A stretch of 64,000 nucleotides of DNA from Vicingus serpentipes. Its GTDB lineage: Bacteria; Bacteroidota; Bacteroidia; Flavobacteriales_E; Vicingaceae. Positions 1 to 64,000 of this stretch are shown piece by piece. Each line of letters begins with the position of its first letter. Position 1 is the stretch's first letter. The DNA is taken from positions 1 to 64,000 of the forward strand of contig JAGFIT010000079.1 in the NCBI GenBank assembly GCA_024103385.1, in the 5' to 3' direction. The notes beneath the pieces are model-generated. The model saw only the letters and a program-made list of their open reading frames with translations, ran no database searches and was not told the DNA's origin. A program made the position numbers and the translations under genes.

Positions 1-762
1 AACGTATCTATCATGATTTGGTTTGTGCCCTTTTTGGTAAACATGGCGATTAAGTCGGTTAAATCAAGAGGAGATATGGACGAGGAATATCATTTAGAGT
101 ACATCAGCACGGGAATTATGGCTACTCCAGACATGTCTATTTTAGAGGCCCAAAAAGAAGTGGCTAAGTTTGGAAAGTTGGTACAGCGGATGAATGGATT
201 TTTGAAAGATTTAATCACAACAACTGACGCTAAAGAAATAAGCAAAACATTGGCAAGAGTTAAAAAATACGAAGACATAACAGACCGTATAGAATCAGAT
301 GTAGCAGATTATTTAGCAAAAATTTCTCAAGAAGAAATGAGTGAAGAGTCAAGTGTTCGAATAAGAGGAATGTTAAGAATTATTGGAAATTTAGAAAGAA
401 TGGGAGACATCTATTATCAAATGTCTAAAGGAATAGAAAGGAAAAATGAGCAAAAAGTATACTTTACTCCAGAACAAAGAGAAAAAGTATTAAGCATGTT
501 TGACTTGGTGGATGATGCGCTGAAAAACATGAATAAAAACCTTGATGGAGAATATGAAGAGATATCTATTTCTAAAGCAATAGAGCTGGAAAATGTAATT
601 AACAAGTATAGAAAAACATTAAGAAAAGAACATTTTGAAAGTGTGGAAAAAGGAGAATACAACTTTAAAAGCGCTACAATTTATAGCGACCTGTTTAATT
701 CATTAGAAAAAATAGGTGATCACGCTATTAATGTTGCAGAAGGAATTAAAGGAGTGGTTTAA
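1..762 (+). CDS. Na/Pi cotransporter family protein, C-terminal part with PhoU-like domain (5' truncated by window)
   Basis: The frame is open from base 1, so the gene starts outside the window. An ATG at 13 is internal. The first ~20 visible residues are hydrophobic (IWFVPFLVNMAI) and look like the end of the last membrane segment of a NptA/Na-Pi-II type transporter. The rest (~45-245) is a charged all-helical region with two PhoU-like halves; motifs include GNLERMGDIYYQ and the closing SLEKIGDHAINVAEGI, which are typical of PhoU bundles. The family imports phosphate with sodium across the inner membrane. The position at the head of a PhoB/PhoR-like cluster fits phosphate uptake. Family assignment is strong; the ion specificity is inferred. 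Confidence 0.85.
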   Translation, partial: NVSIMIWFVPFLVNMAIKSVKSRGDMDEEYHLEYISTGIMATPDMSILEAQKEVAKFGKLVQRMNGFLKDLITTTDAKEISKTLARVKKYEDITDRIESDVADYLAKISQEEMSEESSVRIRGMLRIIGNLERMGDIYYQMSKGIERKNEQKVYFTPEQREKVLSMFDLVDDALKNMNKNLDGEYEEISISKAIELENVINKYRKTLRKEHFESVEKGEYNFKSATIYSDLFNSLEKIGDHAINVAEGIKGVV

Positions 763-873
763 CTTTAAGTTAATATTTCTTAACTATCTAATAACATAAG
801 CATAAAGCTATTTTTACCCGAAAGCTAAATTTTGGTCGTTTCTTTGAAGAAAAATTAAAAACTTTAAAAAAAG

Positions 874-1188
874 ATGAGAATATTAGTTTTAGTTATCGCT
901 TTATTTAGCATTGTCAATCTTAGCGCAAACAACAATGAAGACAAGCTAAAAAGTTTTTCAATTAGCGGAAAAGTGCTAGATAATAAAGAAAGTTTAACGG
1001 GTGTTAAAGTGATGTTAGACAACAAAGAGGTGATTGTTTATACTGATTTTGAAGGAAACTTCACTCTTCAAAATGTGATAGAAGGAGAACATACCCTGTC
1101 TTTTAGTTTAATCGCTTATGACGACAAACAAATAACTTTTAACACAAAAGAAGCTTCTACATTAGAAGTAGAGTTAAAAGAAAAATAA
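874..1188 (+). CDS. small secreted CarboxypepD_reg-like domain protein
   Basis: A 104-residue protein. Residues 1-18 form a signal peptide (MRILVLVIALFSIVNLSA). Residues ~28-100 form one CarboxypepD_reg-like beta-sandwich, recognised by SISGKVLDNKE, then VKVMLDNKEVIVYTDFEGNFTLQNV and GEHTLSFSLIAYD. This domain is usually the N-terminal part of TonB receptors, but here it stands alone. It is probably periplasmic or surface exposed; no catalytic motif is present. A clear rho-independent terminator follows at 1211-1238, so it is probably a single-gene transcript or the end of the upstream transporter transcript. Confidence 0.7.
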   Translation: MRILVLVIALFSIVNLSANNNEDKLKSFSISGKVLDNKESLTGVKVMLDNKEVIVYTDFEGNFTLQNVIEGEHTLSFSLIAYDDKQITFNTKEASTLEVELKEK

Positions 1189-1210
1189 AAAGATTTTTAA
1201 TAAATCAAAA

Positions 1211-1238
1211 TCCCCTGTAACCGCAGGGGATTTTTTTT
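1211..1238 (+). terminator. rho-independent terminator after the CarboxypepD_reg gene
   Basis: Stem TCCCCTG / CAGGGGA with a 6-base loop, followed directly by eight T residues. It lies 22 bases after the stop of the preceding gene. It also shows that a TTG at 1237, inside the T-tract, is not the start of the next gene. Confidence 0.85.
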
Positions 1239-1254
1239 GAAATTGTTTGAACCA

Positions 1255-1719
1255 ATGAAAACAAGACTTGTAGTTATAGCGCTTTTTACCTTCTTAAGTT
1301 TTTCAACAACATACGGGCAACAGATCACCAAAAAGGGAGAGGTGTATATTGATGAAAAAGGAGAAAATTATTCAGGTGTATATATTTCATATTATCCAGA
1401 TGGGGAAAAACAAACCGTTTACACGATTAAAAAAGGGAAAGAGAATGGCTCTGTGGAATTTTATTATCCAGAGGGAACAATAATGGAACAAGGCATTTTT
1501 AAAGACGGTAAAAAAGATGGTAAATGGGTACGTTGGTCTACCGATGGAAATAAGTTAGCAGAAGCAAACTACAAAGAAGGAAAAAAAGAGGGGCAATGGA
1601 TTATTTGGGACGAGAGAGGTGTTAAACGTTACGAAATGTTTTATGCTAATGGAGCAAAAACAGGAACATGGTTAATGTGGGATGAACGAGGCCAAATTTC
1701 AAACCAAAAAGAGTACTAG
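1255..1719 (+). CDS. secreted MORN-repeat protein (YwqK-like)
   Basis: A 154-residue protein. The start is set at the ATG at 1255 because a good signal peptide begins there (MKTRLVVIALFTFLSFSTTYGQ); the upstream TTG in the same frame lies in a terminator. The mature part consists of about five MORN-type repeats of ~23 residues, each with a G-x-x-x-G-x-W/F pattern (GKENGSVEFYYPEG, GKKDGKWVRWSTDG, GKKEGQWIIWDERG, GAKTGTWLMWDERG). Such repeats are often labelled toxin-antitoxin system YwqK antitoxin, but no toxin gene is adjacent, so that function is not supported. Likely periplasmic or outer-membrane associated; role unknown. Confidence 0.7.
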   Translation: MKTRLVVIALFTFLSFSTTYGQQITKKGEVYIDEKGENYSGVYISYYPDGEKQTVYTIKKGKENGSVEFYYPEGTIMEQGIFKDGKKDGKWVRWSTDGNKLAEANYKEGKKEGQWIIWDERGVKRYEMFYANGAKTGTWLMWDERGQISNQKEY

Positions 1720-1728
1720 CACCATTTT

Positions 1729-1757
1729 TTCCTGACAAAATGTAATGGAAACCAGGA
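1729..1757 (+). repeat. dispersed palindromic repeat, TTCCTGA-N16-CCAGGA (copy 1)
   Basis: TTCCTGA, exactly 16 bases, then CCAGGA. It starts 10 bases after the stop codon of the MORN gene. Copies with the same spacing and a related interior (GAARYGNARYGGA-like) lie at 41105-41133 and 56301-56329, in each case just after a plus-strand gene. Confidence 0.6.
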
Positions 1758-1833
1758 AAGGTAAGTTCAGCGAAGCTAATCCAGAAAAATGAAACAGGAA
1801 TAAATAACGCCTTTCCCTATTCATAATAGACGC

Positions 1834-1851
1834 TTAACATTAAATTAACTA
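1834..1851 (+). promoter_or_regulatory. candidate Pho-box-like direct repeat upstream of the atypical response regulator
   Basis: TTAACAT-TAAA-TTAACTA: two 7-base half sites with an 11-base period, the spacing known for PhoB-type sites. It ends 36 bases before the ATG. A -7-like TAATTTTA lies about 20 bases downstream. Three similar sites precede the other units of this cluster. Confidence 0.4.
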
Positions 1852-1887
1852 CTGAACAAGGGTGTTCTACTAATTTTAAATACTAGA

Positions 1888-2565
1888 ATGACCCCAATAA
1901 TTAACATATTGAGCAGTAATACTTCGGAACTGGAAGCCTTTAAAAGGTTTTTTGAAACAGAAGGCTTTGAGGTGTTTGTGTCTTCTGTTGTTGATGAGAA
2001 AAGCATTAATGAAATTTACAAAAACCACCCGGATGTTATTTTATTGGACTTAAACATTGAAAATTCTGACGGCATTGAGTTGTGCTACCAATTAAAAACA
2101 GAAAATGTGTTGAACTCTTACATTGTTTTATTTACTGACCATCAAGAGGAATACATACAAATAGAAGCCTTTAAAGCGGGGGCAGATGATTATATTGTTA
2201 AGCCTATTAACTCACGTGTTTTATTAAAAAGAATAAACGCCCTATTAAAAAGAAAACGGCTTAATCCAAAAAAAGAAAAACCAAAAATTGTTTCTTATAA
2301 CAATTTAAAAATTGATAGAGAGAGTTATTTGGTGTATAACGATGGAGAAAAAATATCTTTACCCAGAAAAGAATTTGAAATGCTTTTTTTATTAATTGAT
2401 AAACCCCAAAAAGTGTTTTCTAGAGAAGAAATTTTTCAGAAAGTGTGGAAAGAAAATAAGGGCACTAACCTTCGTATTATAGATGTACACATTCGAAAAA
2501 TTAGAGAGCAGATAGGAGAGAATATCATTAAAACAATAAAGGGCGTAGGTTATCAGCTAGCCTAA
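1888..2565 (+). CDS. OmpR/PhoB-family response regulator with degenerate receiver domain
   Basis: A 225-residue protein with a receiver domain (1-120) and a winged-helix DNA-binding domain (~130-225; RKEFEMLFLL, FSREEIFQKVW, IIDVHIRKIREQIG, IKTIKGVGYQ). It is the same length as, and clearly paralogous to, the canonical regulator at 7339-8016. In that paralogue the Mg-binding acid pair is D10-D11; here the aligned positions are S10-N11 (NILSSNTSE). The phospho-acceptor D54, T83 and K105 remain. Loss of the acid pair usually weakens or abolishes phosphorylation, so it may act constitutively or in another way. No kinase is adjacent. A Pho-box-like repeat precedes it. Confidence 0.88.
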   Translation: MTPIINILSSNTSELEAFKRFFETEGFEVFVSSVVDEKSINEIYKNHPDVILLDLNIENSDGIELCYQLKTENVLNSYIVLFTDHQEEYIQIEAFKAGADDYIVKPINSRVLLKRINALLKRKRLNPKKEKPKIVSYNNLKIDRESYLVYNDGEKISLPRKEFEMLFLLIDKPQKVFSREEIFQKVWKENKGTNLRIIDVHIRKIREQIGENIIKTIKGVGYQLA

Positions 2566-2579
2566 CATCTTCTTTTTTT

Positions 2580-2601
2580 GTCATACTGAGCCTGCCGAAG
2601 T
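2580..2601. repeat. half copy of a Bacteroidota REP-like intergenic repeat
   Basis: GTCATACTGAG..CCGAAGTA in the gap between two convergent genes. It resembles one arm of a widespread intergenic repeat; the second arm is not seen. The rest of the 112-base gap holds nothing I can name. Confidence 0.4.
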
Positions 2602-2677
2602 ACCCCCTCCCACCCATTTTTCATTATTTTTACGATAGCATAATGTGGATAAATAACATATGTTGTTTATTCGATTG

Positions 2678-5491
2678 TTACCCCACCAAATACTTAACCC
2701 CTAAACTAAAGGTGCTTCCGCTTTTGTAGGAGTTAAAAATATATTCTTGGTCTTTGTAGGTATATGTTTGTTTTATCAGAGGGTTGAGAATGTTTTGTGC
2801 TTTAAAAGTTAGGCTAAAGTGTTTTCCTAGTTTTTTATTGATATTAAAATCCAATTGGTGCACAGGTTTTTGATACACATTTGGTGTGGCACCAACAATT
2901 ACAACTGCAATTTTTTCTCCAGACACATTGTAACTTAAGTTAACAGAAAGCCCTAAAGAATCGTTGTTATATCCCGCAAACACATTAATAATGTAAGGAG
3001 ATTGTCCAAATAAACTTCTGGTATCAGCTGCATTAGGGTCAAGAGCTCTGATTAACTCTAATTCTTGGGCATCTATGCCTACTTCAGAGAAAACATACGT
3101 AAAGTTACCTCCAATGCTAAAGGTATTAACAGAGCCAGAAATAAAGTCTAATGCTTTTTTAATCTCAAACTCGGCACCATAAACGGTAGCGTTATCAATG
3201 TTTCTCCAAGTTAACTCTGAGTTTTGAGCTTGTGTGTTAAATACCAATTCAATGGGGTTAGAAAACGCTTTGTAAAAACCTCCTACAGAAATTATTTCCC
3301 CATAGTTAGGAAAGACTTCATAGCGTAAATCAAAGTTGTTTACCAATGTCCTTTCTAAATCAGGATTTCCTACAATAATCCAGTTGGTAGAAAAATCGTA
3401 AGTAGCAAAAGGGGCAATCTCTCTAAATGTGGGGCGCGCCAATGTTCTAGAAAAAGTAGCTCTTAGGTTGGTTTTTTCGTTTAATGCATAAGAAGTATTG
3501 ATTGCAGGTAAAATATCGATTTCACTTAATGTCCCTACTTTTTCCTTTTGGTCAAAGCTTCTAGCGGTAATATCAGTAGTTTCTAACCGGGCACCAGTTA
3601 CTAGACGAAGCTTATCTGTAGCCCAAATGTCACCCATTAAATATGTCGCAGCAATAGTTTGGTCAGCAGAGTAACTGTTTCTTCTTTCAGTAGCATCTTC
3701 AATGTATAGATAGCTAGAAACAGGGTTTCCTGGGCCTGGTAACACCATGTTGGTGTCGTTAAGGTACTCAGCAACGCTTCCGTTATAGTTTAAGAAGCCT
3801 TGAGAACGGTAATTATATCTGTTTTCTGTTAGTAGTCTTTCTTGCCATAAATAAGCTCCTCCAAACTTTATTTTGGATGTTTTACCCTCTTTTTCTTTTA
3901 TAGCGAATTCGAAGTTCAATTTTGCGTCAGCGGTAGCTTGTTCTAGTTCTCTGTAAAAACGTGTTGGAACAGGGTAGATGGCAGCTTGTATGCTGTAGTT
4001 GGTGTCACCAGTTATTTCATCTAATGTATAATCATTAGAGAAATAACGCAAATCGGGTTGATTTTGATTGGACTGAGAAAAAGCATACATCCAGTCCACT
4101 TTTAATTTTTTTAATCCTTCAAAATAGTGTTCTCCTTTAGTTTGATAGCTACTTAATTTATTCTCTTGGTATTCTAAGGCACGTGTTTGAAAGTACAACC
4201 CTTCTTGGTCACTTGGTATTTCTCCTTCTTGAAAAGAAGTGGTGGTAATGCCGTTTTGATTTCTTAAATAAGTAAACCCTAATTTATGGTTGCTAGAAAT
4301 TTTATAAGAAAGGTTGGCAAAAGCACCCCACAATACATTTTCTGAAGAGCGCACATCCTTTAGCGTACGAGTTGGATTTAATTCGTCAACATCAGCTACT
4401 TTTCCGGTTAGTTCGTACCTTCCTGTCTCTGCGTCTTTATCTCTATGTTCAAACTTTTTAGAATAAGAAAGACCCGTAATAAAACCTAAATCTTTTCCGA
4501 AAAGACGAACCAAATTTCCTACAGACCCTGAATAACGTTGGTTAAGGAATGATTGTTTCTCAACTCCTTCCATCTCTTTATTAAAAGCGTTTCCTATTTT
4601 TTCTAATCGAGCATTGTCAACAAACAAGGCTGGAATTCTGTTGCTGGCTGTTGGCCGCTCTCTTGTTCCATCATCAAAACCCAAATAATCAGTGCCACCA
4701 CCTTCATAGGTTAAAAAATCATCTTTTAAGCTAGATGCTGTATTATATCCTAAAGAACTGGAAAACTGAAAAGTAAACTGTTCTGGAAAATCTTTGGTTT
4801 CTATATCTACCAATCCTCCAGTAAAACTTCCAGGCAAATCAGGAGTAAACGCTTTAATTACTTTCATGTTTTCTATCATGTTGGTGGGGAATAGATCTAG
4901 TTGTACCGCATTTCTATTGGGGTCTAATCCTGGAATTTCTGCTTTGTTTAAAGTGGTTTTACTGTATCGGTCACTTAGCCCTCTTACATAAACATACTTC
5001 CCTCCCTCTATGGTTAAACCAGTCACTCTTTTAGCCGCAGAAGCAGCATCATTATCCCCTCTTTTTGCTATTTCTTTTGCGCCAATAGCTTCCATTACGG
5101 TAGCTGATTTTCTTTTTACCTGTAATAAATATTCTTCATTTTTTCTGTCTGCTTTTGCTTCAACAGTAAACATGGCTATTGCCATAGCAGATGTGGCTAA
5201 TGAGAAGTTATGACTGCTTATCTCCCCATCTTTTACGGTAACATTAATGGTGTCCGACCGAAAGGAAATGTAAGAACAAATGACCTGATGTTCTCCTGCA
5301 GCAATATTCGGAATGCGATAATTTCCATCAATATCAGCCATACACCCAGTTGTTGTTCCTTTTAGCAAAACTGTTGCACCAATCAGCTCTTCTCCCGTTT
5401 CTGCGCTGGTTACTTTTCCCTGTATAGTCCCCTGAGAAAATGTTGTGTTTACAATAAAAGAAAACAATGCAGCATAAAGTATTTTTTTCAT
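2678..5491 (-). CDS. TonB-dependent outer-membrane receptor with N-terminal CarboxypepD_reg domain
   Basis: A 937-residue protein. Signal peptide 1-19 (ending TTFSQ), then a CarboxypepD_reg domain (~20-105; IQGKVTSAETGEELIGATV), a plug domain (~125-240; VMEAIGAKEIAKRGDNDAA, YVYVRGLSDRYSKTTLN) and a long beta-barrel ending in an aromatic strand (SFSLGVKYLVG). The typical barrel motif LRATFSRTLARPTFREIAP is present at about two thirds of the length. It would import a substrate across the outer membrane using TonB energy. The lipoprotein gene upstream on the same strand and a Pho-box-like repeat at 5544-5561 suggest a phosphate-starvation role, for example uptake of a phosphorus compound; the substrate is not visible in the sequence. 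Confidence 0.92.
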   Translation of the reverse strand: MKKILYAALFSFIVNTTFSQGTIQGKVTSAETGEELIGATVLLKGTTTGCMADIDGNYRIPNIAAGEHQVICSYISFRSDTINVTVKDGEISSHNFSLATSAMAIAMFTVEAKADRKNEEYLLQVKRKSATVMEAIGAKEIAKRGDNDAASAAKRVTGLTIEGGKYVYVRGLSDRYSKTTLNKAEIPGLDPNRNAVQLDLFPTNMIENMKVIKAFTPDLPGSFTGGLVDIETKDFPEQFTFQFSSSLGYNTASSLKDDFLTYEGGGTDYLGFDDGTRERPTASNRIPALFVDNARLEKIGNAFNKEMEGVEKQSFLNQRYSGSVGNLVRLFGKDLGFITGLSYSKKFEHRDKDAETGRYELTGKVADVDELNPTRTLKDVRSSENVLWGAFANLSYKISSNHKLGFTYLRNQNGITTTSFQEGEIPSDQEGLYFQTRALEYQENKLSSYQTKGEHYFEGLKKLKVDWMYAFSQSNQNQPDLRYFSNDYTLDEITGDTNYSIQAAIYPVPTRFYRELEQATADAKLNFEFAIKEKEGKTSKIKFGGAYLWQERLLTENRYNYRSQGFLNYNGSVAEYLNDTNMVLPGPGNPVSSYLYIEDATERRNSYSADQTIAATYLMGDIWATDKLRLVTGARLETTDITARSFDQKEKVGTLSEIDILPAINTSYALNEKTNLRATFSRTLARPTFREIAPFATYDFSTNWIIVGNPDLERTLVNNFDLRYEVFPNYGEIISVGGFYKAFSNPIELVFNTQAQNSELTWRNIDNATVYGAEFEIKKALDFISGSVNTFSIGGNFTYVFSEVGIDAQELELIRALDPNAADTRSLFGQSPYIINVFAGYNNDSLGLSVNLSYNVSGEKIAVVIVGATPNVYQKPVHQLDFNINKKLGKHFSLTFKAQNILNPLIKQTYTYKDQEYIFNSYKSGSTFSLGVKYLVG

Positions 5492-5543
5492 GGATTTTAG
5501 TCTAATTTATATTCTGCAAAGAAAAATATCAGCCGTAATTAGG

Positions 5544-5561
5544 CCGTTAAACAAATGTTAA
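5544..5561 (-). promoter_or_regulatory. candidate Pho-box-like direct repeat upstream of the TonB receptor
   Basis: Read on the minus strand: TTAACAT-TTGT-TTAACGG, the same 7+4+7 layout as at 1834 and 7276. It ends 52 bases before the receptor ATG. Confidence 0.4.
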
Positions 5562-5662
5562 GCATCTGTTATGAGTGAGGTAGTATAAATAAAAAGAAAT
5601 GGACAACTTAAAAAAAGAAAATAGTTGCTCAAGCAAGGAATAATAAGGGTTATACAAAAATA

Positions 5663-5691
5663 AAAAGCCTCCCAAAAATCAGGAGGCTTTT
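5663..5691 (-). terminator. rho-independent terminator after the beta-helix lipoprotein gene
   Basis: Perfect 10-base stem AAAAGCCTCC / GGAGGCTTTT with a 9-base loop, 20 bases after the stop of the minus-strand gene ending at 5711. It separates that gene from the TonB receptor gene, which therefore needs its own promoter. Confidence 0.85.
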
Positions 5692-5710
5692 ACTTTATAT
5701 CAACTTAATA

Positions 5711-7087
5711 TTAAGGGAATGTTAATGTCCACCCTTGTGCCCAGTTTGTTCCGTTAGCATCAAATGCTCCTAAATAAGTTACATTGTCATACCAAGAATC
5801 TGCTGCCGCAACACCTGTTCCTAAGCTTGTAGAAGGAATTGGGTTGCTTGCTGAAATAGATGCGGCTGTTGTGCTTACATTTGAAACACTAGCATGTCCA
5901 GATAAATCGGCACCAGCATTAGTAACAGCGGAAACAATGTTGTCAGCACCAATATTTGAAAGAACAATTCCGGCTAACTTTAATTGACCAGCATCTAATC
6001 TTGCTTTAGAGTCTTCTCCTGAAGCTAAGTCTTCAATGTCTATTCCTTTTCCAAAATTATGGAATACAGAGTTGTGGTATTCTCCACCAGCGTTATCTCT
6101 AAATGTTATTGCTCTACTTGTTCCGTTACCAATATAAGTGGAGTTGTAAATTACAGGTGTCGCATATGGTGTTCCATCTTCAGGAGATGTTCCCCCATCA
6201 TGCTCCCCTCCTCTATCAGAGTTGGCATTTTCGATAGCTACCCAAAACTGTCCTTTTCCTCTGTATCCTTGGTCATAATCATAAGAATCGTCACCAACGT
6301 TAGAAACTAAGATGTGTTTTAGGTTAGGTGTCCCACCAAAAAATTCAACACCATCATCAGCATTGGCAACTACTTCTATGTGGTGAATGGTTGTTCCTGA
6401 ACCTACACCACCAAGTGTTAACCCGTTAATTTCGTTTCCAGCCCCAATATCTGTTCCTCCATGACGAATAGAAACATAACATAAAGAACCAGAGTTATCA
6501 GCATCATTAGAGCCACCATAAGAACCTCTTGGCTCAGAAGTAGGTATTCCTTCAATGTTTTGTGAGCCAGGAACGGTGTTTAATGTCGCGTCACCTAAAA
6601 GAATTAAACCGCCCCATTGTCCAGTAGTGCTTAAACCAACAGAGCCATCTAATGGATCTGCTTCGAAAGTAAAAATAATAGGTTCTGAAGCTGTTCCACA
6701 AGCGTTAATCATTCCTCCTTTAGCAACAATTAATGCAGAAGCAGAAGCTCCAGTTCCAGGCTTTCCTTTTATTACTGTTCCTGGTTGTATGGTTAAAGTT
6801 TGTCCTGAATTAACAAAAACAAAACCGTCTAATAGGTATACTTTGTCTTTTGTCCAAGTGGTTGTACCTGTTCCTGAACCATTGTCTGTCACTGTTACAA
6901 CATTATTTCCTGTCGGTGTTGGAGTTGGCTCTATCGCATAAACACAAGATCCATCATCTTTGTCTGCATCAGCGTTATAATTTGTTGCTGTTGCATCGGT
7001 ACAACCCTCTTTTTTAGAACAGGAAGTAAACAGACTTCCTATCCCGAAGGAGATAGCCGTAATTAGTAGTAAATTTTTTGTTTTCAT
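5711..7087 (-). CDS. right-handed beta-helix lipoprotein, likely cell-surface
   Basis: A 458-residue protein with a lipoprotein signal (lipobox LFTSC, Cys at ~23), then a Cys-containing Asp-rich motif (GCTDATATNYNADADKDDGSC, split here as GCTDATATNY and ADKDDGSC) found in many Bacteroidota surface proteins, then a P/T linker. From ~60 on it is rich in G, N, T and V with regular short strands (LTIQPGTVIKG, ALIVAKGG, NGLTLGGVGSG, HHIEVVANADDGVEFFGG), as in parallel beta-helices. Proteins of this type are often mislabelled multidrug transporter. It sits upstream of a TonB receptor and downstream of a Pho-box-like site, so it may be the surface partner of that receptor. Ligand unknown. Confidence 0.75.
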   Translation of the reverse strand: MKTKNLLLITAISFGIGSLFTSCSKKEGCTDATATNYNADADKDDGSCVYAIEPTPTPTGNNVVTVTDNGSGTGTTTWTKDKVYLLDGFVFVNSGQTLTIQPGTVIKGKPGTGASASALIVAKGGMINACGTASEPIIFTFEADPLDGSVGLSTTGQWGGLILLGDATLNTVPGSQNIEGIPTSEPRGSYGGSNDADNSGSLCYVSIRHGGTDIGAGNEINGLTLGGVGSGTTIHHIEVVANADDGVEFFGGTPNLKHILVSNVGDDSYDYDQGYRGKGQFWVAIENANSDRGGEHDGGTSPEDGTPYATPVIYNSTYIGNGTSRAITFRDNAGGEYHNSVFHNFGKGIDIEDLASGEDSKARLDAGQLKLAGIVLSNIGADNIVSAVTNAGADLSGHASVSNVSTTAASISASNPIPSTSLGTGVAAADSWYDNVTYLGAFDANGTNWAQGWTLTFP

Positions 7088-7193
7088 TTTCTTAATTTTA
7101 GTTTTAAATAAGGTTTATTATTATTTTCTGAGGCAAAGGAAGGCAGTGTTTATTACTAGACCATAAAAACAACCTTATACTTATTTTATGTTC

Positions 7194-7211
7194 GTGTTAA
7201 GCAAACATTAC
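7194..7211 (-). promoter_or_regulatory. candidate Pho-box-like direct repeat upstream of the beta-helix lipoprotein
   Basis: On the minus strand: GTAATGT-TTGC-TTAACAC, the weakest of the four members but with the same 11-base period. It lies 106 bases before the ATG. Confidence 0.33.
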
Positions 7212-7275
7212 CTAGATAAAGTCTTCTTTAAGAAATGAAGTAAAAAGCCTGTTATAATAAGGAGAATACAATTAA

Positions 7276-7293
7276 TTAATGTTAAATTAACAT
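7276..7293 (+). promoter_or_regulatory. candidate Pho-box-like direct repeat upstream of phoB-like gene
   Basis: TTAATGT-TAAA-TTAACAT, 45 bases before the ATG of the PhoB-like regulator, which would allow autoregulation. A -7-like TAACTTAG follows 18 bases later. Confidence 0.42.
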
Positions 7294-7338
7294 CCTAAAA
7301 GAAATAGGAGAGTAACTTAGTATCAAAATTAAAAGACT

Positions 7339-8016
7339 ATGAGTAACGAAAAAATATTATTAGTTGATGATGAGTTAGATATTATTGAGTTTTTGGGTTA
7401 TAATCTAACAAAGGAAGGATATGATGTAACTACTACTACTAATGGCAGGGAAGCTATAGAGTTGGCTCAAAAAATTAAGCCAGACTTAATTGTTTTGGAT
7501 GTGATGATGCCAGAAATGGATGGAATTGAAACCTGTCATGAAATCAGAAACATAGAGGGGTTAAAAGATACGTTGATAGCCTTTTTAAGTGCTAGGGGTG
7601 AAGACTATTCCCAAGTAGCAGGGTTTGATGCAGGAGCAGATGATTATATTACGAAACCCATCAAGCCTCGATTACTAGTAAGCAGAGTAAAGGCAATTTT
7701 GAGAAGAAAGTCGGGAGGAGAAGAAATTACCATAAATGAGCAAGAAGGAAACATAAAAATAGATAGAGAAAAGTATTTGGTATATAAAGATGGGAAAGAG
7801 TTCTCTTTTCCTAAGAAAGAATTTGAATTGTTGGCTTTATTAATTTCTAAACCCGGGAAAGTGTTTACGAGAGATGTTATTTTAGAAGCAGTTTGGGGAG
7901 GAGAAGTAATTGTGGGAGATAGAACAATTGATGTGCATATTCGAAAATTAAGGGAAAAACTAGGAGATCACTACATTAAGACTATAAAAGGGGTGGGTTA
8001 TAAGTTTGAATCATAA
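7339..8016 (+). CDS. phoB: PhoB-like two-component response regulator
   Basis: A 225-residue OmpR/PhoB-family protein. The receiver domain (1-120) has the full set of key residues: D10-D11 (LLVDDE), phospho-acceptor D54 (IVLDVMMPEMDG), S84 and K106 (YITKPI). The winged-helix domain (~130-225) ends IKTIKGVGYKFES. A histidine kinase gene follows after 96 bases, giving a classical pair. The resemblance to PhoB/PhoR pairs plus the nearby Na/Pi transporter supports a phosphate-response role, but the symbol rests on context; another OmpR-type regulator is possible. Confidence 0.88.
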   Translation: MSNEKILLVDDELDIIEFLGYNLTKEGYDVTTTTNGREAIELAQKIKPDLIVLDVMMPEMDGIETCHEIRNIEGLKDTLIAFLSARGEDYSQVAGFDAGADDYITKPIKPRLLVSRVKAILRRKSGGEEITINEQEGNIKIDREKYLVYKDGKEFSFPKKEFELLALLISKPGKVFTRDVILEAVWGGEVIVGDRTIDVHIRKLREKLGDHYIKTIKGVGYKFES

Positions 8017-8112
8017 GAGCTTTTAAAAGCCGAAAGTTTATCTTTGGAAGATAATAAAGAGTAATTATTAAACTTTTATCTTTACAAACGTTTTAACCTT
8101 ACGAACCAATTC

Positions 8113-9153
8113 ATGAAAGATTTAACGCCTAATGATATAGCCTTACGAATTTCCTTTTTGGTAGCCATAGTGGTTACGCTCTTGGTCTTTTTTTTAGAGC
8201 GCCTTGATTTGAGAGCAACAGTTATTGTTGTGGCAGCATTTCCAATTGTTTTTTTAGCTTCTTATGTTGGTTTTAAGATAGCTGTAGAGAAATTTATTTA
8301 CAAAAAAATAAAGTTAATTTATAAAACTATACATAGCCTTAAGCGCACAACGGGAGGAAAAGCAAAAGAATTGGACTTAAATACAGATGTATTAAGTCAG
8401 GTAAAATCAGAGGTGGAGGCATGGGACAAAACCAATAGACAAGAAATAAAACGGTTAACAGGCTTAGAAGCCTATCGGAGAGAATTTATAGGAAATGTAT
8501 CTCATGAATTAAAAACTCCGATTTTTAATATTCAAGGTTATTTATTAACTCTTTTAGAGGGTGGATTAGAAGATCCGAAGATTAATGTTAATTATTTAGA
8601 AAAAGCGAATAAGAGCGTGGATAGAATGATTACACTAATAGAAGATTTAGACGAAATAACCAAATTGGAATCGGGAATTATTGAAATGAATGTAGCTAAA
8701 ATTGATTTAGTAGAATTGATAAAAGAGGTAATTAGCTCTTTAGAAATGCAAGCTAAAAATAGTCAGGTTACCTTAACCTTTGTGGATAAACCGAACAAAC
8801 CATTATGGGTAATGGCAGATTATGACCGCATCTGCCAAGTAGTAACGAACTTAGTGGTAAACTCCATTAAATACGGAAAAGAAGGAGGGAAAACATTGAT
8901 TAAGCTTTTTGATATGGATGAAAACATATTGGTTGAGGTGGCAGATAATGGAACGGGTATAGCTTCAGAACATTTACCGCGATTATTTGAGCGATTTTAC
9001 AGAACAGACAAAGGAAGAGCTAGGGAGAGCGGAGGGACTGGGCTTGGATTGTCTATTGTTAAACACATTATTGAGGCACACGACCAAACGATTAATGTGA
9101 GAAGTACCGTTGATGTGGGATCGACTTTTTCGTTTACTCTTAAAAAGGCATAA
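8113..9153 (+). CDS. phoR: PhoR-like sensor histidine kinase
   Basis: A 346-residue inner-membrane kinase. Two membrane segments (~12-28 and ~34-55) with almost no periplasmic loop are followed by a helical linker, then a HisKA domain with H131 (FIGNVSHELKTP) and a HATPase domain (N box NLVVNSIKYG, G1 DNGTGI, F box LFERFYR, G2 GGTGLGLSIVKHI). The lack of an extracytoplasmic sensor domain matches PhoR-like kinases that sense the transporter state, often via PhoU; the PhoU-like tail of the transporter at the window start would suit this. Its partner is the regulator just upstream. Confidence 0.88.
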   Translation: MKDLTPNDIALRISFLVAIVVTLLVFFLERLDLRATVIVVAAFPIVFLASYVGFKIAVEKFIYKKIKLIYKTIHSLKRTTGGKAKELDLNTDVLSQVKSEVEAWDKTNRQEIKRLTGLEAYRREFIGNVSHELKTPIFNIQGYLLTLLEGGLEDPKINVNYLEKANKSVDRMITLIEDLDEITKLESGIIEMNVAKIDLVELIKEVISSLEMQAKNSQVTLTFVDKPNKPLWVMADYDRICQVVTNLVVNSIKYGKEGGKTLIKLFDMDENILVEVADNGTGIASEHLPRLFERFYRTDKGRARESGGTGLGLSIVKHIIEAHDQTINVRSTVDVGSTFSFTLKKA

Positions 9154-9185
9154 CTTTTTTCCTTAATTTATTGTTTCTTTGTGAT

Positions 9186-9941
9186 ATGCAAGTCCAACTA
9201 TCAGTTGTTATAATAACTTTTAACGAAGAAAAAAACATTAAAAGATGTTTGGATTCGGTAGTAGGTATTGCTGATGATATTGTGGTGGTCGATTCTTTTT
9301 CTACAGACAACACTAAACAAATTTGTGAAAGCTACCCTCAGATGAACTTTATTCAAACAGAGTGGAAAGGTTATTCTGCTACAAAAAACTATGCGAATCA
9401 ACAAGCGAAACACATTTACATTTTATCACTAGACGCTGACGAAGTAGTATCCTCCAAGTTAAAAGAATCTGTTCAGCAACTTTCTGCTTTAGAAGGAGTT
9501 TATGAGTTTAACCGATTGACCAACTATTGTGGGAAATGGATAAAACATTGTGGATGGTATCCAGATAAAAAAGTTAGAATATTTCCTAAAGACAAGGTGA
9601 GTTGGAAGGGAGATTATGTGCATGAAACATTAAATATTCCTAAAACGATGAGCACCAACTTTTTAAAGGGAGACTTAATGCACTATTCTTTTTATACTGT
9701 TGAAGAGCATCTGCAACAGATAGAAAAATACGCTACGTTGAAAGCGCAACAAATGTTTGATAAAGGCAAGCGACCTAACTTTATAGACGTATTCGTCAGT
9801 CCTATGTTTAAGTTTCTTAAAACGTTTCTATTTAAATTGGGGGTTTTAGATGGTCGTTACGGCTACATCATTTGTAAAAACTCTGCTTATGCTCAGCGCT
9901 TGAAATATGAAAAACTGAAAGCATTATACCTAAAAAAATAA
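9186..9941 (+). CDS. family 2 glycosyltransferase, WaaE/KdtX-like
   Basis: A 251-residue protein. The ATG at 9186 is preferred over a TTG at 9171 because the GT-A core starts right there (LSVVIITFNEEKNI). The nucleotide-sugar motif VVVDSFSTDNT and the acidic SLDADEV (about residues 82-88) are present, as are CGWYPDKKVRIFPK and VHETL, which are characteristic of the WaaE/KdtX group that adds a sugar to lipopolysaccharide core. It acts at the cytoplasmic face of the inner membrane. The next gene, another glycosyltransferase, starts 6 bases later, so the two are probably cotranscribed in envelope polysaccharide synthesis. The acceptor is unknown. Confidence 0.85.
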   Translation: MQVQLSVVIITFNEEKNIKRCLDSVVGIADDIVVVDSFSTDNTKQICESYPQMNFIQTEWKGYSATKNYANQQAKHIYILSLDADEVVSSKLKESVQQLSALEGVYEFNRLTNYCGKWIKHCGWYPDKKVRIFPKDKVSWKGDYVHETLNIPKTMSTNFLKGDLMHYSFYTVEEHLQQIEKYATLKAQQMFDKGKRPNFIDVFVSPMFKFLKTFLFKLGVLDGRYGYIICKNSAYAQRLKYEKLKALYLKK

Positions 9942-9947
9942 AATAGA

Positions 9948-11021
9948 TTGTCAACACCACAAAACATATGTTTTTTTAATACTACCCAATTTTGGGGAGG
10001 AGGGGAGAAGTGGCATTTTGAAGCGGCTGAATTGATGTCAAAAACAGATAATAATACTTTTTTTGTTTGCGATGGAAAGGGAGAATTAGCTAAAAAATTA
10101 AAAGGGAAAGACATTTCTCAATTTCATATCAGGGTAAACAACAGAAGTTTTTTAAACCCATTAAAAGTTAATCAGCTGATAAAATTTTATAAAGAAAATA
10201 AAATTGATGTAGTTATTTTTAATAGTCCAAAAGATTTAAAATTAGGAGGAAAGGCAGCGAAAAAAGCAGGTGTTCCAAAAATTGTTTACCGAAGAGGAAT
10301 TGCTGTGGAGGTAAAAAAGAGTAAACGAAATGAAAATTTATTTAAGCATCTGGTTACTCATTTTATTTTCAATTCGGAAGCAACAAAGTCATTATTGACA
10401 AAGAACTTTAATGGGGTTTTAGAAGGGAAAAAATCAGCAGTAATTTACAATGCCATTGAATTTAAGGGGATTCAGCAACAACAGATTGTTAACGAGCGAA
10501 TTGTTATTGGAAATGCAGGTCGTTTGGTGGAGCAAAAAGGGCAACATTATTTAATTGAAATAGCAAAAGGGCTGAATGAAAAAGGAGTAGACTTTGAGAT
10601 TTTAATTGCAGGGGATGGGCCTTTGCATGATAGTTTGAAGCAAGAAATAGCCAGGAACAACCTAGCTGACCAGATTAAATTACTGGGGTTTATTAGTGAT
10701 ATGACTCCTTTTATGAATCAGGTAGACATTTTTGTTTCAACAGCTTTATGGGAAGGGTTTGGTTTTGTTTTGGCTGAAGCAATGGCGGCAAGAAAACCAG
10801 TGCTGGGTTTCGATTTAAGCAGTAACCCAGAGTTAATAAAAGACGGGGAAAACGGGTTTTTAATACCACCAAAATCAATTGCTGTTTTCGTAGAAAAGTT
10901 AATATTGTTGATGAATGATGAGAAACTAAGGAAACAAATGGGCGAGAACGCTTTTCTTTTTGCAAAAGAAAACTTTGAAAAACAGCAACAATTTAAGAAG
11001 CTGCAAGCCTTTGTTGGATAA
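9948..11021 (+). CDS. family 4 glycosyltransferase (GT-B fold)
   Basis: A 357-residue protein. The N-terminal Rossmann half starts ICFFNTTQFWGGGEKWH, where the G-rich loop is the usual acceptor-side motif. The C-terminal GT4 half has IVIGNAGRLVEQKGQHYLI, ILIAGDGPL, IKLLGF, then VSTALWEGFGFVLAEAMAARKPV and NPELIKDGENGFLIP, i.e. the E-x7-E donor-site motif. The only start that keeps the whole N-terminal strand is a TTG at 9948, six bases after the upstream glycosyltransferase stop; no ATG is available nearby. Probably part of lipopolysaccharide or exopolysaccharide assembly; sugar specificity unknown. Confidence 0.85.
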   Translation: MSTPQNICFFNTTQFWGGGEKWHFEAAELMSKTDNNTFFVCDGKGELAKKLKGKDISQFHIRVNNRSFLNPLKVNQLIKFYKENKIDVVIFNSPKDLKLGGKAAKKAGVPKIVYRRGIAVEVKKSKRNENLFKHLVTHFIFNSEATKSLLTKNFNGVLEGKKSAVIYNAIEFKGIQQQQIVNERIVIGNAGRLVEQKGQHYLIEIAKGLNEKGVDFEILIAGDGPLHDSLKQEIARNNLADQIKLLGFISDMTPFMNQVDIFVSTALWEGFGFVLAEAMAARKPVLGFDLSSNPELIKDGENGFLIPPKSIAVFVEKLILLMNDEKLRKQMGENAFLFAKENFEKQQQFKKLQAFVG

Positions 11022-11135
11022 TACTCTTACCTTATTTTGCTACAGCACAAAAAAACAAGCTGAATATTGAAAAAATATCCGAAATTTATGTGCTTGTTAA
11101 ACAAGTTTTTAGCGCTTATTACGTTTTTGTAAACA

Positions 11136-14100
11136 ATGAACAATAATTACCAAATATTAATAGAAAAGCTAGATGCGTTCATTCGTAAATACTATAAAAA
11201 TAAGCTCTTACAAGGAGGAATTTATAGCTTAGGAGTGTTTTTGGCATCCTTTATTGTTTTTACTTCTGTAGAGTATTTTGGACAGTTTAATGTTGTTGGA
11301 AGAACGGTTTTGTTCTACACTTTTTTAGCTATAACCCTGTATTTGTTAACCAACTTTGTGGTCATTCCATTAGCTAAATTATATAAATTAGGAAAAGTAA
11401 TTGATCACAACCAGGCAGCTCAAATAATAGGGAATCACTTTGATGAGGTAAAAGACAAATTGTTGAATGTCTTACAACTAGAGCATTTAGCTACTCAAAA
11501 ATCAGATCAGCTGTTAATGGCGAGTATTGACCAAAAATCATTGGAGCTTAAACCTGTTCCATTTTCTAATGCGGTTAATTTAACAGAAAATAAAAAGCAC
11601 CTTAAGTATGTGATTATCCCGTTGTTGTTGTTATTAGGAATTTCAGTAGTTTCTCCCAATATTTTTACAGAAGGGACACATCGGTTGGTTAATCACAGTA
11701 CCTACATAGCTCCTTTAGCTCCATTTCAGATGAATATCAAAAATCATGAATTAAAAGTTTTAAAAAATGATGATTTTATTTTGGAGGTGGAGGTTGGTGG
11801 AAATCAACTGCCCAATAAACTTTATATTGAAAGAAAAGGGAATAAGTATCCACTAAATAAAACAGGGAAAAGGGCATATGTCTATACGTTTAAAAATGTA
11901 CAGCAACCACAAGAGTTTAAGCTCTATGCTGCGGGGTTTTATTCTCAAGAGCATGAATTATCAGTAATACCTAACCCTATTCTGTCTGATTTCTCGATTC
12001 ATATCCAATACCCTAAATACCTTCAAAAAGAAGCAGAAACAATTCAAAACATTGGAGATTTAATTTTACCAGAAGGAGCTAAAATTAAATGGAATATTTC
12101 TGCAGAAGATGCTGATTTTGTTTATTTTATATTAGTCGATAGTACCTATCAATTAAAGAGCAATAATTCAACATTTAATTTTTCTAAAACAGCAAAACTC
12201 AATCAAGGGTATGCTATTATTCCTTCTAATAGTTATGTGGAGTACGGAGACACTATTCAATATTCTTTACAGGTAGTTCCTGATAAATACCCAACAATAA
12301 CAGTGGTAGAGAAAAGAGATTCCATTAGTCCTAATAAGGTTTATTTTAAAGGAGAAATATCAGATGATTATGGATTTACCGGGTTGAGGTTTGTTTATCA
12401 AATAGAAACAATAATAGATTCTTTACCCAACAGAAATCAAGTTCAAAAAGTGGCACTTCCTTACAACTCAGTAACTAATTTGGATGAGTTTTTTCATTAT
12501 TTCGATTTATCAACACTAAACATGCTTCCTGGAGATGAAATAACGTATTATTTTGAGGTTTCTGATAATGACGGGGTAAATGGAAGGAAAACGACAAAAA
12601 CTTCTTTAAAAACAATTAAATCGAAAACCTTAAAAGAGCGTAATGCGGATACAGAGGCAAACAACAAAGACATTAAAAAAGATTTATCAGAAAGTATTTC
12701 GGAAGCAAAGCAAATACAAGATGATTTAGAAAAACTAAAAAAGAAATTGTCTGAAAAGAAACAGATAGGTTGGGAGGAAAAGCAAAAAATAAAAGACCTC
12801 TTAGAAAAACAAAAAGAGCTGGAGAAAAAAGTAAATGACATTCAAAAACAAAACAACTTAAATAATACGCAGCAAAACGAATACAAAAAATACAATGAAG
12901 AGATATTGAAAAAACAAGAATTGTTGGAGAAGTTGTTTGATGAATTGATGACGGATGAATTAAAAGAAATGATGGAAAAACTCCAAGAAATGATGGAAAA
13001 GCTAGATAAAAATTTATTGGAAGAAGAACTGGATAAAATGGAGATGAGCAATAAAGATTTAGAGAAAGAACTAGATCGATCTTTAGAGCTATTTAAACAA
13101 ATGGAATTTGAACAAAAGCTGGATGAGGTAAAAAACAAACTGGATGAGTTGACAGAAAAACAAAACGAATTGTCTGAAAAAACAAAAGAGAAGGAAGAAT
13201 CAAATGAATCGCTGAAGAATAAACAAGACGAACTCAATAAAGAATTTGAAGAGGTTAAAAAAGAGTTAGATGCGTTAGAAAAGATGGATGCAGCACTAGA
13301 AAGACCTAATGGGATGGAGGAAACAAAAGAACATCAGGAAGAAATTAGTAATGAAATGAAAAACAGCTCTGAACAACTAGAAAACAATAAGAATAAAAAG
13401 TCTTCAGAGTCCCAAAAGAAAGCAGCTCAAAAGATGGGAGAAATGGCTCAAAAGATGGCCGCATTGCAACAACAATCACAAAACCAAGGAGAAGATATGG
13501 ATGCACTCCGGCAGTTGTTAGATAATTTGCTACATCTTTCTTTTGAACAAGAAGATTTGATGGAAAAGTTTAAAAAAATTCAACAGGATAATCCAGATTA
13601 TGTGAAAATGACCCAGCAGCAAAAGAAGCTAAAAGATGACGCAAAAATGATTGAAGACTCCTTGTTTGCATTGAGCAAAAGAGTGGTTCAGCTGGAGTCA
13701 ACTATTAATAAAGAGATAGGGTTAATCAACAATAACATGGAAAAAACTTTAGCATATTTACAAGAACGACAAACTCCAATGGTAGTTGCTCGTCAACAAT
13801 ACGTAATGACATCAATTAACAATTTAGCCTTACTTTTTGATGAAGCGCTACAACAAATGCAACAACAAGCACAACAAAAACCGGGAGAAGGAAGTTGTAA
13901 TAAGCCGGGCGGAAATGGACAGCCGAAGCCGGGAATGGGAGCAATTAAAAAAATGCAACAACAATTGAGCGAGCAAATTAAAGCCATGGAAAAAGCAATG
14001 AAGGAAGGTCAAAAACCAGGTGGGAAAAAGCCTGGAGAAAAGGAAGGTGCTGGGATGCCAGGAGAAGGAATGGGGACTAGTGAATCTTTAGCAAAGATGG

Positions 14101-14483
14101 CAGCCCAACAAGCTAAAATTAGGAGTGAATTGAATAAATTAAAAGGTAAGAATGGAGGGGAAGGATTGAATGGAATATCAAAAATGATGGAAGAAAATGA
14201 AACCGATATTGTAAATAAGCGTATTACTCAACAGACGATAAACAGGCAGAAAGAAATTTTAACACGATTATTAGAGTCCGAAAAAGCAGAAAGGGAAAGG
14301 GAGTGGGATGAAAAAAGGGAGTCTAAAGAAGGAAAAGAAACAGAAAAAGGTAACCCTGAGTTATTTTTTGAGTATAATGAGGAGAAAGAAAAAGAGGCCG
14401 ACTTAATTAAAACAACTCCGCCTAGTTTAAATGTATTTTATAAGAAAAAAGTAACGCAATATTTCCAAAACGTTAACCAATGA
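11136..14483 (+). CDS. DUF4175 family large membrane-anchored coiled-coil protein
   Basis: An 1115-residue protein of a family typical of Bacteroidota. Three membrane segments lie near the N-terminus (~25-47, ~53-75, ~155-175), followed by a beta-rich extracytoplasmic part (~190-500) and then a very long K/E/Q-rich coiled coil (~510-870) with heptad runs such as MEKLQEMMEKLDKN. The C-terminal ~200 residues are rich in G, P, M and Q (QKPGEGS, KPGGKKPG) and end with a charged tail. Its function is not established. It overlaps the next gene by 4 bases (ATGA), giving translational coupling in the DUF4175-RsbW-like-ybeY-mnmG run. Confidence 0.85.
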   Translation: MNNNYQILIEKLDAFIRKYYKNKLLQGGIYSLGVFLASFIVFTSVEYFGQFNVVGRTVLFYTFLAITLYLLTNFVVIPLAKLYKLGKVIDHNQAAQIIGNHFDEVKDKLLNVLQLEHLATQKSDQLLMASIDQKSLELKPVPFSNAVNLTENKKHLKYVIIPLLLLLGISVVSPNIFTEGTHRLVNHSTYIAPLAPFQMNIKNHELKVLKNDDFILEVEVGGNQLPNKLYIERKGNKYPLNKTGKRAYVYTFKNVQQPQEFKLYAAGFYSQEHELSVIPNPILSDFSIHIQYPKYLQKEAETIQNIGDLILPEGAKIKWNISAEDADFVYFILVDSTYQLKSNNSTFNFSKTAKLNQGYAIIPSNSYVEYGDTIQYSLQVVPDKYPTITVVEKRDSISPNKVYFKGEISDDYGFTGLRFVYQIETIIDSLPNRNQVQKVALPYNSVTNLDEFFHYFDLSTLNMLPGDEITYYFEVSDNDGVNGRKTTKTSLKTIKSKTLKERNADTEANNKDIKKDLSESISEAKQIQDDLEKLKKKLSEKKQIGWEEKQKIKDLLEKQKELEKKVNDIQKQNNLNNTQQNEYKKYNEEILKKQELLEKLFDELMTDELKEMMEKLQEMMEKLDKNLLEEELDKMEMSNKDLEKELDRSLELFKQMEFEQKLDEVKNKLDELTEKQNELSEKTKEKEESNESLKNKQDELNKEFEEVKKELDALEKMDAALERPNGMEETKEHQEEISNEMKNSSEQLENNKNKKSSESQKKAAQKMGEMAQKMAALQQQSQNQGEDMDALRQLLDNLLHLSFEQEDLMEKFKKIQQDNPDYVKMTQQQKKLKDDAKMIEDSLFALSKRVVQLESTINKEIGLINNNMEKTLAYLQERQTPMVVARQQYVMTSINNLALLFDEALQQMQQQAQQKPGEGSCNKPGGNGQPKPGMGAIKKMQQQLSEQIKAMEKAMKEGQKPGGKKPGEKEGAGMPGEGMGTSESLAKMAAQQAKIRSELNKLKGKNGGEGLNGISKMMEENETDIVNKRITQQTINRQKEILTRLLESEKAEREREWDEKRESKEGKETEKGNPELFFEYNEEKEKEADLIKTTPPSLNVFYKKKVTQYFQNVNQ

Positions 14484-14899
14484 TTGAAGAGAACATTATT
14501 CAACACATAGAACTTCCCTCTAGAATGGATAGTCTTTTAGAAATCGAAACATTTATTGACTCTATTTGTGATAAATATTCCATAGGAGAAGACCATTACG
14601 GAAACATTTTAATCGCATTAACAGAAGCTATAAACAACGCAATAACTCACGGCAATAAATTGGACCCGGATAAAAAAGTGAAGCTTAACATGTGCTCTAA
14701 AGATAGTGGGTTGAGCTTTGTTATTCAAGATGAAGGGGAAGGCTTTGATTTTAATAATATCCCTGACCCCACTCTACCAGAAAATTTGACCAAATTAAAT
14801 GGGAGAGGAGTCTTTTTAATGAAAAGCTTGGCTGATGAAGTTACTTTTGAAGATAACGGAAAGAGTATAACGCTAACATTCACTATATCAGCTAATTAG
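14480..14899 (+). CDS. RsbW-like ATP-binding protein (HATPase_c_2, anti-sigma kinase type)
   Basis: A 139-residue single-domain protein. It has the GHKL motifs of serine kinase anti-sigma factors: N box ALTEAINNAITHGNKLD (~50-66), G1 IQDEGEGFDF (~80-90) and G2 LNGRGVFLMKSLAD (~110-123). Such proteins bind or phosphorylate an STAS anti-anti-sigma factor. No sigma or STAS gene is adjacent, so the partner is elsewhere. Its start overlaps the DUF4175 stop by 4 bases and ybeY begins 7 bases after its stop. Confidence 0.85.
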   Translation: MIEENIIQHIELPSRMDSLLEIETFIDSICDKYSIGEDHYGNILIALTEAINNAITHGNKLDPDKKVKLNMCSKDSGLSFVIQDEGEGFDFNNIPDPTLPENLTKLNGRGVFLMKSLADEVTFEDNGKSITLTFTISAN

Positions 14900-14906
14900 G
14901 TATATT

Positions 14907-15329
14907 TTGTCTTCTATTGCCTTTTTCTCAGAAAACATTTCTTTTTCCTTGCCCAATGAGCAGGTTATTTCTCAGTGGATATGTAATGCTATTGCTGAGG
15001 AAAAAAAAACAGCGACAGAAATAACCTATGTTTTTTGTGCTGATGACTATCTTCACAATATTAACTTGACTTATTTAAATCACGACACCTATACAGATAT
15101 AATTACCTTTGATTATACGGAGAACAATTCAATTAGTGGAGATATTTTCATTAGCATAGATCGGGTCGAAGAAAATGCAGCGACTTATAATAAAACATTT
15201 GAAAATGAATTGCATCGAGTAATTATTCATGGGGTCTTACACTTACTTGGCTACAAGGATAAGACAGATGAAGAAGCTGATACCATGCGTGCTAAGGAAG
15301 ATTTTTACTTATCTTTGCTTTCTATTTAA
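14907..15329 (+). CDS. ybeY: endoribonuclease YbeY, 16S rRNA maturation factor
   Basis: A 140-residue protein. The metal-binding signature HGVLHLLGYKD lies near the C-terminus (~109-119); the first two His are present and the third ligand position is Asp, as I recall for other Bacteroidota YbeY proteins. DIITFDYTE and GDIFISIDRV (~65-93) are also typical. YbeY is a zinc-dependent RNase involved in 16S rRNA 3'-end maturation and ribosome quality control. The start is a TTG at 14907, 7 bases after the previous stop, because no ATG gives a full-length N-terminus. A parS site follows its stop directly. Confidence 0.9.
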   Translation: MSSIAFFSENISFSLPNEQVISQWICNAIAEEKKTATEITYVFCADDYLHNINLTYLNHDTYTDIITFDYTENNSISGDIFISIDRVEENAATYNKTFENELHRVIIHGVLHLLGYKDKTDEEADTMRAKEDFYLSLLSI

Positions 15330-15332
15330 TAT

Positions 15333-15348
15333 TGTTCCACGTGAAACA
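15333..15348. promoter_or_regulatory. parS: parS centromere site (copy 1)
   Basis: TGTTCCACGTGAAACA, a perfect match to the classical bacterial parS consensus bound by ParB. It lies 3 bases after the ybeY stop and 14 bases before the mnmG ATG. A second identical 16-mer lies at 17238-17253, on the other side of mnmG. ParB binding there would mark this region as close to the replication origin. Confidence 0.85.
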
Positions 15349-15362
15349 CATGCTTGTTTGTT

Positions 15363-17228
15363 ATGAATAAAGAATATGATGTAATAGTTGTAGGAGGAGG
15401 CCATGCGGGTTGTGAAGCAGCAGCAGCAGCAGCCAATTTAGGCTCTAAAACATTGTTGATTACGATGAACATGGATGCTATTGCCCAGATGTCATGCAAC
15501 CCTGCTATGGGTGGAGTAGCAAAAGGGCAAATAGTTAGAGAGATAGATGCCTTAGGCGGTTATTCGGGAATTGTTAGTGATAAAAGTGCTATTCAATTTA
15601 AAATGCTGAACAGATCTAAAGGTCCAGCGATGTGGAGTCCACGTACTCAAAACGACAGAATGTTGTTTTCTAAGGAGTGGAGATTAATGTTAGAGCAAAC
15701 CAAGAATCTTGATTTTTGGCAAGACATGGTGGTTGAGCTATTAATTGAAAAAGGGAATTGTGTAGGAGTAAAAACACAAATAGGAGTTGATTTTAAAGCA
15801 AAATCAGTTATTTTAACCAATGGAACTTTCCTTAATGGGTTAATTCATATAGGTGAAAAACAGTTTGGTGGTGGTCGTGCTGGTGCCCGTTCGTCAATAG
15901 GATTAACTGCTCAATTAGTTGCTTTAGGATTTGAAGCAGGAAGAATGAAGACAGGAACTCCTCCTCGAGTGGACGGGAGGTCTTTGGATTATTCCAAAAT
16001 GGAAGAGCAACCAGGTGATGATAATCCATATAAGTTTTCTTATGCGGATGAAACATCCTCTTTAACCAAACAAAGAAGCTGTTATATTACTTACACTAAT
16101 TCTGCGGTTCATGATATATTGCAAACGGGGTTTGAAAAATCACCAATGTTTGCTGGGCGAATTCAAGGGTTAGGACCAAGATATTGTCCCTCCATTGAAG
16201 ATAAAATTGTTCGCTTTTCTGAGCGTGAAAGACATCAATTATTTGTTGAGCCAGAAGGATGGGATACGGTAGAAATTTATCTGAACGGCTTTTCTACTTC
16301 TTTGCCAGAAGACGTTCAACAGAAAGCCTTAAATACTATTCCTGGTTTTGAATCTGCTAGAATGTTTCGTCCAGGATATGCAATTGAGTATGATTTTTTT
16401 CAACCTACTCAATTAAAAATCACACTGGAAACTAAAAATATTACGAACCTTTATTTTGCAGGACAAATTAATGGAACAACGGGCTATGAAGAGGCTGCAG
16501 GGCAAGGGTTGATGGCGGGAATAAATGCGCATTTAAAAATCAATAATAAAGACCCTTTTGTATTAAAAAGAGATGAAGCTTACATAGGTGTTTTGCTGGA
16601 TGATTTGGTAACCAAAGGTACTACTGAGCCTTATAGAATGTTTACTTCTAGAGCAGAATACCGCATATTGTTAAGACAAGATAATGCGGATATTCGATTA
16701 ACTGAAAAAGCGTATAACTTAGGGTTAGCCTCTAATGCTAGAATGAAAAAGGTTTCTTCAAAGAAAAATAGTATCAGCCAAATTATTAAAGTTTTTGATA
16801 ACACGAGTCTAATTCCGGAAGAGGTAAACTCCTATTTAGAAGAAAAAAAATCTTCCCTTCTCAAGCAAAAAGTGAAAGCTTCTTCAGTGATTACTCGACC
16901 TAATATTTCTGTTGCTGAATTAAAGCTACATAGCGAAAAAATTAAAAATTTATTAGACTCCTTTTCTGAAGAGGAATTGGAGAGTGCTGAAATATTAATG
17001 AAATATGAAGGCTATATCAAAAGAGAGAAAGAGGTGGCAGATAAATTAATGCGTTTAGAAAACATTAAAATATATAAAGACATTGATTACTCTAAATTAG
17101 ATTCTTTATCTGCCGAAGCAGTTGAAAAATTAACAAAAGTTAATCCATCAACCGTTGGACAGGCTTCTCGAATTAGTGGCGTTTCTCCATCAGATGTTTC
17201 TGTTCTAATGGTGTATATGGGAAGATAA
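15363..17228 (+). CDS. mnmG: tRNA uridine-5-carboxymethylaminomethyl modification enzyme MnmG (GidA)
   Basis: A 621-residue protein of normal length for the family. The FAD-binding motif [19 protein letters not shown] lies at ~6-24; [32 protein letters not shown], and [19 protein letters not shown] (split in two for reading) are the standard family blocks. The C-terminal helical domain ends [20 protein letters not shown]. With MnmE it installs the cmnm5 group on the wobble uridine of several tRNAs. The ATG at 15363 is chosen over a TTG at 15354 because it starts the conserved [13 protein letters not shown]. In many bacteria this gene lies next to the origin; here two parS sites bracket it. 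Confidence 0.97.
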
Positions 17229-17237
17229 AATCTTTTT

Positions 17238-17253
17238 TGTTCCACGTGAAACA
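17238..17253. promoter_or_regulatory. parS: parS centromere site (copy 2)
   Basis: TGTTCCACGTGAAACA again, identical to the site at 15333-15348 and in the same orientation, 10 bases after the mnmG stop. The 208 bases from here to the next gene hold a TATATTTA -7-like element near 17388 and nothing else I recognise. Confidence 0.85.
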
Positions 17254-17461
17254 TTTATTTAGGGAAATTTTTTAAAGAACTATTTTCTCGAATTTATTAA
17301 AGAACAGAATAAGTCTTGTTTGTCTGAATGAAATAAATCAAAAGAGGCCATTTTTAAGCGATTTAAGAAACAAAACCCTCTCGCTAGTATATTTACCCTA
17401 AAATTTAGAGAAGTCTTGCTAAACAAAAATATTTTATATCCCTGTAAATCAGGAAATTAGG

Positions 17462-18937
17462 ATGTTTTGTGTCAAATTGATTAAAAAAATAGCGTTTAAC
17501 GGATTCTTCCTCTTCTTTGAATTATATTTATGCTTTTATTTTATGAGTGTAAAAAACAAAGCAAATCTTTTTTTTGGATTATTGGTGCTGGCCATTTTTC
17601 CTTATTGCTATTTAAGTTTTTTTGCTCAACCCATTGCAGAAGATTTTGGTTTTGCCCATTATTATCAAAAGAGTGAATTTTTAGCATTATTGAAAAACTC
17701 CTATTTAAAAATGAATGGGAGATATATTGCTAATGTTTTAATGTATTTAAATCCGCTTTCGTTCAATTGTTTTTTAGGTTACCAATTCATTCCTCTTTTA
17801 TTGATTTTTTTTACTGTTGTAGGGAATTTATTTTTAGTTAATCAAACCTTCCCTTTTTTGTCTTTAATAAAAAGAATAATTATTGCTTTCGCGGTTACGT
17901 TACTTTTTCTCTGCAATTTGCCTATTATTTCTGAAGGGATATATTGGTACACGGCAGCTGTAATCTATCAAGGAGGAATAATCTGCGCCCTATTTTATAT
18001 GGCTACTTTTATTAAAACAATAGGAAAAAACCAGCTTTTAGGAAAAGTTATTTTGACTATGCTTTTGTTTTTACTTTGCGGATTTAACGAAGTGCTTACC
18101 CTGCTGGTTGTTTTCTTTTTGTTGGCAATAACAGTGCTTGCTTTTTTGAATAAAAAATATGAACGAAAAGCAATTCTTTGGCAATGCATTTTTGCGATAT
18201 TGTTTGCTTCTATTTTAATATTCTCTCCAGGAAATAGTGTAAGAGAAGGGATGTATGAAAATAATAATAAGTGGATGTATTCGTTGGTGTATTCTACTCT
18301 TCAAGTGGTTCGGTTTTCTTTTTCTTGGATTTTTTCTTTGGGTTTAGTTACAACTTCTTTTCTTTATTTACTAGTTCACGAAGAATGGAAAAAACACTCA
18401 GAAGTAGTTAGAAATTCTTTTTATTTGAACAGGTGGACGGCTTTAGCTTTGCTTTTGTGTACTATTTTTATTTGTGTTTTTCCCGCTTATTGGGCAACAG
18501 GAATTTTAGGTCAGCACCGAACGTTAAATGTGGCTTATTTTTTCTTTTTAATCATGTGGTTTCTTAATCTTTCTGTTTGGATGAACTCTTTTAAAAATAA
18601 AATCAAGTTAAAAAGAGTTCATCAACAAAAACATAAAATAGCGGTGATGTTTTTGTTGGGTATTTTATTGACAGGAAATGGATATGATGCTATGGTAGAT
18701 ATTTTTTCTGGTGATGCGCACCGGTTTAATAAAGAATTGAATGAACGACATGCCATTCTCCAAGAAGCCACAAAAAACCACCCATCAGCAGTTGTTTTAA
18801 AACCTCTTACCGCACGACCAAAAACGTTATTCGTAACAGAAATTTCTACAGAAGCTAAATTTTGGACAAATCAAGGGTACAACACTTACTTCAATTTAAA
18901 CCCTGATTCTACAGCGATTTATATTGCTGAAGAATAA
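17462..18937 (+). CDS. polytopic membrane protein, DUF6056-like
   Basis: A 491-residue protein with about ten hydrophobic segments (for example GLLVLAIFPYCYLSFF, VTLLFLCNLPIIS, LTMLLFLLCGFNEVLTLLVVF, AVMFLLGILLTGNGY). The motif YLKMNGRYIANVLMYLNPL in the first extracytoplasmic loop is typical of the DUF6056 group, which resembles GT-C-type membrane glycosyltransferases; AEDFGFAHYY just before it supplies the acidic residues expected there. The start may instead be the ATG at 17543 (MSVKNKANLFFGLLV), which removes 27 hydrophobic residues. Its stop is 2 bases from the end of the convergent acs gene. Function inferred only from topology. Confidence 0.7.
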   Translation: MFCVKLIKKIAFNGFFLFFELYLCFYFMSVKNKANLFFGLLVLAIFPYCYLSFFAQPIAEDFGFAHYYQKSEFLALLKNSYLKMNGRYIANVLMYLNPLSFNCFLGYQFIPLLLIFFTVVGNLFLVNQTFPFLSLIKRIIIAFAVTLLFLCNLPIISEGIYWYTAAVIYQGGIICALFYMATFIKTIGKNQLLGKVILTMLLFLLCGFNEVLTLLVVFFLLAITVLAFLNKKYERKAILWQCIFAILFASILIFSPGNSVREGMYENNNKWMYSLVYSTLQVVRFSFSWIFSLGLVTTSFLYLLVHEEWKKHSEVVRNSFYLNRWTALALLLCTIFICVFPAYWATGILGQHRTLNVAYFFFLIMWFLNLSVWMNSFKNKIKLKRVHQQKHKIAVMFLLGILLTGNGYDAMVDIFSGDAHRFNKELNERHAILQEATKNHPSAVVLKPLTARPKTLFVTEISTEAKFWTNQGYNTYFNLNPDSTAIYIAEE

Positions 18938-18939
18938 AC

Positions 18940-20832
18940 TTATAAAGCGCCTTTTTTAATATCTTCAACTACAGTAGGGTCTAACAAGGTGCTAATGTCT
19001 CCCAAATTAGAAGCGTCACCCTCAGCAATTTTTCTTAAAATTCTTCGCATAATTTTTCCCGATCTGGTTTTAGGCAAACCTGTTACTATTTGTATTTTGT
19101 CAGGCTTGGCAATAGGCCCTATTTCATGTGTAATTTGTTCTAACAATTCTTTTCTTAATTCTTCGGGGTTCACTTCTTTTGCACAAATGGTATAAGCATA
19201 AATGCCTTGCCCTTTTATGCTATGAGGAAATCCGACTACGGCAGATTCTACTACATTTTTATGCGTGTTTAAGGCGTTTTCTACTTCTGCGGTACCAATT
19301 CTATGTCCAGATACATTAATCACATCATCTACTCGACCTGTAATTCTGTACATTCCATTTGTGTCTCTCTTACACCCATCTCCTGTAAAGTACTTGTTCG
19401 GATAAGCAGAAAAGTAAGTTTGTTTACAACGATCATGATCTCCGTAAGTTGTTCTTAAAATAGATGGCCAAGGGAACTTAATACATAAATTTCCTTCAAC
19501 ACCATTACCCTCTATTTCTTTCCCCTCAGCATCCACTAAACAAGGCTGAATTCCTGGTAAGGGGAAGGTGGCGTAAGTTGGTTTTAATGGAGTGATTCCT
19601 GCCAAAGGAGAAATCATAATTCCTCCTGTTTCTGTTTGCCACCAGGTATCTACAATTGGGCATTTCTTTTTACCAATGTTTTCATGGTACCACTCCCAGG
19701 CCTCCACATTGATAGGTTCTCCTACGCTTCCTAATACTTTTAAAGAACTTAGTTTATATTTATTGACAAACTCAATATCACAAGCCTGTAAAGCACGAAT
19801 AGCTGTTGGAGCGGTGTAAAAAATATTAACTTGATGCTTGTCTACTACTTCCCAAAAACGTCCAGCATCTGGCCAGGTAGGAACGCCTTCAAACATTAAA
19901 GTTGTAGCTCCTGCTAGTAATGGACCATACACAATATAGGAATGCCCTGTTATCCATCCAATGTCGGCAGTACACCAATAAACATCTCCTTCTTTATATT
20001 GAAAAACATTCTGGAAACTATAATTGGTATAAACCATATATCCACCAGTAGTATGAACCACACCTTTAGGCTGACCTGTAGATCCAGAGGTATATAAAAC
20101 AAATAATTTATCTTCAGCATCCATTTCTTCTGCGGGACAATTGTTGTTTACTTTTTTGAGCTCTTCATTCCACCAAACATCTCGTCCTTCTACCATATTT
20201 ACAGCTGCTCCAGTTCTTTTGAGCACAATATTTTTTACAATAGAAGGGCAGCTGTTTAATGCTTCATCAACCACTTGTTTGATAGGAATTGTTTTGCCTC
20301 CCCGGTAAGCTTCATCAGAACATAAAACGATATTACAAGTTGCATCATTAATTCTATCCGCCAATGCTTTGGCAGAAAAACCAGCAAAAACAACAGAGTG
20401 AATAGCACCAATTCGAGCACATGCCAATACAGCAATTGCTAGCTCAGGAACCATGGGCATATACAAGCATATTCGGTCTCCTTTTTTTGCGCCATTCGCT
20501 TTTAATACATTGGCAAAAGCGCTTACTTTTTGATGGAGTTCAGCATACGTTAATTTTATGGTTTCGTCAGAAGGATTGTTAGGCTCCCAAATAATTGCAG
20601 TTTGATTTCCCCGAGTAGCTAAATGTCTATCCAAACAGTTTTCCGTAATGTTTAATTTTCCGTTGCAAAACCATTTAACGTTAGGCTCATCAAAATTCCA
20701 ATCCAATACTTTATCCCACTTTTTTTTCCATGTGAATGTATTGGCAATATCTTCCCAAAACTGCTCTGGGGTTTCTATACTTTTTTGATATAGTTGTTGA
20801 TACTCTTCGAAAGAATTAATTATAAATGACAT
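18940..20832 (-). CDS. acs: acetyl-coenzyme A synthetase
   Basis: A 630-residue AMP-forming ligase that makes acetyl-CoA from acetate, ATP and CoA. It has the N-terminal ACAS_N segment ([19 protein letters not shown]), the P-loop-like [50 protein letters not shown] and the C-terminal [18 protein letters not shown], whose Lys is the usual acetylation-regulated residue. Length is close to the family norm of ~650. It is transcribed alone on the minus strand, divergently from a histidine kinase with a 143-base shared promoter region; whether that kinase regulates it is unknown. Confidence 0.96.
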
Positions 20833-20975
20833 AGTTCTCTTTTTGTTTTAAAAGTACTAGATTTTTTGAAAAAAGCAGAAGTTTAAAGAAAGCTTGAAAT
20901 TAATTTCCTTTATTGTACAACTATTTCTTATTTTCACACGTCCTTATTAGCGCACAACTAAAAATAAAGTAGGGT

Positions 20976-22493
20976 TTGAATATTTATTCCAAGAAACAAC
21001 GATGGAAACTTTTTTTAGCAGGTATAGCAATGTTAATTGTTATGGCATCCTTATGGTACACCAATGCGTTGGTAAAAAAGATAGCTCAAGAAGAACGAAA
21101 AAAGGTGCAATTATGGGCAGAAGCCATTCAAAATAAAGCGGCTTTAGTTAATTATACAGGAGAACTTTTCGGTAAAATCTCTGATGAAGAGCGAAATAGG
21201 ATTGAATTGTGGGCAGAAGCGAATAAGCGGGCTGCAACTTCCGACAATCATGATGATTTAACCTTTTATCTAAATATTCTTTCTCGCAACAAAACCATTC
21301 CGGTAATTGTGGTTGATACTGAAGATAAGATTGTGAATTGGCGAAATTTTGATTTAACACCAGAAACAGATACCGCTCAGTTTTTAAAAGATCAACTGGT
21401 GTTGATGAAACAAAATAACGAACCTATTGACTTGGTGTATCATATTCCAGGATATACATTTAGGCAGAAACTGTATTACAGTGATTCTAAAATATTTTCA
21501 GAATTAAAAGTGGTACTGGATGATTTGATACAATCCTTTATTTCAGAAATAGTAATTAATTCTGCTTCGGTTCCAGTTATTTATACGGATAGCACCCAGC
21601 AAAATGTGATTGAACATGGTAATTTAGATCCAGAAAAGATAAAAGGTGAACTGTATTTCTCCTCAACAATTTCAGAGATGAGGGCGCAAAATGAACCTAT
21701 TGCGATTACTATTAATGACCAAACAGTTAACTATATCTTTTATAAAGATTCCGATTTATTACAGCAATTAAAGTATTATCCCTTTTTCCAGTTTTTTATT
21801 ATAGGCTTGTTTTTATTGATTTCCTATTACTTGTTTAGTACTTCTCGAAAAGTAGAACAAAACCAAGTTTGGGTAGGGATGGCAAAAGAAACGGCACACC
21901 AATTAGGAACTCCTTTATCGTCTTTAATGGCCTGGGTAGAATATCTCAAAACGAAAGATATAGATGAGAATACAATTAGTGAACTATCTAAAGACATTAC
22001 ACGATTAGAAACGATAACAGAGCGGTTTTCAAAAATAGGGTCTACCCCTAAATTGGAAGAGGAAAATATTCATACAGTGATTAGTGATACGCTTGAATAT
22101 TTAAGGTCGCGAATTTCTAAGAAAGTAACCATAACATTATCTCCAGCAAAAAATGAAACACTTTCGGCAAAGGTCAACCCTTCATTGTTTAGTTGGGTGC
22201 TGGAAAACTTAATTAAAAATGCAGTTGACGCCATGAAAGGCGAAGGAAGTATTAAGATTCACTTAACCAACCAAACACAGTTTATTTATATTGATATTTC
22301 AGATACTGGTACAGGAATTCCTAGATCAAAGCAGAAAACTATTTTTGAACCAGGGTTTACTACCAAAAAAAGAGGGTGGGGCTTAGGTTTATCTTTGGTA
22401 AAACGAATAATTGAAAATTACCACGCGGGAAAAGTTTTTGTGAAACAATCTGATGCCAACGGGACTATCTTTAGAATTGTGCTAAATAAATAA
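20976..22493 (+). CDS. membrane sensor histidine kinase
   Basis: A 505-residue protein. Membrane segments lie at ~11-30 and ~265-285, enclosing a ~235-residue extracytoplasmic sensor region. HisKA contains WVGMAKETAHQLGTPLSSLMAW, and the HATPase domain has NLIKNAVDAM, DTGTGIP, FEPGFTTKKRGWGLGLSLVKRI. The H-Q-L-G-T-P form of the H box is common in Bacteroidota kinases with dispersed partners. The start is a TTG (no ATG gives a complete first membrane segment). The helix after membrane segment 1 is duplicated: IAQEERKKVQLWAEA at 36-50 and ISDEERNRIELWAEA at 68-82. No response regulator is adjacent. Confidence 0.85.
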   Translation: MNIYSKKQRWKLFLAGIAMLIVMASLWYTNALVKKIAQEERKKVQLWAEAIQNKAALVNYTGELFGKISDEERNRIELWAEANKRAATSDNHDDLTFYLNILSRNKTIPVIVVDTEDKIVNWRNFDLTPETDTAQFLKDQLVLMKQNNEPIDLVYHIPGYTFRQKLYYSDSKIFSELKVVLDDLIQSFISEIVINSASVPVIYTDSTQQNVIEHGNLDPEKIKGELYFSSTISEMRAQNEPIAITINDQTVNYIFYKDSDLLQQLKYYPFFQFFIIGLFLLISYYLFSTSRKVEQNQVWVGMAKETAHQLGTPLSSLMAWVEYLKTKDIDENTISELSKDITRLETITERFSKIGSTPKLEEENIHTVISDTLEYLRSRISKKVTITLSPAKNETLSAKVNPSLFSWVLENLIKNAVDAMKGEGSIKIHLTNQTQFIYIDISDTGTGIPRSKQKTIFEPGFTTKKRGWGLGLSLVKRIIENYHAGKVFVKQSDANGTIFRIVLNK

Positions 22494-22564
22494 TGCTAAA
22501 ATGATAGAGTGCTTTAATAATTGAATTCATTTAACTTATTCTCTCATTCAACCATTATAGCATT
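22492..22564. repeat. imperfect palindromic repeat abutting the kinase stop codon
   Basis: Left arm AATGCTAAAATGATAGAGTG, right arm the near reverse complement at 22545-22564 (16 of 20 positions pair by eye). The 17-mer AATGCTAAAATGATAGA recurs on the minus strand at 59737-59721, again directly at a stop codon (rbfA). Confidence 0.55.
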
Positions 22565-22578
22565 AAGTAATTACAACA

Positions 22579-23703
22579 ATGGCAGGATTATACATTCATA
22601 TTCCTTTTTGTAAACAAAAGTGTAGTTACTGTGATTTTCATTTTTCTACTTCTTTAAAATACAAGACGGATTTAATACAAGCCCTACTTAAAGAAATAGA
22701 AATTAAGCAGGATCAAATAAAAGAGCCCATACAAACAATTTATTTTGGAGGAGGGACACCTTCCATACTCCATCAAAAAGAATTGTCTTCAATTGTTGAA
22801 CGTATTTATACAAACTATAAGGTAGCTGAAGTGGTGGAGTTTACCTTAGAATGTAACCCAGATGATATCGATTCACAAAAGCTAAAAGAATTAAAAAGCA
22901 TTGGAGTTAATCGGTTGAGTATGGGAGTGCAATCTTTTTTTGATGATGACCTCCAATTTTTTAATAGAGCTCATAATGCAAATGAGGCAGAAAGAAGCAT
23001 TTTAAAGAGTCAGGATGAAGGGTTTGAAAACATAACTATCGACTTGATTTATGGAACACCCTTATTAACGGATAAAAAGTGGAAGCAAAACTTAGAAAAA
23101 ATTAGAGACTTAAATGTATCTCATTTATCAGCCTACACCTTAACTGTTGAGCCAAAAACGGCATTGCACCATCAAGTAAAAACAGGACAAATTACTCCGT
23201 TGAGCGATGAGAAAGTAGTAAGGCAATTGGAGATGCTAATTGAGCAGACAAAAAAATATGGGCTAACACAATATGAGGTGTCTAACTTTGGGAAAGAAGG
23301 TTTTTATTCGTTACACAACAGCAATTATTGGAAAGGAGTAGAGTATTTAGGGTTTGGACCTTCAGCGCATTCCTATATTGGGGAAAAACGGTATTGGAAC
23401 ATTTCAAATAATGCGAAATACATAGATGCAATTAATGCGAACACTAACTACTTTGAAGAAGAGGTAATTGATGAAAAGACAGCTTATAATGAATATGTGT
23501 TAACACGATTACGCACCATTTGGGGCGTTGATTTAACCCACTTAAAAACAAACTTCCGAGAAGAAGTAAATACTCATTTTGAAAAAGAAGCAGCAGCATA
23601 TCTCAAGTCTGCACATTTACTTCAAGAAAAAGAGGTAATTACGTTAACTCACAAAGGCTTATTTATTGCGGATAAGATAACATCTGATTTGTTTTTTGTG
23701 TAA
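22579..23703 (+). CDS. hemW: radical SAM family heme chaperone HemW
   Basis: A 374-residue protein. The radical SAM cluster motif is at C11, C15, C18 (PFCKQKCSYCDF). The residue two after C18 is Phe, not the fourth Cys of coproporphyrinogen dehydrogenase HemN, which places it in the HemW group that binds heme and delivers it to respiratory enzymes. YFGGGTPS, LECNPDDID, LSMGVQSF, IDLIYGTP and YEVSNFGKEGFYSLHNSNYWKG are all family blocks, and the length is typical. Its TAA stop is the first three bases of a large imperfect hairpin at 23701-23781. Confidence 0.95.
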   Translation: MAGLYIHIPFCKQKCSYCDFHFSTSLKYKTDLIQALLKEIEIKQDQIKEPIQTIYFGGGTPSILHQKELSSIVERIYTNYKVAEVVEFTLECNPDDIDSQKLKELKSIGVNRLSMGVQSFFDDDLQFFNRAHNANEAERSILKSQDEGFENITIDLIYGTPLLTDKKWKQNLEKIRDLNVSHLSAYTLTVEPKTALHHQVKTGQITPLSDEKVVRQLEMLIEQTKKYGLTQYEVSNFGKEGFYSLHNSNYWKGVEYLGFGPSAHSYIGEKRYWNISNNAKYIDAINANTNYFEEEVIDEKTAYNEYVLTRLRTIWGVDLTHLKTNFREEVNTHFEKEAAAYLKSAHLLQEKEVITLTHKGLFIADKITSDLFFV

Positions 23704-23781
23704 CGGTTTGGCTATGGTTTCGTTGCGTGAAAATTCGCGAGGAAAGTCAGAAGCAATGAACTATATCCAGTGTTGTAAGTA
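23701..23781. repeat. attC-like imperfect hairpin next to a lone lipoprotein gene
   Basis: Arms 23709-23726 (TGGCTATGGTTTCGTTGC) and 23753-23769 (GCAATGAACTATATCCA) pair along almost their whole length with one mismatch, G-T wobbles and one unpaired C, around a 26-base loop. Extrahelical bases in an imperfect hairpin are the hallmark of integron attC sites. The element ends in GTTGTAAGTA (23772-23781), and the reverse complement of this 10-mer lies at 24273-24282, immediately before the lipoprotein start codon on the minus strand. Assignment as attC is tentative. Confidence 0.4.
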
Positions 23782-23790
23782 GTATTTTAT

Positions 23791-24270
23791 TCAGAGCTTT
23801 ATTGTTTTAATTTCCGTCTTTTCCGTTTCTCCGCTCATAGAATATTTCGTATCGGTTTTTCTTATTTGGCATTTATCCAAATCAAATTCAGATTCCACAA
23901 CAAATATACATTCTACATAATCTTCGTGCTGAATCAGAATAGAGTCAGTTTCAGTTTCTTTTTCAATCAGTAACCATAAGTTTTGCTCAAACGCACTAAT
24001 TTCAAAAACTGTTCTGTAATTATTAATTCCGATTTTCTTTTTCTCTATTTCTATTAAAGTATCTCCATTTATTTCAGCGTACTTTTTCAGTTCATTTTTA
24101 TAATCCGTTGTCTTTTTTAATTCCGATAAAGCACATTCAATTTCCTTTTCGGGTTTTGTCGATTCGTGAATTTCAATTTCGTTTGAGTTTACTCTTAATT
24201 CGACAGGTTTTTTTGGTTCGGATTTACACGAAATTAAAGTTAGAATTATTAAAAGAAGTCTGTATTTCAT
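23791..24270 (-). CDS. hypothetical lipoprotein, possible gene-cassette cargo
   Basis: A 159-residue protein with a short lipoprotein signal (MKYRLLLIILTLISCKSE; lipobox LISC, Cys at 15). The rest is acidic and helical-to-mixed with no family I recognise; ENEL-type charged stretches such as KKTTDYKNELKKYAEING and a likely beta-rich second half (FEISAFEQNLWLLIEKE). It is oriented opposite to both neighbours, has only a few bases of leader, and is bracketed by inverted GTTGTAAGTA 10-mers plus the large hairpin at 23701-23781. That arrangement resembles a single integron-type cassette inserted between hemW and purD. Function unknown. Confidence 0.65.
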   Translation of the reverse strand: MKYRLLLIILTLISCKSEPKKPVELRVNSNEIEIHESTKPEKEIECALSELKKTTDYKNELKKYAEINGDTLIEIEKKKIGINNYRTVFEISAFEQNLWLLIEKETETDSILIQHEDYVECIFVVESEFDLDKCQIRKTDTKYSMSGETEKTEIKTIKL

Positions 24271-24471
24271 ATTACTTACAACGATAAATTTAAAATCAGC
24301 TTTAGCGTTGTTTTATCGCTATGAAACTCTTTATTTATTTTAATAAGGACTGTGCGTATAATATGTTTGCTGAGTGAATATTGTTTAAAAGTAAAACATA
24401 CAAAATTAACGGTACAATTAAACGTTTAATCTGCCTTTAATAATTGTTTATAAAGCAAAAGCAATTTGCTT

Positions 24472-24500
24472 TTGTTTTGCAGGTAGGTTTTTTACTTTTG
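24472..24500 (+). promoter_or_regulatory. Bacteroidota-type promoter for purD
   Basis: TTG (24472-24474), 18 bases, then TACTTTTG (24493-24500), matching the -33 TTG / -7 TAnnTTTG pattern. The inverted repeat CAAAAGCAA-T-TTGCTTTTG overlaps the -33 element and could be an operator. Confidence 0.5.
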
Positions 24501-24510
24501 TTTTTTTAAT

Positions 24511-24608
24511 TGTCATTCCGACCCTAGTGGAGGAATCTTGTTACTTATTATTATTAGGTATAATGTTAGAAGATTTCTCGATTTCGTTTCACTTCACTCG
24601 AAATGACA
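24511..24608. repeat. REP-like palindromic element in the purD leader
   Basis: TGTCATTCCGACC.. and GGAGGAATCTTG on the left, AGATTTCTCG and CTCGAAATGACA on the right, forming long complementary arms. This is one of the common intergenic repeat types of Bacteroidota. It lies between the purD promoter and the ATG, so the mRNA would begin with a strong hairpin. Confidence 0.6.
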
Positions 24609-24621
24609 TAAAACAATAAAA

Positions 24622-25896
24622 ATGAACGTACTTATTTTAGGATCAGGAGGTAGAGAGCATGCTTTTGCCTGGAAAATTGCTCAAAGTTCAAAACTAGACA
24701 GCTTATTTATCGCTCCAGGTAATGCAGGTACTGCTGAGGTTGGAACCAATGTAAATATTGAGGTAAACGATTTTGAAGCGATTAAAACATTTGTTATAGA
24801 AAACAAGGTAAATATGGTTGTGGTTGGGCCAGAAGATCCTTTAGTAAACGGAGTACATGATTTCTTTTTGGCAGATGAAAAATTAAAAAATATTCCAGTA
24901 ATTGGACCTAAAAAAGATGGTGCTGAGTTAGAGGGAAGTAAAGAATTTTCAAAAAAATTCATGCAAAAACATGGGGTGCCAACAGCACGCTATCAAAGCT
25001 TTACTAAAGAGAATTTAGAAGAGGGTTATGCCTTTTTAGAAACGCTAAAACCACCATATGTGCTTAAAGCAGATGGTTTGGCGGCAGGTAAAGGAGTGTT
25101 GATTTTAGAAGATTTGCAGGAAGCCAAAACTGAATTAAAAAACATGGTGGCTGACGCCAAGTTTGGAGCTGCATCTACAACGGTGGTAATTGAAGAATTT
25201 TTGCATGGAATAGAACTTTCGGTTTTTGTGTTAACTGATGGGGAGAATTACAAAATTTTACCTTCAGCAAAAGATTATAAACGAATTAGCGAAGGTGATA
25301 CAGGGTTAAATACGGGTGGTATGGGAGCCATTTCTCCAGTTCCATTTGCAGATGAAGCATTCTTAAATAAAGTAGAAGAACAAATTGTGAAACCTACCAT
25401 TAATGGCTTAAAAGCTGATGGAATAGATTACAAAGGGTTTATTTTTATTGGACTAATGAATGATAAAGGTAGCCCTTCGGTGGTAGAATACAATGTAAGA
25501 ATGGGAGATCCAGAAACGGAAGTTGTAATACCAAGAATTAAATCGGATCTGTTGGATTTATTTGAAGGAGTTGCCAACAGAACTTTAGGAGAGAAGACCT
25601 TTGAAGTAGATGACAGAACTGCTACTACGGTAATGTTGGTAAGCGGTGGTTATCCCGAGGCATATGAAAAAGGGAAAATAATGACTGGCTTTGGTGCAAT
25701 TGAAAACAGCATCGCTTTTCACGCAGGCACCAAACAGGAGGGAAACAACATTGTAACCAGTGGCGGCAGGGTGTTAGCCTTGACCTCTTTTGGAACTGAC
25801 ATTAAAGATGCTTTAAGCAAAAGTTTTGCGAATGCAGAAAAGATAAACTTTGATAAAAAGTATTATCGCACCGATATTGGTTTTGATTTGGTTTAA
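24622..25896 (+). CDS. purD: phosphoribosylamine--glycine ligase
   Basis: A 424-residue ATP-grasp enzyme catalysing the second step of purine synthesis (phosphoribosylamine + glycine + ATP to GAR). The start MNVLILGSGGREHAFAWKI is the standard N-terminus. VVVGPEDPLVNG, GSKEFSKKFMQKHGVPTA, PPYVLKADGLAAGKGVL, GGMGAISPVP and YNVRMGDPETEVVIP are all present, so every ATP-grasp element is intact. It converges on the DUF2490 gene with a 4-base overlap; purE lies beyond it on the other strand, so two purine genes are close but in opposite operons. Confidence 0.97.
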   Translation: MNVLILGSGGREHAFAWKIAQSSKLDSLFIAPGNAGTAEVGTNVNIEVNDFEAIKTFVIENKVNMVVVGPEDPLVNGVHDFFLADEKLKNIPVIGPKKDGAELEGSKEFSKKFMQKHGVPTARYQSFTKENLEEGYAFLETLKPPYVLKADGLAAGKGVLILEDLQEAKTELKNMVADAKFGAASTTVVIEEFLHGIELSVFVLTDGENYKILPSAKDYKRISEGDTGLNTGGMGAISPVPFADEAFLNKVEEQIVKPTINGLKADGIDYKGFIFIGLMNDKGSPSVVEYNVRMGDPETEVVIPRIKSDLLDLFEGVANRTLGEKTFEVDDRTATTVMLVSGGYPEAYEKGKIMTGFGAIENSIAFHAGTKQEGNNIVTSGGRVLALTSFGTDIKDALSKSFANAEKINFDKKYYRTDIGFDLV

Positions 25897-26570
25897 TCAG
25901 ATCTCCTAAAATCGGTATTAAACGTTAAAGCAAATTGTAAATACCACTTCCCACCACCATTGGTTTCTTGGTGGAGCATACCTGCCTGTACTCCAATATT
26001 GCTTTTAAATTGATAGCCCAATGCGCCATAAAGTCGGTTTCTATCAAAGTAGGTTTGTCGGGTATTCAAAAATATTTCATCATACAAACCAATAAATACT
26101 GTTCCTTGTTCAATAGTTTTTTTATTGAGTGGTAAAAAAACCATTAACCTATACCGTAATCGGTTTTTATAAAGATCATTAACCCAACGTTGCTCAACTC
26201 TATACCTATGCTCTAATTTTAATCTACCAATTTTGTTCATGGTAATTAATTGTTGCCAAATACGGTGTTCAACAACTTCTGGGGTAGCCTGATCAGACAA
26301 GTAAATATGAGAACCTATATAACCATACCCTCCAGTTATAATGGCGGTTTCTAAATGATAATTAAAACCTGTTCTTAGAAGTAATTGTTCCGTATTGTTG
26401 GGGGTAATAGTATGATTTCGGTATTGAGCTTCTGAATGAATACTCCATTGATCGTTCAATCTATTTTGCCCAAAATACATGATCCAATTACCTAGATCGA
26501 CCGCTGTTTTTTGGGCAAATAGATTTGAACTAACTAGTGTTAGTAATATTAAAAAGTGCTTCCACCTCAT
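25893..26570 (-). CDS. DUF2490 family outer-membrane beta-barrel-like protein
   Basis: A 225-residue protein with a signal peptide (ending LVSSNLFAQ, ~1-19). The mature part alternates hydrophobic and polar residues with many aromatic ends (DLGNWIMYFGQNRLNDQWSIHSEAQYRNH, read as two strands; LKLEHRYRVEQRW; GGGKWYLQFALTFN), as in small outer-membrane barrels of the DUF2490 type. Its start overlaps the purE stop by 4 bases, so it is translationally coupled to purE. Function unknown. Confidence 0.85.
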   Translation of the reverse strand: MRWKHFLILLTLVSSNLFAQKTAVDLGNWIMYFGQNRLNDQWSIHSEAQYRNHTITPNNTEQLLLRTGFNYHLETAIITGGYGYIGSHIYLSDQATPEVVEHRIWQQLITMNKIGRLKLEHRYRVEQRWVNDLYKNRLRYRLMVFLPLNKKTIEQGTVFIGLYDEIFLNTRQTYFDRNRLYGALGYQFKSNIGVQAGMLHQETNGGGKWYLQFALTFNTDFRRSD

Positions 26571-27070
26571 ACTCGATACTCAAATCGATGAGTAGCTAAA
26601 TCTTCATTTGCTTTAGCAATTTTCGTTTTCAAGTTTTCCTTATAAGATACAGTCTTAGCATACACCTCTTCGTTACCACTAGCAATAATTTGAGCTGCTA
26701 AAATTCCGGCATTTAATGCCCCGTCAATTGCCACGGTTGCAACAGGTATTCCTGGAGGCATTTGAGCAATTGCTAACAAAGCATCCATACCATCTAACGA
26801 AGCTTTAATAGGCACACCAATAACAGGAAGAGGAGTCATGGCAGCAATAACGCCAGGTAAATGCGCAGCCATACCGGCAGCGGCAATAATTACTTTAATA
26901 CCATTACTTTTTGCATTTTTAGCAAACGCCTCTACTTTTTCAGGAGTACGGTGAGCACTCAATGCATTCACTTCAAAAGGGATTTTCATTTCATTTAAAA
27001 ATTCAGCTGCTTTTTGCATTACAGGCCAGTCACTGGTGCTGCCCATTATTATACTTACTTGTGCTTTCAT
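26567..27070 (-). CDS. purE: 5-(carboxyamino)imidazole ribonucleotide mutase
   Basis: A 167-residue protein of normal class I PurE length. Substrate-binding motifs: SIIMGSTSDWPVMQKAA (~5-21), SAHRTPE (~39-45), IAAAGMAAHLPGV (~68-80) and GMDALLAIAQMPPGIPVATV (in two parts). It converts N5-CAIR to CAIR in purine synthesis. The carbonic anhydrase gene ends 11 bases upstream on the same strand, suggesting one operon linking bicarbonate supply (used by PurK to make N5-CAIR) to purine synthesis; that link is an inference. Confidence 0.96.
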   Translation of the reverse strand: MKAQVSIIMGSTSDWPVMQKAAEFLNEMKIPFEVNALSAHRTPEKVEAFAKNAKSNGIKVIIAAAGMAAHLPGVIAAMTPLPVIGVPIKASLDGMDALLAIAQMPPGIPVATVAIDGALNAGILAAQIIASGNEEVYAKTVSYKENLKTKIAKANEDLATHRFEYRV

Positions 27071-27081
27071 ATATTTAATAA

Positions 27082-27708
27082 TTAAAGATTAGAGAAGATT
27101 ACTTCGCCTGAGTCAACATTATACATTCCGCCAACAATACCTATTTCTTTATTATCGAGCATTTCTTTTAAAACAGGACTTTGTTTTTTAATGTTTTCGA
27201 TGGTCATTTCAACGTTAGTAGACGCGACTTTATCAACAAACTTCATATTTTTAGAGGTTCTATCTTCTGTTGGTTCTTTAACAGCGGCAACAGCAGGTTT
27301 TAGCTTACTAATTAAGCTTGTTAGGTTCCCCAATTTTGCATCATCACACGCCCCTTTTATTGCTCCACAGCTAGTGTGTCCTAATACAACAATTAGTTTA
27401 GATCCTGCAATCTTACAGGCAAATTCCATGCTTCCTAAAATATCTTCATTAACAAAGTTCCCAGCTATTCTAATGCTAAAAATATCTCCTAACCCTTGGT
27501 CAAAAACTAGCTCGGCAGAGACCCGAGAATCTATACAGCTTAATATAACAGCAAAAGGGAATTGCCCTTCACTTGTTTCATTTACCTGTTGCAAAAGGTT
27601 TCTATTGGCTTTTAAATTGTTTTGAAATCGAGTATTCCCTTCTTTCAAAAACTCCAACGCTTTTTCAGGGGTTATTGTATCTTGTGTTTCTTTTGTGTGT
27701 GTTCTCAT
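27082..27708 (-). CDS. beta-class carbonic anhydrase
   Basis: A 208-residue protein. The zinc site is visible as CIDSRV (Cys, with the Asp-Arg dyad) and GHTSCGAIKGACD (His and Cys). The N-terminal helix FLKEGNTRFQNN and DQGLGDIFSIRIAGNFV are standard for the beta class. It interconverts CO2 and bicarbonate in the cytoplasm or periplasm; I see no signal peptide. It starts 6 bases after the SulP transporter stop, a pairing known for bicarbonate handling. Confidence 0.94.
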   Translation of the reverse strand: MRTHTKETQDTITPEKALEFLKEGNTRFQNNLKANRNLLQQVNETSEGQFPFAVILSCIDSRVSAELVFDQGLGDIFSIRIAGNFVNEDILGSMEFACKIAGSKLIVVLGHTSCGAIKGACDDAKLGNLTSLISKLKPAVAAVKEPTEDRTSKNMKFVDKVASTNVEMTIENIKKQSPVLKEMLDNKEIGIVGGMYNVDSGEVIFSNL

Positions 27709-27714
27709 TTTTTA

Positions 27715-29322
27715 TCAAAATTTAGTTGAATATTTTTTTTCTAAGACTACTTTTTTAAATTGTTCATATGGATTGATAAGCTCATCTTCACTAATGTTAA
27801 TAGTGTTAACAGTTATGTTTCTGCTCTTAGCGTTTTGTTTAAAATCCTCAATAATCTCAATTACATCTGGATGAATGTCTTTTGTCTTAGTTCCATCAAT
27901 AGTTACTTCACTGTCATTAGGAAGGTGATTCAGTGTTTGAAGAATACTTCCTTTATTTAAGAAACTAACACTTTCTGCTAACTCAATTAAAATGGGATCT
28001 CCTTCTTTATAATTATCAAGATTAAAATAGTATGGAATTTTATAATTGTTATATAAGATGTAGAAAATGGCAACAGTTAATCCTAATCCAATACCTATTA
28101 ATAAATCAGTAAATACAATACCTAAAATAGTAACTATAAATGGGATGAACTGAGCTTTACCTACTTTGTATATTTGTTTAAATAGAGAAGGTTTTGCTAA
28201 TTTATACCCTACTATAAATAAAATTGCAGCTAAACTTGCTAGAGGGATTAAATTTAAAACAAGAGGGATTGTAATTACAGAGACTAATAATAGAATTCCG
28301 TGAAAAAATGCTGATGCTTTTGTTTTTCCTCCAGATTGAATGTTAGCAGAACTTCTTACAATTACTTGAGTAATTGGTAACCCTCCAATAAAACCCGAAA
28401 TAATGTTTCCCGTACCTTGAGCAAATAGTTCTCTGTTGGTTGGAGTAACTCTTTTGTCAGGATCTAATTTATCGGTAGCTTCTACACAAAGTAAAGTTTC
28501 TAAGCTAGCTACAATGGCAAGGGTTGCACCAATTATATAGACTTTTGGATTGCTCCATTGGGAAAAATCTGGTGTGGTAAATTGTCCAAAAAATCCTTCT
28601 ATAGATCCGGCTACAGGAATTTTAACCAAGTGATCTTTACTAATCATTAAAGAAGTTCCTTCAAAAATTAAGTTTAAAATTATACCTAAAGTTACCACCA
28701 CAAGTGGGCCTTGAATAATATTAAATAAGCTTATTTTTTTCATAAAAGGGCGCTCCCAAAGAATAAGTATAGCTAAAGAAAGCACTGCAATTATAGTTGC
28801 CCCAGGACTTATATAATCTAACATGTTTATTAGCTCAGAAAAGGTGTTTTGTCCATCAGGTTGTATAAAGTCCATATCTCCTTCAGGGTCTTTATCGTAC
28901 CCAAAAGCATGAGGTATTTGTTTTAAAATAATAATAATACCAATACCTGATAGCATCCCTTTAATTACGGAAGAAGGAAAATAATAACCGATAATTCCGG
29001 CTTTTACTAGGCCTAAAATAATTTGAATTACTCCGGCAACTATTACAGCGAGTAAAAATGTTTGGAAGCCGCCTAACTCTGGAATGGCAGTGATAACTAT
29101 TGCCGCTAAACCTGCCGCAGGACCACTAACCCCAAGAGGAGAACCACTTAGTAGAGCCACAACGGTTCCTCCAACTATTCCAGCTATAACTCCTGAAAAT
29201 AAAGGTGCACCTGATGCTAAAGCAATACCCAAACATAAAGGCATTGCTACTAAAAACACGACAATACTTGCCGGTAAATCATTTTTTAAGTTTGAAAAAA
29301 ATCCATTTTTTGTTGAATTCAT
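27715..29322 (-). CDS. SulP family anion (probably bicarbonate) transporter with STAS-like tail
   Basis: A 535-residue protein. About eleven or twelve membrane segments cover ~15-420. The SulP signature is seen in MPLCLGIALASGAPLFSGVIAGIVGG (in two parts) and GNIISGFIGGLPITQVIVRSSANIQSG. The C-terminal ~100 residues (FLNKGSILQTLNHLPNDSEVTIDGTKTKDIHPDV) form a STAS-like cytoplasmic domain. SulP proteins move sulfate, bicarbonate or related anions; coupling to a carbonic anhydrase gene 6 bases downstream points to bicarbonate, possibly sodium-driven. Substrate not proven. Confidence 0.9.
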   Translation of the reverse strand: MNSTKNGFFSNLKNDLPASIVVFLVAMPLCLGIALASGAPLFSGVIAGIVGGTVVALLSGSPLGVSGPAAGLAAIVITAIPELGGFQTFLLAVIVAGVIQIILGLVKAGIIGYYFPSSVIKGMLSGIGIIIILKQIPHAFGYDKDPEGDMDFIQPDGQNTFSELINMLDYISPGATIIAVLSLAILILWERPFMKKISLFNIIQGPLVVVTLGIILNLIFEGTSLMISKDHLVKIPVAGSIEGFFGQFTTPDFSQWSNPKVYIIGATLAIVASLETLLCVEATDKLDPDKRVTPTNRELFAQGTGNIISGFIGGLPITQVIVRSSANIQSGGKTKASAFFHGILLLVSVITIPLVLNLIPLASLAAILFIVGYKLAKPSLFKQIYKVGKAQFIPFIVTILGIVFTDLLIGIGLGLTVAIFYILYNNYKIPYYFNLDNYKEGDPILIELAESVSFLNKGSILQTLNHLPNDSEVTIDGTKTKDIHPDVIEIIEDFKQNAKSRNITVNTINISEDELINPYEQFKKVVLEKKYSTKF

Positions 29323-29433
29323 AGTACAATTTTTTTTTAAATCAATAGTAATTGATCCTGTTCGTAATTAGTTGGTTCGATTAAACTAAAATCGAAAAAG
29401 AATATCGCTAAAGAATAAACGAAGCGCATTGTA

Positions 29434-29739
29434 TTATGATAGTTCAGGAGGAGGAGTAGAAACTTCTGTAATGATAGGCTCTAATATTGGCTCTTTTATT
29501 TTTACTGTTAAATACAGAATAACACTAGTGTTATTTACCAATACCTCAAGCAAATCTTGTTTGTGTTCTTCTTTCTCTTCTTCCTCTACAATTTCGGTTA
29601 AAGACAACCCAAAATTATTCCAGTTAATATATTGTATGCCAAAAGTAAAATGGATAAAGATTAACAATAAAATAGCTATTACTCCTTTTTTTAAAGAAGA
29701 AGATGAGTTGTTGGTATGTTGCTGTTTCTTATTGAACAT
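29434..29739 (-). CDS. small single-pass membrane protein, unknown
   Basis: A 101-residue protein with a polar N-terminus (MFNKKQQHTNNSSSSLKKG), one hydrophobic segment (~20-36, VIAILLLIFIHFTFGI), then an acidic stretch (EIVEEEEKEEHKQD) and a proline-containing tail (STPPPELS). Its start overlaps the end of the TetR gene by 11 bases, so the two are likely cotranscribed. No recognisable domain. The opposite strand also has an open frame here but lacks any such coupling. Confidence 0.55.
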   Translation of the reverse strand: MFNKKQQHTNNSSSSLKKGVIAILLLIFIHFTFGIQYINWNNFGLSLTEIVEEEEKEEHKQDLLEVLVNNTSVILYLTVKIKEPILEPIITEVSTPPPELS

Positions 29740-30412
29740 TATCTATTGCTTGTAAAGTTAGTTGAGTATAGAACGCTGGAATAGCATCTTCTCCTTCAAC
29801 TACATCAGTTAATCTGGGTAAATGATCTGAAAAAAAGTGTTGATGATGGCTTCCTTCTATTATAGTAGAAACTAGCATATGCGGATATTTATAAGTGGGG
29901 TTAATTTCTATTATTAGATCACTAATTCTTTGAACCAATTTTTTGTACCCTGAGAAAGCACCTATTTTATTTTCGTTGCCTACACTTTTGGTCATATATG
30001 CTTTGGCTGACTCAGAAATTAAAATGTTACTCAGTTTAATTTCATTGATATGTGGAATATTTCCATCTTGTTGAATTTTTTCAGTAACTAACTTTATACT
30101 TCTTAAGAGGCGTTCTCTAGGGCAGTCAATATTTGTTATGGCAAATACTAGCTTATATTCCATCCATGCCCAATACCATGAAGTTAGGTAAAGCAGCAAT
30201 TTGTGTTTGTTTTCAAAATAGCGATATATGGAGGCTTCAGTTGACGATATAACAATTGCTAATTTTCGAAATGTAAATTCATCAAACCCAATATTATCAA
30301 TCATATTAATACTTTCACTTAATATCTTTTTTCCTAAATCGCTAGATTCAGGATCTTTCAGATAGATTTTCTGATTGACATTAATGCTAATATTTCCTAA
30401 AATTTGATTCAT
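29729..30412 (-). CDS. TetR/AcrR-family transcriptional regulator
   Basis: A 227-residue protein from the ATG at 30412. The helix-turn-helix covers ~22-70 (ILSESINMIDNIGFDEFTFRKLA, IVISSTEASIYRYFENKHKLLLYL, read in parts), followed by an all-helical ligand domain with a His-rich segment (EGSHHQHFFSDHLPRL). An ATG at 30442 would add ten hydrophobic residues, but it lies inside a 43-base palindrome that contains the promoter, so 30412 is preferred. Such regulators repress their own operon until a ligand binds. Likely targets are its own gene and the small membrane protein; the SulP-carbonic anhydrase genes downstream are also possible. Confidence 0.85.
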   Translation of the reverse strand: MNQILGNISINVNQKIYLKDPESSDLGKKILSESINMIDNIGFDEFTFRKLAIVISSTEASIYRYFENKHKLLLYLTSWYWAWMEYKLVFAITNIDCPRERLLRSIKLVTEKIQQDGNIPHINEIKLSNILISESAKAYMTKSVGNENKIGAFSGYKKLVQRISDLIIEINPTYKYPHMLVSTIIEGSHHQHFFSDHLPRLTDVVEGEDAIPAFYTQLTLQAIDNVQ

Positions 30413-30454
30413 TACTTGCAAATATAATAGTAACACTATCATTTTTGCAAGTAA
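30412..30454 (-). promoter_or_regulatory. nested palindromic operator-promoter of the TetR gene
   Basis: Perfect arms TTACTTGCAAA (30412-30422) and TTTGCAAGTAA (30444-30454) enclose a second inverted repeat ATAGT-AAC-ACTAT (30427-30439), and both have the same centre at 30433. On the minus strand a TATATTTG -7 box (30426-30419) falls in one arm and a TTG -33 element (30450-30448) in the other, 21 bases apart. A repressor bound here would cover both promoter elements. The predicted transcript start is close to the ATG at 30412, so the mRNA may be leaderless. Confidence 0.6.
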
Positions 30455-30555
30455 AACAACAACAATTTACCTAAAAAACTTATAAATTACTAAAAAACAA
30501 GTAGTTATTGGGTTCTTAAAAAAGGACTATTATCGAATATAACTGAGAAGTTAAT

Positions 30556-31101
30556 TCATTCTGAAATTTCAAATATATAATTAGCAGTTTTTCCACTACT
30601 TAATTTTTCTTGAATTTCTATTGTAAAGGGTTTTTCTACTTCTACTTTAAGTTCAAAGTTTTTGGAATTACTCCAACCGCCATTTTTAGCATTTTCTTTT
30701 GCAGGCCTATCTTTATAAACTCTTTTGTAAAGTTCTTTTCTTGAGTTATCTTTAGCAATAAGGGTATAGTTTTTTAAGTTAGCTGCATTAGCACTTTCAC
30801 GGTTAATATAAAAAACAACAATACCCCCTTGAGCATAGTCTTTATGTTTCTTTATTTGTTTTTTTTTGGCGTCACCTCTTAATGATCCATCATTCACTTC
30901 ATCAATCAGTTGTTTTAAATCGCGGTAGGTAATATTGGTAATAGTATGACCAGAGTTAGCCCCTTCAATTCTTTTAATTTTATTTTCCTTGAAGATTTTC
31001 ACTTCTCCTACTTTCCAATCAGCATCTTTATCAATTGCATTTTGAGCAGTAATAGATAATGTAAAAAAAGACAATAAGAAGAGAACGGCTAAATGTTTCA
31101 T
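30556..31101 (-). CDS. hypothetical secreted protein
   Basis: A 181-residue protein with a clear signal peptide (MKHLAVLFLLSFFTLSITAQ). The mature part is lysine-rich and basic in the middle (GDAKKKQIKKHKDYAQGG) with a beta-rich C-terminus (FELKVEVEKPFTIEIQEKLS). No family recognised. It lies between a bidirectional-looking terminator upstream (31139-31173) and the TetR promoter region, so it is probably a single-gene unit. Likely periplasmic. Confidence 0.6.
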   Translation of the reverse strand: MKHLAVLFLLSFFTLSITAQNAIDKDADWKVGEVKIFKENKIKRIEGANSGHTITNITYRDLKQLIDEVNDGSLRGDAKKKQIKKHKDYAQGGIVVFYINRESANAANLKNYTLIAKDNSRKELYKRVYKDRPAKENAKNGGWSNSKNFELKVEVEKPFTIEIQEKLSSGKTANYIFEISE

Positions 31102-31138
31102 TTTTTCTTTTAAAAATAAGAATAAAAATTTAAAAATA

Positions 31139-31173
31139 AAAAAGAGAGCGGTGAACTACTTCGCTCTCTTTTT
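31139..31173 (-). terminator. terminator after the T9SS BNR-like protein gene
   Basis: Stem AAAAAGAGAGCG / CGCTCTCTTTTT around an 11-base loop, 30 bases after the stop at 31204. The A and T runs on both sides would let it work in either direction. Confidence 0.8.
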
Positions 31174-31203
31174 ATAAATACCCCAAAAAAGACCCTAATT
31201 ATT

Positions 31204-32424
31204 TTATCGATGTATAATCTTTTGGGTAGTTATAATTTTTCCAGACAGCGAATTAACTACATTCAGGAAGTAAACACCTGAAGTAAGCCCTGAAGTGGTT
31301 AAAGTTATATCTTCGTTAGAAGAAGTGGTTCTGAAAATAGTCTGTCCTGTTACATTTATTAAACGTATGCTGATAGGCAGTTTGCTCTCATTCCTAATAT
31401 TTATATTATCAGTAAAAGGGTTAGGGTAGGCTGAAAAAAGGTTTTTAAACTTAAATTCATTTATTGCCGTAGGACCTGCTCCGTTTGATTTAACAGCTAA
31501 AAATGTAGCGAGGTAAAGATTTCCATTAAAAAAATCTGCTCTTCCCATAAAAGAAACATCATTTGAAGTTAAATCTCCGGTAATATCAATCCAAGTGTAA
31601 CCTGTATCTAAAGAGTAAAAAATACCATTATTAGCAGTATAAGAATATATAGTGTCATTTGCTCCTTGAATAAATCCACAAACCGTTGAAGATTTAATGG
31701 CTGTTGTAAGAGTGTCCCATGAAGCACCATTGTTGTCAGAATATTCCATACCAAAAGTGGTGTGGACTAGACGTCTACCACCAGAATGCTCAAACAGTCC
31801 GTTATACACTTTAGATCCGTTTGTTGAAACTACGGTCCAGTTTAATCCATCATCTGTTGACTCATAGATAGCAAAATTAGTACAAGCATAAAGATTGCTC
31901 CCAATTTTTGATAATTGATAGGTAGTTTGATTAGTTGCAATTCCTGTAGAAGAAGCACTCCAATTAACACCATCAGTAGAACGATAAATTCCGCCACCAG
32001 AAGAAACAGTAGCTTGATAAATACAGAAATAAGTACTACCAAACAGGTAAGTTGCAGCTACTGCTTTACTATTTGCTGCTCCTGTTGGTTGTAAACCAGT
32101 ATTTACACTTGTCCAATTAGCACCGTCATCACTAGAGCGGTAAAGACCATTTTTACTGCCATAATATAAAAAACTTCCAACACTTGAAATTCCACCACCA
32201 AATAAACCAAACCCAGATAAGCCATTATTTACAGGATTCCATGAGGTACCATTAGCTGAAGAATATGGACCAGCAGACGAAGAAGATAAAAACAGAATGT
32301 TATTGTGGACAGTTAAATCCTTTCCTGTTCCTTGGGCTCCAGGAGTTACGGTAGTCCAAGTTTGTGCCAAAAGTATTGAGCTACTGACTGTAATAGCAAT
32401 AAAAAATAGTAATGTTTTTTTCAT
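31204..32424 (-). CDS. secreted T9SS-sorted protein with BNR/sialidase-like beta-propeller repeats
   Basis: A 406-residue protein. Signal peptide ~1-20 (ending SSILLAQ). Residues ~25-310 contain repeated Asp-box-like segments (YRSSDDGANWTSV, YRSTDGVNWSAS, YESTDDGLNWTVV, YSDNNGASWDTL, YSLDTGYTWIDI), each S-x-D-x-G-x-x-W, as in propellers of the sialidase/Ycf48 type. Residues ~330-406 form a type A sorting domain (FSAYPNPFTDNINI, LTSGVYFLNV) for T9SS export. No catalytic residues are apparent, so it is probably adhesive or binding rather than an enzyme. Confidence 0.85.
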   Translation of the reverse strand: MKKTLLFFIAITVSSSILLAQTWTTVTPGAQGTGKDLTVHNNILFLSSSSAGPYSSANGTSWNPVNNGLSGFGLFGGGISSVGSFLYYGSKNGLYRSSDDGANWTSVNTGLQPTGAANSKAVAATYLFGSTYFCIYQATVSSGGGIYRSTDGVNWSASSTGIATNQTTYQLSKIGSNLYACTNFAIYESTDDGLNWTVVSTNGSKVYNGLFEHSGGRRLVHTTFGMEYSDNNGASWDTLTTAIKSSTVCGFIQGANDTIYSYTANNGIFYSLDTGYTWIDITGDLTSNDVSFMGRADFFNGNLYLATFLAVKSNGAGPTAINEFKFKNLFSAYPNPFTDNINIRNESKLPISIRLINVTGQTIFRTTSSNEDITLTTSGLTSGVYFLNVVNSLSGKIITTQKIIHR

Positions 32425-32506
32425 AATAAATATATTAAAGGTTATGACCTCAAATATATTAGATAGCTAAAACATTCAAAATAAGGCAAATGCCCTATTT
32501 ATAAAA

Positions 32507-34042
32507 TTACTTCAGTCTTTTTCTGATATCAAATTTATCTCTGAAAATGGTTTCGAGTTGACTTACGTTTACTCGTTCTTGCTCCATGGAATCTCTGTCT
32601 CTAATGGTTACAGAGTTATCTTCTAAGGTCTGGTGATCTACCATTATACAGTAAGGTGTTCCGATAGCGTCTTGTCTTCTATAACGTTTTCCAGGAGAAT
32701 CTTTTTCGTCATACTGACAATTATAATCAAACTTTAATACATCTAAAATTTCTCTAGCTTTTTCAGGTAATCCATCCTTACGAGTTAATGGCATAATAGC
32801 TATTTTTACAGGAGCTAAAAATCCTGGGATTTTTAAAACAGTTCTTTCCGAATCTCCTTCTAATTTTTCTTCTTGATAAGCTGCTGAAAGTATAGATAAG
32901 AATGTTCGATCTAACCCAACTGAAGTTTCCACGACAAAAGGAACATAGCTTTCATTCAACTCTGGATCGAAATACTGTAGTTTCTTGCCTGAATGTTTTT
33001 CATGTTGTTTTAAATCAAAATCTGTTCTAGAATGGATGCCTTCGAGCTCTTTAAATCCCATAGGAAAATTAAACTCAATATCACAAGCCGCATTGGCATA
33101 ATGCGCTAATTTAATATGATCATGAAAACGATAGTTTTCTACTGCTATTCCTAATGATTGGTGCCATTTAATACGTTCTTTTTTCCAATATTCATACCAT
33201 TTCATTTCTTCTCCTGGGCGCACAAAAAATTGCATTTCCATTTGTTCAAACTCTCGCATTCTAAAAATAAACTGGCGGGCAACAATTTCATTCCTAAAGG
33301 CTTTTCCTATTTGAGCTATTCCAAAAGGAATTTTCATTCTTCCTGTTTTTTGCACATTTAAGTAGTTTACAAAAATACCTTGAGCCGTTTCTGGTCTTAA
33401 ATAAATAGTACTAGCAGCGTCTGCTACAGAACCTATTTCTGTAGAAAACATCAAATTAAATTGCTTTACATCTGTCCAGTTTTTAGAACCACTTAGCGGA
33501 CAAGCAATTCCTAATTCTTCAATTAGTACTTTAATAGCAGGCATATCTTCTTCATCCATGGCTACCTTAAACCTTAAATGGATTTCGTCAATTTTTGCTT
33601 GATTTCTTAATACATTAGGATTGGTTGCTCTAAATTGTGTTTCATCAAAATCAGCTCCAAATCGTTGAATTCCTTTATCAACATCCTTTTGTATTTTTAA
33701 CCTAATTTTTTCAATGTATTCTTCTATTAAAACATCTGCCCGATATCTTTTTTTAGAATCTTTATTATCAATGAGAGGATCATTAAAAGCATCTATATGC
33801 CCTGAGGCTTTCCATGTTTCTGGGTGCATAAAAATGGCAGCATCAAGGCCAACAATGTTTTCGTGCATTTGTACCATTGCCTTCCACCAATACTCCTTGA
33901 TGTTTTTTTTGAGTTCACTTCCTAGTTGGCCATAATCATAAACAGCCGATAAACCATCGTAAATTTCACTTGATTGAAATACAAAACCGTACTCCTTAGA
34001 GTGGGCTATGATTTTTTTTAAATTATCTTCATTTGTTGCCAT
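32507..34042 (-). CDS. glyS: glycine--tRNA ligase (eukaryotic/archaeal-like alpha2 type)
   Basis: A 511-residue class II synthetase that charges tRNA-Gly. The N-terminal EIYDGLSAVYDYGQLGSELK, motif 2 GKAFRNEIVARQFIFRMREFEQMEMQ (in parts) and motif 3 VVETSVGLDRTFLSIL are visible, and the C-terminal anticodon-binding domain begins near PVKIAIMPLTRKDGLPEKA. This single-chain alpha2 type is usual in Bacteroidota, in contrast to the GlyQ/GlyS tetramer of other bacteria. It stands between the T9SS protein gene and odhB on the same strand, with its own 72-base upstream gap. Confidence 0.96.
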   Translation of the reverse strand: MATNEDNLKKIIAHSKEYGFVFQSSEIYDGLSAVYDYGQLGSELKKNIKEYWWKAMVQMHENIVGLDAAIFMHPETWKASGHIDAFNDPLIDNKDSKKRYRADVLIEEYIEKIRLKIQKDVDKGIQRFGADFDETQFRATNPNVLRNQAKIDEIHLRFKVAMDEEDMPAIKVLIEELGIACPLSGSKNWTDVKQFNLMFSTEIGSVADAASTIYLRPETAQGIFVNYLNVQKTGRMKIPFGIAQIGKAFRNEIVARQFIFRMREFEQMEMQFFVRPGEEMKWYEYWKKERIKWHQSLGIAVENYRFHDHIKLAHYANAACDIEFNFPMGFKELEGIHSRTDFDLKQHEKHSGKKLQYFDPELNESYVPFVVETSVGLDRTFLSILSAAYQEEKLEGDSERTVLKIPGFLAPVKIAIMPLTRKDGLPEKAREILDVLKFDYNCQYDEKDSPGKRYRRQDAIGTPYCIMVDHQTLEDNSVTIRDRDSMEQERVNVSQLETIFRDKFDIRKRLK

Positions 34043-34114
34043 GATGCGGCAAAAATAATTCTTTTTGTGTGAAAAGAAACGAGCTGAGGTTATTAATACG
34101 AACTAGATGTGAAA

Positions 34115-35365
34115 TTATAAGTTTAAAAGCACCTCTTCTGCACTTTTTCCGCCAAAGATAATAGTACTAGGATTTTCTAACATTTCTTTAACTGTTTTTA
34201 AAAAGCCAACAGATTCTTTACCATCAATTATTCTGTGATCATAAGATAAAGCTAAATACATGATAGGACGAACCTCTACTTTACCATTAATTGCTACAGG
34301 TCGCTCAACTATATTATGCATTCCTAATATTGCACTTTGAGGAGGATTAATAATAGGTGTACTCATCATAGAACCAAAAACACCACCATTAGTAATAGTG
34401 AAGGTTCCTCCTTCCATATCAGCAATATCAATTTTTCCATCACGTGCTTTAATGGCCAATCGTTTAATTTCAGCTTCTATTTCAGCTAAGCTTAGTTGTT
34501 CCGCATTTCTTACTACAGGCACCATTAATCCTTTTGGTGAACTTACGGCAATACCAATGTCCGCATAATCGTAAGAGATCATATAATCTCCGTCAATCAT
34601 AGAGTTTACTGCTGGATATAGACGTAAAGCTTCTGTTACTGCTTTAGTAAAAAACGACATAAACCCTAAGTTTACCCCATGTTTTTCTTTAAAAGCTTCT
34701 TTATATTTTGAGCGAAGATCCATGATAGGCTTCATGTCCAATTCGTTAAAAGTAGTCAACATGGCCGTTTCGTTTTTAACTGCAACCAATCGTTTTGCCA
34801 CATTTCTACGCAACATGCTCATTTTGTTTTTCTCTTCATCTCTTGTTCCTCCCCAACCTGCAGAAGCACTTGCATCAACGCCACTTGTTAGATAGGCTTC
34901 AATATCTCCTTTGGTAATTTTTCCTCTACTCCCCGTAGCTTTTATTTTACTAGGGTTAATTCCATTAGATGAAATCATTTCTTTAGCAACAGGAGTTGCT
35001 TTAATATTAGCAACAGAAGTTTTTCCCGGATTAGGATTTGGGGTGACATCAACTTTTTTTGTTTCTGCAACCACTTCTTCAACTATTTCTTTTTGTTCTG
35101 TTTTCGTTTTATGATTAGCGGGTTTTTTAGCTTTAGTATCAATTAAACAAACTACAGCTCCTACGGCAACAACATCACCTTCAGCTGCTTTTAAGGTAAT
35201 AACACCAGCTTCTTCTGCAGGTAATTCCAATGTTGCTTTATCAGAATCCACCTCAGCAATGGCTTGGTCTTTTTCTACATAATCACCGTCCTCAACTAGC
35301 CATTGAGCAATTTCTACTTCTGTAATTGATTCTCCTGGAGAAGGAACTTTCATTTCTAAAGCCAT
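34115..35365 (-). CDS. odhB: 2-oxoglutarate dehydrogenase E2, dihydrolipoyl succinyltransferase
   Basis: A 416-residue protein. The lipoyl domain (~1-77) has the lipoyl-lysine in [15 protein letters not shown] (K43). The peripheral subunit-binding domain lies at ~120-160 ([34 protein letters not shown], in parts). The catalytic acyltransferase domain (~190-416) carries the active-site [12 protein letters not shown]. It transfers the succinyl group from E1 to CoA in the TCA cycle. It starts 7 bases after the E1 gene stop, forming an odhA-odhB operon. Confidence 0.96.
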
Positions 35366-35372
35366 ATTCTTT

Positions 35373-38093
35373 TTATTTAGTAACTAATGCATATTTAAAA
35401 ACACGCTCTATTATTTCATTATGTCGAGTAGCATGGGCTTTTGAAGACCCTGTTGCTGGAGCACCGCTTTCTGCTAGTGTAATGTGTTTTAGTTGAACAG
35501 TAGTAAAATGACGTAGCATATGAGTCCATGCTCCCATATTTTCAGGTTCTTCTTGAGACCAAATGTAATTTTTGGCATTTTTATATTTAGCAACAATTGC
35601 ATCTAATTGTTTTTGTGGAAATGGATACAATTGCTCAACTCTAATAATAGAGATATTTTCTGGTTCGCCTATTTCCTCTTGTTTTGCTAATAAATCATAA
35701 TAGAATTTACCTGTACAGAAAACAAGTGTATCGACAGATTTAACTTTTGCAGTAGCATCATCAATTACTTCTTGAAAACAGCCTTTAGCCATATCATCAA
35801 TATTAGAAACACACTTTGGCAAACGCAATAAACTTTTTGGGGTGAATACAACTAAAGGCTTTCTAAAATTACGATGCATTTGCCTTCTTAATAGGTGAAA
35901 ATAATTAGCAGGAGTTGTACAGTTGGCAACTTGAATATTGTTTTCTGCACATTGTTGTAAAAACCGCTCCATACGGCCACTAGAATGTTCTGCGCCTTGT
36001 CCTTCATAGCCATGAGGGAGTAACATTACCAATCCATTTTGTGTTTTCCATTTCTCTTCTGCGGCAGTTAAAAATTGATCAATTACGATTTGTGCTCCAT
36101 TAAAGAAATCTCCGAATTGAGCTTCCCAAATGGTTAACCCATGAGGGGTAGCCATACCATAGCCGTACTCAAACCCTAAAACACCATACTCAGAAAGTAG
36201 GGAGTTATAGATATGAAAATCTGCTTGATTTTTAGAAATGTTTTTCAACGGAACGTACTCTTCTTCAGAATCTTCCACTTTAACAACAGCATGTCGGTGC
36301 GAGAAAGTACCTCTTTCCACATCTTGCCCAGAAATTCGAATAGGGAACCCTTCTTCTAGCAAAGTTGCATAGGCTAATAATTCTCCAGTCGCCCAATCTA
36401 GTTTCTCTCCTTCATTTATCATATTTAATCGGTCATTAAATAATCGATTAATTTTTTTGATAAAAGTTTTTTCGCTAGGTAGAGTGGCTATTTTTTGCCC
36501 AATTTCAATTAATTTCTTCTTGTTATAGCCCGTTTCGGGAGACTGATCAAGTTCCCCTTCTTTGCAATAAGAATATTTTTCCCAAGTACGTTTTAAAAAA
36601 TGAGTAACAGATGCCTTTTCTATTTGCTTAGCATTATCCAAATGATTTTGTAAAGCATCATCAAAATTTTTCTCTACAACTTTAGCGTTTGCTTCAGTAA
36701 TTAATCCTTCAGTGATTAATTTTTCTAAATAGATATCTCTTGGATTTTTATGCTTGCTAATGGCCTTGTATAATAAAGGTTGGGTAAAACGAGGCTCATC
36801 ACCTTCATTGTGTCCGTACTTTCTATATCCTAGAATATCTATAAAAACATCTTTATGAAATTGTTGTCTGTATTCTATCGCAAAGTGTACCGCTTGAACT
36901 ACTGCTTCTGCATCATCTCCGTTTACATGTAAAACAGGAGAAAGAGTTACTTTACCAACATCTGTACAATAAGTACTTGATCGGCCATCTAAATAATTGG
37001 TTGTGAAGCCTATTTGGTTGTTTACAACAATATGAACCGTTCCGCCTGTTCTATAACCATCCAATTGAGCCATTTGAATTACTTCATAAACAATGCCTTG
37101 TCCAGAAATAGCAGCATCTCCATGAATTAAAATGGGAACAATTTTCTTTTCATCTTTTAGGTAAGTATCAATTTTTGATCGTGTAATTCCCTGAACAACG
37201 GGATCAACAGTCTCCAAATGAGAAGGATTAGGGGCTAAGGTCATGTGAATGTCATGTCCATTATCTGTTTTAACATCGCACGAATAACCTAAATGATATT
37301 TTACATCACCATCAAAAATATTGTCTTCGTACTCTTTTCCTTCAAATTCGCTAAATATTGCTTGGTAGGTTTTATTAAAAATGTTTGCCAATACATTTAA
37401 TCTGCCTCGATGAGCCATCCCAACAATAAACTCCTTAATTCCGATATCTGCTCCTCGCTCAACAAGGGCATCCAAAGCAGGGATCAAAGCCTCGTTTCCT
37501 TCTAGTGAAAATCGTTTTTGACCAACAAATTTTTTATGTAAAAATTGTTCAAAAACAACAGCTTGGTTTAATTTGTGGAGTATATGTTTTTTTTCTTCTG
37601 GATTAAATTGAGCTCTGTTTTTGAGCTCTATTTTATCTCTTATCCATTTAACTTCTTCAGGGTGTCGGATATAAGTATATTCAATACCTACAGATTGACA
37701 ATAAGTTTCTTCTAAGTGAGAAATAATATCTTTCAGTTTTGCAGGACCAATTCCCACTTCAATTCCAGCTTGAAAAACAGTTTCCAAATCGGGTTGTTCT
37801 AAACCATAATTTTCTATAGCAAGAGTTGGAGAATATTGCCTTCTTGTACGAACAGGATTAGTTTTGGTAAAAAGATGCCCTCGAGATCGGTATCCGTTAA
37901 TTAAATCAATGACTTTGAATTCCTTATCAAATCCTTCAGGTACATCTGTATCGTAGTTTTTACGTGCAAATTCAAATCCTTCGAAAAATTTTTTCCAACC
38001 TTCTCCTACCGATTCAGGGTTGTTTAGGTATTGCTGATAGTAGTCATCGATTACTTTTCCGTCAGCATTACTCAAATAGGAATGTTTATCCAT
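35373..38093 (-). CDS. odhA: 2-oxoglutarate dehydrogenase E1 component
   Basis: A 906-residue thiamine-diphosphate enzyme. The N-terminal helper segment ([25 protein letters not shown]) is typical of E1o. ThDP-binding and active-site blocks include [21 protein letters not shown] (in two parts), [58 protein letters not shown] and [20 protein letters not shown]. It decarboxylates 2-oxoglutarate and loads succinyl onto E2. It is divergent from the ferredoxin-dependent enzyme korAB, with a 125-base shared region. Confidence 0.97.
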
Positions 38094-38191
38094 GCCTTAG
38101 TTTTGATAATAAGTTACCACAAAGTAAATAAATATATGGGGATTTCATGATAATTTTAGACGATTATTTAATATACTAAGATTGGTTATCG

Positions 38192-38199
38192 TAAATTTG
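38192..38199 (+). promoter_or_regulatory. candidate -7 box for korAB
   Basis: TAAATTTG, an exact TAnnTTTG match, 19 bases before the korA ATG. No convincing -33 TTG lies at the right distance, so support is moderate. Confidence 0.35.
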
Positions 38200-38218
38200 T
38201 CGTTTAATATTAAAAATA

Positions 38219-40060
38219 ATGTCAAAAATAGTAGAAGAATTAAATGATGTTGTTATCAAGTTTGCTGGCGATTCGGGAGACGGGATGCAGCTTACAGGTA
38301 CCCAGTTTAGTAATACTGCTGCATTTATTGGTAATGATTTAGCTACTTTTCCTGACTTTCCTGCAGAAATTAGAGCTCCTCAAGGCACTGTTGCTGGGGT
38401 GAGTGGATTTAAAATTCAGATAGGAAATCAACAAATATATTCTCCTGGCGATGAAGCAGATGTATTGATTGCAATGAATCCTGCGGCCTTAAAAGCGAAC
38501 ATGGACTGGATTAAGGATAGAGGGACAATTATTATTGATAGCGATAGTTTTAAAGCGAAAGATTTTGAAAAAGCAGGCTATAATAATAATCCTTTAGAAG
38601 ATGGTTCTTTGCAGGGGTATAATTTAATAGAAGCTCCTATTACTAAATTAACCAAAGATAGTGTAGCAGAATTTGATATTGAAAACAAAAGCAGAACGCG
38701 TAGTAAAAATATGTTTGCTTTAGGAATTGTTTATTGGTTATTCAACAGACCTTTAGAAATTACTGAGAATTTTTTAGACAGCAAATTTAAGAAGCTTCCA
38801 GAATTGGCAAAAGCGAATAAGGCGGCTTTAAAAGCAGGTTATAACTTTGCATTAACGGTTGAGTTATTGCCCTCATCATATAAGGTGAAAGCCGCTCAAT
38901 TACCAAAAGGAAAATACAGAAGTATCACGGGAAATGAAGCAACTGCCTGGGGAATATTGGCCGCTGCAGAAAAATCAGACTTAAAATTATTTTTAGGCTC
39001 TTATCCAATCACTCCTGCCTCAGATATTTTACACGAATTGTCTAAACACAAAAGTTTTGAGGTAGTGACCCTGCAAGCGGAAGATGAAATAGCGGGAATT
39101 TGTTCTGCAATAGGGGCAAGCTTTGCAGGAAGTTTAGCATTAACAACTACGTCTGGCCCAGGCTTGGCCTTAAAGGGCGAAGCGATTGGGCTAGCAATGA
39201 TGACGGAATTGCCTTTGGTTATTATTGATGTTCAGCGAGGAGGGCCATCTACGGGCTTACCAACTAAAACAGAACAATCAGATTTGCTACAGGCAGTGTA
39301 TGGTAGAAATGGAGAAAGTCCTGTAATTGTTATAGCGGCAAGCACACCTTCCAATTGTTTTGATTTTGCGTATCAGGCAGCCAAGTTAGCGGTAGAACAT
39401 ATGACTCCTGTTATTTTATTAACAGATGGATTTATTGCTAATGGGGCAGAACCATGGAGAATAAAGAGGATGTCTGAGATGCCCAAAATAACTCCAGCAA
39501 TAGTAAAGGGAGAAAGAGGAGATTGGAATCCGTATACTAGAGATGAAAAAAAGCTAAATAGAACGTGGGCTGTCCCAGGAATTAAAGGCTATGAACACAG
39601 AATCGGAGGATTAGAAAAGCAGGATATTACGGGAAATGTTTCTTATGATCCCAATAACCATGAAGTGATGGTAAAAATTCGAGCTGAAAAAGTAGCTCGA
39701 GTGGCAAATTTTATCCCTGAATTAACAGTTGCAGGCGATGAAAAAGCAGACCTATTGGTTGTTGGCTGGGGAGGTACATACGGGGGATTGCATACGGCTA
39801 CAAGCGCGATGATTGAACAAGGACAATCAATAGCACATGCTCATTTTAATTATATCAATCCACTGCCTAAAAATACAGCAGCAATATTTGCTAAGTTTAA
39901 AAAAATAGTAGTTTGTGAATTGAATAATGGACAGTTTGTGAAATTATTAAGAAGTGAATTACCTCAGTTTGACTATTTACAATATAATAAAATTCAAGGA
40001 TTGCCTTTTTCTAAAGGACAATTGATAAATGAATTTGAAGGGTTATTAAACGGAAAATAG
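38219..40060 (+). CDS. korA: 2-oxoacid:ferredoxin oxidoreductase, fused gamma-alpha subunit
   Basis: A 613-residue protein. The N-terminal ~190 residues are the gamma domain (VVIKFAGDSGDGMQLTGTQF, FPAEIRAPQGTVAGVSGF); residues ~215-600 are the alpha domain (GNEATAWGILAAAEKSDL, LGSYPITPASDILHEL, LQAEDEIAGICSAIGASFAG, VDVQRGGPSTGLPTKTEQ-like IDVQRGGPSTGLPTKTEQSD). With KorB it makes an acyl-CoA from a 2-oxo acid, reducing ferredoxin. The gamma-alpha fusion and KorB partner point to 2-oxoglutarate as substrate in this group. KorB starts 1 base after its stop. Confidence 0.93.
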   Translation: MSKIVEELNDVVIKFAGDSGDGMQLTGTQFSNTAAFIGNDLATFPDFPAEIRAPQGTVAGVSGFKIQIGNQQIYSPGDEADVLIAMNPAALKANMDWIKDRGTIIIDSDSFKAKDFEKAGYNNNPLEDGSLQGYNLIEAPITKLTKDSVAEFDIENKSRTRSKNMFALGIVYWLFNRPLEITENFLDSKFKKLPELAKANKAALKAGYNFALTVELLPSSYKVKAAQLPKGKYRSITGNEATAWGILAAAEKSDLKLFLGSYPITPASDILHELSKHKSFEVVTLQAEDEIAGICSAIGASFAGSLALTTTSGPGLALKGEAIGLAMMTELPLVIIDVQRGGPSTGLPTKTEQSDLLQAVYGRNGESPVIVIAASTPSNCFDFAYQAAKLAVEHMTPVILLTDGFIANGAEPWRIKRMSEMPKITPAIVKGERGDWNPYTRDEKKLNRTWAVPGIKGYEHRIGGLEKQDITGNVSYDPNNHEVMVKIRAEKVARVANFIPELTVAGDEKADLLVVGWGGTYGGLHTATSAMIEQGQSIAHAHFNYINPLPKNTAAIFAKFKKIVVCELNNGQFVKLLRSELPQFDYLQYNKIQGLPFSKGQLINEFEGLLNGK

Positions 40061-40061
40061 A

Positions 40062-41084
40062 ATGGAACATTTAGTGAAAGAAGAATTAACAGCCAAAGAT
40101 TTTGAAACAGATCAGGACGTTAGATGGTGTCCAGGATGTGGGGATTATGCTATTTTAAAAGCGGTTCAAAAAACGTTACCTGAAATAGGGAAAGAAAAAG
40201 AAGACATTGTTTTTATTTCCGGAATAGGATGTTCCTCCCGTTTTCCCTATTACATGAATACTTATGGATTTCACACCATACACGGAAGAGCACCAGCAAT
40301 AGCTACGGGAGTGAAGTTGGCTAATCCAAACTTGAGTGTTTGGCAAGTTACAGGAGATGGAGATGCCTTAGCTATTGGAGGAAATCACTTTATTCATGCC
40401 TTGAGGAGGAATATTGACATCAATATTTTGTTGTTTAATAATGAAATTTATGGGTTAACAAAAGGGCAGTTTTCCCCTACATCTCAAACAGGAATAAAAA
40501 CAAAATCATCACCGCAAGGAACAGTGGATAGAAGTTTTAATCCTGGAAATTTGGCATTAGGTGCCCAAGCTAACTTTTTTGCAAGAGTGATAGACATTGA
40601 ACCTAAAAAGATGGTAGATGTGATGATAGCAGCAGAAAAACACAAAGGGACATCTTTGATAGAGATTTTACAGAACTGTATTATTTTTAACGATAAAGTT
40701 TTTGCTGGCGTTACTGCTAAAGATGTGAAGTTAGACAGACAATTGTGGTTGGAACATGGCAAACCAATGATTTTTGGAGCAGAAGAAAATAAGGGGTTGG
40801 TGTTGAATGGGCTAAAATTAGAGATAGTAACAATAGGTGAAAATGGGGTTACTGAAGCAGATATATTAGTGCATGATGCTTATGAACAAGACAAGACCTT
40901 ACATAATTTATTAATTACGATGTCAGCTCCAGAGTTTCCTGTAGCTTTTGGTGTAATTAGAAGTGTAGAAGACAATTCTTTTGACGAAAATATTTGGAAC
41001 CAAATCAAAGAAGAAAAAGCTAACGCTAAATATAGTTCTGTTGATGAGTTAATGAATAGCGGAGTAACTTGGGAGATTGAGTAG
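40062..41084 (+). CDS. korB: 2-oxoacid:ferredoxin oxidoreductase beta subunit
   Basis: A 340-residue protein. Cluster-ligand cysteines: C23 and C26 (RWCPGCGDY), a third in GIGCSSR and a fourth candidate in LQNCIIFND (~residue 206). The ThDP motif is GDGDALAIGGNHFIHALRRN (~105-124) with INILLFNNEIYGLTKGQ. The structure needs KorA for activity, and the two genes are 1 base apart. The presence of a ferredoxin-type enzyme suggests that the cell has a use for low-potential electrons, or can run the step reductively. Confidence 0.94.
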   Translation: MEHLVKEELTAKDFETDQDVRWCPGCGDYAILKAVQKTLPEIGKEKEDIVFISGIGCSSRFPYYMNTYGFHTIHGRAPAIATGVKLANPNLSVWQVTGDGDALAIGGNHFIHALRRNIDINILLFNNEIYGLTKGQFSPTSQTGIKTKSSPQGTVDRSFNPGNLALGAQANFFARVIDIEPKKMVDVMIAAEKHKGTSLIEILQNCIIFNDKVFAGVTAKDVKLDRQLWLEHGKPMIFGAEENKGLVLNGLKLEIVTIGENGVTEADILVHDAYEQDKTLHNLLITMSAPEFPVAFGVIRSVEDNSFDENIWNQIKEEKANAKYSSVDELMNSGVTWEIE

Positions 41085-41104
41085 TTTAAAACAATCTTTT
41101 TCCA

Positions 41105-41133
41105 TTCCTGAAGAAGCGAAGCGGATATCAGGA
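41105..41133 (+). repeat. dispersed palindromic repeat, TTCCTGA-N16-TCAGGA (copy 2)
   Basis: Starts 20 bases after the korB stop. The interior AGAAGCGAAGCGGATA matches the pattern seen in the copies at 1729 and 56301. The following convergent gene truB ends at 41145. Confidence 0.6.
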
Positions 41134-41144
41134 GAATCTAGGCG

Positions 41145-41903
41145 TTAATCAAACAAGCTGTTTATCTCATTCATTGCAATAGCATCTTCTATTTTAAAGC
41201 TACCTATTTTTGTTCTTCTAAGTTGAGAGAGGTGCCCTCCCGAATTCAATTTTTCACCAAAATCTCGAGCAATAGAACGAATGTAAGTTCCTTTACTGCA
41301 AACTATTCTAAACTTTACATGCACTCCTTTCTCATAAGGGTACTCCCTATTAATTTTAACATTATCTGTATCAAGAAGTATAAACTTAGGGACATCACAT
41401 AATTCCACATCAAATGCTTTTATGTTAATGCTATTTGATTTGATAACCACTTCTTCTCCTTCACGAGCATATTCATAAGCTCTTTTACCATCAATTTTTT
41501 TAGCAGAATGGATAGGTGCAATTTGTTCTTGTTCTCCGATAAAAGTAGCAGCAATTTCCTTAACGAGTGTTTCGGTAATATGAGCAGTAGGAAACTCTTC
41601 GTCAATGGCTTTTTCTAAGTCATAAGTGGGAGTGGTAGCACCTAAGGTAATGATGCCTGTATATTCTTTTTCTTGCGCTTGAAGTTCCTCAATTTTTTTA
41701 GTGAACTTACCAGTGCAAAGAATTAATAGTCCGGTAGCTAATGGGTCTAATGTGCCAGCATGACCTACTTTAATCTTTTTTACGTCAATTTCATTTTTAA
41801 TGAGCCATCGTACTTTGTTTACAACATCAAAAGAAGTCCACGTTAATGGCTTATCAATTAATATAATTTGTCCAGCAAGAAATTTTTCTCTGAGGGATTC
41901 CAA
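41145..41903 (-). CDS. truB: tRNA pseudouridine(55) synthase
   Basis: A protein of ~252 residues. GQIILIDKPLTWTSFDVVNKVRW opens the conserved part and KVGHAGTLDPLATGLLIL contains the catalytic Asp. It makes pseudouridine 55 in the T-loop of tRNAs. Both possible starts are TTG: one at 41930, which overlaps uppP by 26 bases, and one at 41903, just after the uppP stop. The latter gives MESLREKFLAGQ, which matches the short N-terminal extension usual in this phylum, so I chose it. Last gene of the ftsX-DUF3098-uppP-truB cluster. Confidence 0.93.
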   Translation of the reverse strand: MESLREKFLAGQIILIDKPLTWTSFDVVNKVRWLIKNEIDVKKIKVGHAGTLDPLATGLLILCTGKFTKKIEELQAQEKEYTGIITLGATTPTYDLEKAIDEEFPTAHITETLVKEIAATFIGEQEQIAPIHSAKKIDGKRAYEYAREGEEVVIKSNSINIKAFDVELCDVPKFILLDTDNVKINREYPYEKGVHVKFRIVCSKGTYIRSIARDFGEKLNSGGHLSQLRRTKIGSFKIEDAIAMNEINSLFD

Positions 41904-41904
41904 T

Positions 41905-42696
41905 TTAAATGAAGGTATAGGTGATAGCAATAATTCCTAGAATAAAACAATAAAAGGCAAAGTATTTCAACTGACTTTTTTTAACCAATTGAATCATCCA
42001 GCGGCAAGCAAATATACCCGTAATAAAAGCCGCAATGAACCCAACAATATAAATTATAGTATCTCCTTGTATATTTTCAAAAGCACCATCTAAAACATCT
42101 TTAGCCATTTTTCCCATAATTAAAGGAACAACCATGAGAAATGAAAAACGGGCTGCTTTTTCTCTATCAATACCTAATAAAACAGAGGTGGAGATGGTTG
42201 CTCCAGACCTTGATATTCCTGGTAAAATAGCTATTGCTTGAGATATGCCAATAATAATTGCAGGAACAATCCCCACTTTTTTATCCGTGTTTTTAGCTTT
42301 ATCTGCAAACAAGAGTAATATAGCAGTTACAATTAGCATGCTCCCCACTAGAAGAACTTGTCCTCCAAAAAATTGTTCGATTTCGTCATTAAATAAAAGA
42401 CCCACAGCACCAGCAGGTATCATGGACAATACAATATTTAAAGAAAATTGGAATTCATCGTTGTTTTTAAATTGAAAGAGACCTTTAAATAAATCAAGAA
42501 TATCTTTTCTAAAAACAACAACAGTGCTTAATGCTGTTGCACCATGTAGAACAACGGTCATTAATAAACTTTCTTCAGGAAGGGAAGTATCTCCTAAAAT
42601 TACTTTGGCTAATTCTAGGTGCCCACTGCTACTTACAGGTAAAAATTCGGTAAGCCCTTGAATAATGGCTAAAATAATAGCGTCAAAAATGGTCAT
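41905..42696 (-). CDS. uppP: undecaprenyl-diphosphatase
   Basis: A 263-residue integral membrane protein (BacA/UppP family, about eight segments). The catalytic blocks are IQGLTEFLPVSSSGHLELA (~13-31) and LPGISRSGATISTSVLLG (~160-177), with the conserved Glu, Ser, His and Arg residues. It recycles undecaprenyl diphosphate to the monophosphate carrier for peptidoglycan and other envelope polymers. A REP-like repeat lies directly upstream (42712-42793), and truB is adjacent downstream. Confidence 0.96.
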   Translation of the reverse strand: MTIFDAIILAIIQGLTEFLPVSSSGHLELAKVILGDTSLPEESLLMTVVLHGATALSTVVVFRKDILDLFKGLFQFKNNDEFQFSLNIVLSMIPAGAVGLLFNDEIEQFFGGQVLLVGSMLIVTAILLLFADKAKNTDKKVGIVPAIIIGISQAIAILPGISRSGATISTSVLLGIDREKAARFSFLMVVPLIMGKMAKDVLDGAFENIQGDTIIYIVGFIAAFITGIFACRWMIQLVKKSQLKYFAFYCFILGIIAITYTFI

Positions 42697-42711
42697 AGAG
42701 CGTTGGTTTTA

Positions 42712-42793
42712 CGTCATTGCGAGGCACGAAGTAATCTCATCACTAAAACTAAAGATTACTTCCCTTTTCTGTGTTGCGTTCGCAATGATGGTT
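42712..42793. repeat. REP-like palindromic element between DUF3098 and uppP genes
   Basis: Left arm CGTCATTGCGAGGCACGAAG.. AATCT, right arm AGATTACTTC .. TTCGCAATGATGG; the arms are near complementary with a short centre. It belongs to a common intergenic repeat type of this phylum and would fold strongly in the ftsX operon transcript ahead of uppP. Confidence 0.65.
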
Positions 42794-42795
42794 TA

Positions 42796-43029
42796 TTAAT
42801 CTGCTTTTTTCATTATTCCCCAACCTACAACAGCTAATCCAATTAAGATGATTATTGGAGCAACATATATTCTGGTTACAGAGAACAACTCTTCACTAAA
42901 TTCTGCAGGATCTTCAGACCCTCCCCCAGAAATTAATACGTATCCGATTACCGCTAAGATGGTTCCGGCAATCAGAAGAATGTAGTTTTGTTTTCCAAAA
43001 GCAAAATCTTTATTTATTTCTTCACTCAT
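42796..43029 (-). CDS. DUF3098 small membrane protein
   Basis: A 77-residue protein with two hydrophobic segments (~17-33 YILLIAGTILAVIGYVLISGG, read in parts, and ~52-72 IYVAPIIILIGLAVVGWGIM) and the short linker SEDPAEFSEELFSVTR that is characteristic of DUF3098. It starts 11 bases after the ftsX stop. The order ftsX-DUF3098-uppP-truB is widely kept in Bacteroidota, suggesting a division or envelope role, but no function is established. Confidence 0.85.
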   Translation of the reverse strand: MSEEINKDFAFGKQNYILLIAGTILAVIGYVLISGGGSEDPAEFSEELFSVTRIYVAPIIILIGLAVVGWGIMKKAD

Positions 43030-43040
43030 AATGGTATAAT

Positions 43041-43916
43041 TTAATAAAGGTCTCCAGACTCTATGCGTAAATATTTTCGAACAGCTAAATTAGTGGAAAT
43101 CCAGGAGATAACAATTCCCAAGATGATGATAATCAAAAATAGAGCCCCATATAATTCAATGTTTTCAAAATCTATTAATTCAGGTAGTTGTTGTTGTAGG
43201 TAGTACAAAAAGGTAATGATTAATCCAATAGCAATAAATCCGGCAACAATTCCATTACCAATTCCTCTAACAACAAAAGGTTTTCGAATGAACGAATGAC
43301 GAGCTCCAACTAATTGCATCGTTTTAATTAAAAAACGTTTGGAGTAGATGGAGAGGCGGATGGTATTATTAATAAGCCCCATCGCAATTAAGAGTAATAA
43401 ACCACTAAACCCGAGTAAATAATAACTTATTTTTTTCATGTTTTGGTTAACCGCATCCACTAAATCGGGTTGGTAAAAAACCTCTTTAATTTTACTGTTT
43501 TCAAGCAATGAAGCTTTAATAATAGCCAAACTATCAGGGTTGGCATAAGCTGCGTTCAATTTAATATCGATAGAAGGCAGTAAAGGGTTTTCTCCAATAA
43601 ATTGCACAAAATCTTCTCCTAATGTTTCTTGAAACTCTTTAGCAGCTTTATCAGGGTCAATAAACTCTGTTGATTTCACAAATGTTTCAGCATCCAATGA
43701 TTTTTTAATTTGAGCTATATCTACCTCTTTAATTCCTTGTTTTAAGATAATAGAAAACCCGATGTTTTCTTTTACGTGGGTAGAAATTTGTTGTGCATTC
43801 AGGATGATTAAGCCCAACATTCCTAACATAAATAGCACTAAAGAAATACTAATGATGGTAGTAAGGTAGGAAGATTTTAGCCTTCTTCGTGCATGTTTGT
43901 TTTCTGTTTCAGACAT
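43041..43916 (-). CDS. ftsX: cell division permease-like protein FtsX
   Basis: A 291-residue protein with the FtsX layout: cytoplasmic N-terminus, first membrane segment (~18-42 LTTIISISLVLFMLGMLGLI), an extracytoplasmic domain (~45-165, with VKENIGFSIILKQGI), and three more segments in the FtsX-like permease part (YYLLGFSGLLLLIAMGLINNTIRLSIYSKRFLIKTMQLVGA, in parts). With FtsE it would control peptidoglycan hydrolases during division; ftsE is not in this window. First gene of its operon. Confidence 0.93.
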   Translation of the reverse strand: MSETENKHARRRLKSSYLTTIISISLVLFMLGMLGLIILNAQQISTHVKENIGFSIILKQGIKEVDIAQIKKSLDAETFVKSTEFIDPDKAAKEFQETLGEDFVQFIGENPLLPSIDIKLNAAYANPDSLAIIKASLLENSKIKEVFYQPDLVDAVNQNMKKISYYLLGFSGLLLLIAMGLINNTIRLSIYSKRFLIKTMQLVGARHSFIRKPFVVRGIGNGIVAGFIAIGLIITFLYYLQQQLPELIDFENIELYGALFLIIIILGIVISWISTNLAVRKYLRIESGDLY

Positions 43917-44047
43917 CGTCTAAATTTAATTGACTGCAAGGTATTATTAAACTGCTTGACTAACAAGCTAATTCTTCAAAAATACTCCTAAATATTGTTA
44001 ATTTAGTAGCTCCAATCAAGACTTATTAACGAAGCAATATCAATAAA

Positions 44048-45133
44048 ATGAACAGTTCAGAAATTCGTAAAAATTGTAAAAAGTATTTGCCAGGTCAATA
44101 CTCACAATCACCACAACAATATTTTCAAGAAATGGCAAAGTATGTAGATGCTGGTGTTGCAACAGATATCTACGGGCAAGGAAAATTCTTGAATGATTTT
44201 GAGGTTGAGGTAGCTCAAACTTTAGGAAAAGAAGCGGCTGTTTTTATGCCTAGTGGTGTAATGGCTCAACAAATTGCATTACGAATTTGGTCAGATCAAA
44301 CAGGAATTAAAAATATAGCTTATCATCCAACAAGCCATTTAGAAAGAGAAGAGTTTAAGGCGCATCAAGTACTTCATGGTTTAAATGGAATTACTGTGGG
44401 CAACCAACATCAATTAATTACACCAGTTGATTTAGAAACAATTGCAGAACCGATAGCCGCATTATTGTTGGAGTTGCCACAACGTAGAATAGGAGGATTA
44501 TTACCAGAATGGAAGGATTTATTAGCAATCAGAGAATGGGTTGATGAGCAGAGTGCTTTTATGCATTTGGATGGAGCTCGTTTGTGGGAAAGTCAACCAT
44601 ACTACAGCAAACCGTACAGTGAAATTTGTGATTTATTTGACTCCGTTTACATCTCTTTTTACAAAGGATTAGGAGGTATGTCTGGAGCAATGTTGGTTGG
44701 TGATGAGTCTTTTATTGAGGAAGCTAAAATTTGGCAACGCAGACATGGAGGCAATTTATATCAACAATTTCCTTTTGTGGTTTATGCGAAATATGTTTTT
44801 GAACACAGACTACCTAAAATGAAAGCTTACTATGAAAAAGCGAAGGACTTAGCTAGAGTTTTAGATGAGTTTGAAGGTATTACTTTAAAACCCAATCAGC
44901 CACAAATAAACATGTTCCACATTTTTCTGAATGGCGATTTAGATCAATTGCTTGCAGCAAGAAACAGAGTAGCTAAAGAGAAAGGATTGTGGTTGATCAA
45001 TGCACTGGTTCCAACTCAGTTGCCAGGGTGTTATAATTCTGAAATTGCTATTGGAGATGCGGGATTAGATTTAACCACTGATGAATTGAGGGAAGCATTT
45101 GAGTTATTTTTTCAGTATTTACACACCCCTTAA
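44048..45133 (+). CDS. threonine aldolase family (beta-eliminating lyase) PLP enzyme
   Basis: A 361-residue fold-type I PLP protein. VATDIYGQGKFLNDFEVEVAQTLGKEAAVF opens the domain, FMHLDGARLWES supplies the Asp that pairs with the PLP ring nitrogen, and SVYISFYKGLGGMSGAMLVG holds the Schiff-base Lys (SFYKGLG). These blocks match low-specificity L-threonine aldolases, which cleave threonine to glycine and acetaldehyde. The N-terminus is slightly longer than usual. Related beta-eliminating lyases cannot be excluded. It is divergent from ftsX, and its 3' side runs straight into palindromic repeats. Confidence 0.82.
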   Translation: MNSSEIRKNCKKYLPGQYSQSPQQYFQEMAKYVDAGVATDIYGQGKFLNDFEVEVAQTLGKEAAVFMPSGVMAQQIALRIWSDQTGIKNIAYHPTSHLEREEFKAHQVLHGLNGITVGNQHQLITPVDLETIAEPIAALLLELPQRRIGGLLPEWKDLLAIREWVDEQSAFMHLDGARLWESQPYYSKPYSEICDLFDSVYISFYKGLGGMSGAMLVGDESFIEEAKIWQRRHGGNLYQQFPFVVYAKYVFEHRLPKMKAYYEKAKDLARVLDEFEGITLKPNQPQINMFHIFLNGDLDQLLAARNRVAKEKGLWLINALVPTQLPGCYNSEIAIGDAGLDLTTDELREAFELFFQYLHTP

Positions 45134-45213
45134 TCCCCTCTTTTTAGAGGGGAAATTCTCTCCTAAAAAGAGCCTGTGCCGTACTTGATACGGTAAGGGG
45201 GAGGGAGGTATAG
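45125..45213. repeat. composite palindromic repeat, one element nested in another
   Basis: The outer unit begins CACCCCTTAA and has the hairpin TCCCCTCT-TTT-AGAGGGGA; its tail CCTAAAAAGAG appears to continue at GGGGAGGGAGG. Between these lies a separate inverted repeat CCGTA-CTTGA-TACGG (45179-45193). The outer unit shares its CCCCTWAA prefix and 8+3+8 hairpin layout with the four repeats in and around leuS. Confidence 0.6.
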
Positions 45214-45289
45214 TAATGTAGAATAAATATCTGGGAGCATGTGTTTAGTGTTTTAAACAAATAAACTTTCTTCTTTTTAACTCATTAAC

Positions 45290-45344
45290 TATTATTAATT
45301 TCGCTCTTTTATGTCTCCTTGAGGGGACTTTAGAGGTGTTTAAA
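45290..45344 (-). repeat. left inverted repeat flanking leuS
   Basis: TATTATTAAT, CTCTTTTATGTCTCCTTGAG and GGACTTTAGAGGTGTTTAAA. The reverse complement, with only a few differences, lies at 49027-49083 on the other side of leuS. Its core is the palindrome GTCTCCTTGAGGGGAC. It ends 8 bases before the leuS ATG. Confidence 0.7.
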
Positions 45345-45352
45345 TTTTAAAG

Positions 45353-48300
45353 ATGCAATATCAATTTAACGAAATAGAAAAGAACTGGCAAAAGTATTGG
45401 GAAGAGAACAAGACGTTTAGAGCTGAAGACAATTCTGTAAAGCCAAAGTATTATGTGTTGGATATGTTTCCTTACCCATCAGGGGCAGGGTTACATGTGG
45501 GACATCCTTTAGGATATATTGCATCGGATGTATTTGCGCGTTACAAAAGATTACAAGGATTTAATGTATTGCACCCTATGGGATACGATTCTTTCGGACT
45601 ACCTGCTGAACAGTATGCGATACAAACAGGACAACATCCAGCTACGACTACCAAAACGAACATTGAAGGAGGAGTAGATAAAGAAGGAAATGTTATTCCG
45701 GGTTACAGAAACCAAATGGATAAAATTGGTTTTTCTTTTGATTGGGACAGAGAAGTAAGAACTTCTGATCCGAAATACTACAAATGGACGCAGTGGATTT
45801 TTAAGCAAATTTTTAATTCGTGGTACAATAAGGCAAGTGATAAAGCAGAGAAAATTGATGACTTAATTGCAACATTTAAAGCAGAAGGAAACAGAAATGT
45901 AAATGCTGTAACCGATTATGAAGATATATTTTCTGCTGAAGACTGGAACAGTTGGAGTGAGGAGGAACAACGAAAAGTGTTGATGAGTTATCGTTTAACT
46001 TTTTTGTCGGATACTTGGGTCAACTGGTGTCCTGCATTGGGAACGGTATTGGCGAATGATGAAATTAAAGATGGCGTTTCGGAACGTGGTGGACATCCAG
46101 TAGAGCAAAAACTGATGCGTCAATGGAGCATGCGGATTACAGCTTATGCCGAGCGTTTACTTTCTGGTTTGGACGGATTGGATTGGACCGATTCGATAAA
46201 AGACATTCAACGCAATTGGATAGGAAAAAGTGAGGGAGCGAGTGTTACATTCAAAGTCCTCTCCCCAACCCTCTCCAAAGGAGAGGGAGACACTTCGCCA
46301 AAATACTTAACAGGAGATCCTGCTATTTCACACTTATTGTTGGAGAAAGCTAAAGAAATGAGAGCAAACCCAACACCTGCCGAATCTGCATTATGGCAAC
46401 AGTTAAAAGGCAAGAAACTGGATGCTAAATTCAGACAACAACATCCTGTTGATACTTTTATTCCTGATTTTGTTTGCTTAGATAAAATGTTGATTGTTGA
46501 AGTGGATGGCGATATTCATGATATTCAGCAAGAACAGGATCAAGAACGAACTCACCGATTGAATGAATTAGGCTTTGAAGTTTTACGATTTAGAAATGAA
46601 GAAGTTCTAGCAGATATCGATACAGTTGTAAATAAAATAGTTGCAGTTTTAGCACAAAGATCATCAATAAAAGATGGCGATAAAGTCCTTCCCTCTGGGA
46701 AGGATTTAGGATGGGAAATAGAAGTTTTCACCACTCGTCCTGACACCATCTTTGGAGTTTCATTTATGGTGTTGGCACCAGAGCATGAATTGGTAGATAA
46801 AATTACAACAACAGAACAAAAAGAAAAGATAGAGGCGTACAAAAAAGCAGCATCGCTAAAATCGGAAAGAGACAGAATGAGTGACGTAAAAACCATTTCC
46901 GGGGAGTTTACGGGAGCTTATGCCTTGCATCCTTTTACGGGAGATAAAGTACCCGTATGGATAGGAGATTATGTATTGGCTACTTATGGCACAGGAGCAG
47001 TAATGGCAGTGCCATGTGGAGATCAGCGTGATTGGGATTTTGCAAAACACTTTGATATTCCTATTCTTAATATTTTTAAAGATCAGGATATTTCTGAGGC
47101 TGCTTATGCAGAAAAGGATGCTATCATTGCCAATTCTGACTTCTTGAATGACTTACCTGCTAAAAAAGCAATAAAAGCAGCCATTTACGAAATAGAGCAA
47201 CGTGGTTTTGGAAAAGGAAAAACGCAATACAAATTAAGAGATGCGGTATTTTCTCGTCAGCGGTATTGGGGAGAACCCTTTCCGGTTTATTATAAGGGAG
47301 AGATTCCTTATTTACTAGAAAGTGATGAAGTAGTAGAGTTGCCTCCGGTAGACAAATATCTACCAACTGAAGATGGAGAACCTCCATTGGCAAGAGCTAA
47401 CAAAGAAGATTGGAATGTAGATTGTCCGGGAGATAGAATGGAATATAACACCATGCCAGGTTGGGCAGGAAGTAGCTGGTACTTTTTACGTTACATGGAT
47501 CCTACTAACGACAATGAATTTGTTGCCAAGGATAAAGTGGATTATTGGAAAAATGTGGACTTGTACATTGGTGGAGCGGAACATGCAACAGGGCATTTGT
47601 TGTACTCTCGTTTTTGGACCAAATTCTTGTACGATTTAGGATACATCCCTTTTGAAGAACCTTTCCAAAAAATGATTAACCAAGGAATGATTCAGGGGAA
47701 TTCGGCTTTGATTTATAAATTATTTGTTAAATGTAATGTAACATATTCAAAATTTGATGAAAATAACATCGGTTGTGACACAGGATTTGGATCATTATCA
47801 ACAAAACAAGACTTTTTTATTTCTGTCAATAAATTAAAAGAGATAAAAGAAAGTAAAGCTAATTTACTCGATTTAATCCCTCTAGACGTAAAAGAAGAAT
47901 TAAAAGAAAGAACCTGGAATAATGCTAGTCACCAGAAAAACAATTTTGGATTAAAAAAGAATATAGGAAGCCCTTTAGATTTGAGTTACTTCAACTTTGA
48001 ATTGAGTGGAGATCTTGTTAGTGGAAATATTGATATTAAATATCTTAATGGTGATAAATTAAATATCGAAGACGCTGCAAAAAATTCTCTCTTCCACTAT
48101 TTAAATCTAGGTATTTTTATAATGGATGATGGGAGTCTCTTTTCATTAAGAGATTCTTCACCAGCAAATAAAACAGGAAACTTTATTGTAGGACGAGAAA
48201 TCGATAAAATGTCGAAATCGAAGTACAACGTACAAACTCCAGATGAATTAGTTGCCAAATATGGAGCAGACACCTTACGTTGTTACGAAATGTTTTTAGG

Positions 48301-48886
48301 GCCATTAGAGCAACATAAACCATGGGATACACAAGGAATTACGGGGGTACACGGTTTCTTAAAAAAACTGTGGCGCTTGTTCCATGATGACAATGGATTT
48401 AACGTTTTTGATGAAGAACCAACCAAAGAGGAGTTAAAATCACTACACAAAACCATCAAAAAAATTAAAGAAGACATTGAACGTTTTTCATTTAACACGC
48501 CTGTTTCTGCTTTTATGATTTGTGTGAACGAGCTAACAGCACTCAAGTGTAATAAACGTGCTATTTTATCAGATTTGTGTATCATTCTTTCTCCTTATGC
48601 GCCACATATTGCAGAAGAGTTGTGGAAGAAGTTAGGAAATACAGAGAGTATTTCCAATGCCGTTTTTCCAAAACATAATGAGGAATATTTAACAGAAAGC
48701 AATCATAAATACCCAGTATCATTTAATGGTAAAATGCGTTTTATGCTAGAATTACCAGTAGAGATGGGGAAAGAAGACATTGAAAAAGAAGTGTTGGCGA
48801 ATGAGCAAACTGCTAAGTATTTAGATGGAAAATCCCCTAAAAAAGTGATCGTAGTGCCTAAAAAAATAGTGAATGTTGTGGTTTAA
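45353..48886 (+). CDS. leuS: leucine--tRNA ligase with an in-frame DUF559 nuclease domain in its editing domain
   Basis: An 1177-residue class I synthetase, against ~920-950 in related species. It charges tRNA-Leu. Catalytic motifs are intact: HVGH at 48-51 and KMSKS at 952-956. The CP1 editing domain keeps FTTRPDT (459-465) and GTGAVMAVPCGDQRDWDF. Residues ~303-455 are extra: a translated palindrome, then a DUF559 domain (~331-425; ANPTPAESALWQQLKGKKL, FRQQHP, D372, VEVDGDIH with E383 and D385, RTHRLNELGFEVLRFRNEEVL), then a second translated palindrome. The insert sits in a beta-hairpin loop between VTFKV and IEVFTTRPD. A further ~100 residues of expansion lie at ~783-950, before KMSKS. The frame is unbroken throughout, so the fusion is probably expressed. 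Confidence 0.95.
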   Translation: MQYQFNEIEKNWQKYWEENKTFRAEDNSVKPKYYVLDMFPYPSGAGLHVGHPLGYIASDVFARYKRLQGFNVLHPMGYDSFGLPAEQYAIQTGQHPATTTKTNIEGGVDKEGNVIPGYRNQMDKIGFSFDWDREVRTSDPKYYKWTQWIFKQIFNSWYNKASDKAEKIDDLIATFKAEGNRNVNAVTDYEDIFSAEDWNSWSEEEQRKVLMSYRLTFLSDTWVNWCPALGTVLANDEIKDGVSERGGHPVEQKLMRQWSMRITAYAERLLSGLDGLDWTDSIKDIQRNWIGKSEGASVTFKVLSPTLSKGEGDTSPKYLTGDPAISHLLLEKAKEMRANPTPAESALWQQLKGKKLDAKFRQQHPVDTFIPDFVCLDKMLIVEVDGDIHDIQQEQDQERTHRLNELGFEVLRFRNEEVLADIDTVVNKIVAVLAQRSSIKDGDKVLPSGKDLGWEIEVFTTRPDTIFGVSFMVLAPEHELVDKITTTEQKEKIEAYKKAASLKSERDRMSDVKTISGEFTGAYALHPFTGDKVPVWIGDYVLATYGTGAVMAVPCGDQRDWDFAKHFDIPILNIFKDQDISEAAYAEKDAIIANSDFLNDLPAKKAIKAAIYEIEQRGFGKGKTQYKLRDAVFSRQRYWGEPFPVYYKGEIPYLLESDEVVELPPVDKYLPTEDGEPPLARANKEDWNVDCPGDRMEYNTMPGWAGSSWYFLRYMDPTNDNEFVAKDKVDYWKNVDLYIGGAEHATGHLLYSRFWTKFLYDLGYIPFEEPFQKMINQGMIQGNSALIYKLFVKCNVTYSKFDENNIGCDTGFGSLSTKQDFFISVNKLKEIKESKANLLDLIPLDVKEELKERTWNNASHQKNNFGLKKNIGSPLDLSYFNFELSGDLVSGNIDIKYLNGDKLNIEDAAKNSLFHYLNLGIFIMDDGSLFSLRDSSPANKTGNFIVGREIDKMSKSKYNVQTPDELVAKYGADTLRCYEMFLGPLEQHKPWDTQGITGVHGFLKKLWRLFHDDNGFNVFDEEPTKEELKSLHKTIKKIKEDIERFSFNTPVSAFMICVNELTALKCNKRAILSDLCIILSPYAPHIAEELWKKLGNTESISNAVFPKHNEEYLTESNHKYPVSFNGKMRFMLELPVEMGKEDIEKEVLANEQTAKYLDGKSPKKVIVVPKKIVNVVV
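46255..46291 (+). repeat. palindromic repeat translated inside leuS, 5' side of the nuclease insert
   Basis: GTCCTCTCCCCAA followed by the perfect hairpin CCCTCTCC-AAA-GGAGAGGG. It encodes LSPTLSKGEGD. It has the same prefix-plus-8+3+8-hairpin layout as the element at 46684-46716, which is in the opposite orientation. Confidence 0.75.
46259..46717 (+). mobile_element. proposed palindrome-bounded DUF559 nuclease insert within leuS
   Basis: The 459-base (153-codon) segment that is absent from ordinary leucyl-tRNA synthetases. It consists of a palindromic repeat, a DUF559 coding stretch (about 46343-46630) and a second palindromic repeat in inverted orientation. Its length is a multiple of three and both junctions keep the synthetase frame. 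Calling it a mobile element is an inference from its structure; no target duplication could be identified by eye. Confidence 0.6.
46684..46716 (-). repeat. palindromic repeat translated inside leuS, 3' side of the nuclease insert
   Basis: Perfect hairpin TCCTTCCC-TCT-GGGAAGGA followed by TTTAGGATGGGA; on the minus strand this reads TCCCATCCTAAA then the hairpin. It encodes VLPSGKDLGWE. Confidence 0.75.
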
Positions 48887-48984
48887 CATCATGTGATTAG
48901 CGATTTATTATACGGGTTTTTGGTTACGTAAAAACCGAAAAAACCATCTGTATAAATCTCTATTAGTAAGTAATTTAATCTCAC

Positions 48985-48992
48985 TATATTTG
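48985..48992 (+). promoter_or_regulatory. candidate -7 box for the T9SS gene at 49106
   Basis: TATATTTG, an exact TAnnTTTG match in the leuS downstream gap. No TTG is placed well for -33. The predicted leader would include the right leuS-flanking repeat. Confidence 0.35.
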
Positions 48993-49026
48993 CACCCTGT
49001 TAATAAACTTTTAGTATTGATAATTG

Positions 49027-49083
49027 TTTAAACACCCCTAAAGTCCCCTCAAGGGGACATAAAAGAGGTAATTATTAATAATA
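49027..49083 (+). repeat. right inverted repeat flanking leuS
   Basis: TTTAAACACCCCTAAAG, the palindrome TCCCCTCAAGGGGA and CATAAAAGAGG with TTATTAATAATA at the end. It is the inverted partner of 45290-45344. It lies 141 bases after the leuS stop. Confidence 0.7.
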
Positions 49084-49105
49084 AGTAGTGTTTAAACCAC
49101 CAACC

Positions 49106-51016
49106 ATGAAAAAGAAAATATTATATTTTTTACTCCTTTTATTAGGAAATCATTTTATAGCTGCTCAAACCTTAAATGCAGGAGATATTGCATTTATTGG
49201 TTACAATACAGACTCAAATACCCCTACGCATAACGATGATTTTACATGGATAGCATTGAAAGACATTCCAGCAGGAGAAATCATTTATTTTACGGATGAA
49301 GGATGGACCAACCAAACAAACGATTGGGTAGGGTCTACAGAAGCACATCTTACTTGGACTTCTCCAATAGGAGGGATTGCTTGTGGAACAATTATTAATA
49401 TCAGTGAGCCAAATAATGACAATGTGCTAGTCGTTACAGGCGGAGGTACAGTCAACAATCCAGCGTTATGGAATTTATCCTCAGGAGATCAAATACTAGC
49501 TTATTATAGTGCAAGTGGGCCAGCGCCATCAACTGTGCCTAGCTTTCTTGCTGGAATTCATGGGGATGATGGAGACAGCTCTCCTTCATCATTAGATACA
49601 ATAACCAAATGGAATGATTTATCCTCCATTTCAGGAGGGACATCTCGTTCAGAACTTCCTCCAGGGTTAACTAATGGAGTAAATTGCGTTTCTTTAAACC
49701 CAGTTATTGGAACAGAAATAGATAACTATAAATACACAGGAACATTAACGGGCGCTGTTAGTACCATACGGGCAGCAATAAACGATAGAACAAACTGGTC
49801 TTCAGATGACACAACCCCTTTTGATATTCTTCCTTCAGCCTATTCTCCATCTGTATTTTGTGTGGCATCGTGTACTCCCCCAAGTGTACCTACTGTAACT
49901 TATGCTCCATCAACAGTATGTACAGGAAGTAATGCAACATTAACTATTACTGGAAATTTAAATGACGCTACAGCATGGCATATTTATGCAAGCTCATGTG
50001 GAGGAGCTGCATTAGGAACGACAACGGGCTCATCTTTTATTGTTACCCCTTCATTTCCAAGCACAAGTTATTATGTTCGTGGAGAAGGAGGCTGCATAGC
50101 GCCAGGAAGTTGTGGAAACGTAACGGTAAACGTGACTGCTGACAATGCTTCATTTAGTTATGGGTCTTCATCTTATTGTCTTAATGATGCTGATCCAACT
50201 CCAACAATAACAGGATTAACAGGAGGAGTATTTACGAGTTCTCCAGTAGGGTTATCAATAAACGGAGGTACAGGAGAAATAGATGTATCCACATCAACAC
50301 TAAATACCTATAAAGTAACTTATACTACTGCGGGAACATGCCCAGATAGTTCTGACGTAAATGTTACCATTAGCTCGATGAAGGACTCAACATTAAATGT
50401 AAATGTATGCTACAACAGTACTTATACCTATGCTGATGGAACAACATCAACTAATATTACGGCTAATGAATCACATGTTTCTACTTTAGTAGGACAAGCA
50501 GCCAATGGTTGTGATTCTGTGGTAACAACTAATTTAACAGTAGAACCAACGATAGATATCACGGTAACAAATTCATCACCAACATTAACAGCAAATCAAA
50601 CAGGAGCAACTTACCGTTGGTTAGATTGCGGCAATGGAGATACGATTATACCTTCTGAAACATCAGCCTCTTTCACTGCTTCAATTAATGGGAGCTACGC
50701 AGTAGAAATAATGGTTGGAAATTGTATAGATACATCAGCTTGTGAAGCAGTAACGGGTGTAGGAATAGAGGAAAAGAGCAATCAAGAAGTTTTAATTTAT
50801 CCAAATCCGACTAGTGGTATAATTACTATTGATTTAGGAAGTAACACAGATTTAGTTAATTATTCGATTACGACAATTGATGGGAAAATAGTAATAAGTG
50901 GAAAAACTTTTCAGAACCTTATTAAAGTTGATTTGAGTAATGAAAGCAAAGGAGTGTATTTCTTGAATTGGAATGATATATCATCAAACAATAATTATAA
51001 AATCATCAAACAATAG
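49106..51016 (+). CDS. large secreted T9SS-sorted surface protein
   Basis: A 636-residue protein. The ATG at 49106 begins a signal peptide (MKKKILYFLLLLLGNHFIAAQ); a GTG at 49088 is too far upstream. Residues ~25-250 (AGDIAFIGYNTDSNTPTHND, YFTDEGWTNQ, NISEPNNDNVLVV) resemble an N-terminal domain seen in other surface proteins of this phylum. Ig-like or PKD-like segments with paired Cys follow, and a type A sorting domain (LIYPNPTSGIITIDL, KGVYFLNW) closes it. The C-terminal ~130 residues are nearly identical to those of the next gene, also at DNA level. Likely an adhesin or matrix protein; no enzyme motif seen. Confidence 0.8.
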   Translation: MKKKILYFLLLLLGNHFIAAQTLNAGDIAFIGYNTDSNTPTHNDDFTWIALKDIPAGEIIYFTDEGWTNQTNDWVGSTEAHLTWTSPIGGIACGTIINISEPNNDNVLVVTGGGTVNNPALWNLSSGDQILAYYSASGPAPSTVPSFLAGIHGDDGDSSPSSLDTITKWNDLSSISGGTSRSELPPGLTNGVNCVSLNPVIGTEIDNYKYTGTLTGAVSTIRAAINDRTNWSSDDTTPFDILPSAYSPSVFCVASCTPPSVPTVTYAPSTVCTGSNATLTITGNLNDATAWHIYASSCGGAALGTTTGSSFIVTPSFPSTSYYVRGEGGCIAPGSCGNVTVNVTADNASFSYGSSSYCLNDADPTPTITGLTGGVFTSSPVGLSINGGTGEIDVSTSTLNTYKVTYTTAGTCPDSSDVNVTISSMKDSTLNVNVCYNSTYTYADGTTSTNITANESHVSTLVGQAANGCDSVVTTNLTVEPTIDITVTNSSPTLTANQTGATYRWLDCGNGDTIIPSETSASFTASINGSYAVEIMVGNCIDTSACEAVTGVGIEEKSNQEVLIYPNPTSGIITIDLGSNTDLVNYSITTIDGKIVISGKTFQNLIKVDLSNESKGVYFLNWNDISSNNNYKIIKQ

Positions 51017-51037
51017 ATAGCTCGATTCATTTTAATA

Positions 51038-51068
51038 AAAAAGCCTCACCTCTTAAGTGAGGCTTTTT
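51038..51068 (+). terminator. rho-independent terminator after the T9SS gene
   Basis: Perfect 12-base stem AAAAAGCCTCAC / GTGAGGCTTTTT with a 7-base loop, 22 bases after the stop at 51016. Confidence 0.9.
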
Positions 51069-51227
51069 CTATTTGATGCTTACTAAGCCTAAAGGAACGG
51101 CTATATTTTAAGTGTTTTTTCCTCAAATTATTTCAATATATACGCAATTAAAATCAGTGTTTTTGCGGATTTGTTATGTCGTTTATTAGTCTACTTTCAC
51201 CTTTAGTATTAACTATAAAATATAAAT

Positions 51228-51566
51228 ATGAAAAAAACCTTACTGATTGTATTTATTCTTTTTCTTGGAATGAATAATTATTTTGCTCAAACTGCAATTG
51301 ATTTAGCTGGAACTGGAAATAAAGTGACATCAACTTATAATTTAGATGTTACTAACGGATTTACATTAGAGTATAAAATGTATATGCCTTCTTTAAAAAA
51401 TTATAATGCAGGTGTTACTCAGGGATGCTCAAATGTAGGTAACCCATTAGATGTATATATTAATAGTGCAGGTACAATGATAATCTATTATGGTAACTGT
51501 AGTGCAGCAGGGGGAACTGTAGCTGGCTTTTCTGCCGGGCAATGGTACCATAGCTCATACTTATGA
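51228..51566 (+). pseudogene. N-terminal fragment of a frameshifted LamG-type T9SS surface protein
   Basis: A 112-codon open frame with a signal peptide (MKKTLLIVFILFLGMNNYFAQ) and the first part of a LamG/concanavalin-like domain (IDLAGTGNKVTSTYN, FTLEYKMYMPS). It stops at TGA soon after GQWYH. The next frame carries on directly with IAHTYDPSTGEGKTYVDG, the normal continuation of this domain. The frames join if CATAG at ~51553-51557 is restored to CATATAG, so a 2-base loss in an AT repeat explains the break. It could be a real pseudogene, a phase-variable site or a sequencing error. Confidence 0.7.
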
Positions 51567-53949
51567 TCCATCAACGGGAGAAGGAAAAACTTATGTAGAT
51601 GGGGCTTTAATGAACACATTTACTGGATTACCGACTTTAACAGCACCTTCACAACCTCTTACGATCGGAGATAGAGCAGATGGAGCAACTAATTCCAATG
51701 CAAAATATGATAATGTAAGAGCATGGTCTGGAGTGAGAAGTGATGCTGAAATTTTAGCGAACAAAGATCTCTGTTTAACAGGTTCAGAACCCGGATTAGA
51801 GCTTTTATTTCAAATGGAAGAAGGGAGTGGAACTGTATTGAATGATTTAGCTACTACCGATGGTGCACAAAATGGAACTGTAGTAGGTAGTGCAACATGG
51901 AGTACTGGGTTTAGTTGTACGGTTTGTAGTATTGCAGACCAAACGGTGAGTTCAAATGTTACTACTTCCTGTGATTCTGCAAATGTAACTATTAGTTTAG
52001 GGTCATCAGAAAATGGTGTCAATTACTATTTAAGAAATGATGTTAATGATACTGTAATTGATGGACCGATTTCAGGGACAGGAGGAGCGACTTCATTTAA
52101 TTCAGAAACAATTACGTCTACTACAACTTATAATGTACTAGCAACTTCAAGTGAAGATGGTTTTATTACTTCTCCTGGTCATTCAACCCTTTCAGGAACA
52201 GCATCAAATATACCAACAGGAGGAAATGAATATACCATTGAAGTTTGGGTTAATTCATCATCAATCTCGGGGGCAATGGGTTTAGTCGGTTGGGGGAATT
52301 ATGGTTCGACCAATCAATGTAATGCCTTTAGGTTTAATGGTTCTTCACAATTAAGAAACTATTGGTGGGGAAATGATTTAGTAGCTACTACACCTGATTT
52401 AAATGACGGACAATGGCATCATTTAATTGCTACTTACGATGGAACAACAAATGCGATCTATGTAGACGGAGTATTAATGGGGTCACGAGTTATTGCAGCT
52501 CCTAATGTTGGTTCTGCAAATAACCTTGAGATAGGATCAACTTATAACGGTTTCGAACCAATTAATGGAAGTCTTGACAATATTAAAATATGGAACGTTG
52601 GTATTAGCAGTGCAGCAGAGGCTGTTACTTTGATGAATGGCTGCCCCGACCCATCTACGGAACCTAATTTAGTAGCGTATTATAAATTTAATGAAGGAAC
52701 AGGAACATCTATTAATGATGTAACGGCAAATAGTAATGACATTGTAGCTCCTGGAGGAACATGGGGGACAGGTCATACACTGTGTGCAAGCTGCTCTAAA
52801 GAAATGTCGTCAACAGTGACTGTAACTATCAATTCTTCCGTATCAAATACACAAATATTAACAGAATGTGATGGGTTTAGTATCACAGTAAACGGGAATA
52901 CATATAATTCAACTGGCACATATATTGACACTTTAATAGGTGGAGCGATTAATGGTTGTGACTCTATAGTAACAACTGATTTAACAATATTACCAGCTTT
53001 AGCAGGAAGCGTAACTAGCACTATTTGTAACGATGGTAGTGTTGATGTGAATGGAGTTACTTATGATGCTTCTAATCCAACAGGGACAGAGGTATTTACA
53101 AATGTAGGTCCTAACAACTGTGACTCAACAGTGACGGTTAACTTAAATGTGTTACCAGCCAAAACAGGTTCAGTAACTACTACTATTTGTAACGATGGTA
53201 GTGTTGATGTGAATGGAGTTACTTATGATGCTTCTAATCCAACAGGGACGGAAATATTCACCAATGTAGGATCAAACAACTGTGACAGTACAGTAACTGT
53301 TAACTTGAATGTTCTTGCTGCTAAAACAGGAACAATTACTCAAACCATTTGTTTTGGAGACAGTATCATAGTGAATGGAACTGTTTATAAAACTACAGTA
53401 ACAGGAGCTACAGAAACATTCACTAATGTAGGTTCTAACAATTGTGACTCAGTGGTGACCATTAATTTAACAGTATCACCAACAATAGACATTACAGTAA
53501 GTAACTCCTCACCGACATTAACAGCAAACCAAGCAGGAGCGAGCTACCAATGGTTAGATTGTGACAATTCAAATGCAATTATACCATCAGAAACAGCCCA
53601 AATTTTTACAGCAAGTGTCAACGGAAACTACGCTGTAGAAATAGTGGTTGGAAGTTGTATAGACACTTCAGTTTGTGAGGCAGTAACAGGTGTAGGAATA
53701 GAGGAAAAGAGCAATCAAGAAGTTTTAATTTATCCAAATCCGACTAATGGTGTAGTTACTATTGATTTAGGAAGTAACACAGATTTAGTTAATTATTCGA
53801 TTACGACAATTGATGGGAAAATAGTAATAAGCGGAAAAACTTCTCAGAACCTTATTAAAGTCGATTTAAGTAATGAAAGTAAAGGGGTGTATTTTTTACA
53901 AATAACCTATCAAAGAGGTAATAGGATGTATAAAATCTTGAAAGGTTAG
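51555..53949 (+). pseudogene. C-terminal part of the frameshifted LamG-type T9SS surface protein
   Basis: The open frame continuing the LamG domain of the preceding fragment; the first usable start would be an ATG at 51610, which leaves no signal peptide. It holds the rest of LamG 1, a second LamG (~52220-52640 bp; GQWHHLIATYDGTTNAIYVDG), three tandem ~54-residue repeats (TICNDGSVDVNGVTYDASNP, twice almost identical in DNA, then a diverged third) and a type A sorting domain (LIYPNPTNGVVTIDL, KGVYFLQI). The intact product would be a ~900-residue secreted adhesin-like protein. Confidence 0.75.
53018..53470 (+). repeat. three tandem ~160-base repeats within the LamG-type surface protein
   Basis: Units start near 53018, 53180 and 53340. 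The first two share ACTATTTGTAACGATGGTAG and long identical stretches after it; the third is diverged (ICFGDSIIVNGTVYKT). At the protein level each ends NVG.NNCDS.VT.NL.V. Recent duplication of the first two units is likely. Confidence 0.8.
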
Positions 53950-53970
53950 TTTGTAGTTGTTATAGGTTTG

Positions 53971-54002
53971 AAAAGGCTTTCCAAATTTGGAAAGCCTTTT
54001 TT
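53971..54002 (+). terminator. rho-independent terminator after the LamG-type gene
   Basis: A perfect 15+15 palindrome, AAAAGGCTTTCCAAA / TTTGGAAAGCCTTTT, followed by two more T, 21 bases after the stop at 53949. It also shows that an ATG at 53968 is not the start of the next gene. Confidence 0.88.
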
Positions 54003-54093
54003 ACAACAAAAATTAAAAATTAGCGTATTCATAGTTGGAGAACGATTATGGCATAAACTTTGCCTGTACCTTATTAACCATAAACTTAACAAT

Positions 54094-54909
54094 ATGAAAA
54101 CGCTCAAAATTTTATTTGCAGTCATCTTGTTGTCCGCTTTTTTTGCATTTAACCAACAAGATGAAGTTCTTATCTCAGAAGAAAATTCACCTACTTTAAG
54201 GACCATTAAACATAACGCATTTCAAGCTGGAGAGAAATTAGAATACCGTTTGCACTATGGTGTAATTGGAGCAGGAACAGCAAAAATGGAGGTGCATAAA
54301 ATGGATAAAAAAATTGCTGGTCGTGAGGTATATCACATGGTTGGCACGGGAAGGTCTAAAGGAGCTTTTGATTGGTTTTTTAAGGTGAGAGATACCTATG
54401 AAACGTATATGGATGTAGAAGGAGTATTTCCTTGGTTATTTGTTAGAAATGTGAATGAAGGAGGATATGAAATACATCAAACGTATAAGTTTGCGCAAAA
54501 TAAAAATAAAGTAGACAACGGAAAAGGAAAAACATTTGAAATTCCTCTAGGAGTTCAAGACATGTTATCTTCTTTTTATTATGCAAGAACTATTGATTTT
54601 TCATCAGCTAAGAAAAACGAAATTTTCACCATATGGTCGTTTGTGGATGATGAATTGTGGCCATTGAAAATTAGATATATGGGACGATATACCATTAGAG
54701 TAAGTGGAAAAAAATATAAAGCAATGAAGTTTCACCCTGTGGTACAAGAAGGACGGTTATTTGAAAATGAAGAAGATGTTACGGTGTGGGTTTCTGATGA
54801 TGGAAACAAAATCCCATTATTAGCAGAAGGGAAAGTATTAATAGGTTCTGTTAAAATGGAATTAACTAACTATTCAGGATTGGCTAATCCAATAGCAAAA
54901 GTGGAATAA
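54094..54909 (+). CDS. DUF3108 domain-containing exported protein
   Basis: A 271-residue protein from the ATG at 54094, where a signal peptide begins (MKTLKILFAVILLSAFFAFNQ). The mature part is typical DUF3108: FQAGEKLEYRLHYGVIGAGTAKMEV (in parts), KGAFDWFFKVRDTYETYMD, GVQDMLSSFYYAR and a beta-rich end (VTVWVSDDGNKIPLLAEGKV). Likely periplasmic; members of this family are of unknown function, with a lipoprotein-carrier-like beta structure suggested for some. An upstream ATG at 53968 lies in a terminator and is rejected. Its own terminator lies at 54935-54972. Confidence 0.88.
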   Translation: MKTLKILFAVILLSAFFAFNQQDEVLISEENSPTLRTIKHNAFQAGEKLEYRLHYGVIGAGTAKMEVHKMDKKIAGREVYHMVGTGRSKGAFDWFFKVRDTYETYMDVEGVFPWLFVRNVNEGGYEIHQTYKFAQNKNKVDNGKGKTFEIPLGVQDMLSSFYYARTIDFSSAKKNEIFTIWSFVDDELWPLKIRYMGRYTIRVSGKKYKAMKFHPVVQEGRLFENEEDVTVWVSDDGNKIPLLAEGKVLIGSVKMELTNYSGLANPIAKVE

Positions 54910-54934
54910 ACAATCTTGTGTTTAAAATTAAGCG

Positions 54935-54972
54935 AAAAATAAGGCGATGGAGGTATTCATCGCCTTATTTTT
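54935..54972 (+). terminator. terminator between DUF3108 and M23 peptidase genes
   Basis: A 15-base stem AAAAATAAGGCGATG / CATCGCCTTATTTTT with an 8-base loop, 26 bases after the DUF3108 stop. It excludes the ATG at 54947 as a start for the next gene. Confidence 0.88.
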
Positions 54973-54982
54973 ATGGGCAATT

Positions 54983-56245
54983 ATGAAAAAATACTTCTTT
55001 TTACTTTTTGGCGGAGTAGGAATTGTTATTCTCCTTTTTTTGCTCAAAACAACATTTATAACAGGTACAGAACAGGATAATTTCGATTCAAGAGGAGTTG
55101 AAGATACAGCTTATGTCTCCACAGTTGAGTATGGTATTGAAACAGATTCATTTACTGTTTATCGAGATGTGATTCAGCCCAATGAGTTTTTAGCTAACAT
55201 TTTATTAAAATATAAAATACCTTACCCTCAAATAGATGCTTTGGCAAAAGAATCACGAGAAATTTTTGATGTAAGAAAGATGGCTGCAGGGAAAAATTAT
55301 ACCATTTTGTGCAGTAAAGATTCGTTAGGGAAAGCGCAGTGTTTTATTTATGAGCCCAACGCTACAGATTATGTGGTGTTTGATATGCGAGATACACTGA
55401 CTATTTATAAAGGGCAGAAAGAAGTAGAAACACGAATCAAAACAGCGTCAGGCATTATCCAATCTTCTTTGTATCAAACATTGGTAAATGCTAAGGTGAG
55501 CCCTATTTTAGCAATTGAAATGGCTAATGTATATGCTTGGACAATTGATTTTTATCGGATACAAAAAAACGATTGGTTTAAAGTGGTGTACGAAGAACGT
55601 TTTATAGATGGAGAATCAATAGGTGTTGGAAGAGTATTGTCGGCTAATTTCAACCATCAAGGCAAAGACTTTTTTGCTTGTTATTTTGTGCAAGATAGTA
55701 TTGGAGATTATTTTGATACAGAAGCAAATAGCTTACGTAGAGCTTTTTTAAAATCTCCCTTAAAGTATGGAAGATTAACCTCAGGATTTACGATGCGAAG
55801 GTTTCACCCTGTTCAAAAAAGAAATAAACCGCATTTAGGAACCGACTATGCGGCACCTACAGGAACACCAATTTTAGCTACAGGAGATGGAGTGGTTATT
55901 GCTTCAGCTTACGCAAAATTTAACGGAAACTATGTGAAGATAAGACACAACAGTACTTATACCACTCAGTATTTGCATATGAGTAAAAGGAGGGCTAAAG
56001 TAGGACAACACGTTACACAAGGAGATGTAATAGGTTATGTAGGTAGTACCGGTTTAGCAACAGGACCTCATGTTTGTTACCGCTTTTGGAAAAATGGCAG
56101 CCAAACCAATCACTTAAGAGAAGACTTCCCTCCCTCCAAACCAGTTAACCCAGAAAATAAAGCAGCTTATCAAACAACTTTAGAACAATATAAGGCTCAA
56201 TTAAGAAAGGTAAGATTAAAAGGTAAAGCACAACTAAAGAGTTAA
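54983..56245 (+). CDS. M23 family metallopeptidase (LytM-like) with one membrane anchor
   Basis: A 420-residue protein. The N-terminal anchor is MKKYFFLLFGGVGIVILLFLL. A LysM-like or OapA-like region follows (~60-110, VIQPNEFLANILLKYKIPYPQ), and the peptidase domain spans ~265-390. Zinc ligands: the H and D of PHLGTDYA; the second His motif is GPHVCYRFW, in which the usual H-x-H is H-V-C, so the ligand position is Cys. The YLHM histidine is present. It would cleave peptidoglycan cross-bridges in the periplasm, or act as an amidase activator if the Cys variant is inactive. The start follows from the terminator just upstream. Confidence 0.87.
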   Translation: MKKYFFLLFGGVGIVILLFLLKTTFITGTEQDNFDSRGVEDTAYVSTVEYGIETDSFTVYRDVIQPNEFLANILLKYKIPYPQIDALAKESREIFDVRKMAAGKNYTILCSKDSLGKAQCFIYEPNATDYVVFDMRDTLTIYKGQKEVETRIKTASGIIQSSLYQTLVNAKVSPILAIEMANVYAWTIDFYRIQKNDWFKVVYEERFIDGESIGVGRVLSANFNHQGKDFFACYFVQDSIGDYFDTEANSLRRAFLKSPLKYGRLTSGFTMRRFHPVQKRNKPHLGTDYAAPTGTPILATGDGVVIASAYAKFNGNYVKIRHNSTYTTQYLHMSKRRAKVGQHVTQGDVIGYVGSTGLATGPHVCYRFWKNGSQTNHLREDFPPSKPVNPENKAAYQTTLEQYKAQLRKVRLKGKAQLKS

Positions 56246-56300
56246 TCTAATTTCTCAATCAATATTCTTTTTAAAAGAGCACCCCCGTTAATTTGTTTCT

Positions 56301-56329
56301 TTCCTGATGAAATGCAGTGGAACTCAGGA
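56301..56329 (+). repeat. dispersed palindromic repeat, TTCCTGA-N16-TCAGGA (copy 3)
   Basis: Starts 55 bases after the M23 peptidase stop; the interior TGAAATGCAGTGGAAC matches the pattern of the copies at 1729 and 41105. The rest of the 227-base gap up to 56473 holds nothing else I recognise. Confidence 0.6.
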
Positions 56330-56472
56330 ATCCATCCATTGTTATGTGTTTTACTTGTATCGAACTCACGTTAAATAAAGAAGGTTGAATTTTTTTAAGG
56401 ACAGGTTTATGGAATTTAATTAAAGGATACATCTAACTATCAAAATTTAATTATTCACTAAATCCAAGTATC

Positions 56473-58419
56473 ATGAAAACAAATAAAATAATTACAAAAA
56501 TGATCACCCTTTTTTTGGTGATACTTATGTTCAATTTAACTCAAGCTCAAAATGTGGGAGGAATCCTAAAAGGAAAAATAACAGACCAAGGAAATAATAG
56601 CCCGTTACCTTTTGCGAATGTTGTGTTGTTACAAGGAGGAAAACAAATTTCTGGAATGATGTCTGACTTTGATGGCAAGTATGCATTTAACAATATACAA
56701 CCAGGCAAGTATGAATTGAATGTAAGTTTTACTGGGTACCAAACGCAACAAATCAAAAATATTGAAGTGGTGGCAGACAAAACCGCTTTCTTAGATGTGC
56801 AGCTACAATCAAGCGGTCAATCGTTAGACCAATTAGAAATAGTGGAGCATGAGCTTCCTTTAATTCAGCAAGATGTTGTTAGTAGTGGGACTATTATTAG
56901 GCCTGAAATAAAAGCCATGCTAGGAAGGAGTCATGGTGACTATAAAAAGAGTAAACATTTACCATACAACTATTCACCAGTTCCTCAAGAAAATTTTAAT
57001 ACTGAGGGTTATGCCTTTGTGAGAGAGAATGATTTTAAAAATACAAAAGCAACCCCGCTATCTACTTTTTCTATTGACGTGGATGCAGCTTCTTATGCTA
57101 ATATAAGAAGGTTTATTACAAAAGGACAAAATCCACCAGTTGATGCCGTAAGAGTGGAGGAAATGATTAATTATTTTAATTATGATTATCCTGCTCCAAG
57201 AGGAGAAGATCCTTTTTCTATTACTACAGAGATGAGTGATTGTCCGTGGAATAAAAAACATAAGTTAATTCATATAGGATTGCAGGGAGAAAAAATAGCT
57301 ACAGATAATTTGCCGGCTAGTAATTTGGTGTTTTTGTTGGATGTGTCAGGCTCTATGAATTCCCCTAACAAGTTGCCTTTATTAAAGAAATCGTTTGGGT
57401 TGTTAGTGAATAAATTAACGGAAAAAGACAGAGTAGCAATTGTAGTTTATGCAGGAGCAGCAGGATTAGTCTTAGAATCTACACCGGGAAATCAAAAAGA
57501 AAAAATTATGAATGCTTTAAATCAGCTCAGTGCTGGAGGGTCTACTGCGGGGGGACAAGGAATAAAATTAGCTTATAAAGTAGCATTAAATAATTTCATA
57601 AAAGAAGGGAACAACAGAGTAATATTAGCTACTGATGGAGATTTTAATGTTGGAGCAAGTAGTGATGGAGAAATGACTCGTTTAATAGAAGAGAAGAGAG
57701 AGTCAGGTGTTTTCTTAACTTGTTTAGGCTTTGGAATGGGGAACTACAAAGATTCAAAAATGGAAACGATAGCAGACAAAGGGAATGGGAACTACGCGTA
57801 CATCGATAATATTTTAGAAGCGAAGAAAGTATTGGTTACCGAAATGGGAGGGACAATGCATACTATTGCTAAAGACGTAAAATTGCAATTGGAGTTTAAT
57901 CCTGAAAAAATTGCTTCTTATAAGTTGATTGGATATGAAAACAGGTTGTTAAATGATGAAGATTTTAATGATGATACTAAGGATGCAGGAGAATTAGGAT
58001 CAGGACACACCGTTACAGCATTGTATGAGGTAGTATTAAAAGGAGATGAAGACGCTCCTTCAGTAGATCCGCTGAGGTATCAAAAGAATGTTCCATCCGC
58101 TAAAGAGCAGTATGGTGATGAATTGTTAACGGTGAAGTTCAGATATAAAAATCCAAAAGAAAATAAGAGTAAATTAATTACGAAATACTTGATTAATCAA
58201 TCAGTTTCATTAAATGAGTCATCTGACAACTTTCGGTTTTCTGCTGCAGTAGCTCAGTTTGGCTTGTTGTTAAAAAATTCGAAACATAAAGCAGACGCAT
58301 CTTATGATAATGTTTTAAAATTAGCAAAGAGCAGTAAAGGAAAAGATGAGCACGGTTACAGGTCAGAGTTTATTCGTTTAGTAGAAATGAGCGAATTACA
58401 GGTAAGTGATTTGCGTTAA
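56473..58419 (+). CDS. von Willebrand factor type A protein with CarboxypepD_reg and DUF3520 domains
   Basis: A 648-residue protein. Signal peptide ~1-25 (ending LTQAQ), CarboxypepD_reg domain (~30-112; LKGKITDQGNNSPLPFANVVL), a linker, the vWF N-terminal domain (~190-270; STFSIDVDAASYANIRRFI), a VWA domain (~278-450) with an intact MIDAS motif (LLDVSGSMNSPNK) and a C-terminal DUF3520 (~470-640). The YfbK-like architecture is common in Bacteroidota. It is exported, probably to the periplasm or outer membrane, and binds a metal-dependent partner that is not known. No operon partner is visible. Confidence 0.9.
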   Translation: MKTNKIITKMITLFLVILMFNLTQAQNVGGILKGKITDQGNNSPLPFANVVLLQGGKQISGMMSDFDGKYAFNNIQPGKYELNVSFTGYQTQQIKNIEVVADKTAFLDVQLQSSGQSLDQLEIVEHELPLIQQDVVSSGTIIRPEIKAMLGRSHGDYKKSKHLPYNYSPVPQENFNTEGYAFVRENDFKNTKATPLSTFSIDVDAASYANIRRFITKGQNPPVDAVRVEEMINYFNYDYPAPRGEDPFSITTEMSDCPWNKKHKLIHIGLQGEKIATDNLPASNLVFLLDVSGSMNSPNKLPLLKKSFGLLVNKLTEKDRVAIVVYAGAAGLVLESTPGNQKEKIMNALNQLSAGGSTAGGQGIKLAYKVALNNFIKEGNNRVILATDGDFNVGASSDGEMTRLIEEKRESGVFLTCLGFGMGNYKDSKMETIADKGNGNYAYIDNILEAKKVLVTEMGGTMHTIAKDVKLQLEFNPEKIASYKLIGYENRLLNDEDFNDDTKDAGELGSGHTVTALYEVVLKGDEDAPSVDPLRYQKNVPSAKEQYGDELLTVKFRYKNPKENKSKLITKYLINQSVSLNESSDNFRFSAAVAQFGLLLKNSKHKADASYDNVLKLAKSSKGKDEHGYRSEFIRLVEMSELQVSDLR

Positions 58420-58441
58420 AAGTAGAATAAAATAGTTATCT

Positions 58442-58470
58442 AAAAAGCTTCGAGAAATCGGAGCTTTTTT
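58442..58470. terminator. bidirectional terminator between the VWA and LolC-like genes
   Basis: Stem AAAAAGCTTCGA / TCGGAGCTTTTT with one wobble pair and a GAAA loop, between convergent stops at 58419 and 58473. A run lies on one side, T run on the other. Confidence 0.85.
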
Positions 58471-58472
58471 AA

Positions 58473-59681
58473 TTATAGGTGTCTTTTAGTTAAGACTCTG
58501 ACAGGATACCAAGATGCAATTAATCCAATCACAAGCACTACTCCAGCAACATTAATGAAATCAGTTAATTCTAATGCCATAGGATAAAATTCTACAATAC
58601 CTCCTTCTAACCGAAGCAGTCCAAAACGAATTTGTAACCAACACACAAAAGCACCTATTAACATACCAGAGAATGCGCCCACCAGATTGATTAACATTCC
58701 TTCTATAAAAAATAATTTTCGAATAGTAGAATGTGTTGTGCCCATGGTTTTTAATATCCATACATCTTTTTTCTTATCAATAATGAGCATCGTTAATGAT
58801 CCAATAATGTTAAAAGAGGCGATAACCAAAATAAAAGATAAAATTAAAAAGGTGATCCATTTTTCGGTTTTATTGGTTTTAAAAACCAGTTCATTTAACT
58901 CGTAACGTGTTTTTACTTCATATTCAGTTCCTACAACCGATTCGATTTGTGTTTTTATGACATCCCAATTGGCTTCCTTTGTAAGTCCTAACTCAATAGC
59001 AGAAACTTGTTCGTTATGTTGGGTGAGTTGCTGTGCAAAAGGCAGAGAGGTTAATACATATTTAGTGTCAAAATCTGGGCTTACTGAGAAAATACCAGAA
59101 GGAACAGCCCATTTTCTATTAAACTCCGAATCAGGCATTAATCCTTTTTGATGCCCTTTTTTCGGAACAATTACACTTACTTTTTTAGCAAAACCATTAG
59201 ATAAAAAGAGAGCCAATTGATCAGCAATTCCGTAACCAAGCACTATATAGTTATCGACTTGGGTTAGCTCTTTTTGATTGCCTTCAATTAGTAAGGTGTC
59301 TAATCCTGACATTTCATAAAAACTATTTTCAACCCCTTTTACTGTTGCCACGGTTTGTTTGTCTTCGTATTTCACTAACGCAATTTCTTCTAATGTTTCG
59401 CTGTAAAAAGCAACTTCGGGGATTTGAAGAATTTTTTCTTTTGGAAAGGTAGAAGCGTTAAATGTTTTTCCTTTTTTTATAGTGATTTTTATGTCAGGAT
59501 CAAAAGAAGCATAAAGGTGTTCAACTAAATTTTCTAAACCATTGAATGCTGAAAGCACAATAATTAAAGCCATTGTGCCGACTCCCACCCCAATTACTGA
59601 AATCCAAGAAATAATGTTAATCACATTGTGAGATTTCTTTGAAACAAGGTAACGTTTTGCTATGTAAAAAGGGAAGTTCAA
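58473..59681 (-). CDS. LolC/LolE-type lipoprotein-releasing ABC permease
   Basis: A 402-residue protein with the MacB/FtsX permease layout. The start FPFYIAKRYLVSKKSHNVINIISWISVIGVGVGTMALIIVLSAFNG (in parts) is the classical first segment of LolC/E. A large periplasmic domain (~50-265) and three further membrane segments follow (FLILSFILVIASFNIIGSL, FFIEGMLINLVGAFSGMLIGAFV, DFINVAGVVLVIGLIASW). With a LolD ATPase it would extract lipoproteins from the inner membrane for transfer to LolA. The lolD gene is not here. It starts 55 bases after the rbfA stop. Confidence 0.9.
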   Translation of the reverse strand: MNFPFYIAKRYLVSKKSHNVINIISWISVIGVGVGTMALIIVLSAFNGLENLVEHLYASFDPDIKITIKKGKTFNASTFPKEKILQIPEVAFYSETLEEIALVKYEDKQTVATVKGVENSFYEMSGLDTLLIEGNQKELTQVDNYIVLGYGIADQLALFLSNGFAKKVSVIVPKKGHQKGLMPDSEFNRKWAVPSGIFSVSPDFDTKYVLTSLPFAQQLTQHNEQVSAIELGLTKEANWDVIKTQIESVVGTEYEVKTRYELNELVFKTNKTEKWITFLILSFILVIASFNIIGSLTMLIIDKKKDVWILKTMGTTHSTIRKLFFIEGMLINLVGAFSGMLIGAFVCWLQIRFGLLRLEGGIVEFYPMALELTDFINVAGVVLVIGLIASWYPVRVLTKRHL

Positions 59682-59692
59682 ATTTAATTGTT

Positions 59693-59739
59693 GAATGTGG
59701 GAATGCTTGAATGTTTTTATTCTATCATTTTAGCATTCA
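59693..59739 (-). repeat. palindromic repeat abutting the rbfA stop codon
   Basis: On the minus strand it begins in the rbfA TGA stop and reads GAATGCTAAAATGATAGAAT, with a partly complementary CATTCAAGCATTC further on. The 17-mer AATGCTAAAATGATAGA is identical to that at 22492-22508. Confidence 0.55.
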
Positions 59740-60075
59740 TTCCTTTAATAAATTGTCAATTTCTTCAGCATAATCTAGAGAATCATCAACGTGAAAGGCT
59801 AACTCAGGAGTAATTCTTAATTGTTTCCCAACTTTTCTTCCCAACTCCCCCCGTATTAGCTTACTGTGTACATTGGTTAAATTCACACACTCTTTAGGCT
59901 CCATTTTTCCAAAAACGCTTAAATATACTTTAGCAAAGCTAAAATCTGGTGCAGGGCGAACAACAGTAACACTTACCATTGTGTTTGGAAACCAGTCTGC
60001 ACCTTTTTGTTGGAAAATAATGCTCAGTTCTTTCTGGAGCAATCGAGCTATTTTGTTTTGTCTGATAGAACTCAT
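59737..60075 (-). CDS. rbfA: ribosome-binding factor A
   Basis: A 112-residue KH-like protein of normal length. The start SSIRQNKIARLLQKELSIIFQQ and VTVVRPAPDFSFAKVYLSVFG are family blocks, and the end ITPELAFHVDDSLDYAEEIDNLL is the characteristic RbfA C-terminus. It binds helix 1 of immature 16S rRNA during late 30S maturation. The LolC-like gene follows on the same strand; in this phylum rbfA is often next to such a permease gene, which I take as a usual pairing. Confidence 0.95.
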   Translation of the reverse strand: MSSIRQNKIARLLQKELSIIFQQKGADWFPNTMVSVTVVRPAPDFSFAKVYLSVFGKMEPKECVNLTNVHSKLIRGELGRKVGKQLRITPELAFHVDDSLDYAEEIDNLLKE

Positions 60076-60211
60076 AGAACAAAGGTATTAATTATTTATA
60101 CTGAATTTGTTAAATACAAAAATGATAACTCGATTGTTCATTGTTTTTAACAGTTGTTGTTAATAAAATAGTTGTGTAACAATGGTCATTTTAGTTAATT
60201 TTAGCTGACTT

Positions 60212-61084
60212 ATGAGAAAAAACATATTTATACTTTTTGCCATTGGAACAAGTTTATGCGGGATGGCTCAAACCAATTTAGATTTTGAGTATTGGGTAAA
60301 TAATTACAACGGAATAGATGAGGCTAAACATTGGCTGAATACATCTGATGCAAGTGAATACAATGCTCCTCAAACCATGTTTAAAGAACAACGATTATCA
60401 GACCAGGGAAATTATGCTATTCGTTTAACAACTGCTTATTGGAAAGAAGGAGCTCAATATGGGGTAGATACGTTGCCTGGATCAATAGTTCAGCAATTTG
60501 AATACCATCAGCAACCCGAAATATTTACATTTGATTATCAATCTTATCCTCAGCAAGGAGATGCTGTATTGATTGGTATTCAACTGAGTATGACGGTAAA
60601 TGATTCAGACATTATTGTTGGAGAAGGATTTTTTACTTCGGCAGAAGTGCAGGAATCATGGAAAAACCAAGAAGTAGCTATTCATTATTATTCAGGATTT
60701 ACTCCAGAGAAAGTAAGTATTATTGCTCTTTCTAGTGCGAATGCCGTATTGCGAGACAATAGTAGAGGGAATGTGAAAATAGGCTCAACATTGCTATTGG
60801 ATAATATTGTTTTAGGAGTGAAAATACAGGAAAAGAAGCCAAAATATTACATGTATGTTTTTCCTAATCCAGTAAAATCATACATCAATATTGAAACCAA
60901 TGATCCAAGAGCGAAATCAATCCAGATTTATAATTTAGAAGGGAAATTAGTTTTAAGCCACCCAGTATTTCAAAAAGAAAGATTAAAAATAGATCTCTCA
61001 TCACTATCTAAAGGTACTTATGTTTATAAAGTGCTTGGGGAAGAAACCGTTATTACTTCCAATAAATTTAATATTGTTCGATAG
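60212..61084 (+). CDS. secreted protein with T9SS type A sorting domain
   Basis: A 290-residue protein with a signal peptide (MRKNIFILFAIGTSLCGMAQ). Residues ~22-205 (LDFEYWVNNYNGIDEAKHW, YAIRLTTAYWKEG, VLIGIQLSMTVNDSD, STLLLDNIVLG) look like a carbohydrate-binding-type jelly roll (PCMD-like). A type A sorting domain closes it (YMYVFPNPVKSYINIET, LEGKLVLS, SLSKGTYVYKVLG). Likely exposed at the cell surface or released. Ligand unknown. Confidence 0.8.
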   Translation: MRKNIFILFAIGTSLCGMAQTNLDFEYWVNNYNGIDEAKHWLNTSDASEYNAPQTMFKEQRLSDQGNYAIRLTTAYWKEGAQYGVDTLPGSIVQQFEYHQQPEIFTFDYQSYPQQGDAVLIGIQLSMTVNDSDIIVGEGFFTSAEVQESWKNQEVAIHYYSGFTPEKVSIIALSSANAVLRDNSRGNVKIGSTLLLDNIVLGVKIQEKKPKYYMYVFPNPVKSYINIETNDPRAKSIQIYNLEGKLVLSHPVFQKERLKIDLSSLSKGTYVYKVLGEETVITSNKFNIVR

Positions 61085-61119
61085 TAGAGAGAATAGAGTT
61101 ATTTTATTGTCTTAAGTTG

Positions 61120-61150
61120 TTGTCTTTTAATACAATAAAGTTTACTTTTG
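61120..61150 (+). promoter_or_regulatory. Bacteroidota-type promoter for the T9SS gene at 61175
   Basis: TTG (61120-61122), 20 bases, then TACTTTTG (61143-61150), a full match to the TTG / TAnnTTTG pattern. It ends 24 bases before the ATG. Confidence 0.55.
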
Positions 61151-61174
61151 TGGGTAAACTTAAAAAATTAAACC

Positions 61175-62284
61175 ATGAAAAAACTACTACTTTCATTAAT
61201 TATACTTTTTGGTATAAATAGTTTTAATGCTCAAATTACAGTAAATAGTACTCATGTTGTTGATGCGGGTGTTGACGTTATTCAGGCACATGATACCATA
61301 CCAACAGGAGTCACTATAGGCTCTTCTGGTGCTAATCAAACTTGGGACTTCTCTACTGTTTTAGATGATAATGGACAGGATACCCTGAAGTTCAGGAACG
61401 CTGTAGGATATCCTAAAGCTACTGATTTCCCTTTAGCTAATTTGGTTCTAATAGATACTCAAGAAGATAGCTCGTGGATATACTTAACAAAAAATGCTTT
61501 AGGATTGGCCGTATTGGGAATAGCACAAACTCAAGATGGAAATACCTCAAGCACACAGTTTAGTACAGTCATTCTCACGTTTCCATCAACAATGGGGACA
61601 AGTTTTGGAGGAACGCCTGTGGTAGCTTCTTTAGGACAATTTCCCCTTGGGTTTGACCCCGATGGTCCAGGACCTTCAGGCGTGATTGATTCGGCAAGAA
61701 TTATTCGGTCTACTACAGTAACCAGTAATATTGATGCTTGGGGGAATGTGATTACCCCTTTTGGAACCTTTGCATCTCTTAGACAAATTGTTTCTGAAGA
61801 AACGATTGATTCTACTTTTGTATTAGAAGGAGGTACATGGTCTTTGGTTAGCCCAACATTAGCAGCGTTGTTGAACACTAGTCCTGTTGAATATGACACG
61901 ACCAGAACAGCTAGATGGTGGACAGATGATGCTAATTCTAAACTTCCCTTGGTAGAAATGGATTATGAATCTAATGGAACAGTTAATAATGTTGATTGGC
62001 AAAAGTCTTCACCTACGTTAAATGTTACAGAAATGGCTACTGATGTAAAGGTAGAATTATACCCTAACCCAACAAAAAACAATGTATTGATATCTACATC
62101 TTATTTAGGAAATAAAGTTGTTTCGGTGGTAGATGCTACAGGCAAATTAATGTTTGAGCAAGCATATCGAGAGAATACCATTGATATTTCAACCCAACAT
62201 TACTCTAATGGAATCTATTTTTATACCATTCAAGATTTGAAAGGAAACGTGCTCCATTCTAGTAAATTTATAGTAGCTAGGTAA
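61175..62284 (+). CDS. secreted protein with T9SS type A sorting domain
   Basis: A 369-residue protein with a signal peptide (MKKLLLSLIILFGINSFNAQ). The body (~21-290) is beta-rich and has no recognised domain; it includes GSSGANQTWDFSTVLDDNGQD (in two parts), a Gly/Pro-rich DPDGPGPSG and STTVTSNIDAWGNVITPFGT, reminiscent of surface proteins with unknown folds. The end is a type A sorting domain (VELYPNPTKNNVLIST, YSNGIYFYTIQDLKGNVL). It is transcribed from its own promoter and ends in a strong terminator. Role unknown. Confidence 0.8.
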   Translation: MKKLLLSLIILFGINSFNAQITVNSTHVVDAGVDVIQAHDTIPTGVTIGSSGANQTWDFSTVLDDNGQDTLKFRNAVGYPKATDFPLANLVLIDTQEDSSWIYLTKNALGLAVLGIAQTQDGNTSSTQFSTVILTFPSTMGTSFGGTPVVASLGQFPLGFDPDGPGPSGVIDSARIIRSTTVTSNIDAWGNVITPFGTFASLRQIVSEETIDSTFVLEGGTWSLVSPTLAALLNTSPVEYDTTRTARWWTDDANSKLPLVEMDYESNGTVNNVDWQKSSPTLNVTEMATDVKVELYPNPTKNNVLISTSYLGNKVVSVVDATGKLMFEQAYRENTIDISTQHYSNGIYFYTIQDLKGNVLHSSKFIVAR

Positions 62285-62302
62285 TTAAGTAGCATGCCAA
62301 TT

Positions 62303-62332
62303 AAAAAGCCCCGAAGTATTTCGGGGCTTTTT
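62303..62332. terminator. bidirectional terminator between the T9SS and hflX genes
   Basis: Perfect 13-base stem AAAAAGCCCCGAA / TTCGGGGCTTTTT with a GTAT loop, between convergent genes ending at 62284 and 62335. Confidence 0.92.
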
Positions 62333-62334
62333 AA

Positions 62335-63531
62335 TTAGTATAACAATTGATTAGGGTAAATGTGCAGATGCGTATTCTTTATATTTTCATAAAGCACCTC
62401 TTTCAACTCTTCAATGTTTATTTTCTTTACAGCAGAAATGTATACGGTTGGATCTTCCACCTTAGACATCCACATTTTTTTTAAATCTTCTAACGAGTAA
62501 TTTTCTTTAGTTTTAGGTAATAAATCATCTTCATCCATTTTCACATAAGTGAAAGCATCCACTTTATTAAAAACAATGATAGTTGGTTTATCTAAAGCGC
62601 CTATATCTTTTAATGTTTCATTAACTACATTAATATGATCTTCAAAATTAGGATGAGAAATATCAACAACATGAACCAGTACGTCAGCATCCCTTACTTC
62701 ATCTAAAGTAGATTTAAACGATTCTACTAAGTGGTGAGGTAACTTCCGGATAAAACCTACGGTATCTGTAAGTAAGAAGGGAAGGTTTTTAATAACCACT
62801 TTTCGAATAGTGGTATCTAAAGTGGCAAATAATTTATTTTCAGCAAAAACTTCTGATTTACTGAGCATGTTCATAATGGTAGATTTGCCAACATTAGTAT
62901 AACCAACTAGAGCAACTCTAACCAATTGCACTCTTTGCTGACGCTGAGTAGATTTTTGTTTATCAATCTTCTTGAGCTTTTCTTTTAGTAAGGTGATTTT
63001 TTGAAGAATAATTCTTTTATCTGTTTCTATTTGAGTCTCTCCAGGACCTCTCATTCCAGCTCCACCACCTTTTTGCCTGTCTAGGTGAGTCCATAATCGA
63101 GTTAAACGGGGTAAAAGGTATTGGTATTGTGCCAATTCCACTTGTGTCCGTGCATGTGCAGTTTGGGCTCTTGTAGCGAAGATGTCGAGAATAAGATTAC
63201 TTCGGTCTAAAATTTTTACTTCTAAAACGCGTTCAATATTTCTCAGTTGTGCAGGAGATAATTCATCATCAAAAATGACCATGTCAATTTCGAGTTCTTT
63301 CACATAGGAAAGCACATCTTCTATCTTTCCTTTACCAATAAAAGTTTTTGGGTGAGGGGTATCTAATTTTTGAGTAAATCGTTTAACTGTTTTTATCCCT
63401 GCGGTTTCAGCTAAAAAAGCTAACTCATCTAAATATTCAATGGTAGTTCTTTCATCTTGGTCTTTGGTGGTAACACCAACTAAAATGGCCGTCTCTTTAT
63501 AATCTGAGGTAGAATAACTCGTTTTTTTCAA
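62335..63531 (-). CDS. hflX: GTPase HflX
   Basis: A 398-residue protein. The N-terminal HflX domain (~1-190) includes GKGKIEDVLSYVKELEIDMVIFDDELSP (in parts) and DRSNLILDIFATRAQTAHA, the linker has GGGAGMRGPGETQIETDKR, and the G domain has G1 GYTNVGKST, G3 DTVGFIRKLP and G4 NKVD. HflX binds the large ribosomal subunit and rescues or splits stalled ribosomes. The start is a TTG at 63531, since the next ATG would remove much of the N-terminal domain. The small membrane protein gene ends 12 bases upstream, so they may be cotranscribed. Confidence 0.94.
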   Translation of the reverse strand: MKKTSYSTSDYKETAILVGVTTKDQDERTTIEYLDELAFLAETAGIKTVKRFTQKLDTPHPKTFIGKGKIEDVLSYVKELEIDMVIFDDELSPAQLRNIERVLEVKILDRSNLILDIFATRAQTAHARTQVELAQYQYLLPRLTRLWTHLDRQKGGGAGMRGPGETQIETDKRIILQKITLLKEKLKKIDKQKSTQRQQRVQLVRVALVGYTNVGKSTIMNMLSKSEVFAENKLFATLDTTIRKVVIKNLPFLLTDTVGFIRKLPHHLVESFKSTLDEVRDADVLVHVVDISHPNFEDHINVVNETLKDIGALDKPTIIVFNKVDAFTYVKMDEDDLLPKTKENYSLEDLKKMWMSKVEDPTVYISAVKKINIEELKEVLYENIKNTHLHIYPNQLLY

Positions 63532-63543
63532 GGAATCTCTTTT

Positions 63544-63984
63544 TTAAAACCAAGAATGTTTTAAGATGATAGGTTGGATAACACCTCCCCATAATATCAT
63601 GATAAAAGCAATAGTGTAGAATATAGCTCCCGTTTTATGTTTAATGATATCGGTTGTAGCTTTTTTGGATTTAACCCTACCAACTGTAATTAGTACAATA
63701 GCAAACAACATCAACAAACCATGTTCCATTGACCAAAATCTAAAAAAGGCATCACTCATTGCTTCTTTCATGCTTTTCACATTAGGGCTAATAAAGTATA
63801 GCACAATACCTATTACTCCCATTAAATGAGTAAAGCTCAATAAAATGAGTGCTATAATGTTGTCTGCTTTTTGGTATTCTTTTTTACCTAACCAACCAGC
63901 AAAGGCTTTAATAATAGCAATAATTAAGAAAAGAAATAATAACCATCTTAGTCCTGAATGAGCATGTAGTAATCCGTTGTACAT
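63544..63984 (-). CDS. four-segment membrane protein, cytochrome-B-like
   Basis: A 146-residue protein with four hydrophobic segments (~12-28, ~42-65, ~88-105, ~120-138). His residues occur at the ends of segments (HAHSGLRWLLFLFL, SFTHLMGVIGIVLYF, SMEHGLLMLFAIVLI, KHKTGAIFYTIAFIMI), as in small diheme membrane proteins that are labelled cytochrome B in Flavobacteriia. Heme binding is therefore possible but not proven. Gene start is an ATG near the window edge; hflX follows 12 bases downstream. Confidence 0.7.
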   Translation of the reverse strand: MYNGLLHAHSGLRWLLFLFLIIAIIKAFAGWLGKKEYQKADNIIALILLSFTHLMGVIGIVLYFISPNVKSMKEAMSDAFFRFWSMEHGLLMLFAIVLITVGRVKSKKATTDIIKHKTGAIFYTIAFIMILWGGVIQPIILKHSWF

Positions 63985-64000
63985 TTTTTATCTGTATTTA

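Follow-up and report, generated by a model that had tools for sequence, protein, structure and literature searches.

Arrays of 11-bp direct repeats before phosphate genes are a probable Pho box of Bacteroidota

The PhoP box of Bacillus subtilis is built of repeats of the form TT(A/C/T)A(C/T)A. The Pho box of SphR, the cyanobacterial orthologue of PhoB, presents CTTAACCT every 11 bp, with 3-bp linkers and at least three units (PMC1906773), and the PhoB box of Escherichia coli, CTGTCAT-N4-CTGTCAT, ends 10 bp before the -10 element (PMC3465305, PMC1906773). PhoB of Bacteroides fragilis binds the pstC promoter on a 512-bp pst fragment in which the site was not defined (PMC3547664). In Flavobacterium johnsoniae, Pi depletion induces PhoB, a TonB receptor (Fjoh_0545), and a beta-helix lipoprotein (Fjoh_0546), while PhoR, encoded in the same cluster, barely changes and the OprP gene is not induced (PMC8115612). 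PhoP of Riemerella anatipestifer binds DNA containing TTTAACA in EMSA experiments, including its own phoPR promoter, and in that study the motif was compared with that of ArcA and linked with virulence and oxidative stress rather than with phosphate (PMC9603813). Housekeeping promoters of flavobacteria carry the -7 element TAnnTTTG (PMC9723704). Our search, which was confined to an open-access library and did not extend to subscription journals, turned up no paper in which a Pho box is defined for Bacteroidota.

The DNA analysed here (the window) is a stretch of 64,000 nucleotides from Vicingus serpentipes, near one end of which lies a gene cluster with a PhoB-like regulator (Table 1). The first-pass annotation of this stretch had proposed that the pattern TTAAYRT-N4-TTAAC, seen at four sites upstream of four units of the cluster, is the Pho box of this lineage. 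With a probability of roughly 0.85, we consider that the arrays to which these sites belong are Pho boxes of this part of the Bacteroidota, through which the PhoB-type regulator (7339-8016) would switch on the phosphate-starvation response.

Table 1. Arrays and genes of the cluster. Positions are those of the window unless a contig is named; offsets are counted from the first T of the box, and distances run from the four originally noted sites to the start codon.
Feature	Position	Strand	Details
Na/Pi box TTAACAATAACTTAACATT	contig C41 at 16683		First T 80 bases before ATG; TTTG at offset 52
Na/Pi cotransporter-PhoU gene, 3' part	1..762	+	PhoU domain; start on contig C41
Extra array, ORF 874-1188	759..846	+	TTAACT 759, TTAATA 770, TTAACT 780, ATAACA 791, ATAAAG 802; TTTG 843 (41 after last unit, 802+41)
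Small exported protein, CarboxypepD_reg domain	874..1188	+	Downstream of the 759 array
Array, atypical regulator	1823..1850	+	ATAATA 1823, TTAACA 1834, TTAACT 1845; -7-like TAATTTT 1871 (offset 37); distance to 1888 ORF 54 bases
PhoB paralogue without receiver acidic pair	1888..2565	+	Recognition helix DVHIRK kept
TonB-dependent receptor	2678..5491	-	Position matches Fjoh_0545 in the F. johnsoniae phoBR locus
Array, TonB receptor	5517..5572	-	ATAACA 5572, TTAACA 5561, TTAACG 5550, ATTACG 5539; TTTG 5520-5517 (offset 41); distance 70 bases
Lipoprotein, counterpart of beta-helix lipoprotein FII (Fjoh_0546)	5711..7087	-	No own Pfam or NCBIfam match
Array, beta-helix lipoprotein	7134..7211	-	GTAATG 7211, TTAACA 7200, ATAAAA 7189; TTTG 7137-7134 (offset 74 = 41+33); distance 124 bases
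Pair, phoB	7276..7320	+	TTAATG 7276, TTAACA 7287; -7-like TAACTTAG 7313 (offset 37); distance 63 bases
PhoB-like response regulator	7339..8016	+	Best NCBIfam models TIGR02154 PhoB and Bacteroides PhoB
PhoR/PnpS-like sensor kinase	8113..9153	+

The coordinates and strands given for the four sites were right, as was their placement upstream of genes, but the pattern is exact in only three: the site at 7194-7211 (minus strand) reads GTAATGT-TTGC-TTAACAC, in which G replaces the first T of the consensus. The exact pattern occurs four times in the 64-kb window, against 0.18 occurrences expected from shuffles; the fourth of these matches, at 62610, lies inside an ORF and was rejected. Genome-wide (3.1 Mb) there are only 10 exact matches, three of them within the 5.5-kb cluster, and the pattern with one mismatch shows no excess over the whole genome (250 matches, versus 306 for a reversed control), which indicates a locally concentrated motif rather than a widespread element. 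As the same sites had supplied the pattern, this count alone would be circular, and we therefore turned to independent data: a profile from relatives only, the promoters of genes on which no model was trained, a free count of spacings, and the phase with the -7 element.

The half-site core, (T/A/G)TAA(C/T)(A/G), recurs once per 11 bp in arrays of about two to six half-sites, usually three or more. Of the layout first described, 7+4+7 bases with an 11-base period, the period is confirmed, but the two-unit arrangement is simply the strongest pair of a longer array. The lipoprotein array, for example, continues with weaker in-phase units downstream of the unit at 7189. All four of the promoters originally listed as carrying a box stand, but the total for the cluster is six. 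The array at 759, which had been overlooked, has five units with one step of 10 bp and is kept in eight relatives, with TTTG at offset 84 in seven of them and 83 in the eighth.

The period is also apparent when all same-strand TTAAY pairs are counted without use of the motif. Pairs at 11 bp number 66.7 per 10 kb in the target promoters, compared with 0.6-12 at the other spacings up to 21 bp (the upstream windows of divergent genes overlap, so that the spacing is independent but not all of the pair counts are), and a second peak falls at 22 bp. Other genera alone give 58.8, and Na/Pi plus pstS promoters 66.7, pairs at 11 bp per 10 kb; control sequences contain none.

The genomes of 60 relatives were searched, and 40 syntenic or homologous loci were compared. 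Most genus members and many members of other genera have boxes at these loci, in similar positions: -52 to -80 before phoB, -63 to -70 before the TonB receptor gene (within the genus), -103 to -136 before the beta-helix lipoprotein gene, and -54 to -67 before that of the second regulator. With a matrix built from the four window sites only and a threshold at the 99th percentile of shuffles, phoB promoters score above threshold in 12 of 14 genus members and in 11 of 26 members of other genera. Equal frequency in shuffled or unrelated upstream regions, named by the first-pass annotation as fatal to its proposal, was not what we found: none of the 33 phoR and none of the 10 glycosyltransferase promoters exceeds the same percentile, and a control sequence inside the Na/Pi gene has no box.

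A second profile, composed of 40 sites from the relatives' promoters with the window sequence left out, was scanned over the 3.1-Mb genome. The phoB site ranks first, the TonB receptor site second, the lipoprotein site third, that of the regulator at 1888 fifth, and the promoter of the Na/Pi cotransporter, on contig C41, thirteenth. Two hits were discarded: rank 4 (C47:34111) lies within a predicted ORF, and a hit at 5703-5726 coincides in part with the 3' end of the lipoprotein gene, stop codon included, where conservation is at least partly coding. Outside the cluster, in-phase matches to the pattern are mostly in ORFs, and strict boxes are few in this genome. Phosphate genes were not picked out when three Flavobacterium genomes were scanned with the profile.

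Direct reading of the homologous promoters was more informative; the 80 loci compared for this covered relatives of F. johnsoniae but not that species. Flavobacterium species near F. johnsoniae keep the cluster, with 11-bp TAACA arrays before the genes for OprP and the TonB receptor; the one before OprP is a conserved three-unit array, TAACATCTGGTTAATGATTTCTTAACA, despite the lack of OprP induction in F. johnsoniae. A separate observation concerns a MORN-repeat gene: in other genera, 7 of 10 promoters of homologues of the window's gene at 1258-1719 score as box-bearing, whereas in the window the box is located after this gene rather than before it.

The Na/Pi cotransporter gene has been divided between contigs. 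An identical stretch of 127 bases is found at the end of contig C41 (G000:C41:15174-17822) and at the start of the window, and the reading frame continues into the PhoU domain, so this transporter gene, split by the assembly, is the next member of the cluster. It is the only Na/Pi-cotransporter gene in the genome, found in these two stretches, and its pair of PhoU domains are the only ones. PstS was not found in the whole genome (the assembly is 97% complete), and the search for boxes before pstSCAB that had been suggested was therefore moved to relatives; there a box does precede pstS, but this genome offers no such gene to examine. With neither PstS nor a PhoU beyond the Na/Pi fusion, a phosphate signal would need a route to the kinase other than through Pst.

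Promoters of the two transporter types were held out of training and counted as box-bearing if their score was reached by at most 1 of 60 shuffles. In the relatives, 18 of 30 Na/Pi-cotransporter promoters and 12 of 23 pstS promoters pass. Across the class, 11 of the 23 pstS promoters are without such a box, and none (0/6) was seen before six weak matches to the pstS Pfam family, which are other binding-protein genes rather than pstS. Hits thus precede phosphate genes, as the original proposal had anticipated, both at this genome's own Na/Pi cotransporter and at the Na/Pi-cotransporter and pstS genes of relatives. In two genomes with a poor PhoB match (G053 and G059), the transporter promoter examined has no box, which is a slight hint in favour of a link to PhoB.

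The arrays also keep a fixed position relative to the promoter, as a Pho box should. TTTG starts at a half-site + 41 + 11k: counted from the first T of the box, its offset is 41 for the TonB receptor and phoB promoters, 41 or 52 for Na/Pi, and 63 or 74 for the lipoprotein. The offsets in the cluster itself follow the same series, and both regulator promoters have their -7-like words, TAATTTT and TAACTTAG, at the same offset of 37 (Table 1). For 87 boxes of relatives, a single phase out of eleven accounts for 49 of 70 TTTG words, although the relatives are not independent samples and a binomial p-value therefore overstates the evidence. A helical phase that is held across three turns is suggestive of a bound activator that touches RNA polymerase, and the phased element most likely binds an activator of this kind.

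Judging by its sequence, the regulator that binds the arrays is most likely the PhoB-like protein (7339-8016). Its receiver is complete, with the acidic pair, phospho-Asp, T/S, and Lys, and is joined to an OmpR-type DNA-binding domain; the kinase gene adjoins. Although its scores are under the NCBIfam cut-offs (210.8 versus 296.2 for TIGR02154, and 203.5 versus 270 for NF053854), these remain its two best models, and its recognition helix, RTIDVHIRKLREKL, is nearly the same as the RTVDVHIRRLRKAL of E. coli PhoB. Phosphorylated PhoB would bind the half-sites head to tail on one helix face, with the PhoR-like protein (8113-9153) as its presumed partner kinase, and would probably activate by contacting RNA polymerase in the region of the would-be -33 element. 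Under low phosphate, phoB itself would be turned on in a positive feedback, along with the Na/Pi-PhoU transporter, the TonB receptor, the beta-helix lipoprotein, the small exported protein, and the second PhoB paralogue. The arrays indeed precede phosphate-starvation genes, including the regulator's own. The Pho box reading proposed at the outset is in this way borne out by the 11-bp period, the location at phosphate genes, and the excess over shuffles, and we infer that the PhoB-like protein is what binds.

Both PhoB paralogues might instead read the boxes, with the protein at 1888-2565 binding the arrays without phosphorylation and either competing with or helping PhoB; we regard this as a serious alternative, but one with the odds somewhat against it. 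The recognition helix of this paralogue, RIIDVHIRKIREQI, is near-identical to that of the PhoB-like protein, its best model is also PhoB, and its promoter has a box of its own. Loss of the acidic pair is conserved in the genus, and outside it the phospho-acceptor Asp is likewise gone from the second regulator encoded next to Na/Pi-PhoU (LDV changed to IPV/LPV). However, there are loci with boxes near which no paralogue is seen, even if it may be encoded elsewhere in those genomes. The analysis also draws attention to a conserved PhoB paralogue, impaired in its receiver, next to the phosphate transporter. A more speculative extension, which we consider less likely than not, is that phosphate signalling in this family is Pst-free: the PhoU-fused Na/Pi cotransporter would report phosphate, and the arrays would be shared by the canonical PhoB and by a paralogue whose receiver is closed to the usual phosphorylation, which would tune or hold the promoters without input from the kinase.

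Improbable by comparison is that the element is the box of a global OmpR-type regulator with envelope or redox functions, to which the link with phosphate would be secondary. Such a regulator would resemble Riemerella PhoP, for which DAP-seq yielded 583 peaks and an ArcA-like motif with TTTAACA (PMC9603813), and pstS is upregulated in a phoPR deletion mutant (PMC5399024). Yet strict boxes in this genome are concentrated in a single phosphate cluster, the held-out phosphate transporters of relatives have boxes, and the F. johnsoniae counterparts of the cluster respond to Pi depletion and are tightly repressed under N and Fe limitation (PMC8115612). The sites are real, and chance is ruled out in spite of the AT-rich genome: TTAA-rich words are common and the one-mismatch pattern has no genome-wide excess, but dinucleotide-shuffled promoters fail to reproduce the sites, chance is contradicted also by the profile ranks, control genes, 11-bp spacing, -7 phase, and cross-genus conservation, and a core promoter element would be expected before most genes, so that chance or core-promoter sequence as the full explanation is refuted and keeps a negligible probability.

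Read as a Pho box, the element is a lineage-specific form of a known kind of system, and its promoter phase has been measured. Together, the box and its precise phase allow this group's phosphate regulon to be predicted from sequence, and the prediction can be tested by moving or mutating units. The motif of Riemerella PhoP has the same core in another flavobacterium, which suggests that it is the same box, the likeness being one of motif. The B. subtilis PhoP box has TTAACA-like hexamers ~11 bp apart, as here, although phylum and promoter type differ. With the E. coli PhoB box the arrays share direct repeats of 7 conserved and 4 loose bases, the 11-bp period, a similar recognition helix, and a location before phoB and phosphate uptake genes; unlike in E. 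coli, 15 bp separate the end of the second unit from TAnnTTTG (4 bp when a third unit is counted), and the bases are different. The first-pass annotation was correct that the geometry is that of PhoB sites while the bases differ from CTGTCAT, the units reading TTAACA or TTAATG, but the enterobacterial box was the wrong yardstick. The closest known system is the cyanobacterial SphR box, whose CTTAACCT is nearly the same as the units found here, although in our arrays TTAAC is in most cases followed by A or G instead of C, there are two to six units, and the repeats are phased to the Bacteroidota -7 element TAnnTTTG.
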